The translations under genes were made by a program, and so were the position numbers. A stretch of 64,000 nt of DNA from an uncultured Schlesneria sp. (GTDB lineage Bacteria > Planctomycetota > Planctomycetia > Planctomycetales > Planctomycetaceae). Positions 1-64,000 of this stretch are shown in pieces. Within the stretch, counting starts at the first letter, position 1, and the number at the start of each line of letters is the position of its first letter. Below the pieces are notes generated by a model, which did no database searches, was not told the DNA's origin, and saw nothing but the letters and a program-made list of their open reading frames with translations. The stretch is taken from positions 62,001 through 126,000 of the forward strand of contig CAIVEI010000088.1 of NCBI GenBank assembly GCA_903904835.1. Direction: 5' to 3'.

Positions 1-1238
1 AGTGAGTCGACATGCTGGAATCGCGGTATTGAAGCGGCCAAGCGATGTTCCATCGATCGAATGCGGGTTGCCAATCGAACCAGCGCAGAACACTGCTTTT
101 GCCTTTCCGTTTTTTGGATTTCGTCCGAGGCGACAGCCGCGCTGGATTCGACGTCTAAAATCCAGTCGAGGTTTTTCACCGACTTTTCCGATAGCGATTC
201 CTGAAGGCGTTTCTCCACGTACGGAAGCAACAACGCAGCAGACGACAGTGCGCTGACCGCAGTTCCCTTCAAGTCACCGGAAACCAGGCTTGCCAGCCGG
301 GAAGCCCGTGACGTGGTGAGGAATTCCTCAGCCCGATGTTCAACCTGTCGCCATGCCTTTGGATCGCTATGCAAGTTGGCAATGACCGACTCGGATAATG
401 CTTCCAATGTCTCAAGAGGAAATTCCACCGGAAAGATCTGAGTCCCCTGCAACTGTACCAACGGGTTTTGGAGTTTCGTGTCAGCCGCGAATTTGCGAAT
501 CAGTAGAAATGTCGACAGTTGATCGATCGGTTGATCCAACCAGAATAAATAAGGTTTGACCGCTGGACGGACCGCCTCAGCCAGCATCATCCTCATAATG
601 GGAATGTCAGGCGACCCGGCAGGAATTGACGACAGGATTCGTAGCGAGTGGGCAATCGCCGGACCGGGTTCAAAATCATCTGGCCAGATTTTACTCAGGA
701 CCCAGTCTGGATTCCGCAGCATCAAGGCGAACGCTGCGACCTGTCCTCGACCCCAGTCATCAGGTCGTCCCCATTTTTCGATGATCTTCTTCGCCGCCGC
801 AGGAACCTCGTCCAACCGTTCAAGCAAAACGTCTTTATACCGCATCAATTCAAAGACGGGAAAATTGATCTGAGGACAAATCCGCCGCAGTACAGCGGGG
901 ACCGAGATATCAAAAGGAGCGCCCGCTTCGTTTGACGCGAGAATATCCGAAATGGTGGAGACGTCAATTCGTTTCTCTGAATCGGAATCGCGAGTAATGA
1001 CAATCAATACTTTTTGTTTTGCTTTCCAAGCCGCGCGATAAGTTTTTCGAAACGAAATATCGTCACCCCGAAACGTGACTAAACGCCATTCACGTCCGAC
1101 TTTGTCAACCAGTTTATCCTTTTCCAGCATGTCACCCACGGCCAGCAATCGATCGCCATCAACGGCAATCGCGGTCCGAACAGCATCAGGTCGCCCAGTA
1201 AGCCAGTCAAAGAACAAATCGGCCGGACGATGCGTCAT
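1..1238 (-). CDS. pglZ: PglZ-like protein, N-terminal part (cut by window edge)
   Basis: The frame opens at an ATG at 1238, preceded by an AGGA Shine-Dalgarno sequence, and runs to base 1 for about 412 codons without a stop, so the C-terminus is missing. The N-terminal part has the layout I associate with PglZ proteins: a short opening segment (MTHRPADLFFDWL), a strand with a DGDRLL motif, a stretch on FR-x-x-YR-x-x-W near residue 75, a hydrophobic strand (VLIVITRDSD), and then a helical region. PglZ proteins carry an alkaline-phosphatase-like domain further on, which would lie outside the window, so the metal ligands cannot be checked. The neighbours support the call: a BrxC/PglY-type ATPase and a DNA methyltransferase lie upstream on the same strand. 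PglZ is a core component of BREX and Pgl phage defence. The assignment rests on general pattern and context, so it is moderate. Confidence 0.55.
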   Translation of the reverse strand, partial: MTHRPADLFFDWLTGRPDAVRTAIAVDGDRLLAVGDMLEKDKLVDKVGREWRLVTFRGDDISFRKTYRAAWKAKQKVLIVITRDSDSEKRIDVSTISDILASNEAGAPFDISVPAVLRRICPQINFPVFELMRYKDVLLERLDEVPAAAKKIIEKWGRPDDWGRGQVAAFALMLRNPDWVLSKIWPDDFEPGPAIAHSLRILSSIPAGSPDIPIMRMMLAEAVRPAVKPYLFWLDQPIDQLSTFLLIRKFAADTKLQNPLVQLQGTQIFPVEFPLETLEALSESVIANLHSDPKAWRQVEHRAEEFLTTSRASRLASLVSGDLKGTAVSALSSAALLLPYVEKRLQESLSEKSVKNLDWILDVESSAAVASDEIQKTERQKQCSALVRLATRIRSMEHRLAASIPRFQHVDS

Positions 1239-1265
1239 GTTATTCCTAAAAAACCGTCCCAACGT

Positions 1266-1335
1266 TAGCCCGACGCGCAAGCGAGGGATCTTCGCGTTTC
1301 TGTATTTGCATTTCCCGACGCGCAAGCGAGGGATC
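1266..1335. repeat. Repeat A, direct pair upstream of the PglZ-like gene
   Basis: Two copies of a GC-rich element with core CGACGCGCAAGCGAGGGA lie in the same orientation with their starts 45 bases apart (1269 and 1314). They sit 28 to 98 bases upstream of the ATG at 1238. A pair with the same 45-base spacing precedes the methyltransferase gene near 5232. The core has a small CGC/GCG hairpin inside CCC/GGG arms. Confidence 0.85.
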
Positions 1336-1459
1336 GTCGTATTTCTGCATTTGCATTTAAAAACAATCGCCTTTCGGCGTTCTTCTCAACGACGCTATTA
1401 CCGTCATAAAACCGAATCAATTCAAATGCAATCGTGCCATCCATGTCGTTTCGTGGTTC

Positions 1460-1485
1460 GATCCCTCGCTAGCGCGTCGGGCTAG
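1460..1485. repeat. Repeat A copy (inverted)
   Basis: One copy of the same element in the opposite orientation to the 1266-1335 pair, with a one-base change in the core (CGCTAGCG for CGCTTGCG). It lies between the PglZ-like gene and the RAYT gene. The remaining bases from 1336 to 1518 show no gene. Confidence 0.8.
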
Positions 1486-1518
1486 TGTTTGCTGCCTTGA
1501 TTTCATTTTCCAATTACA

Positions 1519-2064
1519 TCACTGACCGTCGCGTACATACCCTATTGCCGCTGCCAGATCCGTTTCGTTGTCGAGCCAACGTCGGCTTCCTCGTTCGGTC
1601 CACCAGTTTTCTCGGATAGGTGGTTGGGATGATGACGACGAAACATTCGAAGACGAAGATAACGACGAAGATCCCTCGCTTGCGCGTCGGGCTAGCGTTT
1701 CATCTCTTCTCTTTCGTTCCAATTCTTTGAGTTTTCTGGTTCCCCATGCTTTGAATTGATCACGCACTTCTTTGGGGTCTCGATCGGATGAGACGACCAC
1801 GTGAACGTGGTTAGTGCGGCAGTTGACGGCGTGTAATTGCCATCTTCGAATCTTGCAATGATCGGCGATCGTTTTTTCGACCAGGCGGCGTTGTTCATCA
1901 TCGAGAATGCAGGCGTCTTCTGTCATGCGAGCCTGTGCCTCCAATTTAATGATCGGGTCCGGGAACTGAAATCCGATCCCATAATCGGACCAGCCCCGCT
2001 CGTCGCCAGGTAACCACGTTCCATAAGTTGTCCAAGTAAGCATAAACGCGACGGGATCAGCCAT
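1519..2064 (-). CDS. REP-associated tyrosine transposase (RAYT, Y1 family)
   Basis: A 181-aa protein if translation starts at the ATG at 2064; the 15 codons before it are poorly conserved in character. It has the Y1 single-strand transposase pattern: an N-terminal strand (FMLTWTTYGTWLPGD), a histidine pair in NHVHVVV that is the metal-binding HUH motif, and near the C-terminus AIGYVRDGQ, whose tyrosine is the likely nucleophile. Proteins of this family (RAYTs) act on palindromic REP elements rather than moving a full insertion sequence. The middle of the protein (TLARRASEG, then a serine-rich run) is encoded by a copy of repeat A at 1670-1695, so a dispersed repeat has landed in frame. The gene sits inside a defence cluster and breaks the run between the methyltransferase and PglZ-like genes. 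The two catalytic motifs are intact; activity is unknown. Confidence 0.8.
   Translation of the reverse strand: MADPVAFMLTWTTYGTWLPGDERGWSDYGIGFQFPDPIIKLEAQARMTEDACILDDEQRRLVEKTIADHCKIRRWQLHAVNCRTNHVHVVVSSDRDPKEVRDQFKAWGTRKLKELERKRRDETLARRASEGSSSLSSSSNVSSSSSQPPIRENWWTERGSRRWLDNETDLAAAIGYVRDGQ
1670..1695. repeat. Repeat A copy inside the RAYT gene
   Basis: A full copy of repeat A is read in frame within the transposase and encodes TLARRASEG. It is followed on the coding strand by a low-complexity serine-rich segment, which looks like inserted sequence between the HUH half and the tyrosine half. Confidence 0.85.
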
Positions 2065-2130
2065 GGGAGGTTCAAACGGTCGCGAATTCCGATCCCCAAA
2101 TTTCGACACGGAACATCTCCATCAAACCCC

Positions 2131-2329
2131 AGCCCGACGCGCAAGCTAGGGATCTTGGTATTTCTGTTTTGTTTTCGTTTTCCCAACCGCCTGCAACGAA
2201 TAAATACTCGCCGCCGCCGAATACAAAAACATCGATCCTAAAACCATTCGTCTCATTGGCCAAATCCATTGATTGATCAATTGCCATATTTTACCGGGGC
2301 GAAGATCCCTCGCTTGCGCGTCGGGCTAA
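2131..2329. repeat. Two repeat A copies between methyltransferase and RAYT
   Basis: Copies at 2131-2154 (core with one change, CAAGCTAGG) and at 2304-2329 (opposite orientation) fill the gap between the methyltransferase stop at 2341 and the RAYT start at 2064. The first lies about 70 bases upstream of the RAYT start. No gene was seen between them. Confidence 0.8.
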
Positions 2330-2340
2330 CGTTGGAATGG

Positions 2341-5232
2341 TTATTCAAAATCTAACAGGCTCTTTTTTTCGCGTTTTTTCTCGGTTTCTTCCTGGCGGAT
2401 GACTTGGGAAATCTGGTTCGACGCGGCGGAGTTTTGTTTCTGGGCTTTGGCATACACCTTGGACGGGACGTGGTCTCGCAGGACCGATTGGAACAATCTT
2501 GTGATCAACCGATATCCCTCGCCGAGATCGAAATCGCGGAGGGTTGGTGTCGCTTGCGTGTCTCCCTCTTCGACCTGGCGGCAGGCTTTGAACAGGACGT
2601 CGATCCAGTCGCAGCGTTCGGTGTCGGTGGTGTCTCGACGGAGCGTTCCGGCGATGTAACGGTCGGCGTCGTGCAGGACTCGGATCGAGCGGTCGTCGTT
2701 CATCCGTTCCCGTTCCGCGTCGGTCGGTTCTCGCCAGCGGTTGGTCTCGTCATCCCGCCAGAAATTCTCGGTCAGCAGTTCGTCGAGACTCAGGCTTTGC
2801 GAGACCTCGGCCGAGAGCAATCCGACCGCCCGCATCCAGAGCGGTTTCAGTTCCCCGATCAACATCGGTCGGACGCGAACTTTTTGTCTCAGCCAGTCGA
2901 TGGCACTGATATTGTCTTTGATGGCGACTTCTTCCTCGAACAGCCCGCCGCTGCCATTGCCGCCGACTGCTTCGCCTCGCAGATACCAACGTTGGCCGAT
3001 CTTGCGGAAATAGCGGGAACAGACACGTTCGATAAACGGCAGATTGAGTTGCTCAACGCTCACACCACGTGGGATCAGCGAGTTCATCAACATGCTGTTG
3101 ATCGTGGCGGTCGTACGGTGTTCGTCGCTGTATTTGTCGGGTTCGGCGAGGATACGTGCGGGGAGTGACAACAAATGTTCGCGAACGGCGTCACTTAATT
3201 GATGTTCGAGGTCGTGGTCAAACTGATCTGATTTGGCGCTGACCACCGCTGGCTTGTGGAGGTTGAATAGGACGTCCTTGTCGACAACGTCCTCGACGCC
3301 CTCGGCGCCTTTGACTTGCTTGAATGTTTTTTGTTCTTTGTCGAGTAGCAACATGTTGACGATTTCGAATCCGGCAGCACGAATGGCGTTTTTGATTGCT
3401 TCGAATACGGCGCCGTCAGAGTTGTTGAACTCGACAGTTGCCCATCGTCCTGGCTTAAGGACGCGAAATAATTCGACGAATGCGAGTTGCATCAAGCGAG
3501 CGTAGTCTGGCAATCGTTTCGTTCCGCCGTCGTTTTTTCGATGTACGACAGCTTCTTCGTCAGTGTCAGTTAATTTTCCGATCCACGCCTCCCACAAACG
3601 ATTGGGCTCAGAATAATAAATGTTCGATCCGAATGGTGGGTCCGTAAATACATAGTCAATGCTCTCGTCGGGCAATTCGACTGCGGACGCAGAACGGTTC
3701 GAGACAGCGACGTTTCCAGCGCCAAGCCCTCTGGCGGTTCCAAAGCCAAGATGTAATTGTTCGAATTTTCGCTCGAACACATCCCACACGTTTTTTTCCA
3801 ACGGGAAAGAAGACATATAGAGTTGACCGCTTAATCCGCCACCTCCGCTTCCCCATGCCTGCTTTTTCGTTATGTAAGACATGATCCCAGTAAGTCCAAA
3901 GTGAAGCACCTCGCGACAACGGGAGTCTGCAACAGCAACGGCCCTTTGCCATAAGGCTGCGTATGCCCACAGATTTCGGGGCGTCCAGAAATCCGTGACC
4001 AACTTGATATTACGAACCTGAAGTGCATTTCTTCGATATTGAGGGCCGTCTGTGTCCATCTCAACTTCCGGAACCCAATGTGGAATCTTCGAAGTCTCAA
4101 TTTCCCTCAGACGACCTCGTTCGCGAACGCTGATTGCACGTGAGATTCGTAATTGACGCGGCTCAGTTCCGCCCTTTATCGCGCGAATCCCATTTCCCAC
4201 AGTATTCACAACCACGGGTACGCTCCCGAGTCGCGGGAGTTGCATTTTTTTCCATTTCTCCGAGCAATTGGGGCACGCAAATAACTCTGAAACCTCGCCG
4301 GCGGAATCAACTGCCTCATGCCAAATAATGATTTCTTTCCCACACCCTCTAGGTACCCGCTTCCGTTGAACAATCGGTTTACCAGCATTCTTTCCACGAG
4401 TACTGATCTTGCCGGTTGGTTCTTCGAGTGTGACGAGTCCCTGACAACGATACACATCGGACCAAATCGTGTATTGAATCGTCGCCGGGATACAGATCCA
4501 TTCCTCCACCGTGCTCACGTCGACTTCGCCCCAGGTCTTGTCTCTCGGGAGTTCCGTCACCGGATAGCCGAGGCGGGTTTCGACCTCCGCTCGCGTCAGT
4601 AATTCCCACGTTCGTTCCATGCTGTCGAGCAACCGAGTCTTCGCCGCGTCCGAGGGCGGATTCTTGAGCCGGGCCGTGACGTCCGGGTTCTTCGCTGCGT
4701 ACAGGCCGATGGCAGGCTCGTAATGTTCGGTGCCGTACAGCCAGTCGAACTCCTCTTTCACCGCTGCTTTGATCCGCTCGAACTCGCTCCGCAATGCCTC
4801 AACGTCGACCGGCGTGTTGTAGTTGTAAGCGATATGACAGGCGGCGGGAGACAGGTCGTTCAGAATGCAGGCTCGGGGACCGACTCGGTCTTTCAGGTCG
4901 GGAAACTGAGCCAGCAGGTCCTCGGGCGGGTTGGCGCACATCTGTGCCGCCACCCCCGTCATCCCCGAACCACAGAAGGGATCGAGCACCACATCACCCG
5001 GTTTCGTGTAATGCAGGATGTACGGAATGATGCTGCGAGGAGGGACCTTGGTGTGATACGAATGAGCGTTATAAATCGGGTCGTTTTTTCCCTCTTTGAT
5101 GTCCTCGGCAAACGGCGGACGGTCGTAATCGTCCGTGACCGGATCGTAAGGGGTCACGTGTCGGGCCAGAAATTCGGCCAGGGCACGAGCCTGGTATTCG
5201 GGAGAAAGGTACGGTTGCAGATCAGAGGACAT
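2341..5232 (-). CDS. DNA amino-methyltransferase with inserted zinc ribbon (BREX/Pgl-like context)
   Basis: A 963-aa protein starting at the ATG at 5232; the frame stays open for 24 more codons upstream, but those only read through repeat A (RLRVGL), so the later start is preferred. Near residue 84 it has DPFCGSGMTG, the SAM-binding motif I, and near 531 DPPFGSNIYY, the catalytic motif IV of N6-adenine or N4-cytosine methyltransferases. About 440 residues separate them, including a Cys4 zinc-ribbon candidate (about C263, C297, C320, C323) that may be part of target recognition. Motif I before motif IV with a large insert fits the alpha group of amino-methyltransferases. The C-terminal third is helical and unrecognised. 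It is about the size of PglX-type enzymes, but I do not see the usual DUF1156 opening of type 3 BREX methylases. In this cluster it likely marks host DNA. The methyltransferase call is firm; subtype is open. Confidence 0.85.
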   Translation of the reverse strand: MSSDLQPYLSPEYQARALAEFLARHVTPYDPVTDDYDRPPFAEDIKEGKNDPIYNAHSYHTKVPPRSIIPYILHYTKPGDVVLDPFCGSGMTGVAAQMCANPPEDLLAQFPDLKDRVGPRACILNDLSPAACHIAYNYNTPVDVEALRSEFERIKAAVKEEFDWLYGTEHYEPAIGLYAAKNPDVTARLKNPPSDAAKTRLLDSMERTWELLTRAEVETRLGYPVTELPRDKTWGEVDVSTVEEWICIPATIQYTIWSDVYRCQGLVTLEEPTGKISTRGKNAGKPIVQRKRVPRGCGKEIIIWHEAVDSAGEVSELFACPNCSEKWKKMQLPRLGSVPVVVNTVGNGIRAIKGGTEPRQLRISRAISVRERGRLREIETSKIPHWVPEVEMDTDGPQYRRNALQVRNIKLVTDFWTPRNLWAYAALWQRAVAVADSRCREVLHFGLTGIMSYITKKQAWGSGGGGLSGQLYMSSFPLEKNVWDVFERKFEQLHLGFGTARGLGAGNVAVSNRSASAVELPDESIDYVFTDPPFGSNIYYSEPNRLWEAWIGKLTDTDEEAVVHRKNDGGTKRLPDYARLMQLAFVELFRVLKPGRWATVEFNNSDGAVFEAIKNAIRAAGFEIVNMLLLDKEQKTFKQVKGAEGVEDVVDKDVLFNLHKPAVVSAKSDQFDHDLEHQLSDAVREHLLSLPARILAEPDKYSDEHRTTATINSMLMNSLIPRGVSVEQLNLPFIERVCSRYFRKIGQRWYLRGEAVGGNGSGGLFEEEVAIKDNISAIDWLRQKVRVRPMLIGELKPLWMRAVGLLSAEVSQSLSLDELLTENFWRDDETNRWREPTDAERERMNDDRSIRVLHDADRYIAGTLRRDTTDTERCDWIDVLFKACRQVEEGDTQATPTLRDFDLGEGYRLITRLFQSVLRDHVPSKVYAKAQKQNSAASNQISQVIRQEETEKKREKKSLLDFE

Positions 5233-5244
5233 AATTTCTCTCGT

Positions 5245-5555
5245 TAGCCCGACGCGCAAGCGAGGGATCTTGGTTTTTATGTGTTTGCATTTCCCGACGC
5301 GCAAGCGAGGGATCTTGGTTTTCGTATTTTGTATTCGGTATTCTGTTTTGATGTTTTTTAAGACACGCTCGATTTGATGTTTTTTTCATGCCCGTATTGA
5401 TGGTTTTTTGGTACTGGCGTTTTTTGGTTTATTATGTCGTTACCGGTTCGTCCCTCGCTTGCGCGTCGGGCTGAGGTTCGGCACTTTTTGTGGTCGCGGG
5501 TTTTCGTGTTTTATTATGTCGGTTCCGGTTTGTCCCTCGCTTGCGCGTCGGGCTA
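5245..5555. repeat. Repeat A cluster (four copies) between methyltransferase and ATPase
   Basis: Copies lie at 5245-5269 and 5293-5314 (direct pair, 45-base spacing) and at 5450-5472 and 5532-5555 (opposite orientation). The second pair is embedded in a longer direct repeat of about 43 bases that starts TTATTATGTCG at 5430 and 5511. The first pair lies 13 to 82 bases upstream of the methyltransferase ATG. The sequence between the pairs is T-rich on the plus strand and contains no convincing gene. Confidence 0.85.
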
Positions 5556-5575
5556 ACGTTTGGGCTAACGTGGGA

Positions 5576-8500
5576 TCATCTCAGGAATATTCTTACTTTT
5601 TTGCTTTTGCCGTGCTGGGCTTTGGCTTCTTTCACCGCCTTGCGTAACAAGCGAGCGAATAACTCGACGGCTTCGTCGATGTGGTCTTCTTCAATCGCTC
5701 CCACTTCCTGCACGATCGGGATCAATGAGACCTCTTCCTGCACCAGATTTTCGTCGTATAACAGTTTTCTGAGGAATTCGACCAGTTCGTCGGTCAGGGC
5801 CGTCGACAGCGATTCCAGCTTCGATAACTGGATAATTTCCATCAGCGATTTCAAATCGGCACGGCCATTTTCTTCTGCCGCTTTTTTCAGAATCGCGCCA
5901 ATCGTTGCGTCCTTGAATCGCTGAAACCGATCGGCCAAACCCGTCGACACGAGTTGTTTGAGTTTCCCAACCTCGGTTGTCGGGACCTGCATTTCTGGCG
6001 TCCAGCCGCATTTCTTACAGGTTGCCGACGTGGTCGCATCCGCCTCCAACGCGTCCGCACACAGATCCAGTCGTTTGTCGATTGCTGCCAGATCCGATTC
6101 GACGGACAGCGTTGCCGCTTGCGGCGGACCGAGTTCCTCAATCGAGTTCATTCTCTGTAACGCTTTAACCTGCGGTCGTAATTCGTCGACTTCCGATTCC
6201 AGCTTTTCCAGTTGCTCGTAATAGGCCCGATGGGCCTTCCTGTATGCGTGGACATACTTGGACTTCCACTTTTCAAAATCATCAAGGCGTGCTTGGATGA
6301 TCGTGGGATTCTTGAGCAAATTATCGAACGCCAGAAGCGTAATCAGTCCATTCCGATCGAATTCCAATGGTTTATCGATGTCGCAGGCATCGGCCAGGTA
6401 ATCACGTGCGTTACTCAGATCAAACGCTTTGTCACTGAGTTGCCGTCCCTTGCTGAATTGATCGTACGCCGCTTTGAATTCCTCAGTTGTGGGATAACTT
6501 TCGCGAACAGCCGCATCGAATTCTTGAAACGACGCCGTCGATGCAATGGCTTTCAATCGTTGAATAGTTTCGGTCAACGGTTTCGGGACCGAACCGTTGA
6601 GTTTCGCGCTCAGTGCCCCCAGATGCTTTTCCACATTGGGAAGTTCGCTATTCAGTTTGCCCAGGACGGCGAGAAATTCGGTGTTACGCTCCGGTTCTTC
6701 GTCCGGCGTCGCTGCGGTCTTCAGCGTGTCATCAAGCACTCGGGTAAACGGTGCGACTTCGTTCCACCCCTTCTGGATCGACACGACGATCCGGGCGCCG
6801 AGCAACGCTCTGTCGAGTTTGGCGTTCCATTCACACTGCGCGAGTGCATGGGTGGTCAATCGATTTTTCGACAGCACAATCTGGTCGAGCAACGTGATCT
6901 GATTGGCCGTATTCAACGCCAATTCATAGCCACCGCATTTGACGAGCGAGCAGACATACAGGACGACCATCCCTTCGGTCAGTCCATAGGGGGCTGAGCA
7001 AAGGGTTGTTTTGAGTTCGGCGAGCGGAACATCCGTGCGTGGGCCGATCAGTTCACGCAGTTTTTTCAATGCCTGTGATGAATCGGGTTTGAAGTCGTTC
7101 GGATGGGATTTGACGGTCAATTCCAGACCGACTCCGAAATTCATGACGGCATCTTTTTCCGCCTTTGACGCGTCCTTGCGAAACAGGCCCGCAAACATCT
7201 TCTTCGCGTCGTTTTCAGTGAATTCTTTTTTCAAATCCTTGGGGCTGAAGAGGGGCGCGTCGTAGGCTTTTTCGATCAACCGCCCGGCGAGATCGGCTTC
7301 CCGTTCGCGCGAGACCTTGAAGATTTCTTTTGCGGGGATGCCATATCCCTTTTGAGTCAGGACTTTGCCCCGTCGGAATTCGTCCAGTTGGCATTTCAGG
7401 ATCGCTTTGACCGCCTCCCGGCGTTTGTTTTCGGCGTATTCCCGCAACCCCGTTTGATTCGGGCCTGTGGAACTTCGTTTGAGGTTTTCGGCAGCGATCA
7501 GTTCGGCCAATGCTTCGCGCGTCTCATCAGATAGAGAATCGGGACGACAGACAGCGACGCGGACATCGGCCAGCGCCGATGTGATTTCGGTATCTGGTAC
7601 TTCCGGTTTTGTGGTCAGATAAACGAGCCGGAAATGTTGATCGGAATGCTTGATCATTTCACCGAATTCTGACCGCCAGTGATCGGCGATCAGGACTTCA
7701 CCGCCATACTGTGTGCTGTAGATTTTTCGAGTAGAACTGGCCGTTTTTTTCGGGAACTGATACTGCGCGGGGTTCCCCAGCGTTTTGTCCTGCGTCGTCC
7801 GCTGATCGTCCGGCGCGAAGTCGGACAGGATTCCACCGTCGACGCCAAGTTCCTGTTGAGCTTCTTTATTTATGTCACCCAGTTGCCAGAATAGCGACTC
7901 AATCCATTTTCCATTCTGTTTGACGAGGTCTTCCTTGGCCTTCTTTTTGAGTGGCGCGAAAAGTTTGCCGGGATTCTCTTGGGCGACGCTGGTCTCGTAG
8001 GAATAGACGGCAACTTCTTTTCCGTCTCGCACTTTCTTGTTGACTCGAACGGGATACCCATTCTGGACAAGCCGGTTCAACAGGTGTTCGGCCTGCGCGT
8101 TGGCGCCCAGGGCGTCGTCCATCAGCCAGGCGGCTTCGGCAACCTCCTGCGCCATCAGGCCATCTCGCAGATTGTCTGGCAGACACATGGCCCAGAGAAA
8201 CAAGGTTTCCAGTACACGGCGTGCCTGCTCAAGTTCTTCGGGTGAACCATCAAGATCTCTAAGTTGTTCGATCGACGTTAACAGTCCTTGAAATTCTTCC
8301 CGATAGACTTCGTGATTCATCCCCTTGACGAGTTCGGTCGTGCGGATGATATCGGACAATGTGATCAGCTGCTTTTCTTTCAGACGCCCCTTACTTTTGA
8401 GGGTTTCCCAGCCGATGCGGATGGCTGAACGGGCCGTCGGAAGATTGTGCTTTTCGTAGTTTTGCGTAATACGGCGCATGACTTCAAAAGTGCGCGGCTG

Positions 8501-9610
8501 AAACGGGAAGATCGCCGTGAAGTATTCGATCGAGATATTGCCCTGCTTGATAAAGCGATATTCTTTACGGCAATAGTCGTAATAGTCCTTGATATCGGTA
8601 TTGGCACCCGCCTTCAGGTCTCGGCAACGGAAAGCAACGATCTCGCCGAAATCACTCTTGTTTTTGTCCGCCAGCAGATAAAGCGGCATGAAGCGATCAC
8701 CCTGACCACCTCCCGACAATTTCTGTGGCATGTCCCCCTGGCTGGCGATGATCGTGACGATATTGAGGTGGTTCGTGGGGAGGACGAACGCCAGTGTTTC
8801 GAGGATCTCTTCGTCCTCGGCATAAGCGGTTGATCCTTCGAGATGGCGATCCTGCCAGGATTTGAATTCATCGATGACGAAGATCAGGCCGTCGTACTTG
8901 CCCAGCGTCGTGATCTGTTCGTAAATGAACTTGAATCGTTCTTTGAATTTTCCTTTGAGGCGGCTTCCTTCAAGGATTCCTGACTTCACCAGTTCTTGAC
9001 CGAATTTCTTGGGACTATTTTTGGCCCGAAAATCTTCCGGGGAACAGTGATGTTCTTTCTCGAAGAATGCAGCCACGGCGGGACGAAGTACTGAAGCTAC
9101 GTCGTTGGTATACCAGTCATCTGCGAGTTCCGCCGACGTCAGCTTGATTTGTTTTGATAGGCCGGGATCATGCTCTTCGAGACTGATCCGAATTTGTTCC
9201 TCAAAAATCCGCATCAAGCTGTCGTTGCCATCCGAATCGCCAAGACCGCGCAATGAGAATGCGATGGGGAACATTCGGCGTTTCGCCAACGGGTCATCGT
9301 ATTCTATCTTGAGTTCGGCATCTTCAAGACTCTTCCACACCCCCTGTTCTCGCCACATCAGCAGATTGATCAAGACCGCCAGAAAATGGGTTTTGCCTGC
9401 GCCATATTCGGCTTGAACCCAGAATCCCTGTCCCTTCTGATGAACGACACATTCGAACACGCGTTTGACGTGATCGCGAAGGGCCGGGGTCATGTAATAC
9501 TGAGCGACGCACGCTTCCGCATTGTCACGCAAAATGGATTGCGACAGGGAAGGTGTCGTTTGCGGCTCGGGTTTGACATCAATCAGACGGGAAAGCTCAC
9601 GCAAAGCCAT
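5576..9610 (-). CDS. brxC: Large P-loop ATPase, BrxC/PglY type
   Basis: A 1344-aa protein with AAGGAAT as ribosome-binding site, starting 9 bases after the stop of the 154-aa gene. Walker A is GAGKTH at residues 70-75 and Walker B is LIFVIDEF at about 243-249. The opening segment (MALRELSRLIDVKPEP, then a YYMTPALRDH box) and the large size match the DUF6079/BrxC/PglY group of BREX and Pgl systems, which couple ATP hydrolysis to assembly of the defence complex. The remaining ~1000 residues are mainly helical, with charged, possibly coiled-coil stretches around 1080-1150, and a CKKCG knuckle near the C-terminus that could bind zinc. A DUF499-type ATPase is an alternative, since both families keep company with methyltransferases; the PglZ-like neighbour favours BrxC. 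The ATPase call is firm and the family call is good. Confidence 0.75.
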   Translation of the reverse strand: MALRELSRLIDVKPEPQTTPSLSQSILRDNAEACVAQYYMTPALRDHVKRVFECVVHQKGQGFWVQAEYGAGKTHFLAVLINLLMWREQGVWKSLEDAELKIEYDDPLAKRRMFPIAFSLRGLGDSDGNDSLMRIFEEQIRISLEEHDPGLSKQIKLTSAELADDWYTNDVASVLRPAVAAFFEKEHHCSPEDFRAKNSPKKFGQELVKSGILEGSRLKGKFKERFKFIYEQITTLGKYDGLIFVIDEFKSWQDRHLEGSTAYAEDEEILETLAFVLPTNHLNIVTIIASQGDMPQKLSGGGQGDRFMPLYLLADKNKSDFGEIVAFRCRDLKAGANTDIKDYYDYCRKEYRFIKQGNISIEYFTAIFPFQPRTFEVMRRITQNYEKHNLPTARSAIRIGWETLKSKGRLKEKQLITLSDIIRTTELVKGMNHEVYREEFQGLLTSIEQLRDLDGSPEELEQARRVLETLFLWAMCLPDNLRDGLMAQEVAEAAWLMDDALGANAQAEHLLNRLVQNGYPVRVNKKVRDGKEVAVYSYETSVAQENPGKLFAPLKKKAKEDLVKQNGKWIESLFWQLGDINKEAQQELGVDGGILSDFAPDDQRTTQDKTLGNPAQYQFPKKTASSTRKIYSTQYGGEVLIADHWRSEFGEMIKHSDQHFRLVYLTTKPEVPDTEITSALADVRVAVCRPDSLSDETREALAELIAAENLKRSSTGPNQTGLREYAENKRREAVKAILKCQLDEFRRGKVLTQKGYGIPAKEIFKVSREREADLAGRLIEKAYDAPLFSPKDLKKEFTENDAKKMFAGLFRKDASKAEKDAVMNFGVGLELTVKSHPNDFKPDSSQALKKLRELIGPRTDVPLAELKTTLCSAPYGLTEGMVVLYVCSLVKCGGYELALNTANQITLLDQIVLSKNRLTTHALAQCEWNAKLDRALLGARIVVSIQKGWNEVAPFTRVLDDTLKTAATPDEEPERNTEFLAVLGKLNSELPNVEKHLGALSAKLNGSVPKPLTETIQRLKAIASTASFQEFDAAVRESYPTTEEFKAAYDQFSKGRQLSDKAFDLSNARDYLADACDIDKPLEFDRNGLITLLAFDNLLKNPTIIQARLDDFEKWKSKYVHAYRKAHRAYYEQLEKLESEVDELRPQVKALQRMNSIEELGPPQAATLSVESDLAAIDKRLDLCADALEADATTSATCKKCGWTPEMQVPTTEVGKLKQLVSTGLADRFQRFKDATIGAILKKAAEENGRADLKSLMEIIQLSKLESLSTALTDELVEFLRKLLYDENLVQEEVSLIPIVQEVGAIEEDHIDEAVELFARLLRKAVKEAKAQHGKSKKVRIFLR

Positions 9611-9619
9611 CGGGATTCC

Positions 9620-10084
9620 TTACGCACCAAACTGTCGCTTGATCAAAGAAGAATTGTCACTGAAGTAGTCAACAAGTTGATTCGGATGACATTCGACGTC
9701 TTCCGGCCAGGCAAAATCAGGGCAGACCGCTTCGATGACCAGAAACGCCATCGAAAAATCGTCACAAAACCAATCGTAAAATTCGCGGACTCCAACCCCA
9801 TAGCGAGCCAGAAGCGCCGCCGACAAGACGATCAGAATTGTCCGTCGTCCTTGTTCACGTGGCAGTTTCTGTAAGTATTTACGAATTGCAGTCCGCAACA
9901 AAAGTCGAATGTCGTCATCGTCCTTTGGGACATCGCCATCCAGAAGGTCCAGTAGGTCGATGGTGGTTGCGGTGATGCCGTTTAACTTTGCGCGAAGTGT
10001 CGGCTCGGAACCGATCCAAAGGTTCAGTTCCTTGTCCCACGCTCGTTGGCTTAACAGTTGAGTCAGTTCATCGATTTCGGGCAT
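9620..10084 (-). CDS. Unknown 154-aa protein at the head of the BREX-like cluster
   Basis: The start codon lies 3 bases after the stop of the preceding gene and its own stop lies 9 bases before the ATPase start, so the three are almost certainly one transcript. The protein is acidic and soluble, with no signal peptide or membrane segment. Its most recognisable part is a hydrophobic strand (RTILIVLSAALLARYG) followed by VREFYDWFCDD and a further strand (AFLVIEAV). By place and size it corresponds to the small component (BrxF) ahead of brxC in type 3 BREX, but BrxF as I know it has a P-loop and none is visible here. I therefore do not assign a function beyond a probable structural or regulatory role in the defence complex. 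Confidence 0.7.
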   Translation of the reverse strand: MPEIDELTQLLSQRAWDKELNLWIGSEPTLRAKLNGITATTIDLLDLLDGDVPKDDDDIRLLLRTAIRKYLQKLPREQGRRTILIVLSAALLARYGVGVREFYDWFCDDFSMAFLVIEAVCPDFAWPEDVECHPNQLVDYFSDNSSLIKRQFGA

Positions 10085-10087
10085 GAG

Positions 10088-10933
10088 TTACAGTCTCGGC
10101 TGGTTGGAAAGAAATTCGTCCAGACCCCAGCGCGTGGTGATCTGTTCCAACTGATCGGCGACGACATATTTTCCCAAAAATCCGGCCGCGTCGGCCTCGC
10201 GAAACACGGTACGCACGTCGTCCTCGGATTTGTACCCAAGATACTTCCAGAAAGGATTGGCGAAAAGCCGCTTCAATTCAATGGTCCGTGGCCCGTTGGG
10301 GGCGAACAAATGATGTGTCAGGATCAACAAAGAAGTTTTTTCCGCAGCAATCGGCATCAAGAAATGGTCGTGCTCAGCGGAAGCTTCCAGGAAACCCAGT
10401 TTGACCAGATTTGCTTTAAGCCGTTGTCCGGTCTTCTTCAGGGGTGTCTCCGCGTAACAACTCGCAAGAAATCGATCGAACAGGCTAATGGGAATTCGCA
10501 TTCCAATTTCGATGGGGAACAGACAGTCTGCAACGCAAGCGCCTGCGATCGTTTCGTTTGACAGGTACAGGTATCGAAGAATATCCAGCGTAATCCGACC
10601 ATCCTGGTATGCAACCCAAGTCTTGCGTGCTATTCCATTCAGCCCATCGGAAAAAAAACGCCGGATGATAAACCGGGCGCTCTGAACTCGGGTTTCGGCG
10701 CTATTTTGAGGCAGATCCTTCGAGAGTCTGTCGCGAAGCTCAGCCAGGCTGTTGCACGCGGCGGATTGCTTGATGGCGAAAATGGTGTCCGGTACGGAAA
10801 GCTCGTAGAGATTCCGACTGATTTTAGAGATTTTCTTAGCGTCGCTCGCGCTTGTTCCCGCAGCTTCGGTTGGCAGTTCTTGCGTGCTATGTTCGTCGTC
10901 ATCAAACAGGGTTGGCTCGTTCTTCTTCGTCAT
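10088..10933 (-). CDS. BrxA-like (DUF1819-like) candidate, first gene of the cluster
   Basis: A 281-aa protein from the ATG at 10933, with a GTG one codon earlier as alternative. The first ~40 residues are acidic and low in complexity (FDDDEHSTQELPTEAAGTS). The middle resembles the plan of BrxA/DUF1819 proteins: an arginine-rich helix (TRVQSARFIIRRFF), a helix around ILRYLYLSNETIAG, and a basic helix before a short winged segment (RLKANLVKLGFLEAS). The C-terminal third (FWKYLGYKSEDDVRTVFREA, then GKYVVADQLEQ) looks like an extra domain not found in the ~200-aa BrxA. BrxA proteins are small helical DNA-binding proteins of BREX. The similarity is a judgement by eye and weak. The gene leads the operon, 3 bases upstream of the 154-aa gene. 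Confidence 0.5.
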   Translation of the reverse strand: MTKKNEPTLFDDDEHSTQELPTEAAGTSASDAKKISKISRNLYELSVPDTIFAIKQSAACNSLAELRDRLSKDLPQNSAETRVQSARFIIRRFFSDGLNGIARKTWVAYQDGRITLDILRYLYLSNETIAGACVADCLFPIEIGMRIPISLFDRFLASCYAETPLKKTGQRLKANLVKLGFLEASAEHDHFLMPIAAEKTSLLILTHHLFAPNGPRTIELKRLFANPFWKYLGYKSEDDVRTVFREADAAGFLGKYVVADQLEQITTRWGLDEFLSNQPRL

Positions 10934-10936
10934 CAC

Positions 10937-11930
10937 GTCGAAAAATCCGTTAAAGTCTGCTCTCTATCATCGCCTGGCGGGCAATTTCTAGAGGTTATCC
11001 TGCGTCCCAAAAAAATGCAGCTATCGGGGTTTGGTTTCCGTTTAAATGGTACTCGACAGCGTTCAAAGAATCTCTGTAGACGTCGTGAGTCAAATTCAAA
11101 GGGCGGGTTTACAACGCCCCCCACGTCAGCCCGATGCACAAGGGACGGATCGCCGCCGAGGAACACCACGGCGCCCAACTCGGCAATCGAGCCACTGGTT
11201 TTGCTATGGTTCAGACAGTCATCCGTATCGGTCTACGTTCGTCCCGCGCTTGCGCGTCGGGCTAGCGAACGAAGAAAATGCGCTATGAACCGAAAAGCCG
11301 GTTTGGCTGGCTCTCTTTTTCCATTTCGCATACATCGGAGCATTGGTATCGGAGCCGAGAATCGAGATTTTTAGAACTGATTCGGCTTCGATCCGAAACT
11401 TCTCATCCGCCTTCCAAACGTTAAGAACGCATTTCTGTTTTTCTATTGACTGCCGTTATTTACTTTTGTATTTTTATGTCGCGGCTATATTGGCGAAGGC
11501 GGAGCGATCAGCCAGGGTTCGTCATGAAGCACAGTTTTAAGCATCGGTTTGAGGCCGTCCGCTTTGGTTCGGACGGCCGCTTGCCTGCACTCGCTGTTGT
11601 TTGAAACGGGTGGCGCCGAAGCGGCGAGAGCGTAGCTGCCGAAGCGGTGGAAAGTAAGTTTGTGAAAGTAGTGAGTAGACAAGACAAGAATTTTTTGGCG
11701 GATATTCCAGCGAATGAAGGGTGAAAAGTGGCGAAGTCAGTCGAAGTCAGGCGAACTCAGGTGAACTTTGTTGCGACGGAAAGATAACGAAAAGCCTATG
11801 ATTTATGGGAAATGGTCGAAGTCGCGCGAACTCGGGTGAACTTTTCAATCACAACTCGGGGCGTCGAACAAAAGCCGGACAGCCACCTCGAAACTCGGAG
11901 CCAGTCCCGGTTTTATTCGCCTGAACCGGA
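10937..11930. other. Gene-free stretch with degenerate repeat A copies and a direct repeat
   Basis: No convincing gene in nearly 1 kb. It contains a degenerate repeat A copy at 11128-11151, a nearly intact one at 11240-11265, and an imperfect 29-base direct repeat (11741-11769 and 11816-11844, 26 of 29 identical) built on the words CGAACTC and GTGAACTTT. The part next to 10936 should contain the promoter of the minus-strand defence operon, but I cannot point to convincing promoter boxes. It marks the right border of the defence cluster. Confidence 0.6.
11128..11265. repeat. Repeat A, two outlying copies
   Basis: A degenerate copy (core CGATGCACAAGGGACGGA) at 11128-11151 and a copy with one change in the inverse orientation at 11240-11265. 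They are the last copies seen; none was found from 11.3 kb to the end of the window. Confidence 0.7.
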
Positions 11931-12380
11931 CTAACCTAAAAATTCTCGCTCGTAGTGTGAGATCTTATCGACTCGTCGTTCGTGCCGGCCTCCTTCGAAC
12001 GGTGTATCGATCCAGGTTTGGATCATGCGGGGCATGGAGGCTGTCGCGATCAGGTCTACAGAAAGACAGAGAATATTCGCGTTGTTGTGGCTACGACTGA
12101 TTTGTGCCGAAAGGACGTCATGACAAAGGGCCGCGCGAATTCCTCGGATTTTGTTGGCGACGATCGTCATCCCGATTCCGGTACCACCGATAAGGATCGC
12201 TCGGTCGACCTCGCCGCTGGCGACGGCTCGGGCTGCCTTCGCTGCATAGTCAGGGTAGTCGCACATTTCGTCGGTCGATGGACCGAAATCCAATCCCTCA
12301 TGATGAAGCTCACGCACGAGAGAAAGGATCTTATCTTTGGCCTTGAAGCCTCGGTGTTCGCTGGCGACGGCAATTTTCAT
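11931..12380 (-). CDS. rpiB: RpiB/LacAB-family sugar-phosphate isomerase
   Basis: A 149-aa protein from the ATG at 12380; an upstream in-frame start at 12446 would add 22 residues that are not part of the family. The family converts ribose 5-phosphate and ribulose 5-phosphate in the pentose phosphate pathway, or related six-carbon sugar phosphates. Visible motifs are SEHRGF at the N-terminus (usually SDHAG), the phosphate-binding loop GTGIGM, RGIRAALCHD, the SRSHNNAN segment with the conserved His and Asn, and the C-terminal FEGGRHERR arginines. The cysteine that precedes GTGIGM in the E. coli type enzymes is a glycine here (ILIGGTGIG). The actinobacterial type also lacks that cysteine but uses a glutamate elsewhere, so the enzyme may be active on another sugar or by another base. 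It stands alone. Confidence 0.85.
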   Translation of the reverse strand: MKIAVASEHRGFKAKDKILSLVRELHHEGLDFGPSTDEMCDYPDYAAKAARAVASGEVDRAILIGGTGIGMTIVANKIRGIRAALCHDVLSAQISRSHNNANILCLSVDLIATASMPRMIQTWIDTPFEGGRHERRVDKISHYEREFLG

Positions 12381-12538
12381 GATTCGAGTAGACCACAGTT
12401 TCGATTGACTTGGAAGATCATTACACTTTCGGATAACCGAAATCATATTTCTTTCCGGGATTGGCTGACAGTCCAGTCGGAGGTCTGTGATGGAACGACG
12501 AACATTTAATATCCCAGTGAAGTTTCACCTCAGACAAC

Positions 12539-12823
12539 GTAGCCATCATCGCTCCGAGGCTGTCAGTTTTTGTAAGTTAAGAATGGTGAGCCACACCCCG
12601 TCGCATGGGCTTCAGCCCGTGCGACACAACATCTTGTGCGGGCTAAAGCCCACACTACAAAAACTGACAGCCTTTCCGCGTGATGAGCATTGTTCGAGAA
12701 CCTGCTAAATTCCAAACTGCATGTGCTTAAAAAAGGAATTCAAACGGAATGTCTGTCGCGATGCTGCAGCAACGTTTGAATCGTTTTCGACGCATGCTCA
12801 TCACGCGGAGCGATGATGGCTAC
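12539..12823. repeat. Nested inverted-repeat element (MITE-like) carrying a BIME
   Basis: A 17-base perfect inverted repeat bounds the element (12539-12555 and 12807-12823). Inside it, 12560-12574 pairs perfectly with 12656-12670 and 12678-12691 pairs with 12794-12807. The inner loop 12600-12658 is a BIME-type REP pair whose halves are hairpins around GGGCTTCAGCCC and GGGCTAAAGCCC. No protein is encoded. It lies between rpiB and the beta-helix gene, in a gene-free stretch from 12381 to 13133. Confidence 0.75.
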
Positions 12824-13133
12824 TTTGAAAGAAACCCTGGGACTTGACTCAATGAGTCAAGTTTCAGCCCCGAAGTCGTCTCAAGACGGTATTCCCTCGT
12901 TTTCGCCAAAGCATTGCTAAATGAACGCTGTATTTTTGAGTCGATTATTCGTAGTGACATCGATTGATTTCTTCGCGTGCCGCGAAGATTTTTCACGGGA
13001 GCCGAGCCGCGACATCAGTACACGCATCGACTATGCGGCTCTGCCGAAGCCTCCCGCTCCGATTGCCATTGGGTTGCGGGCGAATTCCGCGTCTGGTTCA
13101 TCTCATGTTCTCCGCAAGAGGTTAATAATCGCG

Positions 13134-14792
13134 ATGAGACTTACTTTTCTGATTCTCATTGTTGCTTCATTCGCTCTCCCCGTTCTTGGCGATGATTTCG
13201 CCAGGCTGGAAGCAATTCTCGCGCAGTCGCGTCAACATGGAGGAGTCATCACGATTCCGCCCGGCGACTACGAACTGGATGGTCAGAAGCCACTGCCGAT
13301 CACGTCACATCTGACCATCAACGCCTATGGTGCTCGGTTTCATTTTCCGAAAACACTCGGTGATAAGGCACGTGTCGTACTGTTCTCGGGGGAAAACATC
13401 AGCGACTTACGCTGGTTTGGCGGACACTTCTCAGGGCACGTCTTCGATCCGGCCAAGGTGGATAATTCGTGGGAACCGAATTCCAATTCGCGAGGTATCT
13501 TGATTTCGACAACGGCTGGCGGACGAACGGAAAACCTGACGTTTCGCGACGTCACTTCCGACGGACTTTCTGGTGCTGTCATCACAGTATCTGGCGCTGC
13601 AAAGAAGGGGAGCGACCGTGAAATTGAAACCTACGCGCGTAACGTCACCATCCAAAATTGCACGCTTGAACGAAGTGGCAAGTTCATGTGGGACTACGGT
13701 TACCTGTGGCAGATCACTGTCTGGCCCGAGGACTACAGCGACGCAGAACGAGCGATGGCGGCGAAATATTTTCGGAACGACCTTGTACGCGGACCGGTTC
13801 GGATGGATTCGGGCGATGATCGAGTGCAGTTCAAGAACAATCCGCCACTGCTGGTTTCGCAAAAGCGAGAGGCGTCTGAGGCCGAGCGAGGGAATGATGC
13901 GGTCTGCTTCTACGGAGATACGTTGCCGTCTAACATCGTCCGTGGAAAACGCTACTTCGTCATCGAGAGCAAGCCGGATTTCCTGCGCATTGCCGAGTCG
14001 CCAGGTGGTGAGGCGATCCGATTTGCCAGTTCAGCCGGACCTCAAACGCGACTGATCAGCAATTTGTTCGAGGCGTTTTATGGTCTGTATGCCCCGACGG
14101 GCAGCGGCCCAGGAAAGGGGGCATTCGACCTTGTTGGTTGTGAGAAGGTCGTCGTCCATGGCTGCCATTTAAGTGCCCTTGGTGACACAATGCACATTCA
14201 AAAGAGTCGAGGTGTGATCTTCGCCGACAATCACATCACCGGTTCGAGGATGGGTGCATTTTTCCTGGCGGAGTTCTGCAAGGACGCAATGATTACGGGC
14301 AACGTCGTGGATGGAACCAATGGTTCACGCATTGTCAGCGTCGAAAAATCGACTGAGGACGTGACCATCACCGGCAACACCTTTCGCAATGGAGGTCGAG
14401 GCTCGTGGATCAACCAGCCTCGCAACTTCATTCTGGCCGACAATGTCTTTGTGAACAACACCACGAAGTGCGAACGGGACTCGCGTCGCGGGCGTCGCCA
14501 TTTCGCCGACGGTGACTACGAACATTACGCCGAAGTGTACTTTACGACGCACGAGCCTGGCGGACGATACGGCGACGTGACGATTCGAGGAAACATTTTC
14601 ACCTCAGGCCCCAACGCCGAACACGCGATCAAGTTCGCACCAGGGGGTGATACGATTGTCGTCACGGACAATATTTTTCGTGGCCCCGTTCGCGAGATCA
14701 CTCAAGGCCCGGGATGTGACAATGTCATCATTCGGGACAACGTTGGGTCGGTGGATCACCCCGACCGGCTGAAAGAGATCAATTCTCGGTGA
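13134..14792 (+). CDS. Secreted right-handed beta-helix protein
   Basis: A 552-aa protein. The ATG at 13134 is chosen because it begins a clear signal peptide (MRLTFLILIVASFALPVLG); an open frame back to 12921 adds 71 residues with no such character. After the signal peptide comes a short pectate-lyase-like entry (VITIPPGDYELDG), then repeated strands of the parallel beta-helix type (NVTIQNCTLERSG, VVVHGCHLSALGD, AMITGNVVDGTNG, DVTITGNTFRNGG, FILADNVFVNN, DVTIRGNIFTSG, NVIIRDNVGS). Such proteins are often polysaccharide lyases or epimerases, but I see no catalytic signature to choose one. It probably acts outside the cytoplasm on a polysaccharide. It ends tail to tail with the PEP-CTERM gene. 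Confidence 0.85.
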   Translation: MRLTFLILIVASFALPVLGDDFARLEAILAQSRQHGGVITIPPGDYELDGQKPLPITSHLTINAYGARFHFPKTLGDKARVVLFSGENISDLRWFGGHFSGHVFDPAKVDNSWEPNSNSRGILISTTAGGRTENLTFRDVTSDGLSGAVITVSGAAKKGSDREIETYARNVTIQNCTLERSGKFMWDYGYLWQITVWPEDYSDAERAMAAKYFRNDLVRGPVRMDSGDDRVQFKNNPPLLVSQKREASEAERGNDAVCFYGDTLPSNIVRGKRYFVIESKPDFLRIAESPGGEAIRFASSAGPQTRLISNLFEAFYGLYAPTGSGPGKGAFDLVGCEKVVVHGCHLSALGDTMHIQKSRGVIFADNHITGSRMGAFFLAEFCKDAMITGNVVDGTNGSRIVSVEKSTEDVTITGNTFRNGGRGSWINQPRNFILADNVFVNNTTKCERDSRRGRRHFADGDYEHYAEVYFTTHEPGGRYGDVTIRGNIFTSGPNAEHAIKFAPGGDTIVVTDNIFRGPVREITQGPGCDNVIIRDNVGSVDHPDRLKEINSR

Positions 14793-15542
14793 CTGGTGTT
14801 CTGCGGAAGCGTCGTCGGAGGGCTGGAATTGTGATTACACTGAGGCCAATCGCTAACGAGATCAGACTCGACGGCTCGGGGACTGGTGCGAGGATCGAAC
14901 TCGTGGCAACTCCTGGGTTGGTTGTGAGTAGGTCACGAAGGAAAATGATTCGTTAACAACACCGGTTCCGGTCTGGTTCAAGGCGATCGATTCAGCTCCG
15001 AACTGATCTGCAACCGGATTGATTGCTGAGGTGTCGTGCAAGATACCAGTCATTTGAACATCGATGAAGCTGGAGTTGCCGATGGTACTTTGCTTGAACG
15101 AGATTTGACTTGCCGAGAAATTAAACGTGTGTGCAACCGGCCCGTCGGTCGTGAACTGAAGGACGTTCGTAAGATCCTGAGTCGGATCGCGAAGTACACC
15201 GTCTTGTAAGGTCTTACTCGGAAGGTTCAGCAATTGAATGACCGTCACCTTGTCGAAACCGTTGACGGGAAAGTCGCCTGATCCCGTGTCGGGCGAAAAA
15301 TCGTTGTTGCTGGTCACGCCGTTAATCGTAACGGTATCCGGAATGATGTTGATGAGTTCCGACTTCGGAAGAGTCACGGTGCTGGCACCGAGTAAAGAAG
15401 TCCCTGTGCCAGTATTGAGTTTCGTATTGCCGCTAGGAACGAATCCGAATGACCCGATCAAACCTGCATGAGCCGAAGGAATGTTGATCGCCGCGATCAC
15501 GAACGCGAACAAAAATCGACGGAGAAAAGTGACTCGAAACAT
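14779..15542 (-). CDS. PEP-CTERM exported protein, sorting signal out of frame
   Basis: The frame from the ATG at 15542 (a TTG at 15554 is possible) encodes a signal peptide (LFAFVIAAINIPSAHA) and a secreted beta-rich domain, then stops at 14862 after ...FVTYSQPTQ plus an arginine/serine-rich tail unlike anything in the family. In another frame the downstream bases read TSSILAPVPEPSSLISL, then a hydrophobic helix and an RRRFRR cluster, ending at a stop at 14779. That is a complete PEP-CTERM motif: VPEP, transmembrane segment, basic tail. One extra C in the ACCCA run near 14920 would join the two parts. So the gene either carries a one-base deletion that removes its exosortase signal, or the assembly has an error. 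If intact, it would be an exosortase-processed surface protein; its 3' end then overlaps the beta-helix gene by 14 bases. Confidence 0.75.
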
Positions 15543-15942
15543 CGTAAAATCCAAATTTACCTGACGAAGAAAAATGACTGCGATTATCGTGACGAGGTTT
15601 TAGGCGCAATTCCGAACTCGGCCAGTGAAATTCCCACGGTTTTTGGCATCTGATGCGAGTTAAATGTTCAGTAGACGTTCTTCCCAAGGGATTCTGACAG
15701 CTTTGCCAGATTTCAAAACTCGAGAAATCTGTCACTTCATCCGAGTCGCTGCAGATTCTCTGCACTTGTTGCCATTAAATTGCTTCTGCGGGCCGAAGAA
15801 GGGCATGCGCCCCTTTTTTTCGTCAAAATCGTTAAATCTTCGCAGTCGTGATGTCCGAAACTAACTAAAGATCAGCCAATCCGACGGCTACGTTGTCTCC
15901 GTTTGAGCTCCCACAACAGCCTGGAACGTGTGATACGCCGAT
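15543..15942. other. Divergent intergenic region
   Basis: About 400 bases between the PEP-CTERM gene and the hydrolase gene, both of which point outward, so promoters for both should lie here. A short hairpin GGGC-ATGC-GCCC followed by a C and seven T residues (about 15801-15820) resembles a weak terminator on the plus strand, though no plus-strand gene ends here. I see no gene. Confidence 0.4.
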
Positions 15943-16821
15943 ATGCGCTGGCCGTCATTTCTATTGTTGACCGCACTGATGTTTGCGGTGCCGGGCTGCC
16001 GGGTCCTGGGGCCATTTTCCCCATTGCGACCAGTGGAACAAGTACTTGTGTATCCACAGTCTGTCGCGCCGTCATTTGCTTATCGAGGTCACGACATCGG
16101 GCAACAGGTCTGGATTGAGACCGAAAGCCATCAGCATCTTGATGCACGATACATTGCTCATCCAAAACCACAGGCGGTCGCACTATATTGCCACGGTAAT
16201 ATGGGAACTGTCGACAAGTGGGTGATCCTTGCCGAACGCCTTTCGAAGATGCATCGGCTTTCAATTCTGGTCTTTGATTACCGTGGCTACGGCCGCAGTT
16301 CCGGAATTGCCAGTGAAAGCGGTATCCTGCAAGACGCCGAAGCGGCGCGTTGCTGGCTGGCAAAAGAAAACGGGATTCGTCCCTGTGATGTGGTCCTGAT
16401 CGGCAGATCACTGGGTGGTGCCGTGGCTGTTGATCTGGCATCGAACGGTGGAGCACGTGGAGTAATTCTGGAAAGCACATTTTCGTCACTGCCGGATGTC
16501 GCAGAAAGTCATGCAGCCTGGCTCTTGCCGGAATGGAACATGACGCAACGGCTGAATTCCGTCGAAAAGATCAAGAATTACTCCGGACCGCTTTTGCAAA
16601 GCCACGGAGATGCGGATCGTCTGATACCTTTGTCATTGGGGAAAGAACTTTTTGCTGCGGCACCCGGGACAAAGGAATTCATTGTAGTCCCCAAGGCATC
16701 ACACAACGATGATCATATTCGCCATTGCGCTGTTGAGAGAGAACGGTTCCTCCGCAGCTTGCCCTCGGTTCGTTCGGCCGACGAAGACGAAGCTGGGGTT
16801 TGGCACTTCACACAAAAATAG
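15943..16821 (+). CDS. Alpha/beta hydrolase, probable lipoprotein
   Basis: A 292-aa protein with a lipoprotein-type signal (hydrophobic segment ending AVPGC), so it is probably anchored in a membrane facing the periplasm. The fold is shown by CHGNMG (oxyanion loop), DYRGYGRSSG, the nucleophile elbow GRSLGG, an acid in HGDADRLIP and a histidine in KASHND. This is the YfhR/Bem46-like group of serine hydrolases; the substrate cannot be told. It lies 33 bases before the glycerophosphodiesterase gene on the same strand, so they may be co-transcribed and could act on lipid or phospholipid breakdown products. Confidence 0.85.
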   Translation: MRWPSFLLLTALMFAVPGCRVLGPFSPLRPVEQVLVYPQSVAPSFAYRGHDIGQQVWIETESHQHLDARYIAHPKPQAVALYCHGNMGTVDKWVILAERLSKMHRLSILVFDYRGYGRSSGIASESGILQDAEAARCWLAKENGIRPCDVVLIGRSLGGAVAVDLASNGGARGVILESTFSSLPDVAESHAAWLLPEWNMTQRLNSVEKIKNYSGPLLQSHGDADRLIPLSLGKELFAAAPGTKEFIVVPKASHNDDHIRHCAVERERFLRSLPSVRSADEDEAGVWHFTQK

Positions 16822-16854
16822 TCGAGTGTCGCGGATTTTCCTGGCAGAAGATCA

Positions 16855-18687
16855 ATGAATCAAACGTTCAAGTTCGTCGACCTTGCGCTGTCAGTGTGGA
16901 ATGACTTTCGTTCTTCCCAGCGGATTCTGATTCTCTGCAATCTCTACTACAAATTCGTTGAAGCCTGGCTGATTGTTCCGATGATCGCCTTGGGTCTGGC
17001 TGCGGTATTGACCCTGGCCGGTCATTCTGCCGTCAGCAATTGGGATGCATTCTCGTTTCTGCTTTCCCCGATAGGAATTCTTTACGCGGCAGTCATCAGT
17101 GCAGCCACGGTGGTCCTGCTGTTATTCGAACTCGCCAGCATTATGGGGCTGGCAAGCTTGGCGGAGACAGACGAACGGCCCTCCATGCGTGCCTGTTTGT
17201 CAGCAGCATTTCCGAGGCCATGGCGAGTTGTTGTTTTGGGAACCGTCATATTGGTGTCCCTCGTGATCGCGTCCACCCCGTTCGTGCTGTTGGCACTGTT
17301 GACATACCGAAGTTTACTGTCTCAACACGACATTAATTATTATGTGACCGAACGTCCCCCGGCATTTTGGTTAGCTGCAAGCATCGGCCTTGCGATTCTT
17401 CTCGCGATGTCTGTTGTTGAAATCATAATGCTTGTCCGATGGTCGTTCGCACTGCCCGTCATGATTTTCGAAAATCGAAGTTCGTTCGCGTCTCTTGGCA
17501 TTAGTAATGAACGAATCCGAGGTGCGAGCTGGCGAGTCGGCATCAGTCTGCTTGGCTGGCTATTCTGCACGACCTTGTTGGGATTCGTTCTGGAAGCGGG
17601 CTTCCGATTGTTTGCAGGCTTCGTCCTCGAATACGCAGGTGATTCCCCCGTTTTCAAAATACTGATTCTGTTGACAGTTCAAGCGGGGCTATTGGCAATC
17701 TGGTCCTTCGTCACGTTGACCGGCAGTGGCTTGATCACGCGACGGCTATATCTGTATCGCAATCAAGAGTTGGGACTCATTCAACACGAGAAAGTCATTG
17801 GGCTGAGGAAATCGAAATCGTTCGGCTGGAGTCTGGCACTTGTCATCGTACCGCTGTTGCTGATGACCCCTGCTGTTCTTTGGACACGCATTCGCCAAGT
17901 CATGGCCGATCACCCGCCTGTCAAAGTCACGGCACACCGGGGTCATTCCCGCGCCGCCCCGGAGAATACAATCAGTGCTGTCCGGGCCGCCATCGAAAGC
18001 AAAGCGGATTATGCTGAGGTTGATGTATTAATGACAGCCGATGGAGTGGTTGTGCTACTTCACGATAGTGACCTGAAGCGAGTGGCGGGTGACGAGAGAA
18101 AAATCAGTGACATTTCATTCGATGAAGTGAAAAAGCTGGACGTGGGAAGTTGGTTCGGTCCCGACTTCGTCGGTGAACGCGTTCCGACGCTGGACGAGGT
18201 GATTAACCAGTCAAAGGGGCGAATCAAACTTAATATCGAACTGAAGGTCTATGGACCTGACTCGCGATTGATCCCGGAAGTGGCTCGGATCATCCGCGAG
18301 CTGAACTTCGAGTCGGAATGTATCGTGACAACCTTTGATTACGACTCATTACTTGAGTTGAAACGACTTAACCCAAAACTCCGAACGGGGCTGATTATTG
18401 CGCATGCGTTGGGAGATGTCAGTCGACTCGATGTCGATTTATTCAGTGTTCGTGCAAACTGGCTTTCGGATCAGGTTCTCAGGCAAGCACACCGGCGCGA
18501 GAAAGAGGTTCATGTATGGACCGTCAATGATCCTGCCGAGATGCTCAGTTTTATGAAGCGAGGTGTGGATAATATCATCACAGACGATCCCGACATCCTG
18601 ATCTCGGTCCGAAATCAATGGATCAGTTTGTCAGCGTCAGAACGGCTGCTTCTGGCGTCTCGGTTGCTACTTGGGCTAAAGCAGTGA
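16855..18687 (+). CDS. Membrane-anchored glycerophosphodiester phosphodiesterase
   Basis: A 610-aa protein in two parts. The first ~350 residues hold about eight hydrophobic segments, the membrane domain seen in GDPD proteins of Gram-positive and other bacteria. The last ~240 residues are a GDPD catalytic domain: HRGHSRAAPENTISA (first catalytic His and Glu-Asn), EVDVLMTADGVVVLLHD (metal-binding Glu/Asp and second His), then VPTLDEV, NIELK and VHVWTVND near the end. The enzyme hydrolyses glycerophosphodiesters to an alcohol and glycerol 3-phosphate. All catalytic residues I would expect are present. The upstream hydrolase gene is 33 bases away. Confidence 0.9.
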   Translation: MNQTFKFVDLALSVWNDFRSSQRILILCNLYYKFVEAWLIVPMIALGLAAVLTLAGHSAVSNWDAFSFLLSPIGILYAAVISAATVVLLLFELASIMGLASLAETDERPSMRACLSAAFPRPWRVVVLGTVILVSLVIASTPFVLLALLTYRSLLSQHDINYYVTERPPAFWLAASIGLAILLAMSVVEIIMLVRWSFALPVMIFENRSSFASLGISNERIRGASWRVGISLLGWLFCTTLLGFVLEAGFRLFAGFVLEYAGDSPVFKILILLTVQAGLLAIWSFVTLTGSGLITRRLYLYRNQELGLIQHEKVIGLRKSKSFGWSLALVIVPLLLMTPAVLWTRIRQVMADHPPVKVTAHRGHSRAAPENTISAVRAAIESKADYAEVDVLMTADGVVVLLHDSDLKRVAGDERKISDISFDEVKKLDVGSWFGPDFVGERVPTLDEVINQSKGRIKLNIELKVYGPDSRLIPEVARIIRELNFESECIVTTFDYDSLLELKRLNPKLRTGLIIAHALGDVSRLDVDLFSVRANWLSDQVLRQAHRREKEVHVWTVNDPAEMLSFMKRGVDNIITDDPDILISVRNQWISLSASERLLLASRLLLGLKQ

Positions 18688-18723
18688 CAAATTGGATGCA
18701 ACAGGGAGAGGCTGTTATTTTTT

Positions 18724-18782
18724 GTAGCGAGGGCTTTAGCCCTCGCAAGATGTTGCAGCGCACGGGCTGAAGCCCATGCTAC
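18724..18782. repeat. BIME: two inverted GTAG-type REP hairpins
   Basis: The element begins GTAG and ends CTAC. Each half is an imperfect hairpin (GAGGGCTTTAGCCCTC and CACGGGCTGAAGCCCATG), separated by a short linker. This is the classical layout of a REP pair recognised by RAYT transposases. It matches 12600-12658 in the opposite orientation (51 of 59 bases by my count) with compensating stem changes. It lies between two convergent genes (GDPD and YHYH), where it may also act as a terminator. Confidence 0.85.
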
Positions 18783-18791
18783 GACATTCGG

Positions 18792-19700
18792 TCACTCTTT
18801 GCCTTGGTATCTTTTCAGTTCCGAGGGAAGTGGTGGTGAGACGCCGGGTGGTGGTCCATGCCGGAAGCTTGGGTCCGGTGTGCCGTGGAATAGGCGCGGT
18901 ACGAATGGGAATTCATCGGTCAGGACGTAGTAATATGTCCCCTCGGGGAATTCCGGTGCTGGGCCGGTTCGACCGTTGCATTCGTCCAGGTCGCCGTGTC
19001 CTGGAACGTATTCAAAGTCTTCGACGAACATCCCATCGAAGCGACCTTTCGGTCCATCCTTCCGTAGTCCCTGTCGTAATCGGTAACTGGATCGCAGGCG
19101 TCGTGTGGAACTCTTCACGTCGGTCGGGTCACCGGGGCACTCGGGGCCATAGATTGGAAAGCCGTCGGCGGCGTAACCCAACAAATGCATTGGGCTATCT
19201 GGGGTGACGACGGCCAGATTCCAGAGCAACCCGGTTGGCAATCCGTGGTAGTGATAAGCTCCTCGCCCCTGAGTGTGTGCTCGGTTGCAATCGATGCCCA
19301 ATGCGACGGAGTTTGCAGGATGCAGTACTTCGAATTGCCAGCCACTATGACCATCGGCATTCCAGAAGGGACCGGAGGGATCAAAGGGAACACCATTCAC
19401 AGCGACGCCGAACAACCACATCAAGAGTGGAACCGGCTTCTCTGCAGCCAGAGGATTGAGCGGCATTTCTAACTTGTGTTTTTGCGGTCGCATAGGAACG
19501 GGATCATGCCAGTTAGGAAAATCGCCGCTCGCATGATCCGGCAGGCCATTGGCTGTGATCAATCGCTTGCCATTGTCTGAGGCGATGGCAATCTCTGATG
19601 AGCCATGCTTTCCGGAGTCCGCCAGTAGCCACGTGGTTGCTGCGGCTGTTGTGGGGAGGGCAATCGCACCTGTCATCAAAGTGCGGCGACTGATTTTCAT
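18792..19700 (-). CDS. YHYH-domain protein with Tat-like signal
   Basis: A 302-aa protein with a twin-arginine-type signal (SRRTLMTGAIALPTTAAATTW), so likely exported folded. It contains YHYHG after CNRAHTQGRGA, the signature of YHYH domains, and a conserved GYAADGFPIYGP segment. YHYH proteins are widespread in Planctomycetota and marine bacteria, and their biochemical role is not established; the histidines suggest metal binding. The gene points at the BIME at 18724-18782. Confidence 0.85.
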   Translation of the reverse strand: MKISRRTLMTGAIALPTTAAATTWLLADSGKHGSSEIAIASDNGKRLITANGLPDHASGDFPNWHDPVPMRPQKHKLEMPLNPLAAEKPVPLLMWLFGVAVNGVPFDPSGPFWNADGHSGWQFEVLHPANSVALGIDCNRAHTQGRGAYHYHGLPTGLLWNLAVVTPDSPMHLLGYAADGFPIYGPECPGDPTDVKSSTRRLRSSYRLRQGLRKDGPKGRFDGMFVEDFEYVPGHGDLDECNGRTGPAPEFPEGTYYYVLTDEFPFVPRLFHGTPDPSFRHGPPPGVSPPLPSELKRYQGKE

Positions 19701-19841
19701 AGACGTATTCCCGACAAATTATCATTTTGCACGACGCTATCATCTTGCGCAGCACGCGAAAAACATCAACCTCAAAGGCATGTTTGTCAGGGATCGATTC
19801 TTGTCGACATGAGCGATTGACGAGCGGTTCGACCTGTTGGG

Positions 19842-19891
19842 TTCCGACGCTAGCAGCATCGGCCACGTAGCCGACGCTGCCAGCGTCGGAA
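19842..19891. repeat. Long hairpin (22-bp arms)
   Basis: Arms 19842-19863 and 19870-19891 are complementary except at two positions, with a six-base loop CACGTA. It lies between two minus-strand genes (acetyltransferase ending at 19973 and YHYH starting at 19700). No T-run follows, so it is more likely a REP-like element or an attenuating mRNA hairpin than a factor-independent terminator. Confidence 0.7.
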
Positions 19892-19972
19892 ATGATTAAG
19901 AAAGCTTTCGCGGTTTCCGTTCGGTGAGAGGCTGATGACATATGATCTTGAAATCGCCTGAGTCGGCTTTGT

Positions 19973-20539
19973 TCATGGAACCGTTTCCACGATCTCTCGC
20001 AGGACGCGGCACGGATTTCCTGCAGCGACGACTCCGTCCGGGATGTCCCTGGTGACGACACTTCCAGCCCCGATGACGGTCTTCGACCCGATCTTTACTC
20101 CAGGGCAGATGATCGCGCCACCCCCAACCCACACATTGGAACCGATTTCGATGGGCTTGCCAAACTCCTGTTTCTGACGCAGTTCGGCGTTGAGTGGATG
20201 CGTCGCGGTGTAGATCTGGACAGCCGGACCGAACAGCGTATAGTCCCCAATCGTGACCGGACAGACGTCGAGAACGACGCAGTTGAAGTTAAAGTAAACT
20301 CGTTCGCCCAATTGGATATTCGACCCGTAGTCGCAAAAGAATGGTGGCTGCATCCAGACCGATTCACCCCCTTTTCCGAAGAGTTCAATCAAGATTCGGC
20401 GGCGAGCCTCTTGTTCGCTTTCACGAGTCAAATTCAGCGTCTGGAACAGATCTCGGGCACGTTCCCTTGCCCGAATCAATTCTGGATCGAATGGATCGTA
20501 AAGTTCCCCAACAAGCATCTTTTCTTTTTCGCTCGGCAT
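19973..20539 (-). CDS. Maltose/galactoside O-acetyltransferase family (hexapeptide repeat)
   Basis: A 188-aa protein from the ATG at 20539 (MPSEKEKMLVGE); further in-frame starts at 20557 and 20617 exist. The opening MLVGELYDPFDPELIRARERA is the Maa/NodL N-terminal domain. It is followed by hexapeptide repeats (NIQLGERVYFNFNCVVLD, IGDYTLFGPAVQIYTATHPL with the catalytic histidine, IGSNVWVGGGAIICPGV, IGAGSVVTRDIPDGVVAAGNPCRV). The family transfers acetyl from acetyl-CoA to sugar hydroxyls, acting as trimers in the cytoplasm. It is divergent from the next gene, with starts about 70 bases apart. Confidence 0.9.
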   Translation of the reverse strand: MPSEKEKMLVGELYDPFDPELIRARERARDLFQTLNLTRESEQEARRRILIELFGKGGESVWMQPPFFCDYGSNIQLGERVYFNFNCVVLDVCPVTIGDYTLFGPAVQIYTATHPLNAELRQKQEFGKPIEIGSNVWVGGGAIICPGVKIGSKTVIGAGSVVTRDIPDGVVAAGNPCRVLREIVETVP

Positions 20540-20608
20540 TTGGTGATCCAGAATCATGACTCGATCGTTGTTAGATGATTGTGTCGAGTTGACCGTACTG
20601 AGAGTAAA

Positions 20609-21094
20609 ATGAGTCACATGGAAAAACGGTTTTCAAAACTCGCCAAACGGACACTGCTCGCAGCTTTTGTTGCCTGTGTTGCTTGGGCATTTTTTGCTTA
20701 TCGCTCGATGGATGCTACCATTCGCAATGCGTATGCCCAATGGTGGGTCGCCGACATGGTGACGCTCCACCTGGAAGCAAATGATGAATCATGGCCGAAT
20801 TCATGGGATGAATTGCGAGATGATTATGAAACCAGCATCAAAACTTCCGGCAGACCCTGGTCATTCGAAGAATTGTGCCAGCGAGTCGTCGTCAATTGGA
20901 ATGTGGATACGAGAGAACTAAAAATGGTCGTCGCCGATGGCTTAGACTTTCGTGTCATCTGGCTTCGTGATGGAACAACTTCCCATTGGTACAGTAGAGA
21001 GCCAAACCAAATAATCAGCGATTATCTGCGGTTAAAAATGAATGATCAGCCAGCCGATGCTCTCGTACCAACGAATATCGACAGTTCACATTGA
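20609..21094 (+). CDS. Hypothetical protein with N-terminal membrane anchor
   Basis: A 161-aa protein from the ATG at 20609 (a second ATG follows at 20618). One hydrophobic segment near the N-terminus (TLLAAFVACVAWAFFAY) is followed by a soluble domain with conserved-looking tryptophans (DESWPNSWDELRDDYE, WSFEELCQRVVVNW). It is probably a membrane-tethered protein facing the periplasm. I do not recognise the family. It starts a run of three small, closely packed plus-strand genes. Confidence 0.65.
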   Translation: MSHMEKRFSKLAKRTLLAAFVACVAWAFFAYRSMDATIRNAYAQWWVADMVTLHLEANDESWPNSWDELRDDYETSIKTSGRPWSFEELCQRVVVNWNVDTRELKMVVADGLDFRVIWLRDGTTSHWYSREPNQIISDYLRLKMNDQPADALVPTNIDSSH

Positions 21095-21170
21095 ATGTGC
21101 TTTTTGTGGAACACCAAATTTCGGTACTCAACGCCCCCCTCCAGTGAATGTCCAAAGTCCACCATGCCCT

Positions 21171-21650
21171 ATGACGGCTGAGGATCATATGACACAGTTG
21201 AACGTCGGAAGATGGAGGTTGAATTGCGACAGGGAAGCGACTCAGCGAGCATACAAAGCCATCGAGATCGATGAACCCGAAGCCTGCGGCTGTTCCCATT
21301 GTCGAAACTTCGTAATGGTCAGAGACCATGTCTACCCGTCTGACGTACGATCTCTTTTTGAAGACTTGGGAATCGAATCGTGCCGAGAGCGAGAGGTTTA
21401 TCACATGGTTCAGCTAAAGCCTGGGATGCATCTCTACGGTGGGTGGCTTCATTGCGTTGGCTGGATCGAGGGTGCCAGCGACGAGTTCGGGAGGTTCGAT
21501 TTGGAAGTATCGGGCGACGCTGCTCCTTTCACTTTCTACTTTCACGACAGGCCCACCCTTTTGCCCGATTCATTTCAAGGATTGCCGATTCTTCAGTTCG
21601 AATTCACCGCTCAAGTGCCGTGGGTAATTCAAGAAACGGAACCCGAATAG
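21171..21650 (+). CDS. Hypothetical protein with CGCSHC motif
   Basis: A 159-aa protein if started at the ATG at 21171; ATG 21189 is an equal candidate and the frame stays open from 21042. The cysteine-rich CGCSHCRNF segment near the middle of the N-terminal half could bind a metal. The rest (HMVQLKPGMHLYGGWLHCVG, then FTFYFHDRPTLLP) looks like a small beta-rich domain. I do not recognise the family. The next gene begins two bases after its stop. Confidence 0.6.
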   Translation: MTAEDHMTQLNVGRWRLNCDREATQRAYKAIEIDEPEACGCSHCRNFVMVRDHVYPSDVRSLFEDLGIESCREREVYHMVQLKPGMHLYGGWLHCVGWIEGASDEFGRFDLEVSGDAAPFTFYFHDRPTLLPDSFQGLPILQFEFTAQVPWVIQETEPE

Positions 21651-21652
21651 AG

Positions 21653-22222
21653 GTGATCGTCAACCATCGTATTCGACGAAGGATTCAAGAAGGACAACCA
21701 CCAGAAGCAGAGGCGGCAATGGTTTTGCTGGATTGTGAACAATGTGTCAGCCGCTCGCTTCGGAAACTCCTCGCTGATCTTCCAGTTGGGGCAAGTCTCT
21801 ACGACCTGGAACGGCCTCAACCGGAACAGACAAGGGCTTTGTTTCCCTGCCTCGAATACTTTCTTCCCGATGTCCTTGCGGAAGTTCATCCCGAATGGCG
21901 CAAAGAAAGTTTCGATGGCTTTCTTCCAGTTTTCGCCCGGAAGGTCGGCCCAAGAGAAGCCGAATTATTTGGCATAAGTATCACCATTTCGGACCAGGCA
22001 TCGACGCCGTTCCACCTGAAGATCCAGATTGCTGCCGATGTCGACGAGGTTTCGTGGCTCGAATTCAGAGTTGGCGAAAAAGGGGATGAAGGAAAACGAT
22101 TGTCAAGCATCGCTTCATACAAATCATCCAGTGCCTTATACAATCGACTCTACGCCTGTCAGGAGCAACCACAAAAGATGGACTGGGCGTATGAGATCAC
22201 GTTTGGGAATCGAGATCCCTAA
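21653..22222 (+). CDS. Hypothetical soluble protein
   Basis: A 189-aa frame starting at a GTG at 21653, two bases after the stop of the CGCSHC gene, which suggests translational coupling. It has an N-terminal helical part with one cysteine pair (LDCEQCVSRSL) and a beta-rich C-terminal half (ISITISDQASTPFHLKIQI, then VSWLEFRVGEKGDEG). No signal peptide or membrane segment. The family is unknown to me. A later start at the ATG at 21720 is possible. Confidence 0.55.
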   Translation: MIVNHRIRRRIQEGQPPEAEAAMVLLDCEQCVSRSLRKLLADLPVGASLYDLERPQPEQTRALFPCLEYFLPDVLAEVHPEWRKESFDGFLPVFARKVGPREAELFGISITISDQASTPFHLKIQIAADVDEVSWLEFRVGEKGDEGKRLSSIASYKSSSALYNRLYACQEQPQKMDWAYEITFGNRDP

Positions 22223-22502
22223 TCGGCGTCGGAACTGGATAGAAGCGTCATCAGTCTCCAGTTTTCCGTTGACAAACGATGGCGACATTGTTCGTGATCT
22301 ATCCGACGTCGAACGGGTACGATAAAATCCCCCCGTAGGTTGTTTGCTCCATCAGGAAGGTTGCTCGAATATTTACGAGAATAAGACGATTTAACCAATT
22401 GATCGCGAATGCTTTTGGGGCAGCCGGTTTAATTGGCTGTTGGCGTTCAGGCAATTTGCTACGTGCTGACGACCGTGAGATTTGTTTGATGGAGGTATCG
22501 AA

Positions 22503-22703
22503 GTGAGCGAAATTGAAGAGCTTGAAACTCGCGTTCGTCAATTGCCCAAAGAGGATTTCAGCAGATTCCGAGATTGGTTTCTGCAACTGGACGACGAACT
22601 TTGGGATGCTCAGATTAAATCGGACTTTCAAGCAGGTAAATTGAATCGACTGATTGAGAACGCGCGAGACGAATTGAGTCGCGGAAAGGCTCGCGAACTT
22701 TGA
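22503..22703 (+). CDS. Type II antitoxin (small helical)
   Basis: A 66-aa protein starting at a GTG at 22503, chosen because a strong GGAGG lies 7 bases upstream. The sequence is highly charged and helical (EIEELETRVRQLPKEDFSRF, WFLQLDDELWDAQI, AGKLNRLIENARDELSRGK), which is the pattern of a common antitoxin partner of RelE-like toxins. The downstream toxin frame overlaps its stop codon (TTTGA). Antitoxins of this kind bind and neutralise the toxin and usually repress their own promoter. The partner here is broken. Confidence 0.75.
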   Translation: MSEIEELETRVRQLPKEDFSRFRDWFLQLDDELWDAQIKSDFQAGKLNRLIENARDELSRGKAREL

Positions 22704-22954
22704 AGCACTACACTTCATCAGACTTTTGGGGTTTCTACGGAGAACTCCCTGCAGACATTCGAGAGCTTGCGGATAAGAATTTCGAATTGCTCTAAGAAAA
22801 CCACCGTCACCCGTCGCTTCAGTTGAAACGCATTGACGAACTGTGGTCAGCACGCGTTGGAATCCACTATCGGGCAATCGGAATTGACGCGCCTGATGGG
22901 ATACAGTGGATCTGGATCGGCTCTCATGCCGACTATGACAAGTTCATTGCCTGA
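22700..22954 (+). pseudogene. RelE/ParE-like toxin, interrupted by a stop codon
   Basis: Read from a TTG at 22700, overlapping the antitoxin stop, the frame gives an 84-codon RelE/ParE-like toxin (YTSSDFWGFYGELPADIRELA, HPSLQLKRIDELWSARVG, IHYRAIGI, WIWIGSHADYDKFI) with a TAA at 22793-22795, codon 32. A lysine codon AAA is the simplest ancestral state (LL-K-ENHRHPSL). Everything before and after the stop is in one frame, so this is a single nonsense change rather than general decay. The toxin is an mRNA interferase or gyrase-poison type; with the stop it should be inactive, while the antitoxin stays intact. Confidence 0.8.
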
Positions 22955-23123
22955 CAACATCCGATTAGTCGACGCTCATCTTGCAAAGGCAAACAATTGC
23001 CAACCGGTGTTCTGCTATTCTTATGCTTCCGATTACAAATCAAAAAACTAACACCTCAAGTTAAAGATTCTGAACAACCACGATCAGCGGACAGGGGTAA
23101 CAATCGCTGACCCGGAATATTCA

Positions 23124-24302
23124 TCACAATAACGACGGCGTCCGATACAGGGTCCTTTTTCCGACCCGGATTTCGGCGTCGACGACATATGGTTGAATTC
23201 CTGCGATGTCCGGTTCGATGCCCAGGCCTGGGGCATCTGGTGCTAGAATCTGGCCATTTTCGTCGGGGACGATATGGTTCTTCGTCATGGCGACGGCCAG
23301 GGATTTCAATTCGGTCGGGAATTCACAGATCACATCTGCTTCCAAACCGGCGAACGGTTGCAGTGATGCTGACAAAGCCAGATTCGACGTGAAGGTATGG
23401 TTGACGTACGTGACATGTTTTGCGGCGGCGTAATCGGCGACATCCTTGGCGATTGTGATCCCTCCGATCCGACCTGCGTCGATCTGCACATACTTCAGCC
23501 CGGCGCGGTCGATCATGTGTTTTGCCATGTGGAAGTTATGGCACCCTTCGCCACCCGCCAGACCCACCGGTCCGCTCTCGGCCGACAACGAGTGGTACTC
23601 GTCGAGCGCTCCTGACACGAATGGTTCTTCGAGCCATGTTGCACGGACTTCCTTCAATGCCCGCAGTCGTGCGCGGGCGGCAGCGACATCCGTATTCCAC
23701 ACCGTCCCAGCGTCGATCAGCAGAATCCCCTCATTTCCCAGCCCTTCCCGGGCGGCGTGAAGATGAGCTTCGTCTGTGGCGACACTTCCCAACCCAAACG
23801 GCCCCCAGCCAAACTTCGCGGCGCGGAATCCTTTCGATTGAATCCCCTTTGCCTTTTGCAAGGTGGCTTCGGGAGTATCACCGAACAGCACTGACGCATA
23901 CGGCGTCTTGGCAAACGAGCGAGAATATCCCAGAAGTTTCCAGACGGGTTCACCCGACCGGCGGCCCAGCAAGTCCCAAAGGGCGATATCGATGCCCGAA
24001 AGAGTATGATCCGCCTGCAGGAGATCGAGGCTGTTAGCTCTGACAAGATTTCCGATCCGCCGGATATCGTCGACGCTATCGATGGTCTGCCCCAGTACCG
24101 AGGCCTGCACCGGTTTGCATGCACTGTGCGACATCGGACAGACAAGGCTGGCAATGGAGACCAGCGGCGCCGCCTCGCACTCACCCCAGCCGACATGGTC
24201 ACCAGCAGTGACTCGAACCAGCAGGGCATCCTGGCTTCCATCACCGATGTCGAGAATCTCGGGCATCGCCAGATAGACAAAGTCGATGGAATCAATTCTC
24301 AT
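23124..24302 (-). CDS. Enolase-superfamily enzyme, mandelate racemase/MLE type
   Basis: A 392-aa protein from the ATG at 24302 (24314 is possible). It has the capping domain of the superfamily and a TIM-barrel with the expected ligands: KFGWGPFG for the second-strand base, LLIDAGTVW for the first metal Asp, WLEEPF for the second Glu, GGEGCHN for the third Glu, VQIDAGRIGG, and VNHTFTSNLALSAS with the catalytic His. Such enzymes dehydrate or racemise sugar acids. It is divergent from another superfamily member and near an MFS transporter, which suggests uptake and breakdown of an acid sugar. The substrate cannot be fixed. Confidence 0.85.
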   Translation of the reverse strand: MRIDSIDFVYLAMPEILDIGDGSQDALLVRVTAGDHVGWGECEAAPLVSIASLVCPMSHSACKPVQASVLGQTIDSVDDIRRIGNLVRANSLDLLQADHTLSGIDIALWDLLGRRSGEPVWKLLGYSRSFAKTPYASVLFGDTPEATLQKAKGIQSKGFRAAKFGWGPFGLGSVATDEAHLHAAREGLGNEGILLIDAGTVWNTDVAAARARLRALKEVRATWLEEPFVSGALDEYHSLSAESGPVGLAGGEGCHNFHMAKHMIDRAGLKYVQIDAGRIGGITIAKDVADYAAAKHVTYVNHTFTSNLALSASLQPFAGLEADVICEFPTELKSLAVAMTKNHIVPDENGQILAPDAPGLGIEPDIAGIQPYVVDAEIRVGKRTLYRTPSLL

Positions 24303-24462
24303 AGCGGGCACCATCCTGTGGGCTGTCGTGGGGTTGGTTGGTCTTGATTCACTGCTTGTGCGCCTTTGGCGATGAACGATAACTGTAGGCTTTTCCTTTT
24401 CCGATTCTCAGCATTTGCCGGATCACACGCAACCTAAGAATTCTTCCCGTCGGAGCAACAGC

Positions 24463-25626
24463 ATGGTCATAATTACCCGGCTGGAAACCTTTGTGATTGG
24501 GGACGGTCCGGGGATCGATCCAGACAAAGGTGGCGTCGAACCGATCGCCTGCGTGCGAGTGCATACCGATGAAGGCATCGTGGGACTTTCGGAAGTCTTT
24601 CGTGTTCCACCTGGGGTGGTGCAATCAACCGTTGGCGACGGAAACACGCATTTCGGTCATTTGCTGATCGGACAAAAGCTCACGCATCCGGAGCGGGTGT
24701 GGCAGCATGTCTGGGACTCTTTGATTCACACCAATCGCCGAGGCTGGGAAATCATTATTCTCGGTGCCCTCGATGTCGCGATCTGGGATATTTACGGGCA
24801 AATGCTCAATCAACCAGTCTGGCAACTTCTAGGGGGAGTGCAGCGAGGTCCGTTTCAAACTCATCGCGAATCGCGGACTTATTCCGTCGTTCCGTATTGC
24901 ACCATCGTCTCCGATACCTGGGGTGGCGACGCGATGTTCAGCCAGCAAATCAGCCGCGTTGAGCAATTGCTGGAGCGGGGTTATCGAGCATTCAAAGTCG
25001 AACCGATGATGTCGACGCCGGGCGATGTGGTGGAATTGGCTCGACGAACGCGTCAGTTGCTTGGGCCGGTGCCGACGCTGATGGTTGACGTTGGTTACCT
25101 GTTTAACGATCTGCCGACAGTCGCCCGCATCTGTCGGGAACTGGAAGAACTCGACATTTTCTTTTTCGAGACCCCCTTCCCTGTCGATACGCCGGGCCCG
25201 TATGCGCGACTGTCCGAGTTGACATCGATTCCGCTGGCCATGGGTGAGCACGGTGTGACTCGCTGGGAGTTTCTGGAGATGATGGATCAAGGCCGGGTCT
25301 CGGTGATGCAGCCGTATATGACCACTTGTGGCGGGTTAACGGAGGCCAAGAGGATCGTTGATCTCGCCGTCCCGAGGGGAGCGCTGGTCTGCCCTGGCAA
25401 CTGGTCGACGCAGATTCTCGGTGCGGCGTCGGTTCACCTGGCGGCATATTCGCCCATCACGCCGTACATCGAATTTGCCGCAGCCGAAGTCTTTGACTCC
25501 CCGCTACGCCGTGAACTTCAGGAACTTGGGTTTCCCGCAATGAATGGCGAGATCGCTTTCCCTGAGGCTGCGGGGATTGGTTATCATCTGCCTGACGACG
25601 TAATTAACAAGTATCGATTGGATTAG
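24463..25626 (+). CDS. Enolase-superfamily dehydratase, mandelate racemase/MLE type
   Basis: A 387-aa protein from the ATG at 24463, with GGAG 8 bases upstream. It has ALDVAIWDIYGQ, the barrel lysine in AFKVEPM, TLMVDVGYLF (Asp), FFFETPFPVD (Glu), PLAMGEHGVTRWEF (Glu), and the segment MQPYMTTCGGLTEAKRI. The family abstracts a proton alpha to a carboxylate. It is followed by an MFS transporter 181 bases on, so the pair probably handle one substrate. Start-to-start distance to the divergent homologue is about 160 bases, leaving room for a shared control region. Confidence 0.85.
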   Translation: MVIITRLETFVIGDGPGIDPDKGGVEPIACVRVHTDEGIVGLSEVFRVPPGVVQSTVGDGNTHFGHLLIGQKLTHPERVWQHVWDSLIHTNRRGWEIIILGALDVAIWDIYGQMLNQPVWQLLGGVQRGPFQTHRESRTYSVVPYCTIVSDTWGGDAMFSQQISRVEQLLERGYRAFKVEPMMSTPGDVVELARRTRQLLGPVPTLMVDVGYLFNDLPTVARICRELEELDIFFFETPFPVDTPGPYARLSELTSIPLAMGEHGVTRWEFLEMMDQGRVSVMQPYMTTCGGLTEAKRIVDLAVPRGALVCPGNWSTQILGAASVHLAAYSPITPYIEFAAAEVFDSPLRRELQELGFPAMNGEIAFPEAAGIGYHLPDDVINKYRLD

Positions 25627-25649
25627 GGCGTTGTGGACACATCTTGTGC

Positions 25650-25679
25650 CACTGCTTGACCTTCCTCGGTCAAGCAGTG
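25650..25679. repeat. Hairpin repeat C, 12-bp perfect stem
   Basis: Arms CACTGCTTGACC (25650-25661) and its complement (25668-25679) enclose a six-base loop. A closely related hairpin in the opposite orientation lies at 40927-40968, sharing flanking words CTTGTGCCACT and AGTGCTCTT. It follows the dehydratase stop by 24 bases and could end that transcript, although no U-run follows. Confidence 0.7.
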
Positions 25680-25807
25680 CTCTTTGACCGGCCAAAAGAG
25701 AAGACACGGCTTCTCCGAAGAATCCGATGCAGTGGCACACAACCTGAGCCGTCGAATTTGAAATAAGCGCATGGATTTCAATTGCACTCACTTCCAATGA
25801 GGACTGC

Positions 25808-27091
25808 ATGAGCATATCGGTCGCCGAAAGTCCCCCGTTGCCAGCGATTCGTTGGCGCATCGTCGCGTTATTGATGGGCTTTGCTGCTTTGGGTCATTTT
25901 AACCGCGTCGGCATTTCTGTTGCAGGGAGCGAAGTGTTCATCCCCAAGTTAGGCCTGAGTGAAACCAGAATGGGCTGGGTCTATACGGCGTTCCTGATTG
26001 TCTACACATTGGGAATGTTACCTGGTGGATGGCTGATTGACCGTATTGGATCGGCCCGGTCATTGACGATTTACGGACTGTCGATGGGCGCATTCGTTGT
26101 ACTGACCGGCGTGCTTGGCTGGCTGACAAGCCGTTCTGAAAGTCTGTGGATCGGCCTGCTGGTCATTCGAGGTTGTGCCGGTCTTTGTAACGCGCCACTG
26201 CATCCGGCTGCGGCACATGTCGTTTCCGACTTAGTGCCAGTTCGCAGCCGAGCGACTGCCAATGGGACGGTGATCGCAGGAGCTGTCATCGGCATTGCGT
26301 GCAGCTACCCTGCATTCGGGTGGTTGATCGATCGGATGAACTGGCCCCTCGCATTCGTCGTCAGCGGATTCATGTTAATCGGGTACAGCCTTTTATGGCG
26401 TCGAATTACTTTGCCAATCACACATGGCTCGGCCTGGAATATCGTTTCTGAAACGTCCTCGATTGCTGAAGCGAACACGGTGACGCCCTGGGACGTCATA
26501 TGGAACCGCAATTTGTGGTTATTATCGCTTAGCTATGCGGCTTATGGCTATTTCCAGTACCTGTTTTTTTATTGGATGGATTTCTACTTCAAGTCGGTAT
26601 TGCATGTTCCCGATGTTGAAGCGAGGTGGGCTTCGTTCTGGATCATGCTGGCCATGGGAGGGGGGATGGCCGTGGGTGGGATGAGTACCGATTTCGTCTG
26701 TCAGCGACTCGGCAACGCCCTGGGGCGCCGTTCCATTGTCATCTTTGGCATGGGATTTGGCGCTGTATTTGGCCTTATGGGTGTGAACGTCACAGGCCAG
26801 ATCAATGTCGCGATGTGTCTGGCGATCTCGATGGCGGCGCTGGGGATGTGCGAAGGGGTTTTTTGGACCTGCGCCACCGACATCGGCGGCAAATCACGCG
26901 GCTTTTCGGGTGCCTTCATGAATACGGGTGGCAATGTGGGCGGATTGATTTCGCCCGTCCTGACTCCTGTGATGGCGAAACAACTGGGATGGCCCGGTGC
27001 AATCACGGTCGCCTGTGTGATCGCAGCTTTAGGTGGTGCAGTGTGGTTCGCAATTCGCCTCCCCGAACGAGATTCCATGGACGTTAAATGA
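25808..27091 (+). CDS. MFS transporter, probable sugar-acid (ACS/hexuronate-like) permease
   Basis: A 427-aa protein with about twelve hydrophobic segments and the MFS loop motif near residues 60-90 (GMLPGGWLIDRIGSARSL). The N-terminal NRVGISVAG and the conserved PLHPAAAHVVSDLVPVRSRATANG fit the anion:cation symporter group that carries hexuronates and glucarate-like acids. The neighbouring enolase-superfamily enzymes act on such acids, so this is likely the uptake system. The substrate is inferred from context only. Confidence 0.85.
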   Translation: MSISVAESPPLPAIRWRIVALLMGFAALGHFNRVGISVAGSEVFIPKLGLSETRMGWVYTAFLIVYTLGMLPGGWLIDRIGSARSLTIYGLSMGAFVVLTGVLGWLTSRSESLWIGLLVIRGCAGLCNAPLHPAAAHVVSDLVPVRSRATANGTVIAGAVIGIACSYPAFGWLIDRMNWPLAFVVSGFMLIGYSLLWRRITLPITHGSAWNIVSETSSIAEANTVTPWDVIWNRNLWLLSLSYAAYGYFQYLFFYWMDFYFKSVLHVPDVEARWASFWIMLAMGGGMAVGGMSTDFVCQRLGNALGRRSIVIFGMGFGAVFGLMGVNVTGQINVAMCLAISMAALGMCEGVFWTCATDIGGKSRGFSGAFMNTGGNVGGLISPVLTPVMAKQLGWPGAITVACVIAALGGAVWFAIRLPERDSMDVK

Positions 27092-27187
27092 CTGGTGATT
27101 CAGCCACTCCTTCGACGAGCGACCAACACGCGTGACACCGATTCTTCTCCGCACACATCCTTTTGCCCTTAAGGAACGATACCTCAA

Positions 27188-27973
27188 ATGAATTCAGAGC
27201 CAATGGACTTGATTCCGCTTTGGTGCGTTTTTCCATTGATTGCAGTCATTGGCCTGCTCGCAATGGAGGGTGGGTATCGATTCGGGAAATGGAGAGTTCA
27301 GGGGAAGTCTGTGGAAAAGGATGCGTCGCTGGATGCGATGGTTGCTTCGATCCTTGGCTTGTTGGCATTCATGCTCGCCTTTACGTTCAGCCTGGCTGCA
27401 GGTCGTTACGACGCGCGTCGCCAGGGGGTGTTCGAGGAAGCGAACTCAATCGGGACGACCTATCTTCGTGCGCGGCTTCTGCCGGAACCACAGCGTTCGA
27501 AGATTTCCGAACTACTGCGTCAGTACACCGAAAGTCGAATTCAGCAAGTTGCGAAGAGACAGGTCGACGACCTGCTGACTCAGTCGGGTGTATTCCACGA
27601 GCAACTCTGGTCACAGGCCATGGCGGCGGTTGAACAGGACCCTCGTTCGATCATGACAAACCTGTTTCTTCAATCACTGAACGAGACGATCAACCAGCAC
27701 AGCAAACGTGTGTTTATCGGGCTGCAAAGCCGAATTCCCGTCACCATCTGGATTGCTTTATTCAGCCTGACTTTGTTTGGGATGGCATCTGTCGGCTATC
27801 AGGCGGGACAGAACTCGCCAAGACGATCACCGGAAATGCCGATCCTGGTGCTGGCGTTCGCGGGAGTCCTGTTTCTGAACGTCGACTTGGATCGCCCGCA
27901 AGAAGGATTGCTGCGCGTCAGCCAGCAGCCCATGATTGATGTACTGAAAACAATGTATCCTGCCACACGGTAA
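27188..27973 (+). CDS. DUF4239 (bestrophin-like) membrane protein
   Basis: A 261-aa protein with an AAGGA ribosome-binding site. Hydrophobic segments lie near residues 10-25, 52-70, 183-200 and 215-230; between them is an amphipathic soluble stretch (RYDARRQGVFEEANSIGTTYLRARLL). This matches DUF4239, whose fold has been compared with bestrophin ion channels; the function is not known. It sits 23 bases before the GH13 gene, which may be co-transcribed. Confidence 0.75.
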   Translation: MNSEPMDLIPLWCVFPLIAVIGLLAMEGGYRFGKWRVQGKSVEKDASLDAMVASILGLLAFMLAFTFSLAAGRYDARRQGVFEEANSIGTTYLRARLLPEPQRSKISELLRQYTESRIQQVAKRQVDDLLTQSGVFHEQLWSQAMAAVEQDPRSIMTNLFLQSLNETINQHSKRVFIGLQSRIPVTIWIALFSLTLFGMASVGYQAGQNSPRRSPEMPILVLAFAGVLFLNVDLDRPQEGLLRVSQQPMIDVLKTMYPATR

Positions 27974-27996
27974 TCAAGGACATAAGAATAACTATT

Positions 27997-29481
27997 ATGA
28001 GCCCATCACTTTTTCCTATGCTTTATCAAATCAACACTCGCGTGTGGCTCACGGAGTTGTCCGGAGAACTGGGCCGAGCTGCGACGCTGGATGATATCCC
28101 CGACAGCGACCTCGACCGACTGGCCAGCCTCGGCTTCGAATGGCTGTGGTTTCTTAGCGTCTGGCAGACCGGTCTACGATCGCGTGAGGTATCGCGTACG
28201 AATCCTGAATGGAGAGCCGACTTTGAAGAGACTCTGCCAGATCTAATGGAAGACGACATTCAAGGCTCGGGTTTCGCGATCACGGGATATACGGTTCATG
28301 AGATTCTAGGAGGCAATGCCGCATTGGCACGACTTCGTGAACGATTGCACGAGCGTGGCCTGAAACTGATGCTCGACTTTGTCCCGAATCACATGGGGCT
28401 TGATCACCCCTGGGTCGACAGCCATCCTGATTATTTCATTCAAGGGACAGGAAACGACTTGGCTCAGACGCCTCATAACTTTGTCTGGGTACAGAGTCGC
28501 CAACGCGATTTGCTGTTGGCTCATGGTCGCGATCCCTATTTTGGGGGTTGGGTCGACACTCTGCAGCTTAACTATGCGAATTCGGCGCTGCAGTTGGCAA
28601 TGATTGGCGAACTGTTGAGAATCGCAGGACAATGTGACGGTGTGCGATGCGATATGGCGATGCTGGTGCTTCCCGAAGTCTTCGAAAAGACATGGGGCAA
28701 GCGGGCTCCCTTGTTCTGGCCGATGGCAACAAAGCACGTCCGAGAACGCTTTCCCAAGTTTCTTTTCCTTGCCGAAGTTTACTGGGACATGGAATGGACG
28801 CTTCAGCAACAGGGGTTTGATTACACTTACGACAAACGGTTATACGATCGACTGAGAGATGGTCATGCTCGGCCAGTGCGCGAGCATCTCTATGCGGGAC
28901 CGGATTACCAGAACAAACTGACTCGCTTCTTGGAGAACCATGACGAGCCGCGTGCGGCGGCGACATTTTCACCAGAAGTTCACCATGCTGCGGCGGTCAT
29001 CTCGTATTTTTCACCGGGCCTGCGCTTCTTTCATGACGGGCAGTTCGAAGGCCGAAAGAAACGAATTTCACCACATCTTGTTCGAGCCCCCAAGGAGCCA
29101 GTCGATGCAGACTTGAAACGGTTTTACGATCGTTTATTGACCGTGATGCATCAGCCCGCTGTTCGCGATGGCGAGTGGCAGTTATTGGAATGTCAACCGG
29201 CTTGGGATGGGAACGGAACGAACGACGATTTCCTTGTTTCGACATGGCGCAGTCAGACCAAGGAAACTCTCGTGGTTGCGGTGAACTACTCACCCCATCA
29301 AAGCCAATGCTATGTTCGATTGCCGTTTGAAGATCTGGACGTGTCAAAATGGCGACTCAGCGATCATCTGAGCCCGGCATGTTATTTACGCGACGGAAAC
29401 GAACTTTTTGGTCGAGGGCTGTACCTGGATATGGCGCCGTGGCAGTCCGCAGTTTTTTCGCTGATGTCCGCCGACGAGTGA
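27997..29481 (+). CDS. GH13 alpha-amylase family enzyme
   Basis: A 494-aa cytoplasmic protein (no signal peptide) with the GH13 catalytic set: MLDFVPNHMG (region I), GVRCDMAML with the nucleophile at D219, FLAEVYWDME with the acid/base at E260, and LENHDEP with the stabilising Asp at about 316. The family cleaves or rearranges alpha-1,4 or alpha-1,6 glucans; lack of a signal peptide points to intracellular glycogen or maltooligosaccharide processing. The closing domain is a short beta-sandwich. Confidence 0.9.
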   Translation: MSPSLFPMLYQINTRVWLTELSGELGRAATLDDIPDSDLDRLASLGFEWLWFLSVWQTGLRSREVSRTNPEWRADFEETLPDLMEDDIQGSGFAITGYTVHEILGGNAALARLRERLHERGLKLMLDFVPNHMGLDHPWVDSHPDYFIQGTGNDLAQTPHNFVWVQSRQRDLLLAHGRDPYFGGWVDTLQLNYANSALQLAMIGELLRIAGQCDGVRCDMAMLVLPEVFEKTWGKRAPLFWPMATKHVRERFPKFLFLAEVYWDMEWTLQQQGFDYTYDKRLYDRLRDGHARPVREHLYAGPDYQNKLTRFLENHDEPRAAATFSPEVHHAAAVISYFSPGLRFFHDGQFEGRKKRISPHLVRAPKEPVDADLKRFYDRLLTVMHQPAVRDGEWQLLECQPAWDGNGTNDDFLVSTWRSQTKETLVVAVNYSPHQSQCYVRLPFEDLDVSKWRLSDHLSPACYLRDGNELFGRGLYLDMAPWQSAVFSLMSADE

Positions 29482-29522
29482 TTGAATTTTCGCATCATTG
29501 CCTCGTGACGCAGTTATCGTGA

Positions 29523-29843
29523 TCATTTGATGGCTTCGGACTGCGGCGTCAGTTTCGATGACCCACTCGTAGAATCTGTCGTCGATCGGACTGAAGTCAG
29601 AAATCTACCGACCCAAACGCCTGCGCCGAATCCCAGAAGAGTACCACAGACGAGCAGCCTGGAATCTCGATCAAGAAACGAAAGGCTCCGGTCGGCGACA
29701 AAGTTCACGCCCGTCAGCAGAGCCATGGTTAAGACGAGACCGAACAGCAAGCCCGGAGTATCTCGCCAACGGAATCCCGTCATTCGAAATGATCTTGCGT
29801 GATTATCCAATTGGAACGCATTCTTTTCATGGTCGTCGCTCAT
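29523..29843 (-). CDS. Small two-span membrane protein
   Basis: A 106-aa protein with two hydrophobic segments (LLFGLVLTMALLTGVNFV and LLVCGTLLGFGAGVWVG) and a Ser/Thr-rich tail. No family recognised. It is opposite in direction to the GH13 gene, ending 42 bases from its stop. Composition and membrane pattern make it more likely real than a chance frame. Confidence 0.5.
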   Translation of the reverse strand: MSDDHEKNAFQLDNHARSFRMTGFRWRDTPGLLFGLVLTMALLTGVNFVADRSLSFLDRDSRLLVCGTLLGFGAGVWVGRFLTSVRSTTDSTSGSSKLTPQSEAIK

Positions 29844-30169
29844 CGTCGTTCGCTCCGTTCATTGTCCTGTTAGTAAGTCAGGCAACGTCGATCGTTCCCT
29901 TGCGGATCACAAAAATGGAATACTTTAACGTTGAAATTCGCCAATTGCCCGTCACCGCCAAGTGGTCGACAGACATTCTCATTTGTCAAGAACTCATGAA
30001 GACGGGACCGCGTGACTTCACCTTGAATTGGATATTTCTAATTTTTCTTGAAAAACGGAGTTAATCATCACCCCAGGTTGCGGTCCATTCGATATGGAAT
30101 GACTTGAACGGTTTTGGTGATCGTTCGTTATTCGCTTGTAACTTGGACGTTCAGAGTTTGGAGATGGTA
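29844..30169. other. Divergent region upstream of the fasciclin gene
   Basis: About 325 bases between the small membrane protein and the fasciclin gene. I see no gene or strong repeat. The promoter of the fasciclin gene should lie here, but no box pair with proper spacing stands out. Confidence 0.4.
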
Positions 30170-31213
30170 ATGATTCGTCGATTGATTTGTGGCATGGTCG
30201 CTGCGGCCCTTGTAGCGACATCCTCGGTTGGTGCATTCGCTCAAGGTACACCGGGAAAAGACATTGTAACGACTGCCGTCGAGGCTGGATCGTTTAAGAC
30301 ATTGGTTGCTGCAGTGAAAGCGGCTGGATTAGTGGAAACCCTGCAAGGTAAAGGTCCGTTTACCGTGTTCGCTCCAACTGATGAAGCGTTCGCCAAGTTA
30401 CCTGCTGGCACAGTTGAAACGTTGCTGAAGCCGGAAAATAAGCAGAAATTGATTTCGATCCTGACCTATCATGTCGTCCCTGGAAAGGTTCTCGCAGCCG
30501 ATGTCGTTAAGCTGAATGCTGCTGCCACAGTGAACGGGCAACGCGTCGATATTAAGGTTGACGGCGGCAAAGTGAAGGTTGATCAAGCAAATGTGGTCGC
30601 AACTGACATCGCGACTTCCAACGGCGTGATTCACGTCATCGATCAAGTCATTCTCCCATCGTCAGACGACATCGTGACCACGGCTGACAAAGCGGGAACT
30701 TTCAAAACGTTGATCGCTGCCGCGAAAGCTGCTGGTCTTGCCCCTGTATTGACTGGTGATCAGCCGTTAACCGTCTTCGCACCAACTGATTCAGCGTTTG
30801 CGAAGCTTCCCGCCGGTACGGTCGAAACTCTTTTGAAGCCAGAAAACAAAGATAAACTCGCGGCAATTTTGAAATTCCACGTCGTTCCGGGACGCGTCTA
30901 TTCCAACGACGTTCTCGCGAACAAGGGCTTGAAGACAGTTCAAGGCGGAACATTGACTGCTGCTGTGAAAGACGGAGTCGCAACGATCAATGGCGCCGGT
31001 CTCGTCGCGACTGACATCGACGCTTCCAACGGTGTAGTACACGTGATTGACACTGTGCTGTTACCACCACCCGCCGCAGCAAAGGGGGCTCAGGTGATGC
31101 ATCCTGCTCCACAGTATGTAAGCGTTCAACCTGCATCGCAGTACGCGAGTTATGTCTGTCCACAGACCGGTCGTGTTATCACCTACCAGATGCAAACTGC
31201 TCATCGTCGGTAG
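30170..31213 (+). CDS. Secreted protein with two fasciclin (FAS1) domains
   Basis: A 347-aa protein from the ATG at 30170, which has GGAG 7 bases upstream and opens with a signal peptide ([25 protein letters not shown]). Two FAS1 domains follow (about residues 30-160 and 162-295). Each has the H1 box ([13 protein letters not shown] / [13 protein letters not shown]), the [22 protein letters not shown] block, and the H2 box ([13 protein letters not shown] / [13 protein letters not shown]). The domains are similar enough to suggest a recent duplication. FAS1 proteins mediate adhesion at the cell surface. A Gln/Tyr-rich tail follows, with [15 protein letters not shown]. Confidence 0.92.
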
Positions 31214-31261
31214 AACAACGCGTGTGTGCTTCACACATGCACGTGACGGATTCCCAACTTC

Positions 31262-31307
31262 AATCAACGCATGGAACAAATTTGTTCCATGCGTTGATTT
31301 TTTTCTT
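31262..31307 (+). terminator. Strong factor-independent terminator after the fasciclin gene
   Basis: A perfect palindrome (19-bp arms at 31262-31280 and 31281-31299) is followed by a T-rich tract. It lies 48 bases after the fasciclin stop. This is the clearest terminator in the window. Confidence 0.9.
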
Positions 31308-31475
31308 GCATTCGGACTTGAATCCACATCGTTAAAACGAACTGAAAACTTTGTTTTGATTCGATTAATCGGACACAAAATCGGTCGGGTCGAGGTCGTC
31401 AACGATTATGATCGCCACCCAGCACAAAGTTAATTTAGGTTTGCTGATTAGCGCACGTCTTACCATAGAAACGAA

Positions 31476-32429
31476 ATGTCCCTTATGAATCCGATCGACC
31501 AGTTCCGACTGAATGCCGATTCATGTCTCGCGCTCGGCTCTTCGAATTCCACCAGGCAAGCAATGGCCGCTCCGCATTCCGCAGTCGTTCCATTTCTGAA
31601 TATCAAACTTCTCGGAACCTTCCGCGTTTCGCTTGTGATTGGCGGGGCGTTGTTTGCAAGTGGTCTTTATCATCTTGTGCTGTTGTGGATGACAAGCGCA
31701 GATTGGTCAGGACCAGTATCACTTCGGAAGCCAGGGCTTTTCGGAGTTTCTGCCGGAGTGACCGTCTGGTCGATCGCCTGGGTTTTGACGCAGATTGTTC
31801 CTCGTCGCAACGACCGGCGTTTTGCGACCCTGATGTCCCTCGGTCTGTTGCTCGAGGTGGGGTTAATTACCATCCAACAATGGCGTGGAGTCCCCTCGCA
31901 TTTCAATCGCACGACACCTCTCGACGCGGCAATCGAGACGATCATGCTTGTATTGATCCTGCTCGTCACCGTAGGAATTTCCTTGCTCTGTGTGAGATCA
32001 CGCAGGCTTTTGCCGATGCCAGAGTCGCGAGCAATTTCCATCCGGGCAGGCATGTGGCTACTTTTGTTTTCCTGCGGCTTGGGGTTTCTCGCAACAGTCG
32101 CAGGCCAAATCAATCTCGCAACTGGCCTGCCACCAGAGACATGGGGCAACGCGGGTGTCCTCAAATTTCCACACGGGGCCGCGCTGCATGCCATTCAGGC
32201 TTTACCGCTCTTATCACTTTTGCTCCAAAGATTTCGATTTTCGCACGCCTCCCTTATACTTCGGTTGGCCGTTGCAGCCCAAGTTCTGTTTTTAACACAT
32301 GCACTTTGGCAAACCATGAACGGTCGATCGAGATTCGATATTGACCTGACAGGTATCTCAGTACTGGCGGTGGCTGCATTAATGATTGTGTTTATCGGAA
32401 GAAGCTGGCCTTTCGCGGCCCGATGTTAA
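31476..32429 (+). CDS. Multi-span membrane protein of unknown function
   Basis: A 317-aa protein with about seven hydrophobic segments spread from residue ~50 to the C-terminus and no long soluble domain. I do not recognise the family. The first ~40 residues are hydrophilic, so a later start (the ATG encoding MAAPHSAVV at 31563) is possible. Its last 38 bases overlap the convergent ThuA gene. Confidence 0.65.
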   Translation: MSLMNPIDQFRLNADSCLALGSSNSTRQAMAAPHSAVVPFLNIKLLGTFRVSLVIGGALFASGLYHLVLLWMTSADWSGPVSLRKPGLFGVSAGVTVWSIAWVLTQIVPRRNDRRFATLMSLGLLLEVGLITIQQWRGVPSHFNRTTPLDAAIETIMLVLILLVTVGISLLCVRSRRLLPMPESRAISIRAGMWLLLFSCGLGFLATVAGQINLATGLPPETWGNAGVLKFPHGAALHAIQALPLLSLLLQRFRFSHASLILRLAVAAQVLFLTHALWQTMNGRSRFDIDLTGISVLAVAALMIVFIGRSWPFAARC

Positions 32430-33457
32430 GTTTCTTGTATTCAAAGCCGCTTTCAGGCGGATTGTATTCACCAACGATTTGCATGTTGGAATTCGGATTG
32501 ATCGCGGCCTCCGTCTGCAGACACCAGTAGATGGCATTCACGGTTAAACGCCGAAGTCCTTCACTCTGAAAATCCTGTGCGCTCCCCATCGTGACGTGAA
32601 ACACTCTCGACGTAAGCCCCTTGTTACCAGTCCATGTTTTGACCCACGCAACCGGCAGCGGAACAAGCGCAGCATTCACGTCGTCATCATGATTGCGTCC
32701 CGTCAAAGGTTGTCCGTCGACTAACGGTGTGCAGCCTTCGGGAAGATAGCCTCCTTCGTTGAACGTGCGATAAACATCCGACTTCCCCCAGATGTCGCCA
32801 ACTCCCGAAAGAACCGGATGATTTTTGTTCTTTTCGACGATGATTCCACGAGTGGAATCCTGCTGCCAGCGTCCGTGATGGCTCCGGAATGAACCACCCA
32901 GCACGCTTTCTCCGAAATCGTTTTTTTTTGCCATCCTGACGATAATCAAAACCGATAAAGCCATGATTGGCCGTACGGATTCCGATGATCGGTTTTCCTG
33001 AATCGAGGTAACGATAAATGTGCTGAAGTTGTTCCGGCGGCAGAGTGATCAGTCGGCTGAACAGGATCATCAAATCGCATTTTTCGAGATACTCAAGACC
33101 GGGAATGTTGTGCATCACCGACTTGTCTTCCCACCGGATCTTTTGAGTCGGATCAACCTCATTGTCCTGATTCAAGCTGAAAAGGACTGTGCAGTGAAAC
33201 CCGTGATGCTTGGCAAGCAGCTTCGCCATCATGGGCATTGAGTATTCGCTGCGGTATTCCTGATCGGCAGCAATCAGAATGATGTGCTTCCCCTTGCCCG
33301 GCCCCTGCTCACCAGAATACGTCAGCCAGAGCGAACTTTCGGGGACGGGATGTTCCGACGCGTGCAATCGGTGAATATTTCCTGAATGCACGATGAGATG
33401 GCCAAGCACGGCAATGATGAGGACCGTCGGACAGGACAATGATTTCGTTGTGGACAT
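32392..33457 (-). CDS. Secreted ThuA-like protein, frameshifted at an A9 tract
   Basis: From the ATG at 33457 the frame has a signal peptide, then KGKHIILIAADQEYRSEYSM, CDLMILFSRLITLPPEQLQHIY and GKPIIGIRTANHGFIGFD, the ThuA-like class I amidotransferase-fold pattern. At 32921-32929 nine A residues (minus strand) put the ribosome out of frame and the protein ends in unrelated basic sequence. In the neighbouring frame the family sequence goes on (NDFGESVLGGSFRSHHGRW, KNHPVLSGV, VAWVKTW, RVFHVTMGSAQDF, LRRLTVNAIYWCL) to a stop at 32392. Eight A residues would join them. ThuA-like proteins are common beside dehydrogenase and cytochrome genes in planctomycetes; their function is uncertain. The tract could be an assembly error, a mutation or a slippage site. 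Confidence 0.8.
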
Positions 33458-33511
33458 TCCATTTCCTGATGAACCAAGATTGGGTATCGCTCGTCAGATA
33501 CGTTATGAATT

Positions 33512-35017
33512 TCAGCGCGAAGGTATTTCATTTACTGTGTAGTATGCATTGCGGTGAAGCAACTCTTCCCCGTCTCGGGAACGCAGACGCCCCAAGTCGA
33601 ATTCGTAAACAAAACCCTGTGCGAGTTTGTCGAGCATGATGCTCGCCGAGAGTCCGTCTTGGTCCAGCAAGACCTTCGTCACGGCAGGTTTGAACCGGTC
33701 GACTTCCGGACCGCCGTACCCGCCGTGATATGGGTGGGTAAACGCCGAAATCACGTACGGCTCTAAAGAATTGCCGGTAGCCTTATCGACCGGTTTAGTA
33801 AATGTGATCTTGAATCCGTCCGGTTGAATCGTGATCCGGTTAATCTCGAACGGCATCTTGCCGCTCCAGTCGAGTCGCTCCAACGCGAATGATTTGATCC
33901 CTCGAACTGGCCAGCCACGATTTGTGCCACCGCAAAGCAATTTCCCTTCCGGAGTAAATTCGACGTTCAGAATTCCCGTGGAAAGGCCTTCGCGAAATGG
34001 ATAACAGGCTCCCTGCCAGACTCCGTTGACATGCTCCGTCGTCGCTCGCATCAGGATTGAAAGAGTGTAATCACCGAGAAACATCTGATTTTCAAAAGGG
34101 CCGAACTTACCTTGTGTCTTGTCTACGGTGAAAGCTGTAATCGACCGTCCCATGCGGATGTAGGGGAAGATCACCGCATAGGGGACCAGTTGCTTCATAT
34201 GTTTCCGTTCAGTGACAATTCGAGTTCCTGATTTTGGCGTTTCCGGCACCGGCCCGAGTTCATCTGCGTATTTGTACCATTCGAAACTGGCAGGATGACC
34301 GTGAAAGCTATTCTGTGATACGGCTTTCAAACTGCATGAACAATTCCATGGCCCCTGACTTTCGACATAAAACAGAGACCCATGTTCATCGAAGCCAATA
34401 CCACCGGGGCTGCGCAGACCGCTGGCAAACGCGGTCGTCTTTCCCTCGGGCGCAATTTTCATAATGAAGCCCCGATTCAGCGCATGCGAATAGTAAGACT
34501 CCGACAGCCCGAGCGCCACGTACTGGTTTCCATCGGCATCAAGTTTCGAGCCGAACGCATATTCGTGGTAATTGGCATAACCCCAGGCATCCGAGATCGT
34601 TTCAAACCGATCGGCCACTCCGTCATTGTCAGTATCTGTTACCCGTGTCACTTCGCAGCTTTGGGTCACTCGGAACGCATTGTCTTTCCAGGTGAGTCCG
34701 AATATCTCGTCGAGACCCGTGGCGAATAAATGAAATGACGGAGTTGGTTTTGCGCTGTCGATACCATCAATCAGATAGATCTCGCCGTGCCGTGTACCGA
34801 CAGCAATTCGTCGGTCCGGCAGGACGGCAAAAGCCCCAGCTTCAATGACCGTGTCAGGAGGAAGTGGAATATTGATAATGGGATAATAGTCGCGTTCTCG
34901 CTCTTCAGTTCCCCATCGATCACCAACTTCTTCAGCGCGCACCGCGTTCAGCCCGGCGGTAGAAATCAGGATCAAAAGCACGAGTTGTCGAATGTGACTA
35001 CTTCTGAAGCGGCTCAT
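33512..35017 (-). CDS. Secreted beta-propeller protein, PQQ-sugar-dehydrogenase-like
   Basis: A 501-aa protein with a signal peptide (LVLLILISTAGLNAVRA). Propeller-type strands repeat: GAFAVLPDRRIAVGTRHGEIYLID, TDTDNDGVADRF, GFIMKIAPEGKTTAFASGLRSPGGIGF, FTPEGKLLCGGTNRGW. No CxxCH haem motif is present, but the upstream gene (overlap 20 bases) encodes a five-haem cytochrome, so electrons probably pass between the two outside the cytoplasm. It resembles the soluble sugar dehydrogenase family; binding of PQQ cannot be confirmed from sequence. Confidence 0.7.
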   Translation of the reverse strand: MSRFRSSHIRQLVLLILISTAGLNAVRAEEVGDRWGTEERERDYYPIINIPLPPDTVIEAGAFAVLPDRRIAVGTRHGEIYLIDGIDSAKPTPSFHLFATGLDEIFGLTWKDNAFRVTQSCEVTRVTDTDNDGVADRFETISDAWGYANYHEYAFGSKLDADGNQYVALGLSESYYSHALNRGFIMKIAPEGKTTAFASGLRSPGGIGFDEHGSLFYVESQGPWNCSCSLKAVSQNSFHGHPASFEWYKYADELGPVPETPKSGTRIVTERKHMKQLVPYAVIFPYIRMGRSITAFTVDKTQGKFGPFENQMFLGDYTLSILMRATTEHVNGVWQGACYPFREGLSTGILNVEFTPEGKLLCGGTNRGWPVRGIKSFALERLDWSGKMPFEINRITIQPDGFKITFTKPVDKATGNSLEPYVISAFTHPYHGGYGGPEVDRFKPAVTKVLLDQDGLSASIMLDKLAQGFVYEFDLGRLRSRDGEELLHRNAYYTVNEIPSR

Positions 35018-37424
35018 ATAGTAATTCCAGGTTTGATTTGCCTTGAGGAAGTTCCAACCGCAACAACAATTCGGATCGCTTTGGTTCTTCTGATACCTGC
35101 CTTAGTTTCGTTTTCACACCGGGAACCGTCAGACGTAAATTTCCTGTATGAAAAACATGCTCGGAAGGATTTCTGATGTCTCCAACAAGGCCACGAAACC
35201 AAATCACAATCGGGGTCGGCGAATCAAATTGAAGGACGCGTCTCAGTCCCCGAGGATCGTTGGTAACGGTCGCCACCGACCGATCCTCAATCTCAATTGC
35301 CCCGTATTGGTACATGAATGTCGGAATCGACGATTCGCCAAGGAAATAACCACGGAATTGATAGCCAAGGTTCTTCGGATAGAGGGGATTCGGGTTGACG
35401 CGTGCGTCTTTAGTCATCACAGGCATCATTGGCCACGGAGAATCTTCATCCGCGAGCTTCGTGAATGAGACATCTTGAGGCAGTGTGATTGGCTCCCTTG
35501 CTGGATTGAAGTCTCCGGAACCCTGACCATTCCAGTTGACGGAAATAAAGTCACCTTGCCAGATCGCGGACAACGTTCCTGTTTCTGCGTTGAACGCATA
35601 ATTTAGTTTCTCAGGCAGGCCGACGGCGATTCCTCGAAATCCCGCTACCCGACTGCGGCCACGAAAAGTTCTGGCAGAACTGCCTACCGACAGAGTTGTG
35701 GAATTATTTCGAATACCAGACGGATCTGCAGCAGATGTGCCGAGGGATAAATAGTACCAGATGGCTTGAATCTGCAGATCGGTATTTCCGTCCAGAATTG
35801 TCTTATGTGCGGCGACTCCATTCGGCCAGGCAGTTGGCATAACAATCCGTGGTCGGAAGGAACCTGGGTTTCGTACGAAACTGTTGAACCACCCCGGTTG
35901 CAATCTCTGGAAGGTCGTCATCAAGTCAATCCCTTTATTGACTGGAGCAGGCTTTCCGTTGAAGTTGTGACAGGCGATACAGTTCAGGCCTTTGTCACCA
36001 AGCAATTCTCGCCCGGCAGGACGAAGCAGCTTTTCTCGCTGCCGAACACTTTCAGAATCGCTTTCCGGACTTGGAATCGTCCAATCAGGAGAAGGCAACA
36101 CATCGAGTTGTGCAAACGCCTTAGGCAGATGCGAAAGATTGGCAGCGCCGAATTGAGGCATACGCGTCGTCATGTAATGGCGAACACTTTCGCCATCGAA
36201 AAGAACCTTCTTCATCCAGGCAGATTGCAGTTTGGCCCCAACCATTGTGAGTGGTGGAGGAATACGACCGTCGTCCCCGAGCTTTTGCTCGCCGGTCGTA
36301 AAGTAGGAATTGTACGATTCAGAAACGCCACCGAAATCATCTCGAATGTGGCAGGCAATACAATTGAAAGTAGTTAGCGTTTTCGCCAGGACCACTGCTT
36401 CGGTCTCCACCTTTGGTTCTGCCGTCAGTGATGTCTTGATCGCTTGAACTTGAGCCGAATCGAGCTGGAACTTTGGACCTTTGCCAGCGGTTTGTGATAG
36501 ACATCCACGCGACAGTTCAGCATTCCTTAATGAACCAATCAGAGGCGCTCCCGGGATGTTATTCAGCGAATGACATGCTGCGCAATTCATTTCCTGAAAA
36601 TATCTCCTTCCGAGTGACACCAGTGATTCTTGTAATTGAAGTGATGTCACCTGTTTTGGCTCTGCACCAATCAGGTAGCTCGCCACCGCCAACGACTCAG
36701 CCGTAGTCAGCTTCATATCAGGCATTCGGCCAGACGGTCTGACTCGTAACGGCTGGAACAGGAATTCTCCAAGCGACTTTACACTGTACTTTGCAGCGAC
36801 GTGCCCAAGACTGACTGCAATTGGTTTGATCTCGTTTTTGTTGTCCGTCCTTTTGTCTTCATCGTCCAAAACGGCGTCTGAACTTTTTTCGAGTCCCGTA
36901 TCGCCGATCGCTTCCCTGGGACCATGGCACGCCACACAGCCAACGGTGTGATAAAGAGTCTTACCGAGTTGCATGCTTTCATCTGACGGCGGTTCCACTC
37001 GAAACTCGCCGTTGGATTGGGCAACGAGAAAGTGAGTTAGCGCTTCGGCGATCATTTGCCTTTCGTCATCGGGTTTCGATGCCAACACGTCCGGCATCGT
37101 TGTTCCAAAATGGGCTGATAACGGAGAGGCAATAAACTGTTTCAAGTATACCGGTGATATTCGAGCACCAGCCCGGGCCAAATCCGGTGCCGTTTTCTCC
37201 TTCAATACGTCACGATTGAGTCCACTGTGACACGCGGCGCATCGGAATTGCTGTACCAGCAGGTCCCCCGCTTGTGACTGAGTCAGAGGATGGTTGCCGG
37301 GCAGGGCCGAGTGGCCAGAGACGGCAATTGTTGTACTCGCAAGTAAAAGGTAAACCACTGCTCCCCAAAAAACGGTACCCGTTCCGTGGAATGTGGAGAC
37401 TTGCTTCATCCGCGTTTCTGTCAT
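34998..37424 (-). CDS. Secreted five-haem cytochrome c protein
   Basis: A protein of 808 aa from the ATG at 37424 (37409 is possible); an open frame to 37583 adds residues with no signal character and overlaps the aldolase gene. A signal peptide (TVFWGAVVYLLLASTTIAVSG) is followed by five CxxCH motifs: FRCAACH, VGCVACH, MNCAACH, FNCIACH and LNCIACH, all in the first two thirds. The last ~230 residues (IAVGLPEKLNYAFNAETG onward) are a beta-rich domain shared with other planctomycete cytochrome proteins. It overlaps the propeller gene by 20 bases, so translation is coupled and the products likely form an electron-transfer pair. Confidence 0.85.
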   Translation of the reverse strand: MTETRMKQVSTFHGTGTVFWGAVVYLLLASTTIAVSGHSALPGNHPLTQSQAGDLLVQQFRCAACHSGLNRDVLKEKTAPDLARAGARISPVYLKQFIASPLSAHFGTTMPDVLASKPDDERQMIAEALTHFLVAQSNGEFRVEPPSDESMQLGKTLYHTVGCVACHGPREAIGDTGLEKSSDAVLDDEDKRTDNKNEIKPIAVSLGHVAAKYSVKSLGEFLFQPLRVRPSGRMPDMKLTTAESLAVASYLIGAEPKQVTSLQLQESLVSLGRRYFQEMNCAACHSLNNIPGAPLIGSLRNAELSRGCLSQTAGKGPKFQLDSAQVQAIKTSLTAEPKVETEAVVLAKTLTTFNCIACHIRDDFGGVSESYNSYFTTGEQKLGDDGRIPPPLTMVGAKLQSAWMKKVLFDGESVRHYMTTRMPQFGAANLSHLPKAFAQLDVLPSPDWTIPSPESDSESVRQREKLLRPAGRELLGDKGLNCIACHNFNGKPAPVNKGIDLMTTFQRLQPGWFNSFVRNPGSFRPRIVMPTAWPNGVAAHKTILDGNTDLQIQAIWYYLSLGTSAADPSGIRNNSTTLSVGSSARTFRGRSRVAGFRGIAVGLPEKLNYAFNAETGTLSAIWQGDFISVNWNGQGSGDFNPAREPITLPQDVSFTKLADEDSPWPMMPVMTKDARVNPNPLYPKNLGYQFRGYFLGESSIPTFMYQYGAIEIEDRSVATVTNDPRGLRRVLQFDSPTPIVIWFRGLVGDIRNPSEHVFHTGNLRLTVPGVKTKLRQVSEEPKRSELLLRLELPQGKSNLELLYEPLQK

Positions 37425-37543
37425 TGGAAATAGAATCCTCACCGCATTACGGCGTATTGAGTTTTCTTCATTGATGATTGAGAGGGCACTGTCATGCGCA
37501 CCTGTCATCCAGTGCTCTAAGACATCTAACTCGTCGCGATCGA

Positions 37544-38491
37544 TTACTTGTGGTAAGCCTTTCCAGGCCAGTTGTTCCACCATTGTTTAAAGAGGTTCAA
37601 TTGCGATTCCGCAAAATGTTTTTGACTTGGAGACAGCCGATCGGTTTCGTTGAAGTTCAATTCATAGTCAGCGTCACCCAGCAGCACCAGAAGATACTTG
37701 TAGTACAGCACCAGGTCCGGACCTTCGTCGAACCGGGACAGCTCGGCCAGACCATCTTCCAACTCCAGCGCCAGGCGTCTAGCTTCGACGTCGCCGACGG
37801 CGGCCAGCTTACAAAGTTCTATAAGGTGAAGAACTTCTCGGGGGAGACAGTTTCCGATTCCGGTGATTGCTCCGACAGCACCGCATCGGATGAAGCCGTG
37901 GCAGACTTGCGTATCCACCCCCACCATCAACAGAACATTTTTGTCCGCATGAGTAATATGCTCTGCAGCATAGCTCAGCGAATTCGCTCCTCCGAATTCC
38001 TTGAAACCGACAAGGTTTGGGAATTCTCGACGGAGATCGAAAAACAGGTCTGCTTTGGTTTCGAATCCGTAATAGGGACTGTTGTAAATCACGGCGGGAA
38101 GTTTCGGTGCCGCTGCAAGAATTCCCGCGAAGTGGGCACGCTGAGCCGCTGGTGAAGTTCCGCGTGACATCAGCCGAGGAATGACCATCAAGCCCTTGGC
38201 TCCGACACTCTGAGCATGAGCTGCGTGAGCTGCTGCCCGAACGGGATTCTGAGCCCCCGTGCCGACAATGACGGGGACGCCGGCTTCGGTCAGTCTTCGT
38301 ACACCCTCCTGTCTTTGCCCATCTGTCAGCAGCGGCCAGTCCCCCATCGAACCACAGTAGACGACGCCATTCATCCCGGCAGCCATCATCTCCTGCCCTT
38401 TTTTTACAAGGGCCGGATAGTTCGGTGTGCGATCAGCCAGGCATGGGGTCATCAGGGCGGGAACGCAGCCCTGGAAGATTTCGGAGTTCAA
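37544..38491 (-). CDS. DapA/NanA-family aldolase (dihydrodipicolinate synthase-like)
   Basis: A 315-aa class I aldolase of the DHDPS superfamily: GCVPALMTPC near the start, YCGSMGDWPLLTD (the GTTGE-like substrate loop), VIYNSPYYGF with the catalytic tyrosine, and GFKEFGG with the Schiff-base lysine. Members cleave or form 2-keto acids such as 2-keto-3-deoxy sugar acids, which would link it to the enolase-superfamily dehydratases 13 kb away. The run downstream on the same strand (cytochrome, propeller, ThuA) may be one transcript, with a 119-base gap here. Substrate unknown. Confidence 0.85.
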   Translation of the reverse strand: MNSEIFQGCVPALMTPCLADRTPNYPALVKKGQEMMAAGMNGVVYCGSMGDWPLLTDGQRQEGVRRLTEAGVPVIVGTGAQNPVRAAAHAAHAQSVGAKGLMVIPRLMSRGTSPAAQRAHFAGILAAAPKLPAVIYNSPYYGFETKADLFFDLRREFPNLVGFKEFGGANSLSYAAEHITHADKNVLLMVGVDTQVCHGFIRCGAVGAITGIGNCLPREVLHLIELCKLAAVGDVEARRLALELEDGLAELSRFDEGPDLVLYYKYLLVLLGDADYELNFNETDRLSPSQKHFAESQLNLFKQWWNNWPGKAYHK

Positions 38492-38565
38492 TGGATTTCC
38501 TCTCTAAAGTTTTGGTTGAGTGAGCATGGTGCAATTTGAGAGATAATGTGTGATTGAACATTCCG

Positions 38566-39443
38566 TCAATGAATCGCACCCCATCCGAAGATTAAGGTAA
38601 AGCTGGTGAACAATACCGTCAGCAAATGGTAACCGGTACGAAGCCACCACGTTATCAGGAATTCTTTTGCAGAAAGGATGGGTTGCAGCGAAGGTCGGAC
38701 TCCCCAGAAGACGGCTCCATAACCACAGTACGAGCGAGCATGCTTCCGCTGGCGAGTTCATTCGAATTGAGGACACAGATCGTTCCGAGGCTGATAATCG
38801 ACAATACAATATATCCGCCATAAATCCAGAACAATTGGCGAACCAATGGTGGCAACGGCGCCAGCAGCGTCTTCCACCGCAAATGGACAGGTACGAGCGC
38901 CGATGCAACGAGAACTCAAAACTGTCCGATCCCAGCAACAAAGATCGCCGTGGCAAGTTCAATCTTCATATTTAAGATCCCCTGAATGCCAGAAACGGAA
39001 GGATCACTCAGGTCACGAAGAGACCATGAAATATCAGAGAACATGGAATGACGAGCATCAGAACACCAAAGGCACGAGAGCAAGTGAAACAGTCCAAAGT
39101 GCAGCATGAAGACGATGCCAATCATTCCCATCCAACCAGCGATCGCATCACCAAACCGGTCACGCGCCGGTGTCGTGACGCCGACAAGAATGACTCCGAG
39201 CATGAGCTTAATACCAGCGAACAGCCACTCGCTTCGAAATGGCGAGGTATCGTTTTGTTCGAAAAAAAACGCACCGACATCCATTCCTGGCCAGGCAAGC
39301 AAATACGCCAGGTGTTTCCAGATCGGTGCGGACGTGTCCCGGAAGTACCAACCGAGTACCTTTAGCAATCCATAGATCCCGAACGAAATCATCCACATGA
39401 ACGCCCAAGACGGCATTTTCCACAGTAGTAGTAGATATTGCAT
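38566..39443 (-). pseudogene. Decayed membrane acyltransferase (MBOAT/wax-synthase-like) plus membrane protein
   Basis: The first 175 codons from 39443 resemble the N-terminal half of a planctomycete membrane-bound O-acyltransferase (SFGIYGLLKVLGW, HLAYLLAWPGMDVGAFFF, GMIGIVFMLHFGLFHLLS), then lose the family pattern. The frame next reads into what looks like another membrane protein (MKIELATAIFVAGIGQF), hits a TGA at 38916-38918, and continues in the same frame (VLVASALVPVHLRWKTLLAP, RQLFWIYGGYIVLSII). Near 38730 a frameshift moves the conserved part to another frame (AVFWGVRPSLQPIL, LITWWLRTGYHLLTV), which ends at 38566. So an internal deletion, a nonsense codon and a frameshift are all present. 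A typical locus has two separate genes here. Family names are from memory of the pattern. Confidence 0.65.
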
Positions 39444-39699
39444 GATATTCGAAATTTATCGACCGGATGGATTCACACCCTAATCTGCTGATCAAATGAG
39501 GAACCGTAACGATAACATTCGAATTAACTGAACGCAGCCTCTTGAATCCCTGCCCCCCCCCCTTTTTACTGGGGTACTAAACTCGGTTTTCGACCATCCC
39601 TTCGCGTTCCTCGTTGAATTCTGTTCAAATACTTTGGGTCACGGAAGAAGCCCAAACGCTGCACCCCGAAGTCGCTTGTCAAACTTTAAGGTTTATCTC

Positions 39700-40758
39700 A
39701 TGACCAATCTTCACTCGCCGCTTGCTTACCGGGACGATGTCGAAACGATTCCTCACGATGAAGCGGATGACATCCAGACTGTGATTCGCTACCTGAGCCA
39801 GATTCTCAAACATACACACTTGAAAACTCACGAGTTTCGCGCGGACGTGCATGTGAAAACACATGGATATGCATTTGCAGAATTGAAGGTCTTGCCAAAC
39901 CTTCCCAGCGAATTGGCTCAAGGACTATTTGAACGCGAGGGGGCATACCAGGCGGTTGTGAGGTTTTCTAACGCATCCAGCCAGATACAACCTGATGCCG
40001 TTCCGGACGGACGGGGAATTGCAATTAAGGTGTATGACGTAACGGGCGAGACAATCCTGGTTGACGGGCCTCGGGGGCCGACGCAGGATTTTGTGATGAT
40101 TAATCATCCGGTTTTCTTTGCTCGTAATGTGAAGGATTATCTTCGATTAGAAAAGATCATCGCAACATCGGAAGAGAATGTCCTTGGAGCCGCACAACAA
40201 ACCATCACGGCTGGAAACTGGAACCCCCTTTACTGGCATTGGCATGAAATGCTGACAGCTGCGGCCATCGTGGGAAAACTACCGGCGCACCCGGCCGGTC
40301 AGACCTATTTCACCATGTCGCCGATTCGATTTGGAAATTATGTTGCGAAGTGTCGGATCAAACCGATTGGCGACCTTCAAACAACGTATCTCGACCTGAT
40401 CACAAAACTCGCGACAGAAACTGATGCCATGCGTCTGGTTCTTGAAGAAACATTGTGGAATCAGCAACTGCTATTCGATTTTCAAGTGCAACTCAGAACG
40501 TCAGAGAGGACCATGCCGATCGAAGACCCTACGATCGCATGGCCAGAAAGTGAATCTCCCTATCGAACAGTGGGTCATCTGTTCCTGCCGCAGCAAGACA
40601 TTGCACCACTACGTCACGAGGACTCATTCAAGAACCTTGCGTTCAATGTCTGGCATGCGCTAACCGCTCATCGGCCCCTCGGTGGGATCAACCGCGTTCG
40701 CCGCTTCGCATACCAAACATCGGCGAGTTGGCGCCGCAATCAATCCACCGAAAGTTGA
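39700..40758 (+). CDS. Catalase-like haem protein
   Basis: A 352-aa protein from the ATG at 39700, since the preceding 22 codons lack family character. It has the catalase-fold features: FRADVHVKTHGYAFAEL with the candidate distal His, YQAVVRFSNASSQ, PDGRGIAIKVYDV and TQDFVMINHPVFFARNVKDYL. These small catalase-like proteins (also called catalase-related peroxidases) act on peroxides. The proximal tyrosine is not easy to assign by eye. No signal peptide. It starts about 250 bases after the decayed locus. Confidence 0.75.
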   Translation: MTNLHSPLAYRDDVETIPHDEADDIQTVIRYLSQILKHTHLKTHEFRADVHVKTHGYAFAELKVLPNLPSELAQGLFEREGAYQAVVRFSNASSQIQPDAVPDGRGIAIKVYDVTGETILVDGPRGPTQDFVMINHPVFFARNVKDYLRLEKIIATSEENVLGAAQQTITAGNWNPLYWHWHEMLTAAAIVGKLPAHPAGQTYFTMSPIRFGNYVAKCRIKPIGDLQTTYLDLITKLATETDAMRLVLEETLWNQQLLFDFQVQLRTSERTMPIEDPTIAWPESESPYRTVGHLFLPQQDIAPLRHEDSFKNLAFNVWHALTAHRPLGGINRVRRFAYQTSASWRRNQSTES

Positions 40759-40926
40759 GTGGATCTCTCAATTTCCGGGAGGGCAACGCTTCTGCTTTGC
40801 AATCGTATTTCGTCAGCGGTATCGACTTCACACAATTCCTCCAAGGATTTTTTAATCGCTTTCCATCTGACGTGCTTGTAACTCAATGTTTTCTCCGACA
40901 GCGATCCCTTCGTAAATCCGCAACGG

Positions 40927-40968
40927 AAGAGCACTACTTGACCAAATACGGTCAAGAAGTGGCACAAG
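40927..40968. repeat. Hairpin repeat C, second copy
   Basis: An imperfect hairpin (CACTACTTGACC / GGTCAAGAAGTG, 12-base arms with one mismatch) flanked by AGAGC and GCACAAG. It matches 25645-25684 in reverse orientation. It lies between two convergent genes, so it may help end transcription. Confidence 0.65.
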
Positions 40969-41014
40969 TGTTGACGCGCGCGGTATTCCCCACAAAACTC
41001 AATCAGGTCGTCAA

Positions 41015-41776
41015 CTAACCGGCTTTGGCTTGGAGTGAAGGCATCGAAACCTGATCCGACATCAAACTCATTCGTACCCGCTCTGCTCGTTCAAGTAGAT
41101 CACGAGAACGATCTGATCCAAGATGTTCCCTCACCCATGAATAACCAGCCGAAAGTCCCGAACATCGCTTGGAGTTGTGAGCATCGCTGGCCAGGATCGC
41201 TTCGTGGTGGGTTCTCAGAAACTGTTCGCCAAATGCTTTCGCTTCAGGACCGAAATTGCCTATCAGCGAATCAACGGTGATTTGAATCCACGCGCCTGCA
41301 TCCACCAGACGTTGCAATAACATCGGCCGTTCGCGAAAAAAGTGATGGCGTTCCGGATGAGCCACAATCGGGACCATGTCTCGGGATCGAATCCATTCGA
41401 TTAGCCCTGCAGAATCCGAAGGAAACTTATCGACGTCCCAACTGAATTCCAACAGCGTATGAGTCCGTCGATTTCCCAGATGGCAGAAGACATCCTCTTC
41501 GAATTCACGACGATAAACAGCGGAATCGTAGACTTGTATTTCGGAACCTGGCAATACAGTCAGGGGAATCCCTGCCGCTCCAAGCTCGCGATTGTACGCC
41601 GCGACATGCGGTAGAATGTCAGTCCGCAGCAAATGAATCAAACTATGACAATGCGGCGTCGCTGTCACGACGGTAATGCCATCCGCGACACAAAATCTCG
41701 CGAGCTTCAGGCTTTCGTAAAGCGAAGTCGGGCCGTCATCGACGCCTGGCAGAATATGACAATGAAGATCAATCAT
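41015..41776 (-). CDS. CpsB/CapC-type PHP-domain phosphatase
   Basis: A 253-aa protein that opens MIDLHCHILPGVDDGP, the diagnostic N-terminus of the CpsB/Wzb-like PHP family, followed by TVVTATPHCHS, a metal-binding ELLEFSWDV region, PIVAHPERHHFF and ILASDAHNSKR. All these His/Asp ligands fit a trinuclear metal site. The family dephosphorylates tyrosine in capsule and exopolysaccharide control in Firmicutes and others. No polysaccharide biosynthesis genes are adjacent, so its partner is unknown. Confidence 0.85.
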   Translation of the reverse strand: MIDLHCHILPGVDDGPTSLYESLKLARFCVADGITVVTATPHCHSLIHLLRTDILPHVAAYNRELGAAGIPLTVLPGSEIQVYDSAVYRREFEEDVFCHLGNRRTHTLLEFSWDVDKFPSDSAGLIEWIRSRDMVPIVAHPERHHFFRERPMLLQRLVDAGAWIQITVDSLIGNFGPEAKAFGEQFLRTHHEAILASDAHNSKRCSGLSAGYSWVREHLGSDRSRDLLERAERVRMSLMSDQVSMPSLQAKAG

Positions 41777-42204
41777 TCTCGAAGTGTATTCCAGAGTTCT
41801 TTTTTCCGTTCATCACCTTAGTATCCAATCAATCTCGATACCGGTTGAATCCGATTGTAGGGGCATATATCGTCGCAAGCGAGTCGAAGTGCGAATCCAA
41901 GTCGGGGACCTTCGGAAAGTCCGTTTGCACAAAGCATGCCGTTCACGAAAACGCATGACACCAACGGGGATCTGTGCAAAACAGGCTTCAGATTTTGTGA
42001 TCGCCCCGAGATGAATGCATCGAAGTTACTCCGCCTATCTCTAAAATTGACTAAAAATTCATTTTTAAGGCCCGTATACTTGAAATACAGTCGCGGCGTT
42101 GACCCGGATCAAATAAACCAGCAAGATCAAAACTCGCACTGCGATCACGCGGTTGTTCTGCGACGCAATAAATTTAAAAGCATTAATTCGTTGGAAGTTT
42201 GAAC
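41777..42204. other. Divergent intergenic region
   Basis: About 430 bases between two genes that point away from each other. I see no gene or clear repeat. A TTGACT at about 42046 and a TATACT at about 42074 are 22 bases apart, too far for a standard promoter. Confidence 0.4.
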
Positions 42205-44019
42205 ATGATCGGCCTGTCGAACTATTTGCGGATCAGTTTTGTGTCCGGCATCACGACCTTATCGTTATTCGTCGGAGCAATGGCTTGTTGGAGCGGGATA
42301 CGAACTGCAGCAGCCGCTGATGGCATGATCGGGCGACGAATCGTGGATTTCGTGCTTCCGGATACCTCCGGAAATGAGGTTGCGTTTTCAGACTTCCGCG
42401 ATGCGCGAGTCCGGATTGTCGTCTTCATGGGGACCGAGTGCCCCGTCGGGAATGCCTATGTTCCTGATCTCGTCGAATTTCAAAAACGGTATCGTGATCA
42501 GTCGGTCCAGGTACTCGGCATCAATGCCATGCTTTCAGACACCGCAGAATCGATTCAGAAACATGTTACTGAATACAAGATTGATTTTCCCGTTCTGATT
42601 GATCGCCAGCAGACCGTGGCCGATCTGTTCGGCGTGGTCCGAATACCGACAGCATACGTTCTTGATCGCCGTGGCAAAATCCATTACGTCGGCCGCTTTG
42701 ACGACCGGGTTGGTATTGGATTCCAGCGAGAAACCGCCGTCCGATCCGATGTCGAAGAAGCGGTTAAAGAAGTTTTGGCAGGAAAAGAGGTTTCAGTCAC
42801 TCAAGCAAAAGTCGAAGGATGCAAGATCACTCGTGAGTCACGACTGCCGAAGGATCATTCGGTGACATTTGCGAAGGATGCGGCCGAGATTCTTTACAAG
42901 CGGTGCGCGGGATGTCATCACGCCGATACCGCAGCGCCGTTTTCACTGCTGACGTTTAACGACGCCAAGGAACGAGCCGATATGATCCGAGAAGTCGTTG
43001 CGGATCGACGAATGCCTCCTTGGGATGCCGATGCTCGCCACGGCAAATTCCAAAACGACTTGCGACTGTCGCAGAACGAGATCGATACGCTGCTCGCTTG
43101 GATCGACGCAGGAGTACCACTCGGAGACGAGAAAGTCATTCCCGAGCCTCCACAATTCGCGGCGGGTTGGCAGATCGGTCAGCCCGATCTCGTGTTACAG
43201 ATGCAGGAGGAATTCACCGTTCCAGCGACAGGGACGGTGCGATATCAGTATTTCGTCGTTCCGACAAACGTCGATCATGATCTTTGGGTACAGGCTGCCG
43301 AGCCGAGACCAGGTAGTCGACGAGTGGTACACCATATCATCGTCTACATGCGCAAGGTCGGTTCGACGCAGAAAAAGGGGCTACCCGCGATCGGAGGATT
43401 TGCGGTCGGAGAAGAGCCCGTCGTCATGCCTGTTGGGACTGGTATCAAAATCCCTAAGGGTTACGAACTGATTTTTGAAGTGCATTACACGCCCAATGGC
43501 AAGGAAACGACCGACCGCTCCGAAATGGGAATCATTTTGTGCAAACAACCACCGGAACGAGCGGTTCAAAGCGGCCTGGCCGCCAACCTCCTTTTCAGAA
43601 TTCCTCCCGGCGACCCCGGTTATGAAGTGCAGTCGTCAACGATGATTCACAAAGACGTCGAATTGCTCAGCCTGATGCCTCATATGCACGTCCGCGGACG
43701 TGACTTCAAATTCACCGCCCGTTATCCCGATGGTCAAAACGAGATATTGCTCAACGTACCAAACTATGATTTCCAATGGCAGCATCGATACCGGCTCGCG
43801 CAGCCGAAAAAACTCCCAGCAGGAACCTGGATCGACTGCATCGCACACTTCGACAATTCCCGCGAAAATCCAGGCAACCCCGATCCCACGAAATTGGTCA
43901 CTTGGGGAGACCAGACATGGGAAGAGATGATGATCGGATTCTTCACTTATGTCGATCCGTTGCCAGCGCCCAAGCAGGAAACTGCGGGTGCGAGTGACTC
44001 GTTGAAGAAGAGTCAATGA
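42205..44019 (+). CDS. Redoxin / cytochrome c / monooxygenase-like fusion protein
   Basis: A 604-aa exported protein from the ATG at 42205. Order of parts: signal peptide, then a thioredoxin-like redoxin domain (IVDFVLPDTSGNEVAFSDF, VFMGTECPVGNAYV, VVRIPTAYVLDRRGKIHYVG), then a CAGCHH haem site in about residues 225-245, and then a copper-type-II ascorbate-dependent monooxygenase-like region (RRVVHHIIVYM, LLSLMPHMHVRGRDF, FDNSRENPGNPDP). The histidines HH and MHMHVRG resemble the copper ligands of that family. It is probably a periplasmic oxidase or electron carrier; the substrate is unknown. The mix is typical of planctomycetes. Confidence 0.8.
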   Translation: MIGLSNYLRISFVSGITTLSLFVGAMACWSGIRTAAAADGMIGRRIVDFVLPDTSGNEVAFSDFRDARVRIVVFMGTECPVGNAYVPDLVEFQKRYRDQSVQVLGINAMLSDTAESIQKHVTEYKIDFPVLIDRQQTVADLFGVVRIPTAYVLDRRGKIHYVGRFDDRVGIGFQRETAVRSDVEEAVKEVLAGKEVSVTQAKVEGCKITRESRLPKDHSVTFAKDAAEILYKRCAGCHHADTAAPFSLLTFNDAKERADMIREVVADRRMPPWDADARHGKFQNDLRLSQNEIDTLLAWIDAGVPLGDEKVIPEPPQFAAGWQIGQPDLVLQMQEEFTVPATGTVRYQYFVVPTNVDHDLWVQAAEPRPGSRRVVHHIIVYMRKVGSTQKKGLPAIGGFAVGEEPVVMPVGTGIKIPKGYELIFEVHYTPNGKETTDRSEMGIILCKQPPERAVQSGLAANLLFRIPPGDPGYEVQSSTMIHKDVELLSLMPHMHVRGRDFKFTARYPDGQNEILLNVPNYDFQWQHRYRLAQPKKLPAGTWIDCIAHFDNSRENPGNPDPTKLVTWGDQTWEEMMIGFFTYVDPLPAPKQETAGASDSLKKSQ

Positions 44020-44335
44020 TCGTCAAACTTGTCGGTCAATCGAAAACCCCTGATGTTGATCCTAGCGTATTTGTTGCTCGTTAAATCGCGAATTCGCCAG
44101 CGCGACGCAAACCAAAAGCTGACAACCCGGGACTCGGTTGTAGAAAATCCTGAACGTTGTGAATCGGATTGAGAAGACGTACAATTTTTTCATAACGTTT
44201 TTTCACGCTTCTCGATTTCGATGCTGCTGGTCTGTTCTGATGACGGTGCGGCGTATTTCCATTCCGCTACCTCATCTCGAATGTTTGGCAACTTCGAACG
44301 GTTTCTTTTCTCTGGCACACTTTGAGGTAATTTTC
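44020..44335. other. Intergenic region before the aldehyde dehydrogenase
   Basis: About 316 bases. The reading frame of the dehydrogenase stays open back to 44159, but the upstream residues have no dehydrogenase character and the GAGG ribosome-binding site points to the ATG at 44336. I see nothing else in it. Confidence 0.4.
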
Positions 44336-45877
44336 ATGGCGAACTCGACATCCCAAATTCGCGCATTGACCGCTTCAGCGTTTCGTACTCCTGAGAAGTT
44401 TACGGAGTTCTGCCGTAACGGTGGAAAACCACTTGGCGGCCTGATTGGGGGCGAAGAGACTCCAGGATCGATGAACGCAACCTTTCAAACGATTGATCCC
44501 GGATCACTGGAAGTTCTCGCGACGATCAGCGAAATGGGCGAGGCCGAAGTCGCTCGCGCCGTTTCCGCCGCGACCCACGCTTTTCAGGCATGGCGAAACG
44601 TCGACATCGAAAAGAAGATTGCTCTGGTCACCAAACTGGTCGAACTGTGTGAACGTGACAAGAACGTGCTGCTGGCCTGCGAAATCCTGGACGGCGGCAA
44701 AGTGTCAGAGCTGGCGGAAGGAGACTTCGGTCAGATCCGCGCCTGTGCAGAATACTTCTGCGGTGTGGCACGTAAGATCGCGATGGGCGACGGACCTTCA
44801 ATGCAAGTTGCGCCAGGCGTGCAGGGCTTTACGTATCGTGAACCTTGGGGCGTTGTCGCGGGGATCATTCCCTGGAATTATCCAATCGTACTGACCGCGT
44901 GGTTCATGTTCCCCGCGTTGCTGTCGGGTAACACGATTCTGATCAAGCCTGCTGAAGATACTCCACTTTCAGCACTCTACATCGGCAAGCTGGCTCAAGA
45001 AGCAGGCTTCCCGCCCGGCGTGATCAACGTGCTGCCTGGTCGTGGTGAGATCACTGGTCACTGCATCGCTGAACATCCTGGGGTCCGGTTCATCTCGTTC
45101 ACTGGTTCACCAGGTGTCGGACAAGCCATTCTGCGGACTTGCGATCGAAACGGGACCCGCATGAAGCGCGAGATGGGTGGCAACGGTGCTGCCATCGTTC
45201 TGGCCGATGCCGATCCTGCTGTGGTGGCTCGAATGATTGGACGATATACGAATCAGCACTTTGGTCAAACCTGTTGCACGATTCACCGGATTTTCGTCGA
45301 TCGCAAGATCGCTGATGACTTCACGGATGCTCAAAGCGCTTTCTTCAAAGAGCTTAAGATTGGTTATCAGGCTGACGCAGGAACTCAACTTGGCGCCGTG
45401 ATCAACCCAACCCAGCGCCGTCGGATTCTTGCGGCTCAGCAGGAAACCGTTGAACGTGGCGGAAAGCCGATTCTCGCTGGTGGCGAAGCGACGGTTACGG
45501 GTAAGAACGGCTTCTATCTGAAGCCAGCTTTGTATCGCACAGAACCAGGCCTCAACGTCAATCCGCTTGAAGTCTTCCACACCTACGCGACCATTTGCCC
45601 GGTTTCTTCAGCAGAAGAAGCTCTGCAACTGGCCAACGCCTCACCATACGGCCTGGGTGCCAGCATCTGGACGAAAGACATCAAGCGAGGTGTCAGTCTC
45701 GCCAAGCAGTTCCGGGACGGAACCTGCCAGGTCAACTGCCACAACTCGATCGCCTATGGCCTGCCATACGGGGGCCAGGGAATTTCGGGTGGTCCTGGCG
45801 GCGGCGTTAACTGTGAAGAAACGTTCCTGGACTACACACAAGTCAAGGCCGTTTACGTGGCTGATTACCCGGCGTAA
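44336..45877 (+). CDS. NAD(P)-dependent aldehyde dehydrogenase
   Basis: A 513-aa protein starting at ATG 44336 with GAGG 11 bases upstream. Motifs: WGVVAGIIPWNYP (cofactor binding), ILIKPAEDTPLS, FTGSPGVGQAI, catalytic Glu279 in REMGGNGAAIV, and catalytic Cys313 in FGQTCC. The C-terminal INCHNSIAYGLPYGGQGISG-like block (here VNCHNSIAYGLPYGG) is normal for the betaine-aldehyde/retinal group. It oxidises an aldehyde to its acid in the cytoplasm; the substrate is not readable. The ~35 residues before the family start are also odd (ALTASAFRTPEKF). Confidence 0.9.
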   Translation: MANSTSQIRALTASAFRTPEKFTEFCRNGGKPLGGLIGGEETPGSMNATFQTIDPGSLEVLATISEMGEAEVARAVSAATHAFQAWRNVDIEKKIALVTKLVELCERDKNVLLACEILDGGKVSELAEGDFGQIRACAEYFCGVARKIAMGDGPSMQVAPGVQGFTYREPWGVVAGIIPWNYPIVLTAWFMFPALLSGNTILIKPAEDTPLSALYIGKLAQEAGFPPGVINVLPGRGEITGHCIAEHPGVRFISFTGSPGVGQAILRTCDRNGTRMKREMGGNGAAIVLADADPAVVARMIGRYTNQHFGQTCCTIHRIFVDRKIADDFTDAQSAFFKELKIGYQADAGTQLGAVINPTQRRRILAAQQETVERGGKPILAGGEATVTGKNGFYLKPALYRTEPGLNVNPLEVFHTYATICPVSSAEEALQLANASPYGLGASIWTKDIKRGVSLAKQFRDGTCQVNCHNSIAYGLPYGGQGISGGPGGGVNCEETFLDYTQVKAVYVADYPA

Positions 45878-45910
45878 TCTTCGTGACTTTACTTGTTATG
45901 CGCAGGTCGA

Positions 45911-46197
45911 CGTGTTGTGCGTGGGTCTCCCGACCCCCGCACGGCACGTCGACCGAAGGTCTCCTCTTCGTCTTTCTCGCGTTGTGTAAGGACCTGTGGC
46001 CCTGCACAACGCCTTCGACCGATCGTCGCTACTTCGTCTTTGTCGTTAATGTCTTTAAGTACACAGTTGGTCCGACGGACACATTTCAATTTCTGAGCGA
46101 CAACTTGCGTGTCCAGACCCGAAAATCGAATCAAAATAAGAGGAGACCTTCGGTCGGCAGCAGTGCGGGGTAAGGAGACCCGCGCACAACGCCGGTT
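45911..46197. mobile_element. Non-coding element with ~55-bp inverted repeats (MITE-like)
   Basis: The left arm (about 45911-45969) and right arm (about 46138-46197) are imperfect inverted copies: both read (in opposite directions) GTTGTGC..GGGTCTCC, then CCCCGCAC, then the identical CGACCGAAGGTCTCCTCTT. The central ~170 bases have no gene. This is the size and form of a small non-autonomous element. It lies between the aldehyde dehydrogenase stop and the fusion protein start at 46274, so it may also carry promoter or terminator functions. Confidence 0.75.
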
Positions 46198-46273
46198 GTT
46201 TTTCACTTCTTCGATTCCGAAAGAGATTTGACGGCCGCGCAATAGGCGAATACCCACTTCAGGAGGGACTTCG

Positions 46274-49200
46274 ATGACTCGTGCGAGCGTGCTTCGTTTC
46301 TCAGTTGCACTGATGCTGGCCGCCAGTTTCGTCTCAATCGCTTCAGCACAGGAAAAACAGTCGTCGATTGACGACGACAAGAACTTGTTCGGACCAACAA
46401 AGATCTGGTCGATCCACCTCGAAATCCCTGCTAAAGAGTTTGAGGCGATGCAGCCGCCACAGCCCGGTGGGATTGGCGGAGCGCCGCCGGGACTCGGTGC
46501 TCCGCTGACCGCACAGAAACAGGGGGAGGCAAAACGAGCCAGCGAGTTCAGTTTATTCGGAACGGAGTTTCGCTGGGCTCAGACAGACTTCACTGCGGGT
46601 GATCAAACGTTGAAAAACGTCGGTATCCGGTATGCCGGGGACATTACCTATCTTGTCTCAGCGGCGAACGTAAAGCGTCCCCTGAAGATCGCGTTCGATA
46701 AGTTCGAACAACAGAAGTTTGGTGGCGTTTCCGCAATAAACCTGCACGCCATGCCCCTTGACCCGTCCAAGGCGCGTGAAGCACTCGCTTTTTACTTCTT
46801 CCGTGCCTGGGGCGTTCCGGCGCCGCGAACTGCGTTTGCCGAAGTGACCTTGACCGTTCCGGGGAAGTACGACAAGGAATATCTCGGCCTTTACACGGTC
46901 GTAGAAGATGTCGACGCAAGATTCCTCGGCGATCAGTTCGGTTCTGGCGATGGACTTGCCATGAAGCCGTTTCGTGTGCGAGGGATCGACGATCTTGGTG
47001 GGAACTGGGAGGCTTACAAGGGACAATATCGACCTCAACGTGATGCCACGCCCGAGGAACAGAAACGAGTCATCTCGTTCGCAAAACTCGTCAATACCGC
47101 CTCAGATGAAGAGTTTGAAAAACAGATCACGTCATTTATTGATGTCGACGAGTTTCTCAAGTTCCTGGCCGCCAATGCACTCACAGCCAATCTGGAAAGC
47201 TTCCTGGCGCTCGGACACAACTATACGCTTTACCTCGACGCAAAGACCAGACATTTTCATTTCATCCCCGGTGACCTGGAATTCTCGTTCGCGAATCTCA
47301 TGTTATTCGGGTCGCCCGATCAATTGATGGATCTGAGCGTGATGAAGCCCTATCCGGGAGAAAACAAACTTTCCGATCGACTGCTGTCAGTGAAAGCCAA
47401 TGCGGACCGATATCGTGAGTTACTCGGCATGCTTTCCTCAACTGCGTTTACAAAGGACAAACTTCTCAAAACCGCCACGTTGATCGATAACGCAACTAAA
47501 GTGATTCGTGACAAGGAGCAACAGACGATTGCCACACGACCCACTGCTGCAGGCGGATTTGGCCCAGGTCCAGTCGGGCCACAGCCACCCGATTTCAAGA
47601 CATTTGCCGAGAAGCGGCTCGCCTCCATTGCGACGCAACTCAGCGGAACAGGTAAGGGATACGTTCCTCAACCATTTAACTTTGGTCCGCCGCAACGAAA
47701 CAACGCGGCGACTCAACCAATTGACGAAGCGGGCTTTCGTGACAGCGTTAAGGTTCCCTCGGAGTTTGAAGCCACACTATTTGCCGCCCCCCCAAAAGTC
47801 AGTTATCCAGTCGCGATTGCCTGCGAACCGACAACAGCCGTTTATGTCGCCGTGGACGAGCAGGGATCGCTTGGGCGGACGCCCGGCGGCGGACGGATAC
47901 TTCGCTGCGTTGACCTCAACGACGATGGCAAAGTCGACGACGTGACTGTCTTCGCAAAGGTCGAACATCCACGCGGTGTGACTTTTCGTAGTGGAAAGGT
48001 CTGGGTCATGCATCCGCCGGATCTATCTGTCTTCGAGGATACAGACGGCGACGGCGTGTCCGATTCACAGGACGTTCTCGTGACAGGACTGACAACGAAT
48101 CAGATCGCAGACCGCGGAGGCGATCACACCACCAATTGCGTCCGTATGGGGATCGATGGCTGGCTGTATATTGGTGTCGGCGACTATGGCATCAAACAGG
48201 CCAGAGGAAAAGATGGACGAACACTCGTTCTGCGAGGTGGCGGGATTGTTCGAGTACGTCCAGACGGAACTGAACTGGAAATCTACTGCACGGGACTTCG
48301 CAACCCATTCGATCTGGCAATTGATCCGTTCTTGAATATCTTCACTCGAGACAACACCAATGACGGGGCTGGCTGGGACACTCGTGTCAGCCTGCTGAAA
48401 CAGTCGGCTCTTTACGGATACACTCAGCTTTTCGCGAACTTCACCGACGAGATCATGCCCACCTTGGGGACATTCGGTAACAGTGGTGGAACGGGCGGAC
48501 TGTTTATTCAAGATCCTCGTTGGCCTGCCCCTTTCAGAAATACGCTGCTTACTGGCGACTGGGGGCGCAGCGAAGTTTACCGGCATGCCCTGACAGCAAA
48601 CGGCCCAACGTTTGATTTAAAACAAGAAGTCTTCGTTCAGATTCCGCGAGCAACGGGAATGGACATCGATGGACGAGGTCGACTGTATGTCGCGAGCTGG
48701 CGAGGCGGAGAAGCGGCGGTTTACGTCGGTCCGAACATCGGCTTTGTGGCTCGCGTCACGCCCAGGGGACTGGAGTCACCTTCGTTTCCCGATCTGAAGC
48801 AGGCACCGATCAGCAAACTGATACAACTCCTTTCAGCACCACAGTCCGTGACTCGACTTCATACGCAGGGAGAAATCCTGGCTCGGGGTAAAAATCCTGA
48901 GGCGACAAAAGGCCTCGTGGCTCTCGCAACGGATGCCAACGCGTTATTAGAAGCTCGCGTTGCGGCGGTCTTTACTCTCAAGCAACTGGATGGGCAAGAT
49001 TCGCACTCTGCTCTGATCAAGTTGGTGGATGACTCCGCAGTTCGCGAGTTCGCATTGCGAGCGTTAACCGATCGCACGACCGAGTTGAAAGGGCTTGAAC
49101 CAAAGCCGTTTGTCGCGGCACTTAGCGATCCGTCGCCTCGCGTTCGAGCTCAATCGCTGATCAGTCTTGGAAGGCTGAATAATCCCGCTGTCGCCAGAGA

Positions 49201-50236
49201 AATTCTCCCTCTGACCGTACGCGAGCCAGGCTCGGTGATGCCGACGCAGCGACCGCTTCAGAACCAGCCTGACCCCGGTCGAGTTGTCCCTCATCTGGCG
49301 ATTCGCGCGTTAGTCTCTCTTCGGGCCATCGACGCTTGTCTTGAAGCCCTCGATGGTCCGCACGCAGATGGAGCACTCTGGGCCCTGCGGTACGTGCATG
49401 ATCGGATGGCGGTGGAAGGCTTGATCAAGCGATTGGGTACGGCTCGAACACCGGAATTGCGTAAAGGGATCCTTGTCACCCTGATCCGTCTTTACAACCG
49501 CGAGGCAGACTATGAAGGTTCGTGGTGGGGCATTCGACCCGATAACACGGGGCCTTACTTCGATCGTGTTCAATGGGAAATGAGTCCACGTATTGGCACA
49601 GTCCTGACGACCGCCATCAGAGATAGCGACCCCGACAGCATCGCCTACTACAAGAAAGAACTTTCGCGGCACGGTGTTACCCTAAGCGGGATTCCCAACG
49701 AAACGGATGTGGCCGGTAAAGAACCCGAAATCAGAATCGTGGTCCCCAAGGCTGATCAGGCCAATCCAAACCAGATTGGAAATATGAATATCGATGCCGC
49801 CAGCCAGCGAGTACTGACTTCAACCGGCGACCCCGGTAAAGGTGAGGCGATATTCAAGACCCAATCATGCGTGGCATGCCATACGACGGCCGATGGACAG
49901 ACGCCGAAGGGTCCGCATCTGTTTGAAATCGGCAAACGCTACAAAACGGGTGAACTGGTCGAATCCGTGTTAAAGCCGAGTGCCAAACTGGCTCAAGGTT
50001 ATGAAACGTATCAGTTCGTTCTGGTTGACGGACGAGTCTTCAACGGCTTCGTGGTGAGCGAGCGGGCTGACGCGACATTCATCAAAGAATCGGACGGCAC
50101 GGGACGCGAGATCAAGAAGGCCGACGTCGAAGAACGGCTGATCAAAAAAGTCTCGGCGATGCCAGAAGGTCTTGTCGCGAATCTGACGGTCGAACAATTG
50201 GCAGATCTGGTTGCGTACCTGCAATCTTTGAAATAA
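46274..50236 (+). CDS. CotH / PVC-type dehydrogenase / HEAT / cytochrome c fusion protein
   Basis: A 1320-aa exported protein with a GGAGG ribosome-binding site and a signal peptide (LRFSVALMLAASFVSIASA). Parts in order: a CotH-like kinase domain (about 30-450; RRPLKIAFDKFEQQKF-like segment, YLGLYTVVEDVD, GDLEFSFAN), a PVC-type membrane-dehydrogenase propeller (about 490-870; PSEFEATLFAA, DLNDDGKVDDVTVFA, DTDGDGVSDSQDVLV, GLRNPFDLAIDP), HEAT-like helical repeats (about 880-1160), and a C-terminal haem domain (TQSCVACHTTADGQTPKGP) with a long basic tail. It probably sits in the cell envelope and passes electrons. The next gene starts 8 bases after the stop with AAGGA, so they are one operon. 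Confidence 0.9.
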   Translation: MTRASVLRFSVALMLAASFVSIASAQEKQSSIDDDKNLFGPTKIWSIHLEIPAKEFEAMQPPQPGGIGGAPPGLGAPLTAQKQGEAKRASEFSLFGTEFRWAQTDFTAGDQTLKNVGIRYAGDITYLVSAANVKRPLKIAFDKFEQQKFGGVSAINLHAMPLDPSKAREALAFYFFRAWGVPAPRTAFAEVTLTVPGKYDKEYLGLYTVVEDVDARFLGDQFGSGDGLAMKPFRVRGIDDLGGNWEAYKGQYRPQRDATPEEQKRVISFAKLVNTASDEEFEKQITSFIDVDEFLKFLAANALTANLESFLALGHNYTLYLDAKTRHFHFIPGDLEFSFANLMLFGSPDQLMDLSVMKPYPGENKLSDRLLSVKANADRYRELLGMLSSTAFTKDKLLKTATLIDNATKVIRDKEQQTIATRPTAAGGFGPGPVGPQPPDFKTFAEKRLASIATQLSGTGKGYVPQPFNFGPPQRNNAATQPIDEAGFRDSVKVPSEFEATLFAAPPKVSYPVAIACEPTTAVYVAVDEQGSLGRTPGGGRILRCVDLNDDGKVDDVTVFAKVEHPRGVTFRSGKVWVMHPPDLSVFEDTDGDGVSDSQDVLVTGLTTNQIADRGGDHTTNCVRMGIDGWLYIGVGDYGIKQARGKDGRTLVLRGGGIVRVRPDGTELEIYCTGLRNPFDLAIDPFLNIFTRDNTNDGAGWDTRVSLLKQSALYGYTQLFANFTDEIMPTLGTFGNSGGTGGLFIQDPRWPAPFRNTLLTGDWGRSEVYRHALTANGPTFDLKQEVFVQIPRATGMDIDGRGRLYVASWRGGEAAVYVGPNIGFVARVTPRGLESPSFPDLKQAPISKLIQLLSAPQSVTRLHTQGEILARGKNPEATKGLVALATDANALLEARVAAVFTLKQLDGQDSHSALIKLVDDSAVREFALRALTDRTTELKGLEPKPFVAALSDPSPRVRAQSLISLGRLNNPAVAREILPLTVREPGSVMPTQRPLQNQPDPGRVVPHLAIRALVSLRAIDACLEALDGPHADGALWALRYVHDRMAVEGLIKRLGTARTPELRKGILVTLIRLYNREADYEGSWWGIRPDNTGPYFDRVQWEMSPRIGTVLTTAIRDSDPDSIAYYKKELSRHGVTLSGIPNETDVAGKEPEIRIVVPKADQANPNQIGNMNIDAASQRVLTSTGDPGKGEAIFKTQSCVACHTTADGQTPKGPHLFEIGKRYKTGELVESVLKPSAKLAQGYETYQFVLVDGRVFNGFVVSERADATFIKESDGTGREIKKADVEERLIKKVSAMPEGLVANLTVEQLADLVAYLQSLK

Positions 50237-50244
50237 GGAAATTC

Positions 50245-51663
50245 ATGAATCGTCTTACGTGTCTATTGATCATGCTAACCATATCCGGCCTGGATCAAAT
50301 CTGGCTTGCGCCGATCGAGGCTCAAGACAACCCGTCGAACGGCATCGTGAAATTCACAACGAAGGAAGATCATCAGAATATGCTGATGCAGCTTGGGATT
50401 ACCAAACTGCGTCCCGGGCCGAATGGAAATGAATCGGCTCCCAACCACGCAAATTACGATGAGGCACTCGCGAACCCGTTTCCCAATCTTCCCGAACTAC
50501 TCGCTTGTCAGGACGGAACCGTTGTCCAAACGAAAGAAGAATGGATCGAACGCCGACGTCCAGAAATTGTGGATCTCTTCGAAAAGGAAGTGATCGGACA
50601 AATCCCAGCAACGACACCCAAGGTGACGTGGAACGTCATTGAGGAAAAAGAAATTACGATCGCTGAAACTCCGATGATCGAAACCACGCTCGAAGGAATT
50701 GTCGATAATACCGCCTGTCCGGAGATTGATGTCAAGATTCAATTCACAGTCGGACGACCGAAGTCCGCTGACAAGCCTGTTCCGGTTCTGATGATGTTCA
50801 GTCTTTTCGGATGGCCCCGTCCCGGTTCCCCTGCGCCTGCGCGTCCACCATTTCGCTTTCCCGGCCCGTTGCCACAAGTAATTCTTGCCAAGGCAGGTTG
50901 GGGTTATGCATTTCTGATCCCAAACAGTGTCCAACCCGATAACGGAGAAGGATTGACACGTGGGATTATCGGCCTCACCAACCACGGCCAGCCTCGAAAG
51001 CCCGAGGATTGGGGAGCGCTGCGAGCCTGGGCTTGGGCCGCATCACGCAGCCTGGATTACCTCGAAACGAATCCGGCGTTTGATTCGAAGCGAGTCGGCA
51101 TCGAAGGGGTTTCGCGGTACGGAAAAGCAGCACTCGTCACGATGGCTTTCGATCAGCGATTTGCCGCCGCATTAGTGGCATCATCAGGGGAAGGCGGAGC
51201 CAAACTCCATCGTCGAAACTTCGGTGAAGCGGTCGAGAATCTGACCAGTTCGGGCGAATACCACTGGATGGCCGGTAACTTCTTAAAATACGGTGCCGCC
51301 GAGGCAGAATTCGGAAGCAGGAACGCAGGCGATATTCCGGTTGATGCACATCAGTTGATCGCACTGTGTGCCCCGCGACCCGTCTTCATCAGCTACGGTA
51401 TCCCGGAAAAAGGGGACGCCAAATGGCTCGACCAACAGGGAAGTTACATGGCAACCGTCGCCGCACAACCAGCCTATCGTTTGTTCAGTGCCGCAACCTT
51501 AGGTGTCTCAAACGATTATCGCAATGAGAAAATGCCGGCAGTTAACGTGAGTATGCTCGATGGAGCACTCGCCTGGAGACAGCACGACGGCGGTCACACC
51601 AGTGGCCCGAATCTTCCACACTTCATCGAATGGGCGAACAAGAAACTTGTTGAATCTCAATGA
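50245..51663 (+). CDS. CE15-like glucuronoyl esterase, secreted
   Basis: A 472-aa protein with a signal peptide (LTCLLIMLTISGLDQI, ending near IEAQ) and AAGGA just ahead of its start. The alpha/beta hydrolase features are GVSRYGKAAL with the nucleophilic Ser in the GCS-R-GK-type elbow, SGEGGAKLHRRNFGE, LIALCAPRPVFIS and the histidine in HDGGHTSG. This is the pattern of CE15 4-O-methyl-glucuronoyl methylesterases that free hemicellulose from lignin-like esters. It is 8 bases after the 1320-aa fusion gene, hinting at a joint role in polysaccharide use. Confidence 0.85.
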   Translation: MNRLTCLLIMLTISGLDQIWLAPIEAQDNPSNGIVKFTTKEDHQNMLMQLGITKLRPGPNGNESAPNHANYDEALANPFPNLPELLACQDGTVVQTKEEWIERRRPEIVDLFEKEVIGQIPATTPKVTWNVIEEKEITIAETPMIETTLEGIVDNTACPEIDVKIQFTVGRPKSADKPVPVLMMFSLFGWPRPGSPAPARPPFRFPGPLPQVILAKAGWGYAFLIPNSVQPDNGEGLTRGIIGLTNHGQPRKPEDWGALRAWAWAASRSLDYLETNPAFDSKRVGIEGVSRYGKAALVTMAFDQRFAAALVASSGEGGAKLHRRNFGEAVENLTSSGEYHWMAGNFLKYGAAEAEFGSRNAGDIPVDAHQLIALCAPRPVFISYGIPEKGDAKWLDQQGSYMATVAAQPAYRLFSAATLGVSNDYRNEKMPAVNVSMLDGALAWRQHDGGHTSGPNLPHFIEWANKKLVESQ

Positions 51664-51883
51664 GAGAAAAAACTCGGCGTTGTGCGAATTTATCCCGATG
51701 CGTTCCCTTTTGCGAAGCCCCTCAGTCATCGAATGATGATACCAACTACCGAAAAGGAGGTGCTGCGATTCGGTCATTGGACTGTTCAAAGGGACTATTG
51801 AAAGACTAATTTGATTCAGTGACTATTAGAAAGCTAGCCGACCTGATTCACTGGAACAGCCGTTTGGACAAGGCCAGAACGAG

Positions 51884-52333
51884 ATGGGTACTGTGTTATT
51901 CTTGTGTACGGGCAATTATTACCGTAGCCGTTTCGCCGAAATCCTTTTCAATTGGCATGCCACTCACCAGAAATTACCGTGGCGCGCCGATTCCAGGGGG
52001 CTGGCTCTTAATCCACGAAATCTTGGCTATATGTCGGAATTTACCGTTCACCGATTGAACCGAATGCAAGTTCCCTTCGATCAATATCTGCGTGATCCGA
52101 AGGATTTGGCACTCAACGATCTAGAAAGCTCCAACCACATCGTGGCGGTCAAAGAGTCGGAACACCGCCCTTTAATATCGAGGCGGTTTCCGGAGTGGTC
52201 GAACAAAATCGAATACTGGAAAATCCACGATATCGACTTTGAGGGGCCAGAAGAAGCCTTGCCACAACTGGAAATGCATGTCATCGATCTCATTCAGCGA
52301 ATCAAAGGTTTCTCACCTGAATCGACTGAGTAG
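51884..52333 (+). CDS. Low-molecular-weight protein-tyrosine-phosphatase-like protein
   Basis: A 149-aa protein. It begins MGTVLFLCTGNYYRSRFAE, in which C-T-G-N-Y-Y-R is the Cx5R phosphatase loop, with the ATG at 51884 placing the loop at residues 8-14 as in the family. The usual aspartate loop (DP) near the end appears only as IHDIDF, so catalysis may be weak or the relative arsenate-reductase type. It stands alone; the following 300 bases carry a palindrome. Confidence 0.7.
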   Translation: MGTVLFLCTGNYYRSRFAEILFNWHATHQKLPWRADSRGLALNPRNLGYMSEFTVHRLNRMQVPFDQYLRDPKDLALNDLESSNHIVAVKESEHRPLISRRFPEWSNKIEYWKIHDIDFEGPEEALPQLEMHVIDLIQRIKGFSPESTE

Positions 52334-52527
52334 CTAGTTCCGAAGAGGCGATCGCCGGGCGTGCAACAACGTTTACCGTGAACTCCGGCTCCTAATCCGC
52401 TTGGAAAAGACTTCAGGCGAAACAAGATCTCGACATTCTGCACTGCCCGACCGGGCGGGGGATAGCGCGTTTCTTCGCAATCAATTCCCGCCTGCTGAAA
52501 TCTGTCTTTCAAAACGACAGATCTCAT

Positions 52528-52554
52528 CATGCTCTGAGCCGGGCTCAGAGCATG
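52528..52554. repeat. Near-perfect 27-base palindrome
   Basis: Arms CATGCTCTGAGCC (52528-52540) and its complement (52542-52554) flank a single base. No U-run follows on either strand. It lies in a gene-free stretch between the phosphatase-like gene and a minus-strand membrane gene. Confidence 0.7.
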
Positions 52555-52649
52555 AACGCGTTCGGCCATCAAGAGTTACCTTAAACCCGACGCGAAACGC
52601 GATCCAACGAGCAGTAAATTCGACTCCAGCGGCATCGAAACGCGTATGA

Positions 52650-53006
52650 TCAGGCAATCTTCTGTTGGTCGATCCAGAAGCCAAGGAACGCACCGGCTAA
52701 AGACCCAACGCAAAGGCTTGCAGCGATTGCACCTGGAATTTGCCAGGATGCGAACCCGATCGCCACCGCAACTGTCCAGATCACAAACAGCATTAAGACC
52801 AAAACGTGATCAATATCTTGTTTTCGACTACCAAAACCGTCGCAGCACTTCACGACATCGTCATCAATGTGGGCTGCTACCCAAATCGGAAAAAGCGCTG
52901 GAAGCAGGAAAGCACCGCAGACAGATCCGATAAGCATGGAACGAGTCATTCCCGGATTGTCTAAAGTCTTCTGCACGTTCAATGATCGATAAACTGAAGA
53001 AAGCAT
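52650..53006 (-). CDS. Small membrane protein
   Basis: A 118-aa protein from the ATG at 53006, which overlaps the stop of the upstream small frame in the arrangement TAATG; a start at 53021 is also open. It has three hydrophobic segments (MLIGSVCGAFLLPALFPIWVA, VLVLMLFVIWTVAVAIGFASW, ASLCVGSLAGAFLGFWI) and a CC pair between. No family recognised. Confidence 0.6.
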   Translation of the reverse strand: MLSSVYRSLNVQKTLDNPGMTRSMLIGSVCGAFLLPALFPIWVAAHIDDDVVKCCDGFGSRKQDIDHVLVLMLFVIWTVAVAIGFASWQIPGAIAASLCVGSLAGAFLGFWIDQQKIA

Positions 53007-53263
53007 TAAATCAACTCCCAAAAGTCATACAGTCGGCCCTGGAAACCATATTCCAGTGTGAGTCCTTCACGAAGAATTCGGCGAGCTAGAACAGTTTCGC
53101 TAGCCGTTTCCCTCAAGAAATCGCAAATCCTTTGCCTGCACTTCTGTGTAACCAATACGTGTACTAAAATTTCCTTGTACACGGAGTCGTCGGAGGCTTT
53201 GTAACACAAGTCTTCCGAAAATGCAACATTTTGTCGCGTTGCACTTAAACCGTGGGGCAACAA
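53006..53263 (-). CDS. Possible small protein coupled to the membrane gene
   Basis: An 85-codon frame whose TAA overlaps the start of the next gene (TAATG), which is the only strong point in its favour. The sequence is charged and unremarkable (SVYKEILVHVLVTQKCRQRICDFLRE). I do not recognise it and it may be chance. Confidence 0.3.
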   Translation of the reverse strand: MLPHGLSATRQNVAFSEDLCYKASDDSVYKEILVHVLVTQKCRQRICDFLRETASETVLARRILREGLTLEYGFQGRLYDFWELI

Positions 53264-53570
53264 GTCCTTGAGTCATCACAAAGCCCTCGGAGCTTGATCG
53301 TTGAATGAGACGTGCAGGCGACTCATCACACCGAACCGTTGATGGTTGTGGAATCGGTTAAGTAACGCCGTGCAATTGAGACGAAATGAGTCTGCTGAAG
53401 CCGTAACCTCAAAAGTTCGCCTCATTGTAAGGATGCGAACGGACCAAGCTGTTAATTCGATTCCTTCGAATCCGCTTGACGCGACATTCAATTGGACATG
53501 TCGCTCTGTAGCTTGAAAACAGGTTGCACCAATTCTGTGGGTCAACCAGAGATGGCAATCTGCATGGTGA
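53264..53570. other. Gene-free stretch
   Basis: About 307 bases between the small frame and the glycosyltransferase. A minus-strand frame (53276-53545) is open but has no recognisable domain, and I leave it out. I see no hairpin of note. Confidence 0.4.
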
Positions 53571-55019
53571 TTACGTGCTGGATACCTCTTGAATCAGCGA
53601 ACGTCGTCCACGACGGATGACCTCTACGATCACATCCCAACCCGCGACGACGCAAACGATCATCAGGGGTTCAAGGATCATCCGGTAGCGGTACGAGGGA
53701 TACTCAACAACCGCGGTGAGAAACGACGTTCCTAAAATCGCAGCCGTGAGGACCGCAGCAAGCTTCCAGGTCCTGGGACTCAGCCACAAACCACCGAGAC
53801 CAACCAGTGCCAGGGTGCTCATCATTTCGATTCCCAGCAGGCGACCTTCCCAGGCGTTTTTCAACCAGGCATCGCGAAACGTTTGACATCGCTGATTTCC
53901 CCATGAAAGATCACCATTATCAGCCAATTGATCAAATTCAGGCAGCCCCTCGAAGAATGCCATGGAATAAGAGTAGACCGATCTCCAAAAGTCGATTGAT
54001 CGCCAGATGAACCGAGCCAACGTCCTGAGTAGATTGCGTGAGATTGCTTCTTGCGACACCGATTTCATTAACTCGTCAGCTTCAACATCGGATAATCCTG
54101 CTTCTGTCAACCGATTCGTGACGGTCCATTGATTGTTCCAGGCAGGGACGCCCCCTCCCTTCAGAACCATTTCTTGCAACCGGCGTGACGCTTCTGTTTC
54201 TGGTAGCGATGGAGGGGTTGGTTGGCCTGGGCCGAATGTCGTCAGCCATAATTCACGTCCGAGAAACACCGTCAGCGAGGGACGCTGAAACAGCAGTTGG
54301 TTGCGGATCATCCATGGTCCCAGCATCACCGACAAGACTCCGACCGTAACGAATGCGCTGATGAACCGCTCTCGCGACGATGAATTGATCTTGGCTGGAT
54401 GCAATAACCAGTAAGCGACGAACCACGCTGGAGCGAGAGTCGCGGCGACGGGACGAAGCAGCCACGAAAAACCCCAAAGTAATCCTGTCAAGAATGAGCG
54501 TCGCAACGAGATTTGTTCGCCAAGCAAGCTCATTGAAACAAGAGTTGCCGTGAAAAACAAAGTAAAAAACGTCTCTGTCATAATCGTGCTGGCATGACTC
54601 GGGCGCGCGGCACTGATCACACAAATTCCTAACGACAAAACGGCCATCCAGGGTCGACCGGTCAATCGCATTGTCCACCAGGCTGTCAAAACAGACGTCA
54701 GCCACACCGCACAATATTGCAATGCCACGACAACAAACCAGCCATGGCGACCACATAACACCTTCAATAAACCAATCATCCACGGATAGCCAGGGGTGCG
54801 ATACGCAACCGGATTACGGGCCATCCAGATATCGGCTTGTGCCACCTGATCGCCGAGCATCCAGTAACCTCCGGCATCCGAGGCCCGGACAGCGGGTGCC
54901 GCGGCACAGAAGGCCGCCAACTTCACCGCTTCGACAAGCAAAAGGATCAAACATGCCGCGGCGGCAAATGTAAACGTCGGTTTCTTGGTTTTTGTCTCCG
55001 CAACCACTGACATCTCCAA
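53571..55019 (-). CDS. PMT-family membrane glycosyltransferase (GT39/ArnT-like)
   Basis: A 482-aa protein with about ten hydrophobic segments. The first loop carries ASDAGGYWMLGDQVAQ and YRTPGYPWMIG, the D-x-x-Y and Arg-Thr-Pro-Gly-Tyr-Pro pattern of polyprenyl-phosphate-dependent mannosyl or arabinosyl transferases. A soluble stretch lies between the seventh and eighth segments (residues ~270-340). It probably transfers a sugar from a lipid carrier to an extracellular acceptor. Starts at 55019 or the third-codon ATG are equal. Confidence 0.8.
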   Translation of the reverse strand: MEMSVVAETKTKKPTFTFAAAACLILLLVEAVKLAAFCAAAPAVRASDAGGYWMLGDQVAQADIWMARNPVAYRTPGYPWMIGLLKVLCGRHGWFVVVALQYCAVWLTSVLTAWWTMRLTGRPWMAVLSLGICVISAARPSHASTIMTETFFTLFFTATLVSMSLLGEQISLRRSFLTGLLWGFSWLLRPVAATLAPAWFVAYWLLHPAKINSSSRERFISAFVTVGVLSVMLGPWMIRNQLLFQRPSLTVFLGRELWLTTFGPGQPTPPSLPETEASRRLQEMVLKGGGVPAWNNQWTVTNRLTEAGLSDVEADELMKSVSQEAISRNLLRTLARFIWRSIDFWRSVYSYSMAFFEGLPEFDQLADNGDLSWGNQRCQTFRDAWLKNAWEGRLLGIEMMSTLALVGLGGLWLSPRTWKLAAVLTAAILGTSFLTAVVEYPSYRYRMILEPLMIVCVVAGWDVIVEVIRRGRRSLIQEVSST

Positions 55020-55348
55020 ATAATTGCCGGCGCTCGTTAAACGTCATGTTGGTGCAGCGTCAGCCAAAGCAAAAATACATTCCTGGTAATTGGGCTAAGA
55101 TCAATCGGATTCGACAACGTAAATGTTGCAGCAAGCTCTTTCGAAATACAATTCATCTGCGATTCAGTAAGCGATGATCGGAATACATCATGGCAGCAAG
55201 TGTCAGGAAAACGACTGAAAAGGTATCTCAACAAACGCCCTTGACTGAAAAGAGCACAGCGTAAGCGACGCGCGCAACCCATCAGGAGGCGAGGCTGGGT
55301 TCGAGAAATATTGTTGTCACTGACGGATGCCACTACGGTCGAGACTCG

Positions 55349-55540
55349 GGGTGCCACGGTTTTGGAGTCTTCGACAAGGCCGTGTCTTCATGGTGCGATC
55401 ACGCGTTCGAAGAACACGGCCTTACCAAACACGGCCTTACCAAACACGGCATTACCGAACACGGCATTACCGAACACGGCATTACCGAACACGGCCTTAC
55501 CAAACACGGCCTTACCGAAGACGGTAAAACCGTGGCACCC
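55349..55540. repeat. 15-bp minisatellite inside a 15-bp inverted repeat
   Basis: About eight tandem units of 15 bases (based on ACACGGCCTTACCAA, with a second type CATTACCGA) occupy about 55415-55525. Perfect 15-base inverted repeats lie at 55349-55363 and 55526-55540 (GGGTGCCACGGTTTT and its complement). Being a multiple of three, the units are open in several frames: the plus strand gives HG(L/I)T(K/E) repeats and the minus strand FG(K/N)AV pentapeptides, but the flanks have no signal of coding. Confidence 0.85.
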
Positions 55541-55690
55541 ATCATCGAGGCTTTTTGTTCCAAAAGCATTTCCGCCGCCGAGTGCAAACATCCATCCTCA
55601 GTTCATTTCATCTCAGCATCCTTGCCCTTCCGATGCAAACTCTTCGCGCCACTCAAAGAAATCAAACGTTAGTACGACGAAAACAACAGT

Positions 55691-55841
55691 CGAGGCGAGT
55701 CAGCGTGCGTCAGCCCCCGGACTCTTAATTCGGCGAATACGGACTGCCGGTTGTTTGACATGAACCACCCCGTGTTTGCGTGGTTCATTCTGTCGTCCAA
55801 AGCCACGGACGAAGAGTCCGCTGACGCACCCCGGCTCGCCT
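55691..55841. repeat. Imperfect inverted repeat element
   Basis: The left arm near 55691-55725 (AGGCGAGTCAGCGTGCGTCA and on) and the right arm ending near 55841 are imperfect inverted copies of about 30 bases, sharing GTGCGTCAGC and GGACTCTT. A further copy of the arm words (GTGCGTAAGCCCCCGGACTC) occurs at 55914-55936. Confidence 0.6.
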
Positions 55842-56203
55842 GAACAATGCGCGAATGATGATCCAATTCTGAACCCATTGTCTGACGCACATCAACCAGA
55901 TGTGCCGGCCCAGAGTGCGTAAGCCCCCGGACTCTTTTCTTCTACAAATTCTTCGCAGCGTGCGAAGAAATCAAACGTTATTAGCACGAAACGCCGAGTC
56001 GCGACGTGAACACCGTTTGAAATTGCGCGACCTCATTGGTATTTTGACGTTCGAGTTGCAATCTCTGGAAGTACAACGTTCGTCCGGAAGTGGCACAACC
56101 GCAGACAGCGAAACATCAAAAGATCCCGGCTCGAACGCAAAGCATTTGTTTTGATTTTCCGCAAATTGGTGATCGAATCCTTCGAATCCTAAGGCGATCA
56201 AAC

Positions 56204-57049
56204 ATGCAGCGATACATACTTCCCCTGATGTCGATTGCTTTTCTGACCGGCCCGCTACAACCGATCTCCTTCGCCGGGATTCCCATCATCTACGGACACG
56301 GCGAAAAAGTGGAAAAAATGGGGGAATTGCCGGATGGCGCTCGCGAGTCGATAAGGAACGAACTGGGCCAGGAAGTCTCCGTCGGATTCCTGTACCGTCA
56401 TGCCCACGTTTACCACCTCGATTTCTGGACCTGGGATGGCAAGCACGTGCTTTTCAACGGCGACCGTTACTGGAAAATGGAAGATGGCCAATGGCTCATG
56501 CTACTTAGCGAGTCACCTTCGCAAAAATTCGGTAAACCGTACGCGTATCGATTTCCGCTCGGACTGATAATTTTGTGCGTGATTATCGCGATGGGTGTAC
56601 TGCAGCCAATTGTTTCACCGAGCGATGAGCAGAGACTGGCAAAAGTCGTTAAAGATTCAAGATACCTCGCGGCCGCAGATTCTGTTCTGCCGAATGATCG
56701 TGAGTGCCTTAGTACCGACTACGACGATGAGCGATTCGATTCCGCAATTGCCTCGCTTAAGGATTACGGGATTTCGGAGGACAAGGCTCGCATGAACCTG
56801 AGAATTCTTCTCAATGCGAAGTGCGCACATCGATCGTTGCAGATCGACGAGGCAGTTCGCACGATTCATTTGACCGAGAGCAGCCCCACGAATGAGCGCA
56901 TTGCGTATTTAGAATGGTTGAGGGAAGCAATCCCCGAATCAGACCAGCGGCGAGAATTTGTCGTGCAGACATTACTGATCGCTCGTGCGAATGCAAAAGT
57001 TGATACAGCTCCATCCGAACAAGTGATCAAGCAGGATCTTCCAACCTGA
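56204..57049 (+). CDS. Exported membrane-anchored protein of unknown function
   Basis: A 281-aa protein from the ATG at 56204, which begins a signal peptide (MQRYILPLMSIAFLTGPLQPISFA). A soluble domain (GHGEKVEKMGELP, TWDGKHVLFNGDRYWKM) is followed by a hydrophobic segment (FPLGLIILCVIIAMGVLQPIV) near residue 120, then a helical C-terminal half. No family recognised. The TPR gene starts 20 bases after its stop. Confidence 0.65.
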   Translation: MQRYILPLMSIAFLTGPLQPISFAGIPIIYGHGEKVEKMGELPDGARESIRNELGQEVSVGFLYRHAHVYHLDFWTWDGKHVLFNGDRYWKMEDGQWLMLLSESPSQKFGKPYAYRFPLGLIILCVIIAMGVLQPIVSPSDEQRLAKVVKDSRYLAAADSVLPNDRECLSTDYDDERFDSAIASLKDYGISEDKARMNLRILLNAKCAHRSLQIDEAVRTIHLTESSPTNERIAYLEWLREAIPESDQRREFVVQTLLIARANAKVDTAPSEQVIKQDLPT

Positions 57050-57069
57050 CTGCCCGTGGAGCACCTCCT

Positions 57070-60003
57070 ATGACCGAGATCGATCCTCAAGCCAAATTCC
57101 CCGACATGCAGCCCGTAACCACGATGCCGTCACTCGGGACGATGTTTGGCACCGGACTTAAAATGTGCGGTTATCGCGACGAGGATGCCGAAACAGGAAG
57201 CTACGTCAAAACGCAGTGTTTCTGTTTATTGGGGATTCCACTTTTCTCGCTACGCGCATTCCGGATGGCAAACTGGCAGCAAGGAATCTTACTTCTTGGA
57301 CGTGAGCCTTTATCTCTCTTCGAAAAGACTTGGAATTTCGGTTCTGCGTGGATGCTCGCGATCTTGACCTTTCTCTCATTCTGGATCCCGTACACCAACA
57401 GTCCTGAATACCTCGCCGAGAAGGCGTTTGCGGACGCAGATCGCCTGGTCTCAACGGGCGATCCGGTTGGCGCTGCGGAGAAATACCAAATCGTTCTTAT
57501 TGACCATCCTAGCCACGCTGATCGTGCTGCGGAATCAATGACGAGACTTATCCAGGGACCGATACGTCAAGCAACGCTGAAAGACGCCGAACGTGTCTTA
57601 CGGATCGCGCTCGATTTTCAGTTCAAACCCAAGTCACCGTTAACCGCTGCGGCTATTGAGAATTGTGGACGGGAACTCGTGGAAAAATCCGGCGAATCGG
57701 ATCCAACCGCTGCATTAGCTCTACTGGACACCATCGCCCCGTTTGCGTCGAAGCCAGATTTGCTGGATACGATCCGCCTCCGGTTGTTAGGCATCTTAAT
57801 GGATCGCGAGCCTGACAGTCTGGTATGCGCGTCGCAACTGGCTGCGATTTATGAAAGTCGTAACGAATTAGAAAAGTGCAAAGATCTTTTGGAACGCCAT
57901 CGAAGTCGGCTCGGCAACACAGTTGGCGCACGCATTCTCGGACAAATCGCCGCGCGACAAGGTGATTACGATCAGGCGGTCGATTTATTATCCCCGTATG
58001 TCGCAGAACGGTTACCACGACTGCATGAAGCAGAGAAGACCTATCGCCGCTCGATTCTCAAGACTCAAGAAAAGGTCATTGAGTTGTTCAAAAAGGGCAA
58101 AGCACCTGCGGACGTCTACCAGCGAGCGCGAAGCGCACCTGTCGCCCAACAAGATACGATCATCCGTGAATACATCGAATCGCAGTTGCAAGAGGACGTT
58201 GCCATCAGGAAGAGCCAGCAGCGGCTGATGGTCGAAACAAGTGTTGTCCCGGTCGTGCTGAATCTCGGCATGGTCCGTTTAAACCGCGCTCAGGCAACGT
58301 CGGACCAGGAAGTCCGGCGGCGGGAATTGGAACAGGCAGAAAAAACCTTTCTCGAAATTCGCGGTGCGGCCGGCGAGACCGACGAATACCGTATTTATCT
58401 TGGTCAAGTCTACTATTGGCTCGGGAGGCCCGCAGACGGACGAAAACTGTTTGACGAGCTCCTGGAATCGCATCAGCGCAGTTATCCAATGCTGATCAAC
58501 GTCTGCCGGACACTCTTCAATCTTGGAGCCTTTTCGGATTCAAGAGCCCTCGCGGAAGAGGCCTACAAAAAGGAACGCGACCAATCCAAGAAATACGTGG
58601 CCGCATCGTTGCGCGCGGTCGCGCCCGTTGACGAAGATGATCAATTGACGTGGTTACGCCTTGCCGACCCATCAGACCCCGAAATTCAGGCTCTTTTGAA
58701 TGACTTGCTGGCTCGTCGAGCAATCGCTGAACATCGAGACGAAGATGCAGTGAAGCATTTGCATCAATCGATCGAGGCACGTAATAGACAAGTTGAGTCG
58801 AGTTCGTCGCTTAATAACGGAGCACACACATTTTTCAAGCTCTACTCATTGACGGGAAACCGAGATGATTTCGTCAAGGGCGTTAAGATGCTGGATCGTG
58901 GAGTGAAACTTAACCCGCGAAGTGGCATTTTGCTGGAAAATACGGCAAAGGCAGCGGTTGAAAGTGCGCTCATGGAGATCATTGGTGACAGGATCGACCT
59001 GGCGACCTTGAAAGAGAAACCCCAATTAATGCATCTGCCTTACCTGTACGACGATGAAGCCGGCTGGAACCACTCGGTCGACCTATTAAATCGCCACTCA
59101 GAAGTCAATAAGGCGATTGACTATTTCGACCGTGCCGTCATGGTGTCACCAAAAAATCAGGGAATCTACGAGAATACTCGATCGATCCTGTCGAATCGAC
59201 GTGATTCAGGTTCGTTGCGAAAACTTCAGCAACGTCTTGAGACTGTTGAACTGGATTTTACGGACTCCAAACGCCGGACCGAGGAGTTCGTAAGCGGCAA
59301 ATACGATGAAAAGTACCTGGGGGATCTGGCGTTCGCAAACGAGCGTTATGAGGAATTGATGAGGGTGACCCGGAATCGTCCGCCGGCCACAACGTTCGCC
59401 GTGGCGACTGGACATTGGCTTGCAAATCAGATGTCCCGTTACGAAATGGGGATCCAAATTGATTTCGATGAACTCGTTCGCGTCGCTGAAGAGGCACATA
59501 CAATCGCTCCCTCAGCGTCGACCAGGCAATACTTGTATTTCTCGCTTTTATATCGTGCCAGCAACGATCTGACTCAGACACAACCCGCTTATGCTCAAAT
59601 GGTGACCAGAATACGTCGATCGCTTCAACTTACGAATTTGATTGCAGTGGCTTTATCGCAGTCCGGCGACCTGCGCCAAGCTGTGATCGACAATTCGGAT
59701 GTCCGCCGTGCTGCAATGCTGATCATCGAAGAACAAAACAAAATGCCCCACCGTGGTTCAACCTGGGACTGGGCTGTAGTCCAAGCCTTTGATGAAGCTC
59801 AAGCGACAAGAATCCGCGATCACGTCTTGAACGACGAATTTCGCCAGTTGAATGCATTGATATCCAGGAAACTGTCACCCGCAGACGCAGCAAGAGCGTT
59901 CAATGACTCTTGGACCAGCCAAATGGCAGGGAATACAGCAGAAGCAACGGAGATCCTGAAACGTTACGCAGATCAGGGAATTCAACTTCCGTTCGACCCG
60001 TGA
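57070..60003 (+). CDS. Large TPR protein with one membrane segment
   Basis: A 977-aa protein. After ~90 soluble residues, one hydrophobic segment (AWMLAILTFLSFWIPY) anchors it; the remaining ~870 residues are tandem helical repeats of TPR/SEL1 type (for example ADADRLVSTGDPVGAAEKYQ, QIAARQGDYDQAVDLLSPYV, LGQVYYWLGRPADGRKLFDE). TPR arrays bind partner proteins. It shares an operon with the preceding membrane gene, and the FHA, zinc-ribbon and TIR genes follow nearby, which would fit an envelope or signalling assembly. No catalytic motif seen. Confidence 0.8.
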   Translation: MTEIDPQAKFPDMQPVTTMPSLGTMFGTGLKMCGYRDEDAETGSYVKTQCFCLLGIPLFSLRAFRMANWQQGILLLGREPLSLFEKTWNFGSAWMLAILTFLSFWIPYTNSPEYLAEKAFADADRLVSTGDPVGAAEKYQIVLIDHPSHADRAAESMTRLIQGPIRQATLKDAERVLRIALDFQFKPKSPLTAAAIENCGRELVEKSGESDPTAALALLDTIAPFASKPDLLDTIRLRLLGILMDREPDSLVCASQLAAIYESRNELEKCKDLLERHRSRLGNTVGARILGQIAARQGDYDQAVDLLSPYVAERLPRLHEAEKTYRRSILKTQEKVIELFKKGKAPADVYQRARSAPVAQQDTIIREYIESQLQEDVAIRKSQQRLMVETSVVPVVLNLGMVRLNRAQATSDQEVRRRELEQAEKTFLEIRGAAGETDEYRIYLGQVYYWLGRPADGRKLFDELLESHQRSYPMLINVCRTLFNLGAFSDSRALAEEAYKKERDQSKKYVAASLRAVAPVDEDDQLTWLRLADPSDPEIQALLNDLLARRAIAEHRDEDAVKHLHQSIEARNRQVESSSSLNNGAHTFFKLYSLTGNRDDFVKGVKMLDRGVKLNPRSGILLENTAKAAVESALMEIIGDRIDLATLKEKPQLMHLPYLYDDEAGWNHSVDLLNRHSEVNKAIDYFDRAVMVSPKNQGIYENTRSILSNRRDSGSLRKLQQRLETVELDFTDSKRRTEEFVSGKYDEKYLGDLAFANERYEELMRVTRNRPPATTFAVATGHWLANQMSRYEMGIQIDFDELVRVAEEAHTIAPSASTRQYLYFSLLYRASNDLTQTQPAYAQMVTRIRRSLQLTNLIAVALSQSGDLRQAVIDNSDVRRAAMLIIEEQNKMPHRGSTWDWAVVQAFDEAQATRIRDHVLNDEFRQLNALISRKLSPADAARAFNDSWTSQMAGNTAEATEILKRYADQGIQLPFDP

Positions 60004-60137
60004 TGAAAGCGAAGCGACTGAACTCGTTTTATTTGCCGCGAAGTCAAACGTGCCAGCCACCGAATACGGTATTGATTGACACATTGATCATTCGCAAGGC
60101 TCCAACGTTAAGTCTTCTCCTCCTCCTCATCTCTCGA

Positions 60138-60638
60138 TCAAAGAGGATTCTTCGGCACATACGATGCATGAAACCGCATTGCGACGCAGCTTACACGAAT
60201 GACGTCACCATCTTTAAGTTCGACGGAACCAGTAATAGGAGCACCGTTCACGTACGTTCCACTGGCAGAACTCAAGTCAATTATTTGACACTGGCCGTCG
60301 TGTTCCGTTATCGCGGCGTGTTGGTGTCTGACCATCTGACTGTCTATCCAGACTTCGCAGTTCAGATTTCGGCCAATCACCATCCGGCCACCAGGCAGCT
60401 GGTATAATTGTCCAATCTGCGAGGAAGGCCCAGAAGTCGAAATCAGTTCAAGAACCAGCCCACGGAATTGCGTCACTTTATCGAGCGACAAAATCTTCTC
60501 TTCACGCAAGCGGTTGTACTGAATTTGGTTTCGCTCCTTTTGTTCATGCTCGTGCTGTTCTCGCGCTTGCTGTTCCTGCAAAGTGTTGCGCGTCAGGCGA
60601 GACTTCAGGTAATTCAAGCATTCCACAACGAGATTCAT
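60138..60638 (-). CDS. FHA-domain protein
   Basis: A 166-aa protein from the ATG at 60638; the frame is open to 60758, but the extra residues read through the 16-bp inverted repeat at 60706-60756 and lack family character. The N-terminal half is helical and rich in Gln, Glu and Arg (NTLQEQQAREQHEHEQKERN), a likely coiled coil. The C-terminal FHA domain has GGRMVIGRNLNCEVWI, VRHQHAAI and SSASGTYVNG. FHA domains bind phosphothreonine, so it probably works with a Ser/Thr kinase, none of which lies in the window. Confidence 0.85.
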   Translation of the reverse strand: MNLVVECLNYLKSRLTRNTLQEQQAREQHEHEQKERNQIQYNRLREEKILSLDKVTQFRGLVLELISTSGPSSQIGQLYQLPGGRMVIGRNLNCEVWIDSQMVRHQHAAITEHDGQCQIIDLSSASGTYVNGAPITGSVELKDGDVIRVSCVAMRFHASYVPKNPL

Positions 60639-60705
60639 CCCCGAACCTTCCGTATCATCACCAATCACGCCTTTGCAAAATGTTAGAAAATCATGATTGT
60701 TCGAC

Positions 60706-60756
60706 GAAGAAACTGGGACAGATCCATCTCTTATCTGGACCTGTCCCAGTTTCTTC
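60706..60756. repeat. 16-bp perfect inverted repeat near the FHA gene start
   Basis: Arms GAAGAAACTGGGACAG (60706-60721) and its complement (60741-60756) are separated by 19 bases. It lies just upstream of the FHA gene start at 60638, and could be a REP-like element or regulatory hairpin. Confidence 0.75.
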
Positions 60757-60828
60757 ATGAATGGGTCAACGAAAGCATTCAGTCAACAACCATTGATTCC
60801 GACAACAGGCTGCCATACTGCCCGACAA

Positions 60829-61371
60829 TTAAATGCTGTTGCCCTGATTACTTATCGGGTTAGGCTGTAATTGTTTTGATTTCTCGATCGCCTCCAAGAC
60901 GTCGAACGACATCCGTTCCATCACGATTCCGGCGAGGGCCGGAGAGGGCGAAGTTGGAGTTCGGATAAAAAGAATCGCCAGCAAATTCACAGGTAAGCAG
61001 AAGATATTGAAGAAGATTGCGCGCGGACTCCACCATCCCAAAAAAAAGCAATGAGCAGCGGCAGTGAGCCTGTTTTTTCGGCCACATCTCGCACAACAAA
61101 GGACGGAATTGCTTTCTAAATGGTAAGCAAGCAGCATCCCCGTCACTTTGGTCCATGAATAGAGGTCTAGCGGCCCATCACGTTGGCACGCCGGGCACGG
61201 GGAATTGAATGTGTTTTCGATCGCGGTTTGGATTGTCTCAGCGGGAACTAATTCCTCGACGACTTTAATCCTGAAGCGTGAAACGCATCCTTCATTACAG
61301 AATGGCAATCCGTATAAAGAGTCGCCCCCAGCGATAATGCGACTGCCGCAACTCGTGCATTTCTCGAACAT
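60829..61371 (-). CDS. Zinc-ribbon membrane protein
   Basis: A 180-aa protein. It opens MFEKCTSCGSRI with a following FCNEGC, and has CPACQ and CCARCG pairs, so at least two zinc sites are probable. Two hydrophobic stretches (FFLGWWSPRAIFFNIFCLPVNLLAILFI) follow, then a helical tail. It may be a small membrane-bound metal-binding protein. Family unknown to me. It is on the same strand as the FHA gene and separated from it by 190 bases. Confidence 0.6.
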   Translation of the reverse strand: MFEKCTSCGSRIIAGGDSLYGLPFCNEGCVSRFRIKVVEELVPAETIQTAIENTFNSPCPACQRDGPLDLYSWTKVTGMLLAYHLESNSVLCCARCGRKNRLTAAAHCFFLGWWSPRAIFFNIFCLPVNLLAILFIRTPTSPSPALAGIVMERMSFDVLEAIEKSKQLQPNPISNQGNSI

Positions 61372-61710
61372 TGTCGCATTCCTCTGTGGTTCATTGGTTT
61401 AAATTGAGAAAAACAGCGGTGCCATGAATCGAGTACGGAAATTGATTGCTGACGCCGCAGTTTGTCCAAACGCGTCTCGAAGATAAAACCCGTACTTCGT
61501 GAAATCGACAAAGTCAGCATTCAAAGGAAGAATTTCAGGAATCTCAGGGGACACATCTTTCATAAAAGCTTTGCCCGCTCCAATTCTGATCGCTTCCGAC
61601 GCTAGTAGCATCGTTCACGATGGACAAATCGGGAATCATTCCAGTCTAATTCCAGATGAGACTGGCAGCGAGCGCACAGATTTGTTCCTCCGAACAGCGG
61701 GCACCGTAAA
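61372..61710. other. Intergenic region upstream of the TIR gene
   Basis: About 340 bases between divergent genes. A 70-codon minus-strand frame (61399-61611) is open, but I see no ribosome-binding site or family, so I do not call it. The TIR gene promoter should lie here. Confidence 0.4.
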
Positions 61711-62853
61711 ATGAAGTTGTTTATCTCTTATCGCCGAGCCGATACGCAGGACTTGGCAGATCACCTCTATGACCGACTTTCGAGTGAATTTGGTAAACAA
61801 AATGTGTTTAGAGATGTCACGACGATCCAAGGTGGGTCAGACTGGAGAAAAGAAATCAAAAAGGGCTTGCGAGATTGCACTGCGTTGCTTGTGATCATTG
61901 GCAAGTCCTGGCTCACGGCAGCGAATGAAGAAGGCAAGCGACGTCTCGACTTACCTGATGATTGGGTTCGATTTGAGATCGAAACGGCGCTAGATTGGGA
62001 TGTTCCCGTATTTCCGCTTCTGGCCAGTGATGTGAAACTTCCGACAGCCAGCGAAATGCCCGACAGCTTGAAGAGCCTTACAAACTTCCAATCACTACCG
62101 CTTCGATCAGGGTCAGAGTTTGAAAAAGATGCTAGGAACCTGATTGCCGCGCTGCGTGGTCGACGGATCGGGCGACGTATGATTATCGCTGCTTGCCTGG
62201 CCGGCTTGCTCGCGATGATCGGGGGTTTGATGATGTTGAACCGTCCGTCGCTAAACGATAATCACAAATTACACGCAAATGAAATTGCGAAATTGGAAGA
62301 GATCGAAAGGAGAATTGAAACTACCAAATCGGAATCAAACGATAAAATCGACACAATCTTTAAAGGGCCGCCAGAATTCGATTTTGAGTCACTGTCTGCG
62401 GCAAGTCTAATTATTGCTGGAGGAAGCGCTCCCCTTACCAACAAGTTAGTGAACAAAGACAACCTCGACGCCGCCAACAGGCGATTTGTGGAGGCATCAG
62501 ATCAAAGGAAGCGTGCTGCAAAAGTGCGACAGGCAGCGTTTAAGAATCTTCGTGACACTTTAGATGAACTCGCAAATCTTGATAGCACTCGCGAACTCGC
62601 TGAAAGCCAAGAGAAGATAGGAAACATTCGTGAGACGCTTCAGCACGAGTTGGGCTCACTAGACATCAACGACATTGAAAAAGGCAAATACAATTTGCAC
62701 ATGGAATTGTGGTGGGACGAATGGCACGCGGATTATTTTGCGAAATGGAAATCCTTGGATGCCAGTATTCGACAAGACATTCTGGGACTAATTTCAAATC
62801 GAAAACGGAACCTGATGGATTTGACCAAATCTTCTGCTGTCATTTCAAAATAG
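61711..62853 (+). CDS. TIR-domain protein with a membrane segment
   Basis: A 380-aa protein. The first ~140 residues are a TIR domain: KLFISYRRADTQDLADHLY (box 1), NVFRDVTTIQGGSDW (box 2), and DDWVRFEIETALDW, where the Glu is at the catalytic site of NADase TIRs. One hydrophobic segment follows (RMIIAACLAGLLAMIGGLMML, about 152-172), then a largely helical, charged C-terminal part that could be a coiled coil or sensor. TIR domains act in signalling or as NAD-depleting effectors in antiphage systems. No obvious defence partner (such as an Argonaute or a cyclase) lies beside it. The 3' end overlaps the sulfatase gene by 14 bases. Confidence 0.85.
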   Translation: MKLFISYRRADTQDLADHLYDRLSSEFGKQNVFRDVTTIQGGSDWRKEIKKGLRDCTALLVIIGKSWLTAANEEGKRRLDLPDDWVRFEIETALDWDVPVFPLLASDVKLPTASEMPDSLKSLTNFQSLPLRSGSEFEKDARNLIAALRGRRIGRRMIIAACLAGLLAMIGGLMMLNRPSLNDNHKLHANEIAKLEEIERRIETTKSESNDKIDTIFKGPPEFDFESLSAASLIIAGGSAPLTNKLVNKDNLDAANRRFVEASDQRKRAAKVRQAAFKNLRDTLDELANLDSTRELAESQEKIGNIRETLQHELGSLDINDIEKGKYNLHMELWWDEWHADYFAKWKSLDASIRQDILGLISNRKRNLMDLTKSSAVISK

Positions 62854-64000
62854 GATCGCGCAGTTCGATCATCCTCGCTCGAATCAATTGAGCCAGATGT
62901 TTGTAGGCAATCTGAGCGTCTTGCCGGTCAGAAGTGGCCAGGTTGTTTGTTTCACCTGGATCGGCTTGCAGATCATAGAGCTCGTCACGACCAGGGTTCA
63001 GAAAGTCCTGCATCAACTTCCACTGTGTCGTACGATACGAACGCATATCGGCGCGCATCGTATGCTGAACACTAAATTCCGTATAAAGATCGTCCGCACG
63101 ATTCAGTGGACCTTGCCCTGTGATGAGTGGCAGGATGGTCTGTCCGTGAATCCTGGTGTTGGCAGGAAGAGTCGTCCCGGTCGCAGATAAAATCGTCGGT
63201 AGCCAATCGAGATGCGTGATCGTTCGGTCGATTGTTTTTCCCGCTGGAATTCGCTTCGGCCAGCGGATCAAGGCAGGCACACGCAACGACGTGTCATACA
63301 TGTTTGGCCGCAGACCGGATGGAATGTGCTCAGTTGCCGGCGGATTCTCGGTCAGTATCCAGTGCCCGTTTCCTTTGTGCAGAATGCCATGATGACCGAT
63401 GTTGTACCCGTGATCACTCGTGTAGATCACCAGCGTATTGTCGCTCAATTTCAAGCGATCCAGTTCGTCAAGGATCCGTCCCAGGTTGCGATCGATAGCC
63501 GCAACGCTTCCCAGATAGTCTTTGGTCAGTTGTTTCACTTTGGAAATATTCAACTTGGGAAAATCGGGATTCGGGACTGCGGGGTCGGCGCTGGCGGACC
63601 ACTTCGCTTCGCTTTCGGGAAGGGGCGTATAAGGAGCATGTGGTTCGCGAAAATGCACAGACAGTGCGAACGGACGGCCTGAGTTCTTTCTCACAAATTC
63701 CAGGGCGTCGTCGGCCATCAAGTCGACAATGAAGCCTTTCACGGTTTGCTTTTGACCAGCAACCGTGAGCTCGGGATTTAAGGGTGTCGTACCGCCAGCC
63801 AGAAAACCCAAGAAATACTGATAACCGAACTTATCGGGCTGGAATTGTTCCTGTAATCCCAGGTGCCACTTGCCGATGAGACCCGTCTGATAATCGGCGG
63901 CAGACAGGATTCTCGGCCAGGCAACGGTCGTCGGGTCCAGACCATGCCGCGGCTCTTTGTCGGGATTCAGCCAATCGTAGATGCCGACCTCCGTACCATA
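62840..64000 (-). CDS. Sulfatase, C-terminal part (cut by window edge)
   Basis: The frame extends to the right edge of the window with no start codon, so it is N-terminally truncated and 386 codons remain. It shows LIGKWHLG, the substrate/metal region of type I sulfatases, FALSVHFREPHAPY, LGSVAAIDRNLGRIL, VIYTSDHGYNIGHHG with a metal-binding Asp-His, the segment DTSLRVPALIRWP and the C-terminal LYDLQADPGETNNLA. The CxPSR active-site cysteine or serine lies outside the window. Sulfatases are abundant in Planctomycetota and remove sulfate from polysaccharides. Its stop overlaps the TIR gene. Confidence 0.92.
   Translation of the reverse strand, partial: YGTEVGIYDWLNPDKEPRHGLDPTTVAWPRILSAADYQTGLIGKWHLGLQEQFQPDKFGYQYFLGFLAGGTTPLNPELTVAGQKQTVKGFIVDLMADDALEFVRKNSGRPFALSVHFREPHAPYTPLPESEAKWSASADPAVPNPDFPKLNISKVKQLTKDYLGSVAAIDRNLGRILDELDRLKLSDNTLVIYTSDHGYNIGHHGILHKGNGHWILTENPPATEHIPSGLRPNMYDTSLRVPALIRWPKRIPAGKTIDRTITHLDWLPTILSATGTTLPANTRIHGQTILPLITGQGPLNRADDLYTEFSVQHTMRADMRSYRTTQWKLMQDFLNPGRDELYDLQADPGETNNLATSDRQDAQIAYKHLAQLIRARMIELRDPILK

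Follow-up and report, generated by a model that had tools for sequence, protein, structure and literature searches.

What do the first two genes of a BREX-like operon encode when neither is recognised by the family collections? The question is raised by the window, by which we mean the whole stretch of 64,000 nt analysed here (positions 62,001-126,000 of contig CAIVEI010000088.1, from an uncultured Schlesneria sp.). In its region 9,620-10,933 lie two small genes, h1 and h2, which a preliminary description had put forward as possible new components of a BREX-like complex. The coordinates bear out its account of a 281-aa and a 154-aa gene that are 3 bases apart (10085-10087), with 9 bases (9611-9619) between the second and the ATPase ORF. 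The features discussed below are the following:

10088..10933, minus strand: h1, 281 aa from its ATG (282 aa from a GTG one codon upstream), with a helical N-terminal part, a low-confidence middle part and a predicted C-terminal winged helix at about 198-278; a putative divergent BrxA-like DNA-binding protein
9620..10084, minus strand: h2, 154 aa, a probable BrxF/BrxB-like inactive STAND protein with a predicted AAA+/ORC-like fold and no Walker A
5576..9610, minus strand: BrxC-like AAA+ ATPase, 1344 aa (PADLOC BrxC 3.6e-7, DUF6079 7.5e-9)
2341..5232, minus strand: BrxXI/PglXI-type DNA methyltransferase (PADLOC PglXI 1.6e-149)
1519..2109, minus strand: Y1 (IS200-like) transposase gene between the methyltransferase and PglZ (PF01797 5e-4, slightly below the cut-off)
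1..1238, minus strand: N-terminal part of PglZ, with its ATG at 1238 (PF08665 1.5e-9)
G000:C88:58980-60461, wholly outside the window: BrxL, 493 aa (1.2e-111)
1263-1358, 1456-1489, 1666-1699, 2121-2177, 2300-2345, 5242-5337, 5445-5563 and 11236-11269, both orientations: repeat around CCCGACGCGCAAGCGAGGGA

A PglZ and a BrxC in one operon mark the BREX superfamily, and both are found here (PF08665 at 1.5e-9 and PADLOC BrxC at 3.6e-7). The order is h1, h2, BrxC, BrxXI-type methyltransferase, (Y1 transposase), PglZ and BrxL, and the operon runs beyond the window edge, where the remainder of PglZ, 925 aa in full, is located at G000:C88:60461-62000. The sequences contain the motifs AEYGAGKT and IFVIDE in BrxC, DPFCGSG and DPPF in the methyltransferase, DGMR and SDHG in PglZ and GPRETGKT in BrxL, which has no Lon domain in this operon and has one in the IMG/VR contig L010. 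ORFs of up to 222 aa called mechanically on the plus strand overlap the h1/h2 region. Judging from conservation, it is the minus-strand ORFs that are genes and not chance frames, since a Myxococcota metagenome-assembled genome (MAG) has counterparts of both, in unchanged order, before a homologous ATPase.

The Y1 transposase is taken as an insertion in the operon and not as a part of BREX. Copies of the repeat around CCCGACGCGCAAGCGAGGGA occur in the gaps between BREX genes, in either orientation, and one falls within the transposase ORF; translated, the repeat reads PRLRVGLT, and it seems to be the source of false N-terminal extensions of the methyltransferase and PglZ ORFs. For the methyltransferase, the ATG at 5232 is a likelier start than that of the called ORF at 5304, because the first 24 codons of the latter overlap the repeat.

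A pattern scan for the ATPase across species genomes, which detects close relatives only, returned two loci of the one Myxococcota MAG (L008 and L009). In both, h1 (26–28% identity; tblastn E 1e-29 to 1e-31, with six loci as the search set) and h2 (24–26% identity; E about 9e-7) immediately precede BrxC, which is followed by a methyltransferase gene that the contig end truncates in L008. L009 continues with a protein carrying RNA polymerase alpha-CTD and sigma-region-4 domains, followed by PglZ and the contig end. On a plasmid of Halorarius halobius the order is methyltransferase, 'BrxA family protein', a 173-aa gene, BrxC and PglZ, and in L010 it is h1 homologue, a 174-aa gene, methyltransferase, DUF7662 protein, BrxC, PglZ and BrxL. 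The h1 and h2 genes are therefore neighbours in all five loci, including the window, and stand directly ahead of BrxC in four of them; the two MAG loci are near-copies, so that the five represent four lineages. PglZ was seen with the pair and BrxC in the window, in Halorarius, in IMG/VR and in one of the two Myxococcota loci. The pair thus accompanies a related BrxC in five of five loci, and the earlier proposal that h1 and h2 belong to the BREX-like system holds.

Elsewhere, no ORF of at least 90 aa in 21 other loci (10 stretches, 7 viral contigs, L014, L015, L053 and L054) matched the h1 or h2 profile at E<=1. BrxC is matched at 1e-3 in 16 of these and a Type-1 BrxA is matched instead in eight; L092 and L099 end less than 300 bases ahead of BrxC and L014 is a remnant. 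All four members that were found are rows of the h1/h2 profiles and match by construction. One of the 21 loci, L015 (from G081), contains a 2033-aa BrxC-like frame (7678-13776; DUF6079 6.1e-28), and neither profile matches within the 20 kb examined there.

By itself h1 matches no family in PADLOC or Pfam up to E 10 and none in NCBIfam. Its relationship emerges through one intermediate, the Halorarius 'BrxA family protein', which matches PF08849 BrxA at 2.5e-5 (24.6 bits vs a cut-off of 23). Compared by hhalign, the h1 profile (rows from the window, two from Myxococcota and one from IMG/VR) aligns with this protein at 94% and E 9.5e-8 over 219 columns, a level reached by none of 100 shuffles (best shuffle 1.6%); identity between the two proteins is 15%. 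Conversely, a profile of the IMG/VR and Halorarius rows only retrieves the window h1 at 2.7e-6 among 268 ORFs (next ORF 2.6), and a profile of all four relatives without the window row retrieves it at E 6.2e-31 (next of the 268, 1.1). Against Type-1 BrxA, hhalign gave h1 30% with the Halorarius row and <1% without it, and the Halorarius BrxA alone reached only 2%; there was no signal between h1 and Type-3 BrxA, nor between Type-1 and Type-3 BrxA. As pairs of known families are also without signal, small hhalign profiles are weak tools here and a missing match tells little. On these alignments h1 is a divergent BrxA, homologous over most of its length. The preliminary description had spoken of a 'BrxA-like middle', in which the likeness to BrxA was right and the extent too narrow, as the alignment to the Halorarius protein reaches about residue 274.

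The same description had left h1 with an unexplained C-terminal domain. The structure model of h1 is of low confidence overall (mean pLDDT 50.8) and poor for residues 1-200, while residues 198-278, approximately, form a predicted winged helix (block mean pLDDT 62–86 over 201-280, earlier blocks at most 52). The best three Foldseek matches are SspB (E 0.02–0.03), and VIA also places SspB first (Z 8.2, rmsd 3.0, 92 residues), with other winged-helix chains tied within 1; 4 of the 50 VIA matches listed put residues 124-196, approximately, on DasR, GntR or MCM chains, in a part where the model is poor. Solved BrxA entries are absent among the 50 Foldseek or VIA matches listed for this poor model, and PDB sequence searches with three-row profiles of h1 and h2 gave chance matches only (best E 0.67 and 0.93). 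For a BrxA structure, SspB was reported as the first DALI match after BrxA itself (PMC9240713), and Type-3 BrxA and DUF4007 are described as tripartite helix-turn-helix (HTH)/winged-helix proteins (PMC12839542). The supposedly unexplained domain is then a predicted winged helix, of the kind described for those two, with SspB as its best fold match.

In its core operon position, its 219 columns alignable to a PF08849 member and its predicted C-terminal winged helix with an SspB-like match, as reported for BrxA (PMC9240713, PMC12839542), h1 resembles BrxA (PF08849, DUF1819), from which it differs in having no direct Pfam, PADLOC or NCBIfam match. SspB/DUF4007 of phosphorothioate systems provides its best structural match, over 92 residues by VIA, but no sulfur-modification gene is present among the window operon genes examined.

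Winged helices are also found in many repressors, and h1 is the first gene of the operon. We therefore considered that the two genes might regulate the operon, as a winged-helix repressor with a partner protein, and take no part in the complex; PMC12839542 leaves room for a regulatory role of BrxA. This is improbable given that h1 resembles BrxA across 219 columns, given the core slot and gene order, and given that an AAA+-like protein and BrxC are conserved alongside it. Moreover, BrxR, the BREX regulator described in PMC9122589, is a WYL protein, that is, of a different kind.

The smaller gene, h2, was rightly called unrecognised: it matches no family in PADLOC or Pfam up to E 10, and its one NCBIfam row (E 0.14) is a chance match. 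The same lack of a recognised family holds for h1. The AF2 model of h2 (pLDDT 71.5, pTM 0.65) has strands at 19-24, 39-43, 83-87, 112-117 and 136-141 that alternate with helices, in a predicted AAA+/ORC-like fold. The best Foldseek match is an ORC chain (E 2.3e-3), with none at or below 0.001 and TM <0.5 in the matches listed; nearly all of the 50 listed are ORC, RFC, Cdc6, Vps4 and other AAA+/STAND ATPases. By VIA the best match has a Z of 8.5 over 127 residues, near the level that VIA rates as middling. The protein has no Walker A (no G-x4-GK-S/T). BrxB and BrxF are described as ORC/DnaA-clade folds, BrxB having no Walker motifs, and loss of Walker A is reported for BrxB and variability for BrxF (PMC10164562, PMC12839542).

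Sequence links between h2 and BrxF run through intermediates. The h2 of L010 matches NCBIfam BrxF (NF033453) at 5.8e-4, below the curated cut-off, and that of Halorarius matches PADLOC BrxF at 1.8e-3. One Myxococcota h2 weakly matches PglW (E 0.026) near its C-terminus, where the Type-2 iSTAND is placed (PMC12839542). By hhalign, the h2 rows align with the IMG/VR and Halorarius pair at 37% (E 3.5e-4, 112 columns, a level reached by 0 of 100 shuffles); the two in turn align with seven BrxF at 88.6% (E 2.7e-6, again 0 of 100 shuffles). Directly, h2 against BrxF gave 2%, with 2 of 100 shuffles as high, a three-row h2 profile was likewise without signal against BrxF, and in HMMER searches of the 268 ORFs neither the BrxF profile nor that of the two intermediates retrieved h2. 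The four-relative h2 profile without the window row ranks h2 first of the 268, at an E of only 0.24 (next 0.5). Against Type-1 BrxB, h2 gave no hhalign signal, and BrxF against BrxB gave none either. The BrxF set comprised seven of nine sequences, the nine being two genome matches over the cut-off and seven plasmid records; left out were an Aeromonas row, whose start is unclear, and a second E. faecium record with the same match, and four genome matches under the cut-off were also outside the set.

In its small size, its position directly ahead of BrxC and its predicted AAA+/ORC-like fold, h2 is like the BrxF of Type 3 (NF033453) and the BrxB of Type 1 (DUF1788). It differs from BrxF in having no Walker A, whereas a GKT/GKS motif is kept in five of the seven BrxF rows used, and from both in that its sequence link passes through intermediates only. 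Taken together, the chain of intermediates, the fold and the position make a divergent inactive STAND protein of the BrxF/BrxB kind the most likely identity of h2. Profile matches of the pair to BrxA and BrxF were obtained in part, for h1 via one intermediate and for h2 via intermediates with the fold and position, and neither protein gave a direct match.

An alternative for h2 only, with h1 still BrxA-like, is a different, lineage-specific adaptor, inhibitor or regulator that has an AAA+-like fold and does not descend from BrxF/BrxB. It would account for the lack of a direct sequence link to BrxF or BrxB, and the middling h2 model fits it as well, a Z of 7–8 being typical of the best match for models without a clear one. 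We consider this reading unlikely, if by some way the most credible of those that we set against our own, since genes in the same slot match BrxF models and align to BrxF above all 100 shuffles, and h2 fills the slot ahead of brxC in which brxF or brxB sits. Without h2 the operon would also miss a BrxB/BrxF-type part that is described as kept across all BREX subtypes, with a figure of 64% for Type 4 (PMC12839542).

The same missing family matches could be read as a sign that h1 and h2 are both new components, with no counterpart in other BREX systems, as first suggested. The statistically strong link of h1 to BrxA largely refutes this for h1, for which the label of new component was wrong, and the fold, intermediates and position of h2 make it unlikely for a protein that is most probably a divergent BrxF/BrxB; as a statement about the pair we find it barely credible.

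We therefore regard it as probable that h1 serves as BrxA and h2 as BrxF/BrxB in a BREX system whose lineage lies outside the Types tested. Homology would assign DNA binding to h1 and the joining of BrxC with PglZ to h2. From what is described for other BREX types, h1 may bind DNA through helix-turn-helix and winged-helix modules and help to bring the complex to target DNA, while h2, which would lack conventional ATP binding, may dock on PglZ and on the AAA+ domain at the N-terminus of BrxC and relay the state of BrxC. The methyltransferase would mark host sites, and on unmarked phage DNA the complex might shift from methylation to restriction by PglZ, as nuclease, and BrxL, as MCM-like helicase. 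In Type 1, BrxB was reported to bind PglZ, a metal-dependent nuclease, and to leave its nuclease activity unchanged (PMC12205998), which counts against a stronger form of the BrxC-PglZ link proposed for h2. Type-1 BrxC is also reported to form a complex with BrxB-PglZ, and its self-association and DNA binding appear to be under the control of BrxA and BrxB (PMC13326643).

The operon itself is more unusual than the h1-h2 pair. In a BrxC tree of 17 rows (lineage 5, Type 1 2, Type 2 5, Type 3 5), the five rows of the window lineage group together at 94/94, apart from Types 1, 2 and 3, and are weakly sister to Type 3 (85/87, with a midpoint root and long branches). The Type-2 BrxC labels derive from PADLOC/NCBIfam matches, the NCBIfam ones being below the curated cut-off, and the trees hold no rows of Types 4, 5 or 6. 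In the methyltransferase tree, four lineage rows group at 97/99 beside four Type-3 BrxXI, and lineage and Type 3 together are split from two Type-1 PglX by a 100/100 branch. The PglZ tree gives no resolution (55/59).

Compared with Type 3 (BrxF, BrxC, BrxXI, BrxHII, PglZ, BrxA), the window operon is similar in its BrxXI-type methyltransferase, its BrxF-like protein and the weak sister position of its BrxC. It differs in having no BrxHII helicase among the genes examined, and in carrying a BrxL, a BrxA-like gene at the head and a BrxC outside the five Type-3 rows. BrxHII is reported in 77% of Type-3 taxa, so that its absence alone does not exclude Type 3, and BrxL, present in both the window operon and L010, is reported as entirely absent from Type 3 (PMC12839542). 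With Type 1 the operon shares BrxL and the core gene order, brxA-brxB-brxC-pglX-pglZ-brxL being the order of two Type-1 plasmid operons, in which other genes are interspersed; however, its methyltransferase is BrxXI-like and not PglX, and its BrxC is apart from the two Type-1 rows. Type 2, marked by a PglY-type ATPase and PglW, is set apart by a BrxC outside the five Type-2-labelled rows and by the lack of PglW among the operon genes examined, and Type 4, for which there is no BrxC in the trees, by having PAPS reductase/DUF4007 in place of the methyltransferase found here. The titles and abstract openings of the BREX literature searched contain no report of BrxXI together with BrxL; PMC9716671 names BrxL and pglXI, the latter, in the part of that text available, only within a list of genes sought.

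The window operon is on these comparisons a candidate subtype, a rare BREX lineage that mixes parts of described types. We judge it evenly poised whether it amounts to an undescribed subtype that has its own BrxC clade, occurs in bacteria and a haloarchaeon, and unites a pair like BrxA and BrxF with BrxC, PglZ and a Type-3-like methyltransferase, together with BrxL in two lineages. If it does, BREX can join its BrxF/BrxXI half to its BrxL half, and BrxB/BrxF can shed nearly all recognisable sequence and still remain in the core. The less expected result is the candidate lineage itself, with its Type-3-like parts beside BrxL. It offers a natural mosaic for asking if BrxL replaces the BrxHII helicase next to a Type-3-type methyltransferase. 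Pfam, PADLOC and NCBIfam miss h1 and h2, so that such operons appear to be without BrxA and BrxB, and recognising the two for what they are lends support to the published view that every BREX system has BrxA- and BrxB-like parts.

This lineage looks rare in the collections searched. The h1 sequence alone, searched against 294 genomes of the window's phylum, returned its own gene and two weak matches (E 0.004 and 0.007). The better of these (L016) was taken as chance: its surroundings contain no BrxC, methyltransferase, PglZ or BrxL at E 1e-3 and no match to the h1 profile. The other (L005) was searched within its 3.2 kb only. In 235 genomes of the MAG's phylum the h1 profile found that MAG only. 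A pattern scan of viral contigs with the h1 profile found none, and evidently misses relatives, as the h1 homologue of L010, from the same collection, went unfound; a scan of viral contigs with the Halorarius BrxC also gave nothing. The BrxC sequence alone was found in 3 of 392 genomes and in 1 of 72,556 plasmid records. With the five-row BrxC profile, 16 of 207 and 20 of 197 genomes had matches, which beyond the profile rows themselves (the window gene and the MAG's two) were partial and below 60 bits; full-profile matches came only from the window genome among the 207 and from the MAG among the 197. Plasmid loci of Pseudarthrobacter and Hymenobacter with similar methyltransferases were dropped, as there was no BREX-annotated gene in the stretch shown.

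Fragments of such an operon, for which the head genes h1 and h2 were not found, occur in G061, a second genome of the window's phylum (L014:8163-10590): a methyltransferase piece at 82% over 79 aa, a BrxL piece at 63% over 155 aa and a C-terminal piece of BrxC. Some relatives carry additional parts. The BrxA-like h1 homologue at L010:4660-5886 has a possible extra N-terminal UPF0758_N (E 8.3e-6, just below the cut-off), and the DUF7662 protein ahead of BrxC at L010:8944-9750 matches in two stretches. The ORF between the methyltransferase and PglZ at L009:13052-15856 encodes 934 aa, with alpha-CTD matches in three stretches and a sigma region 4.
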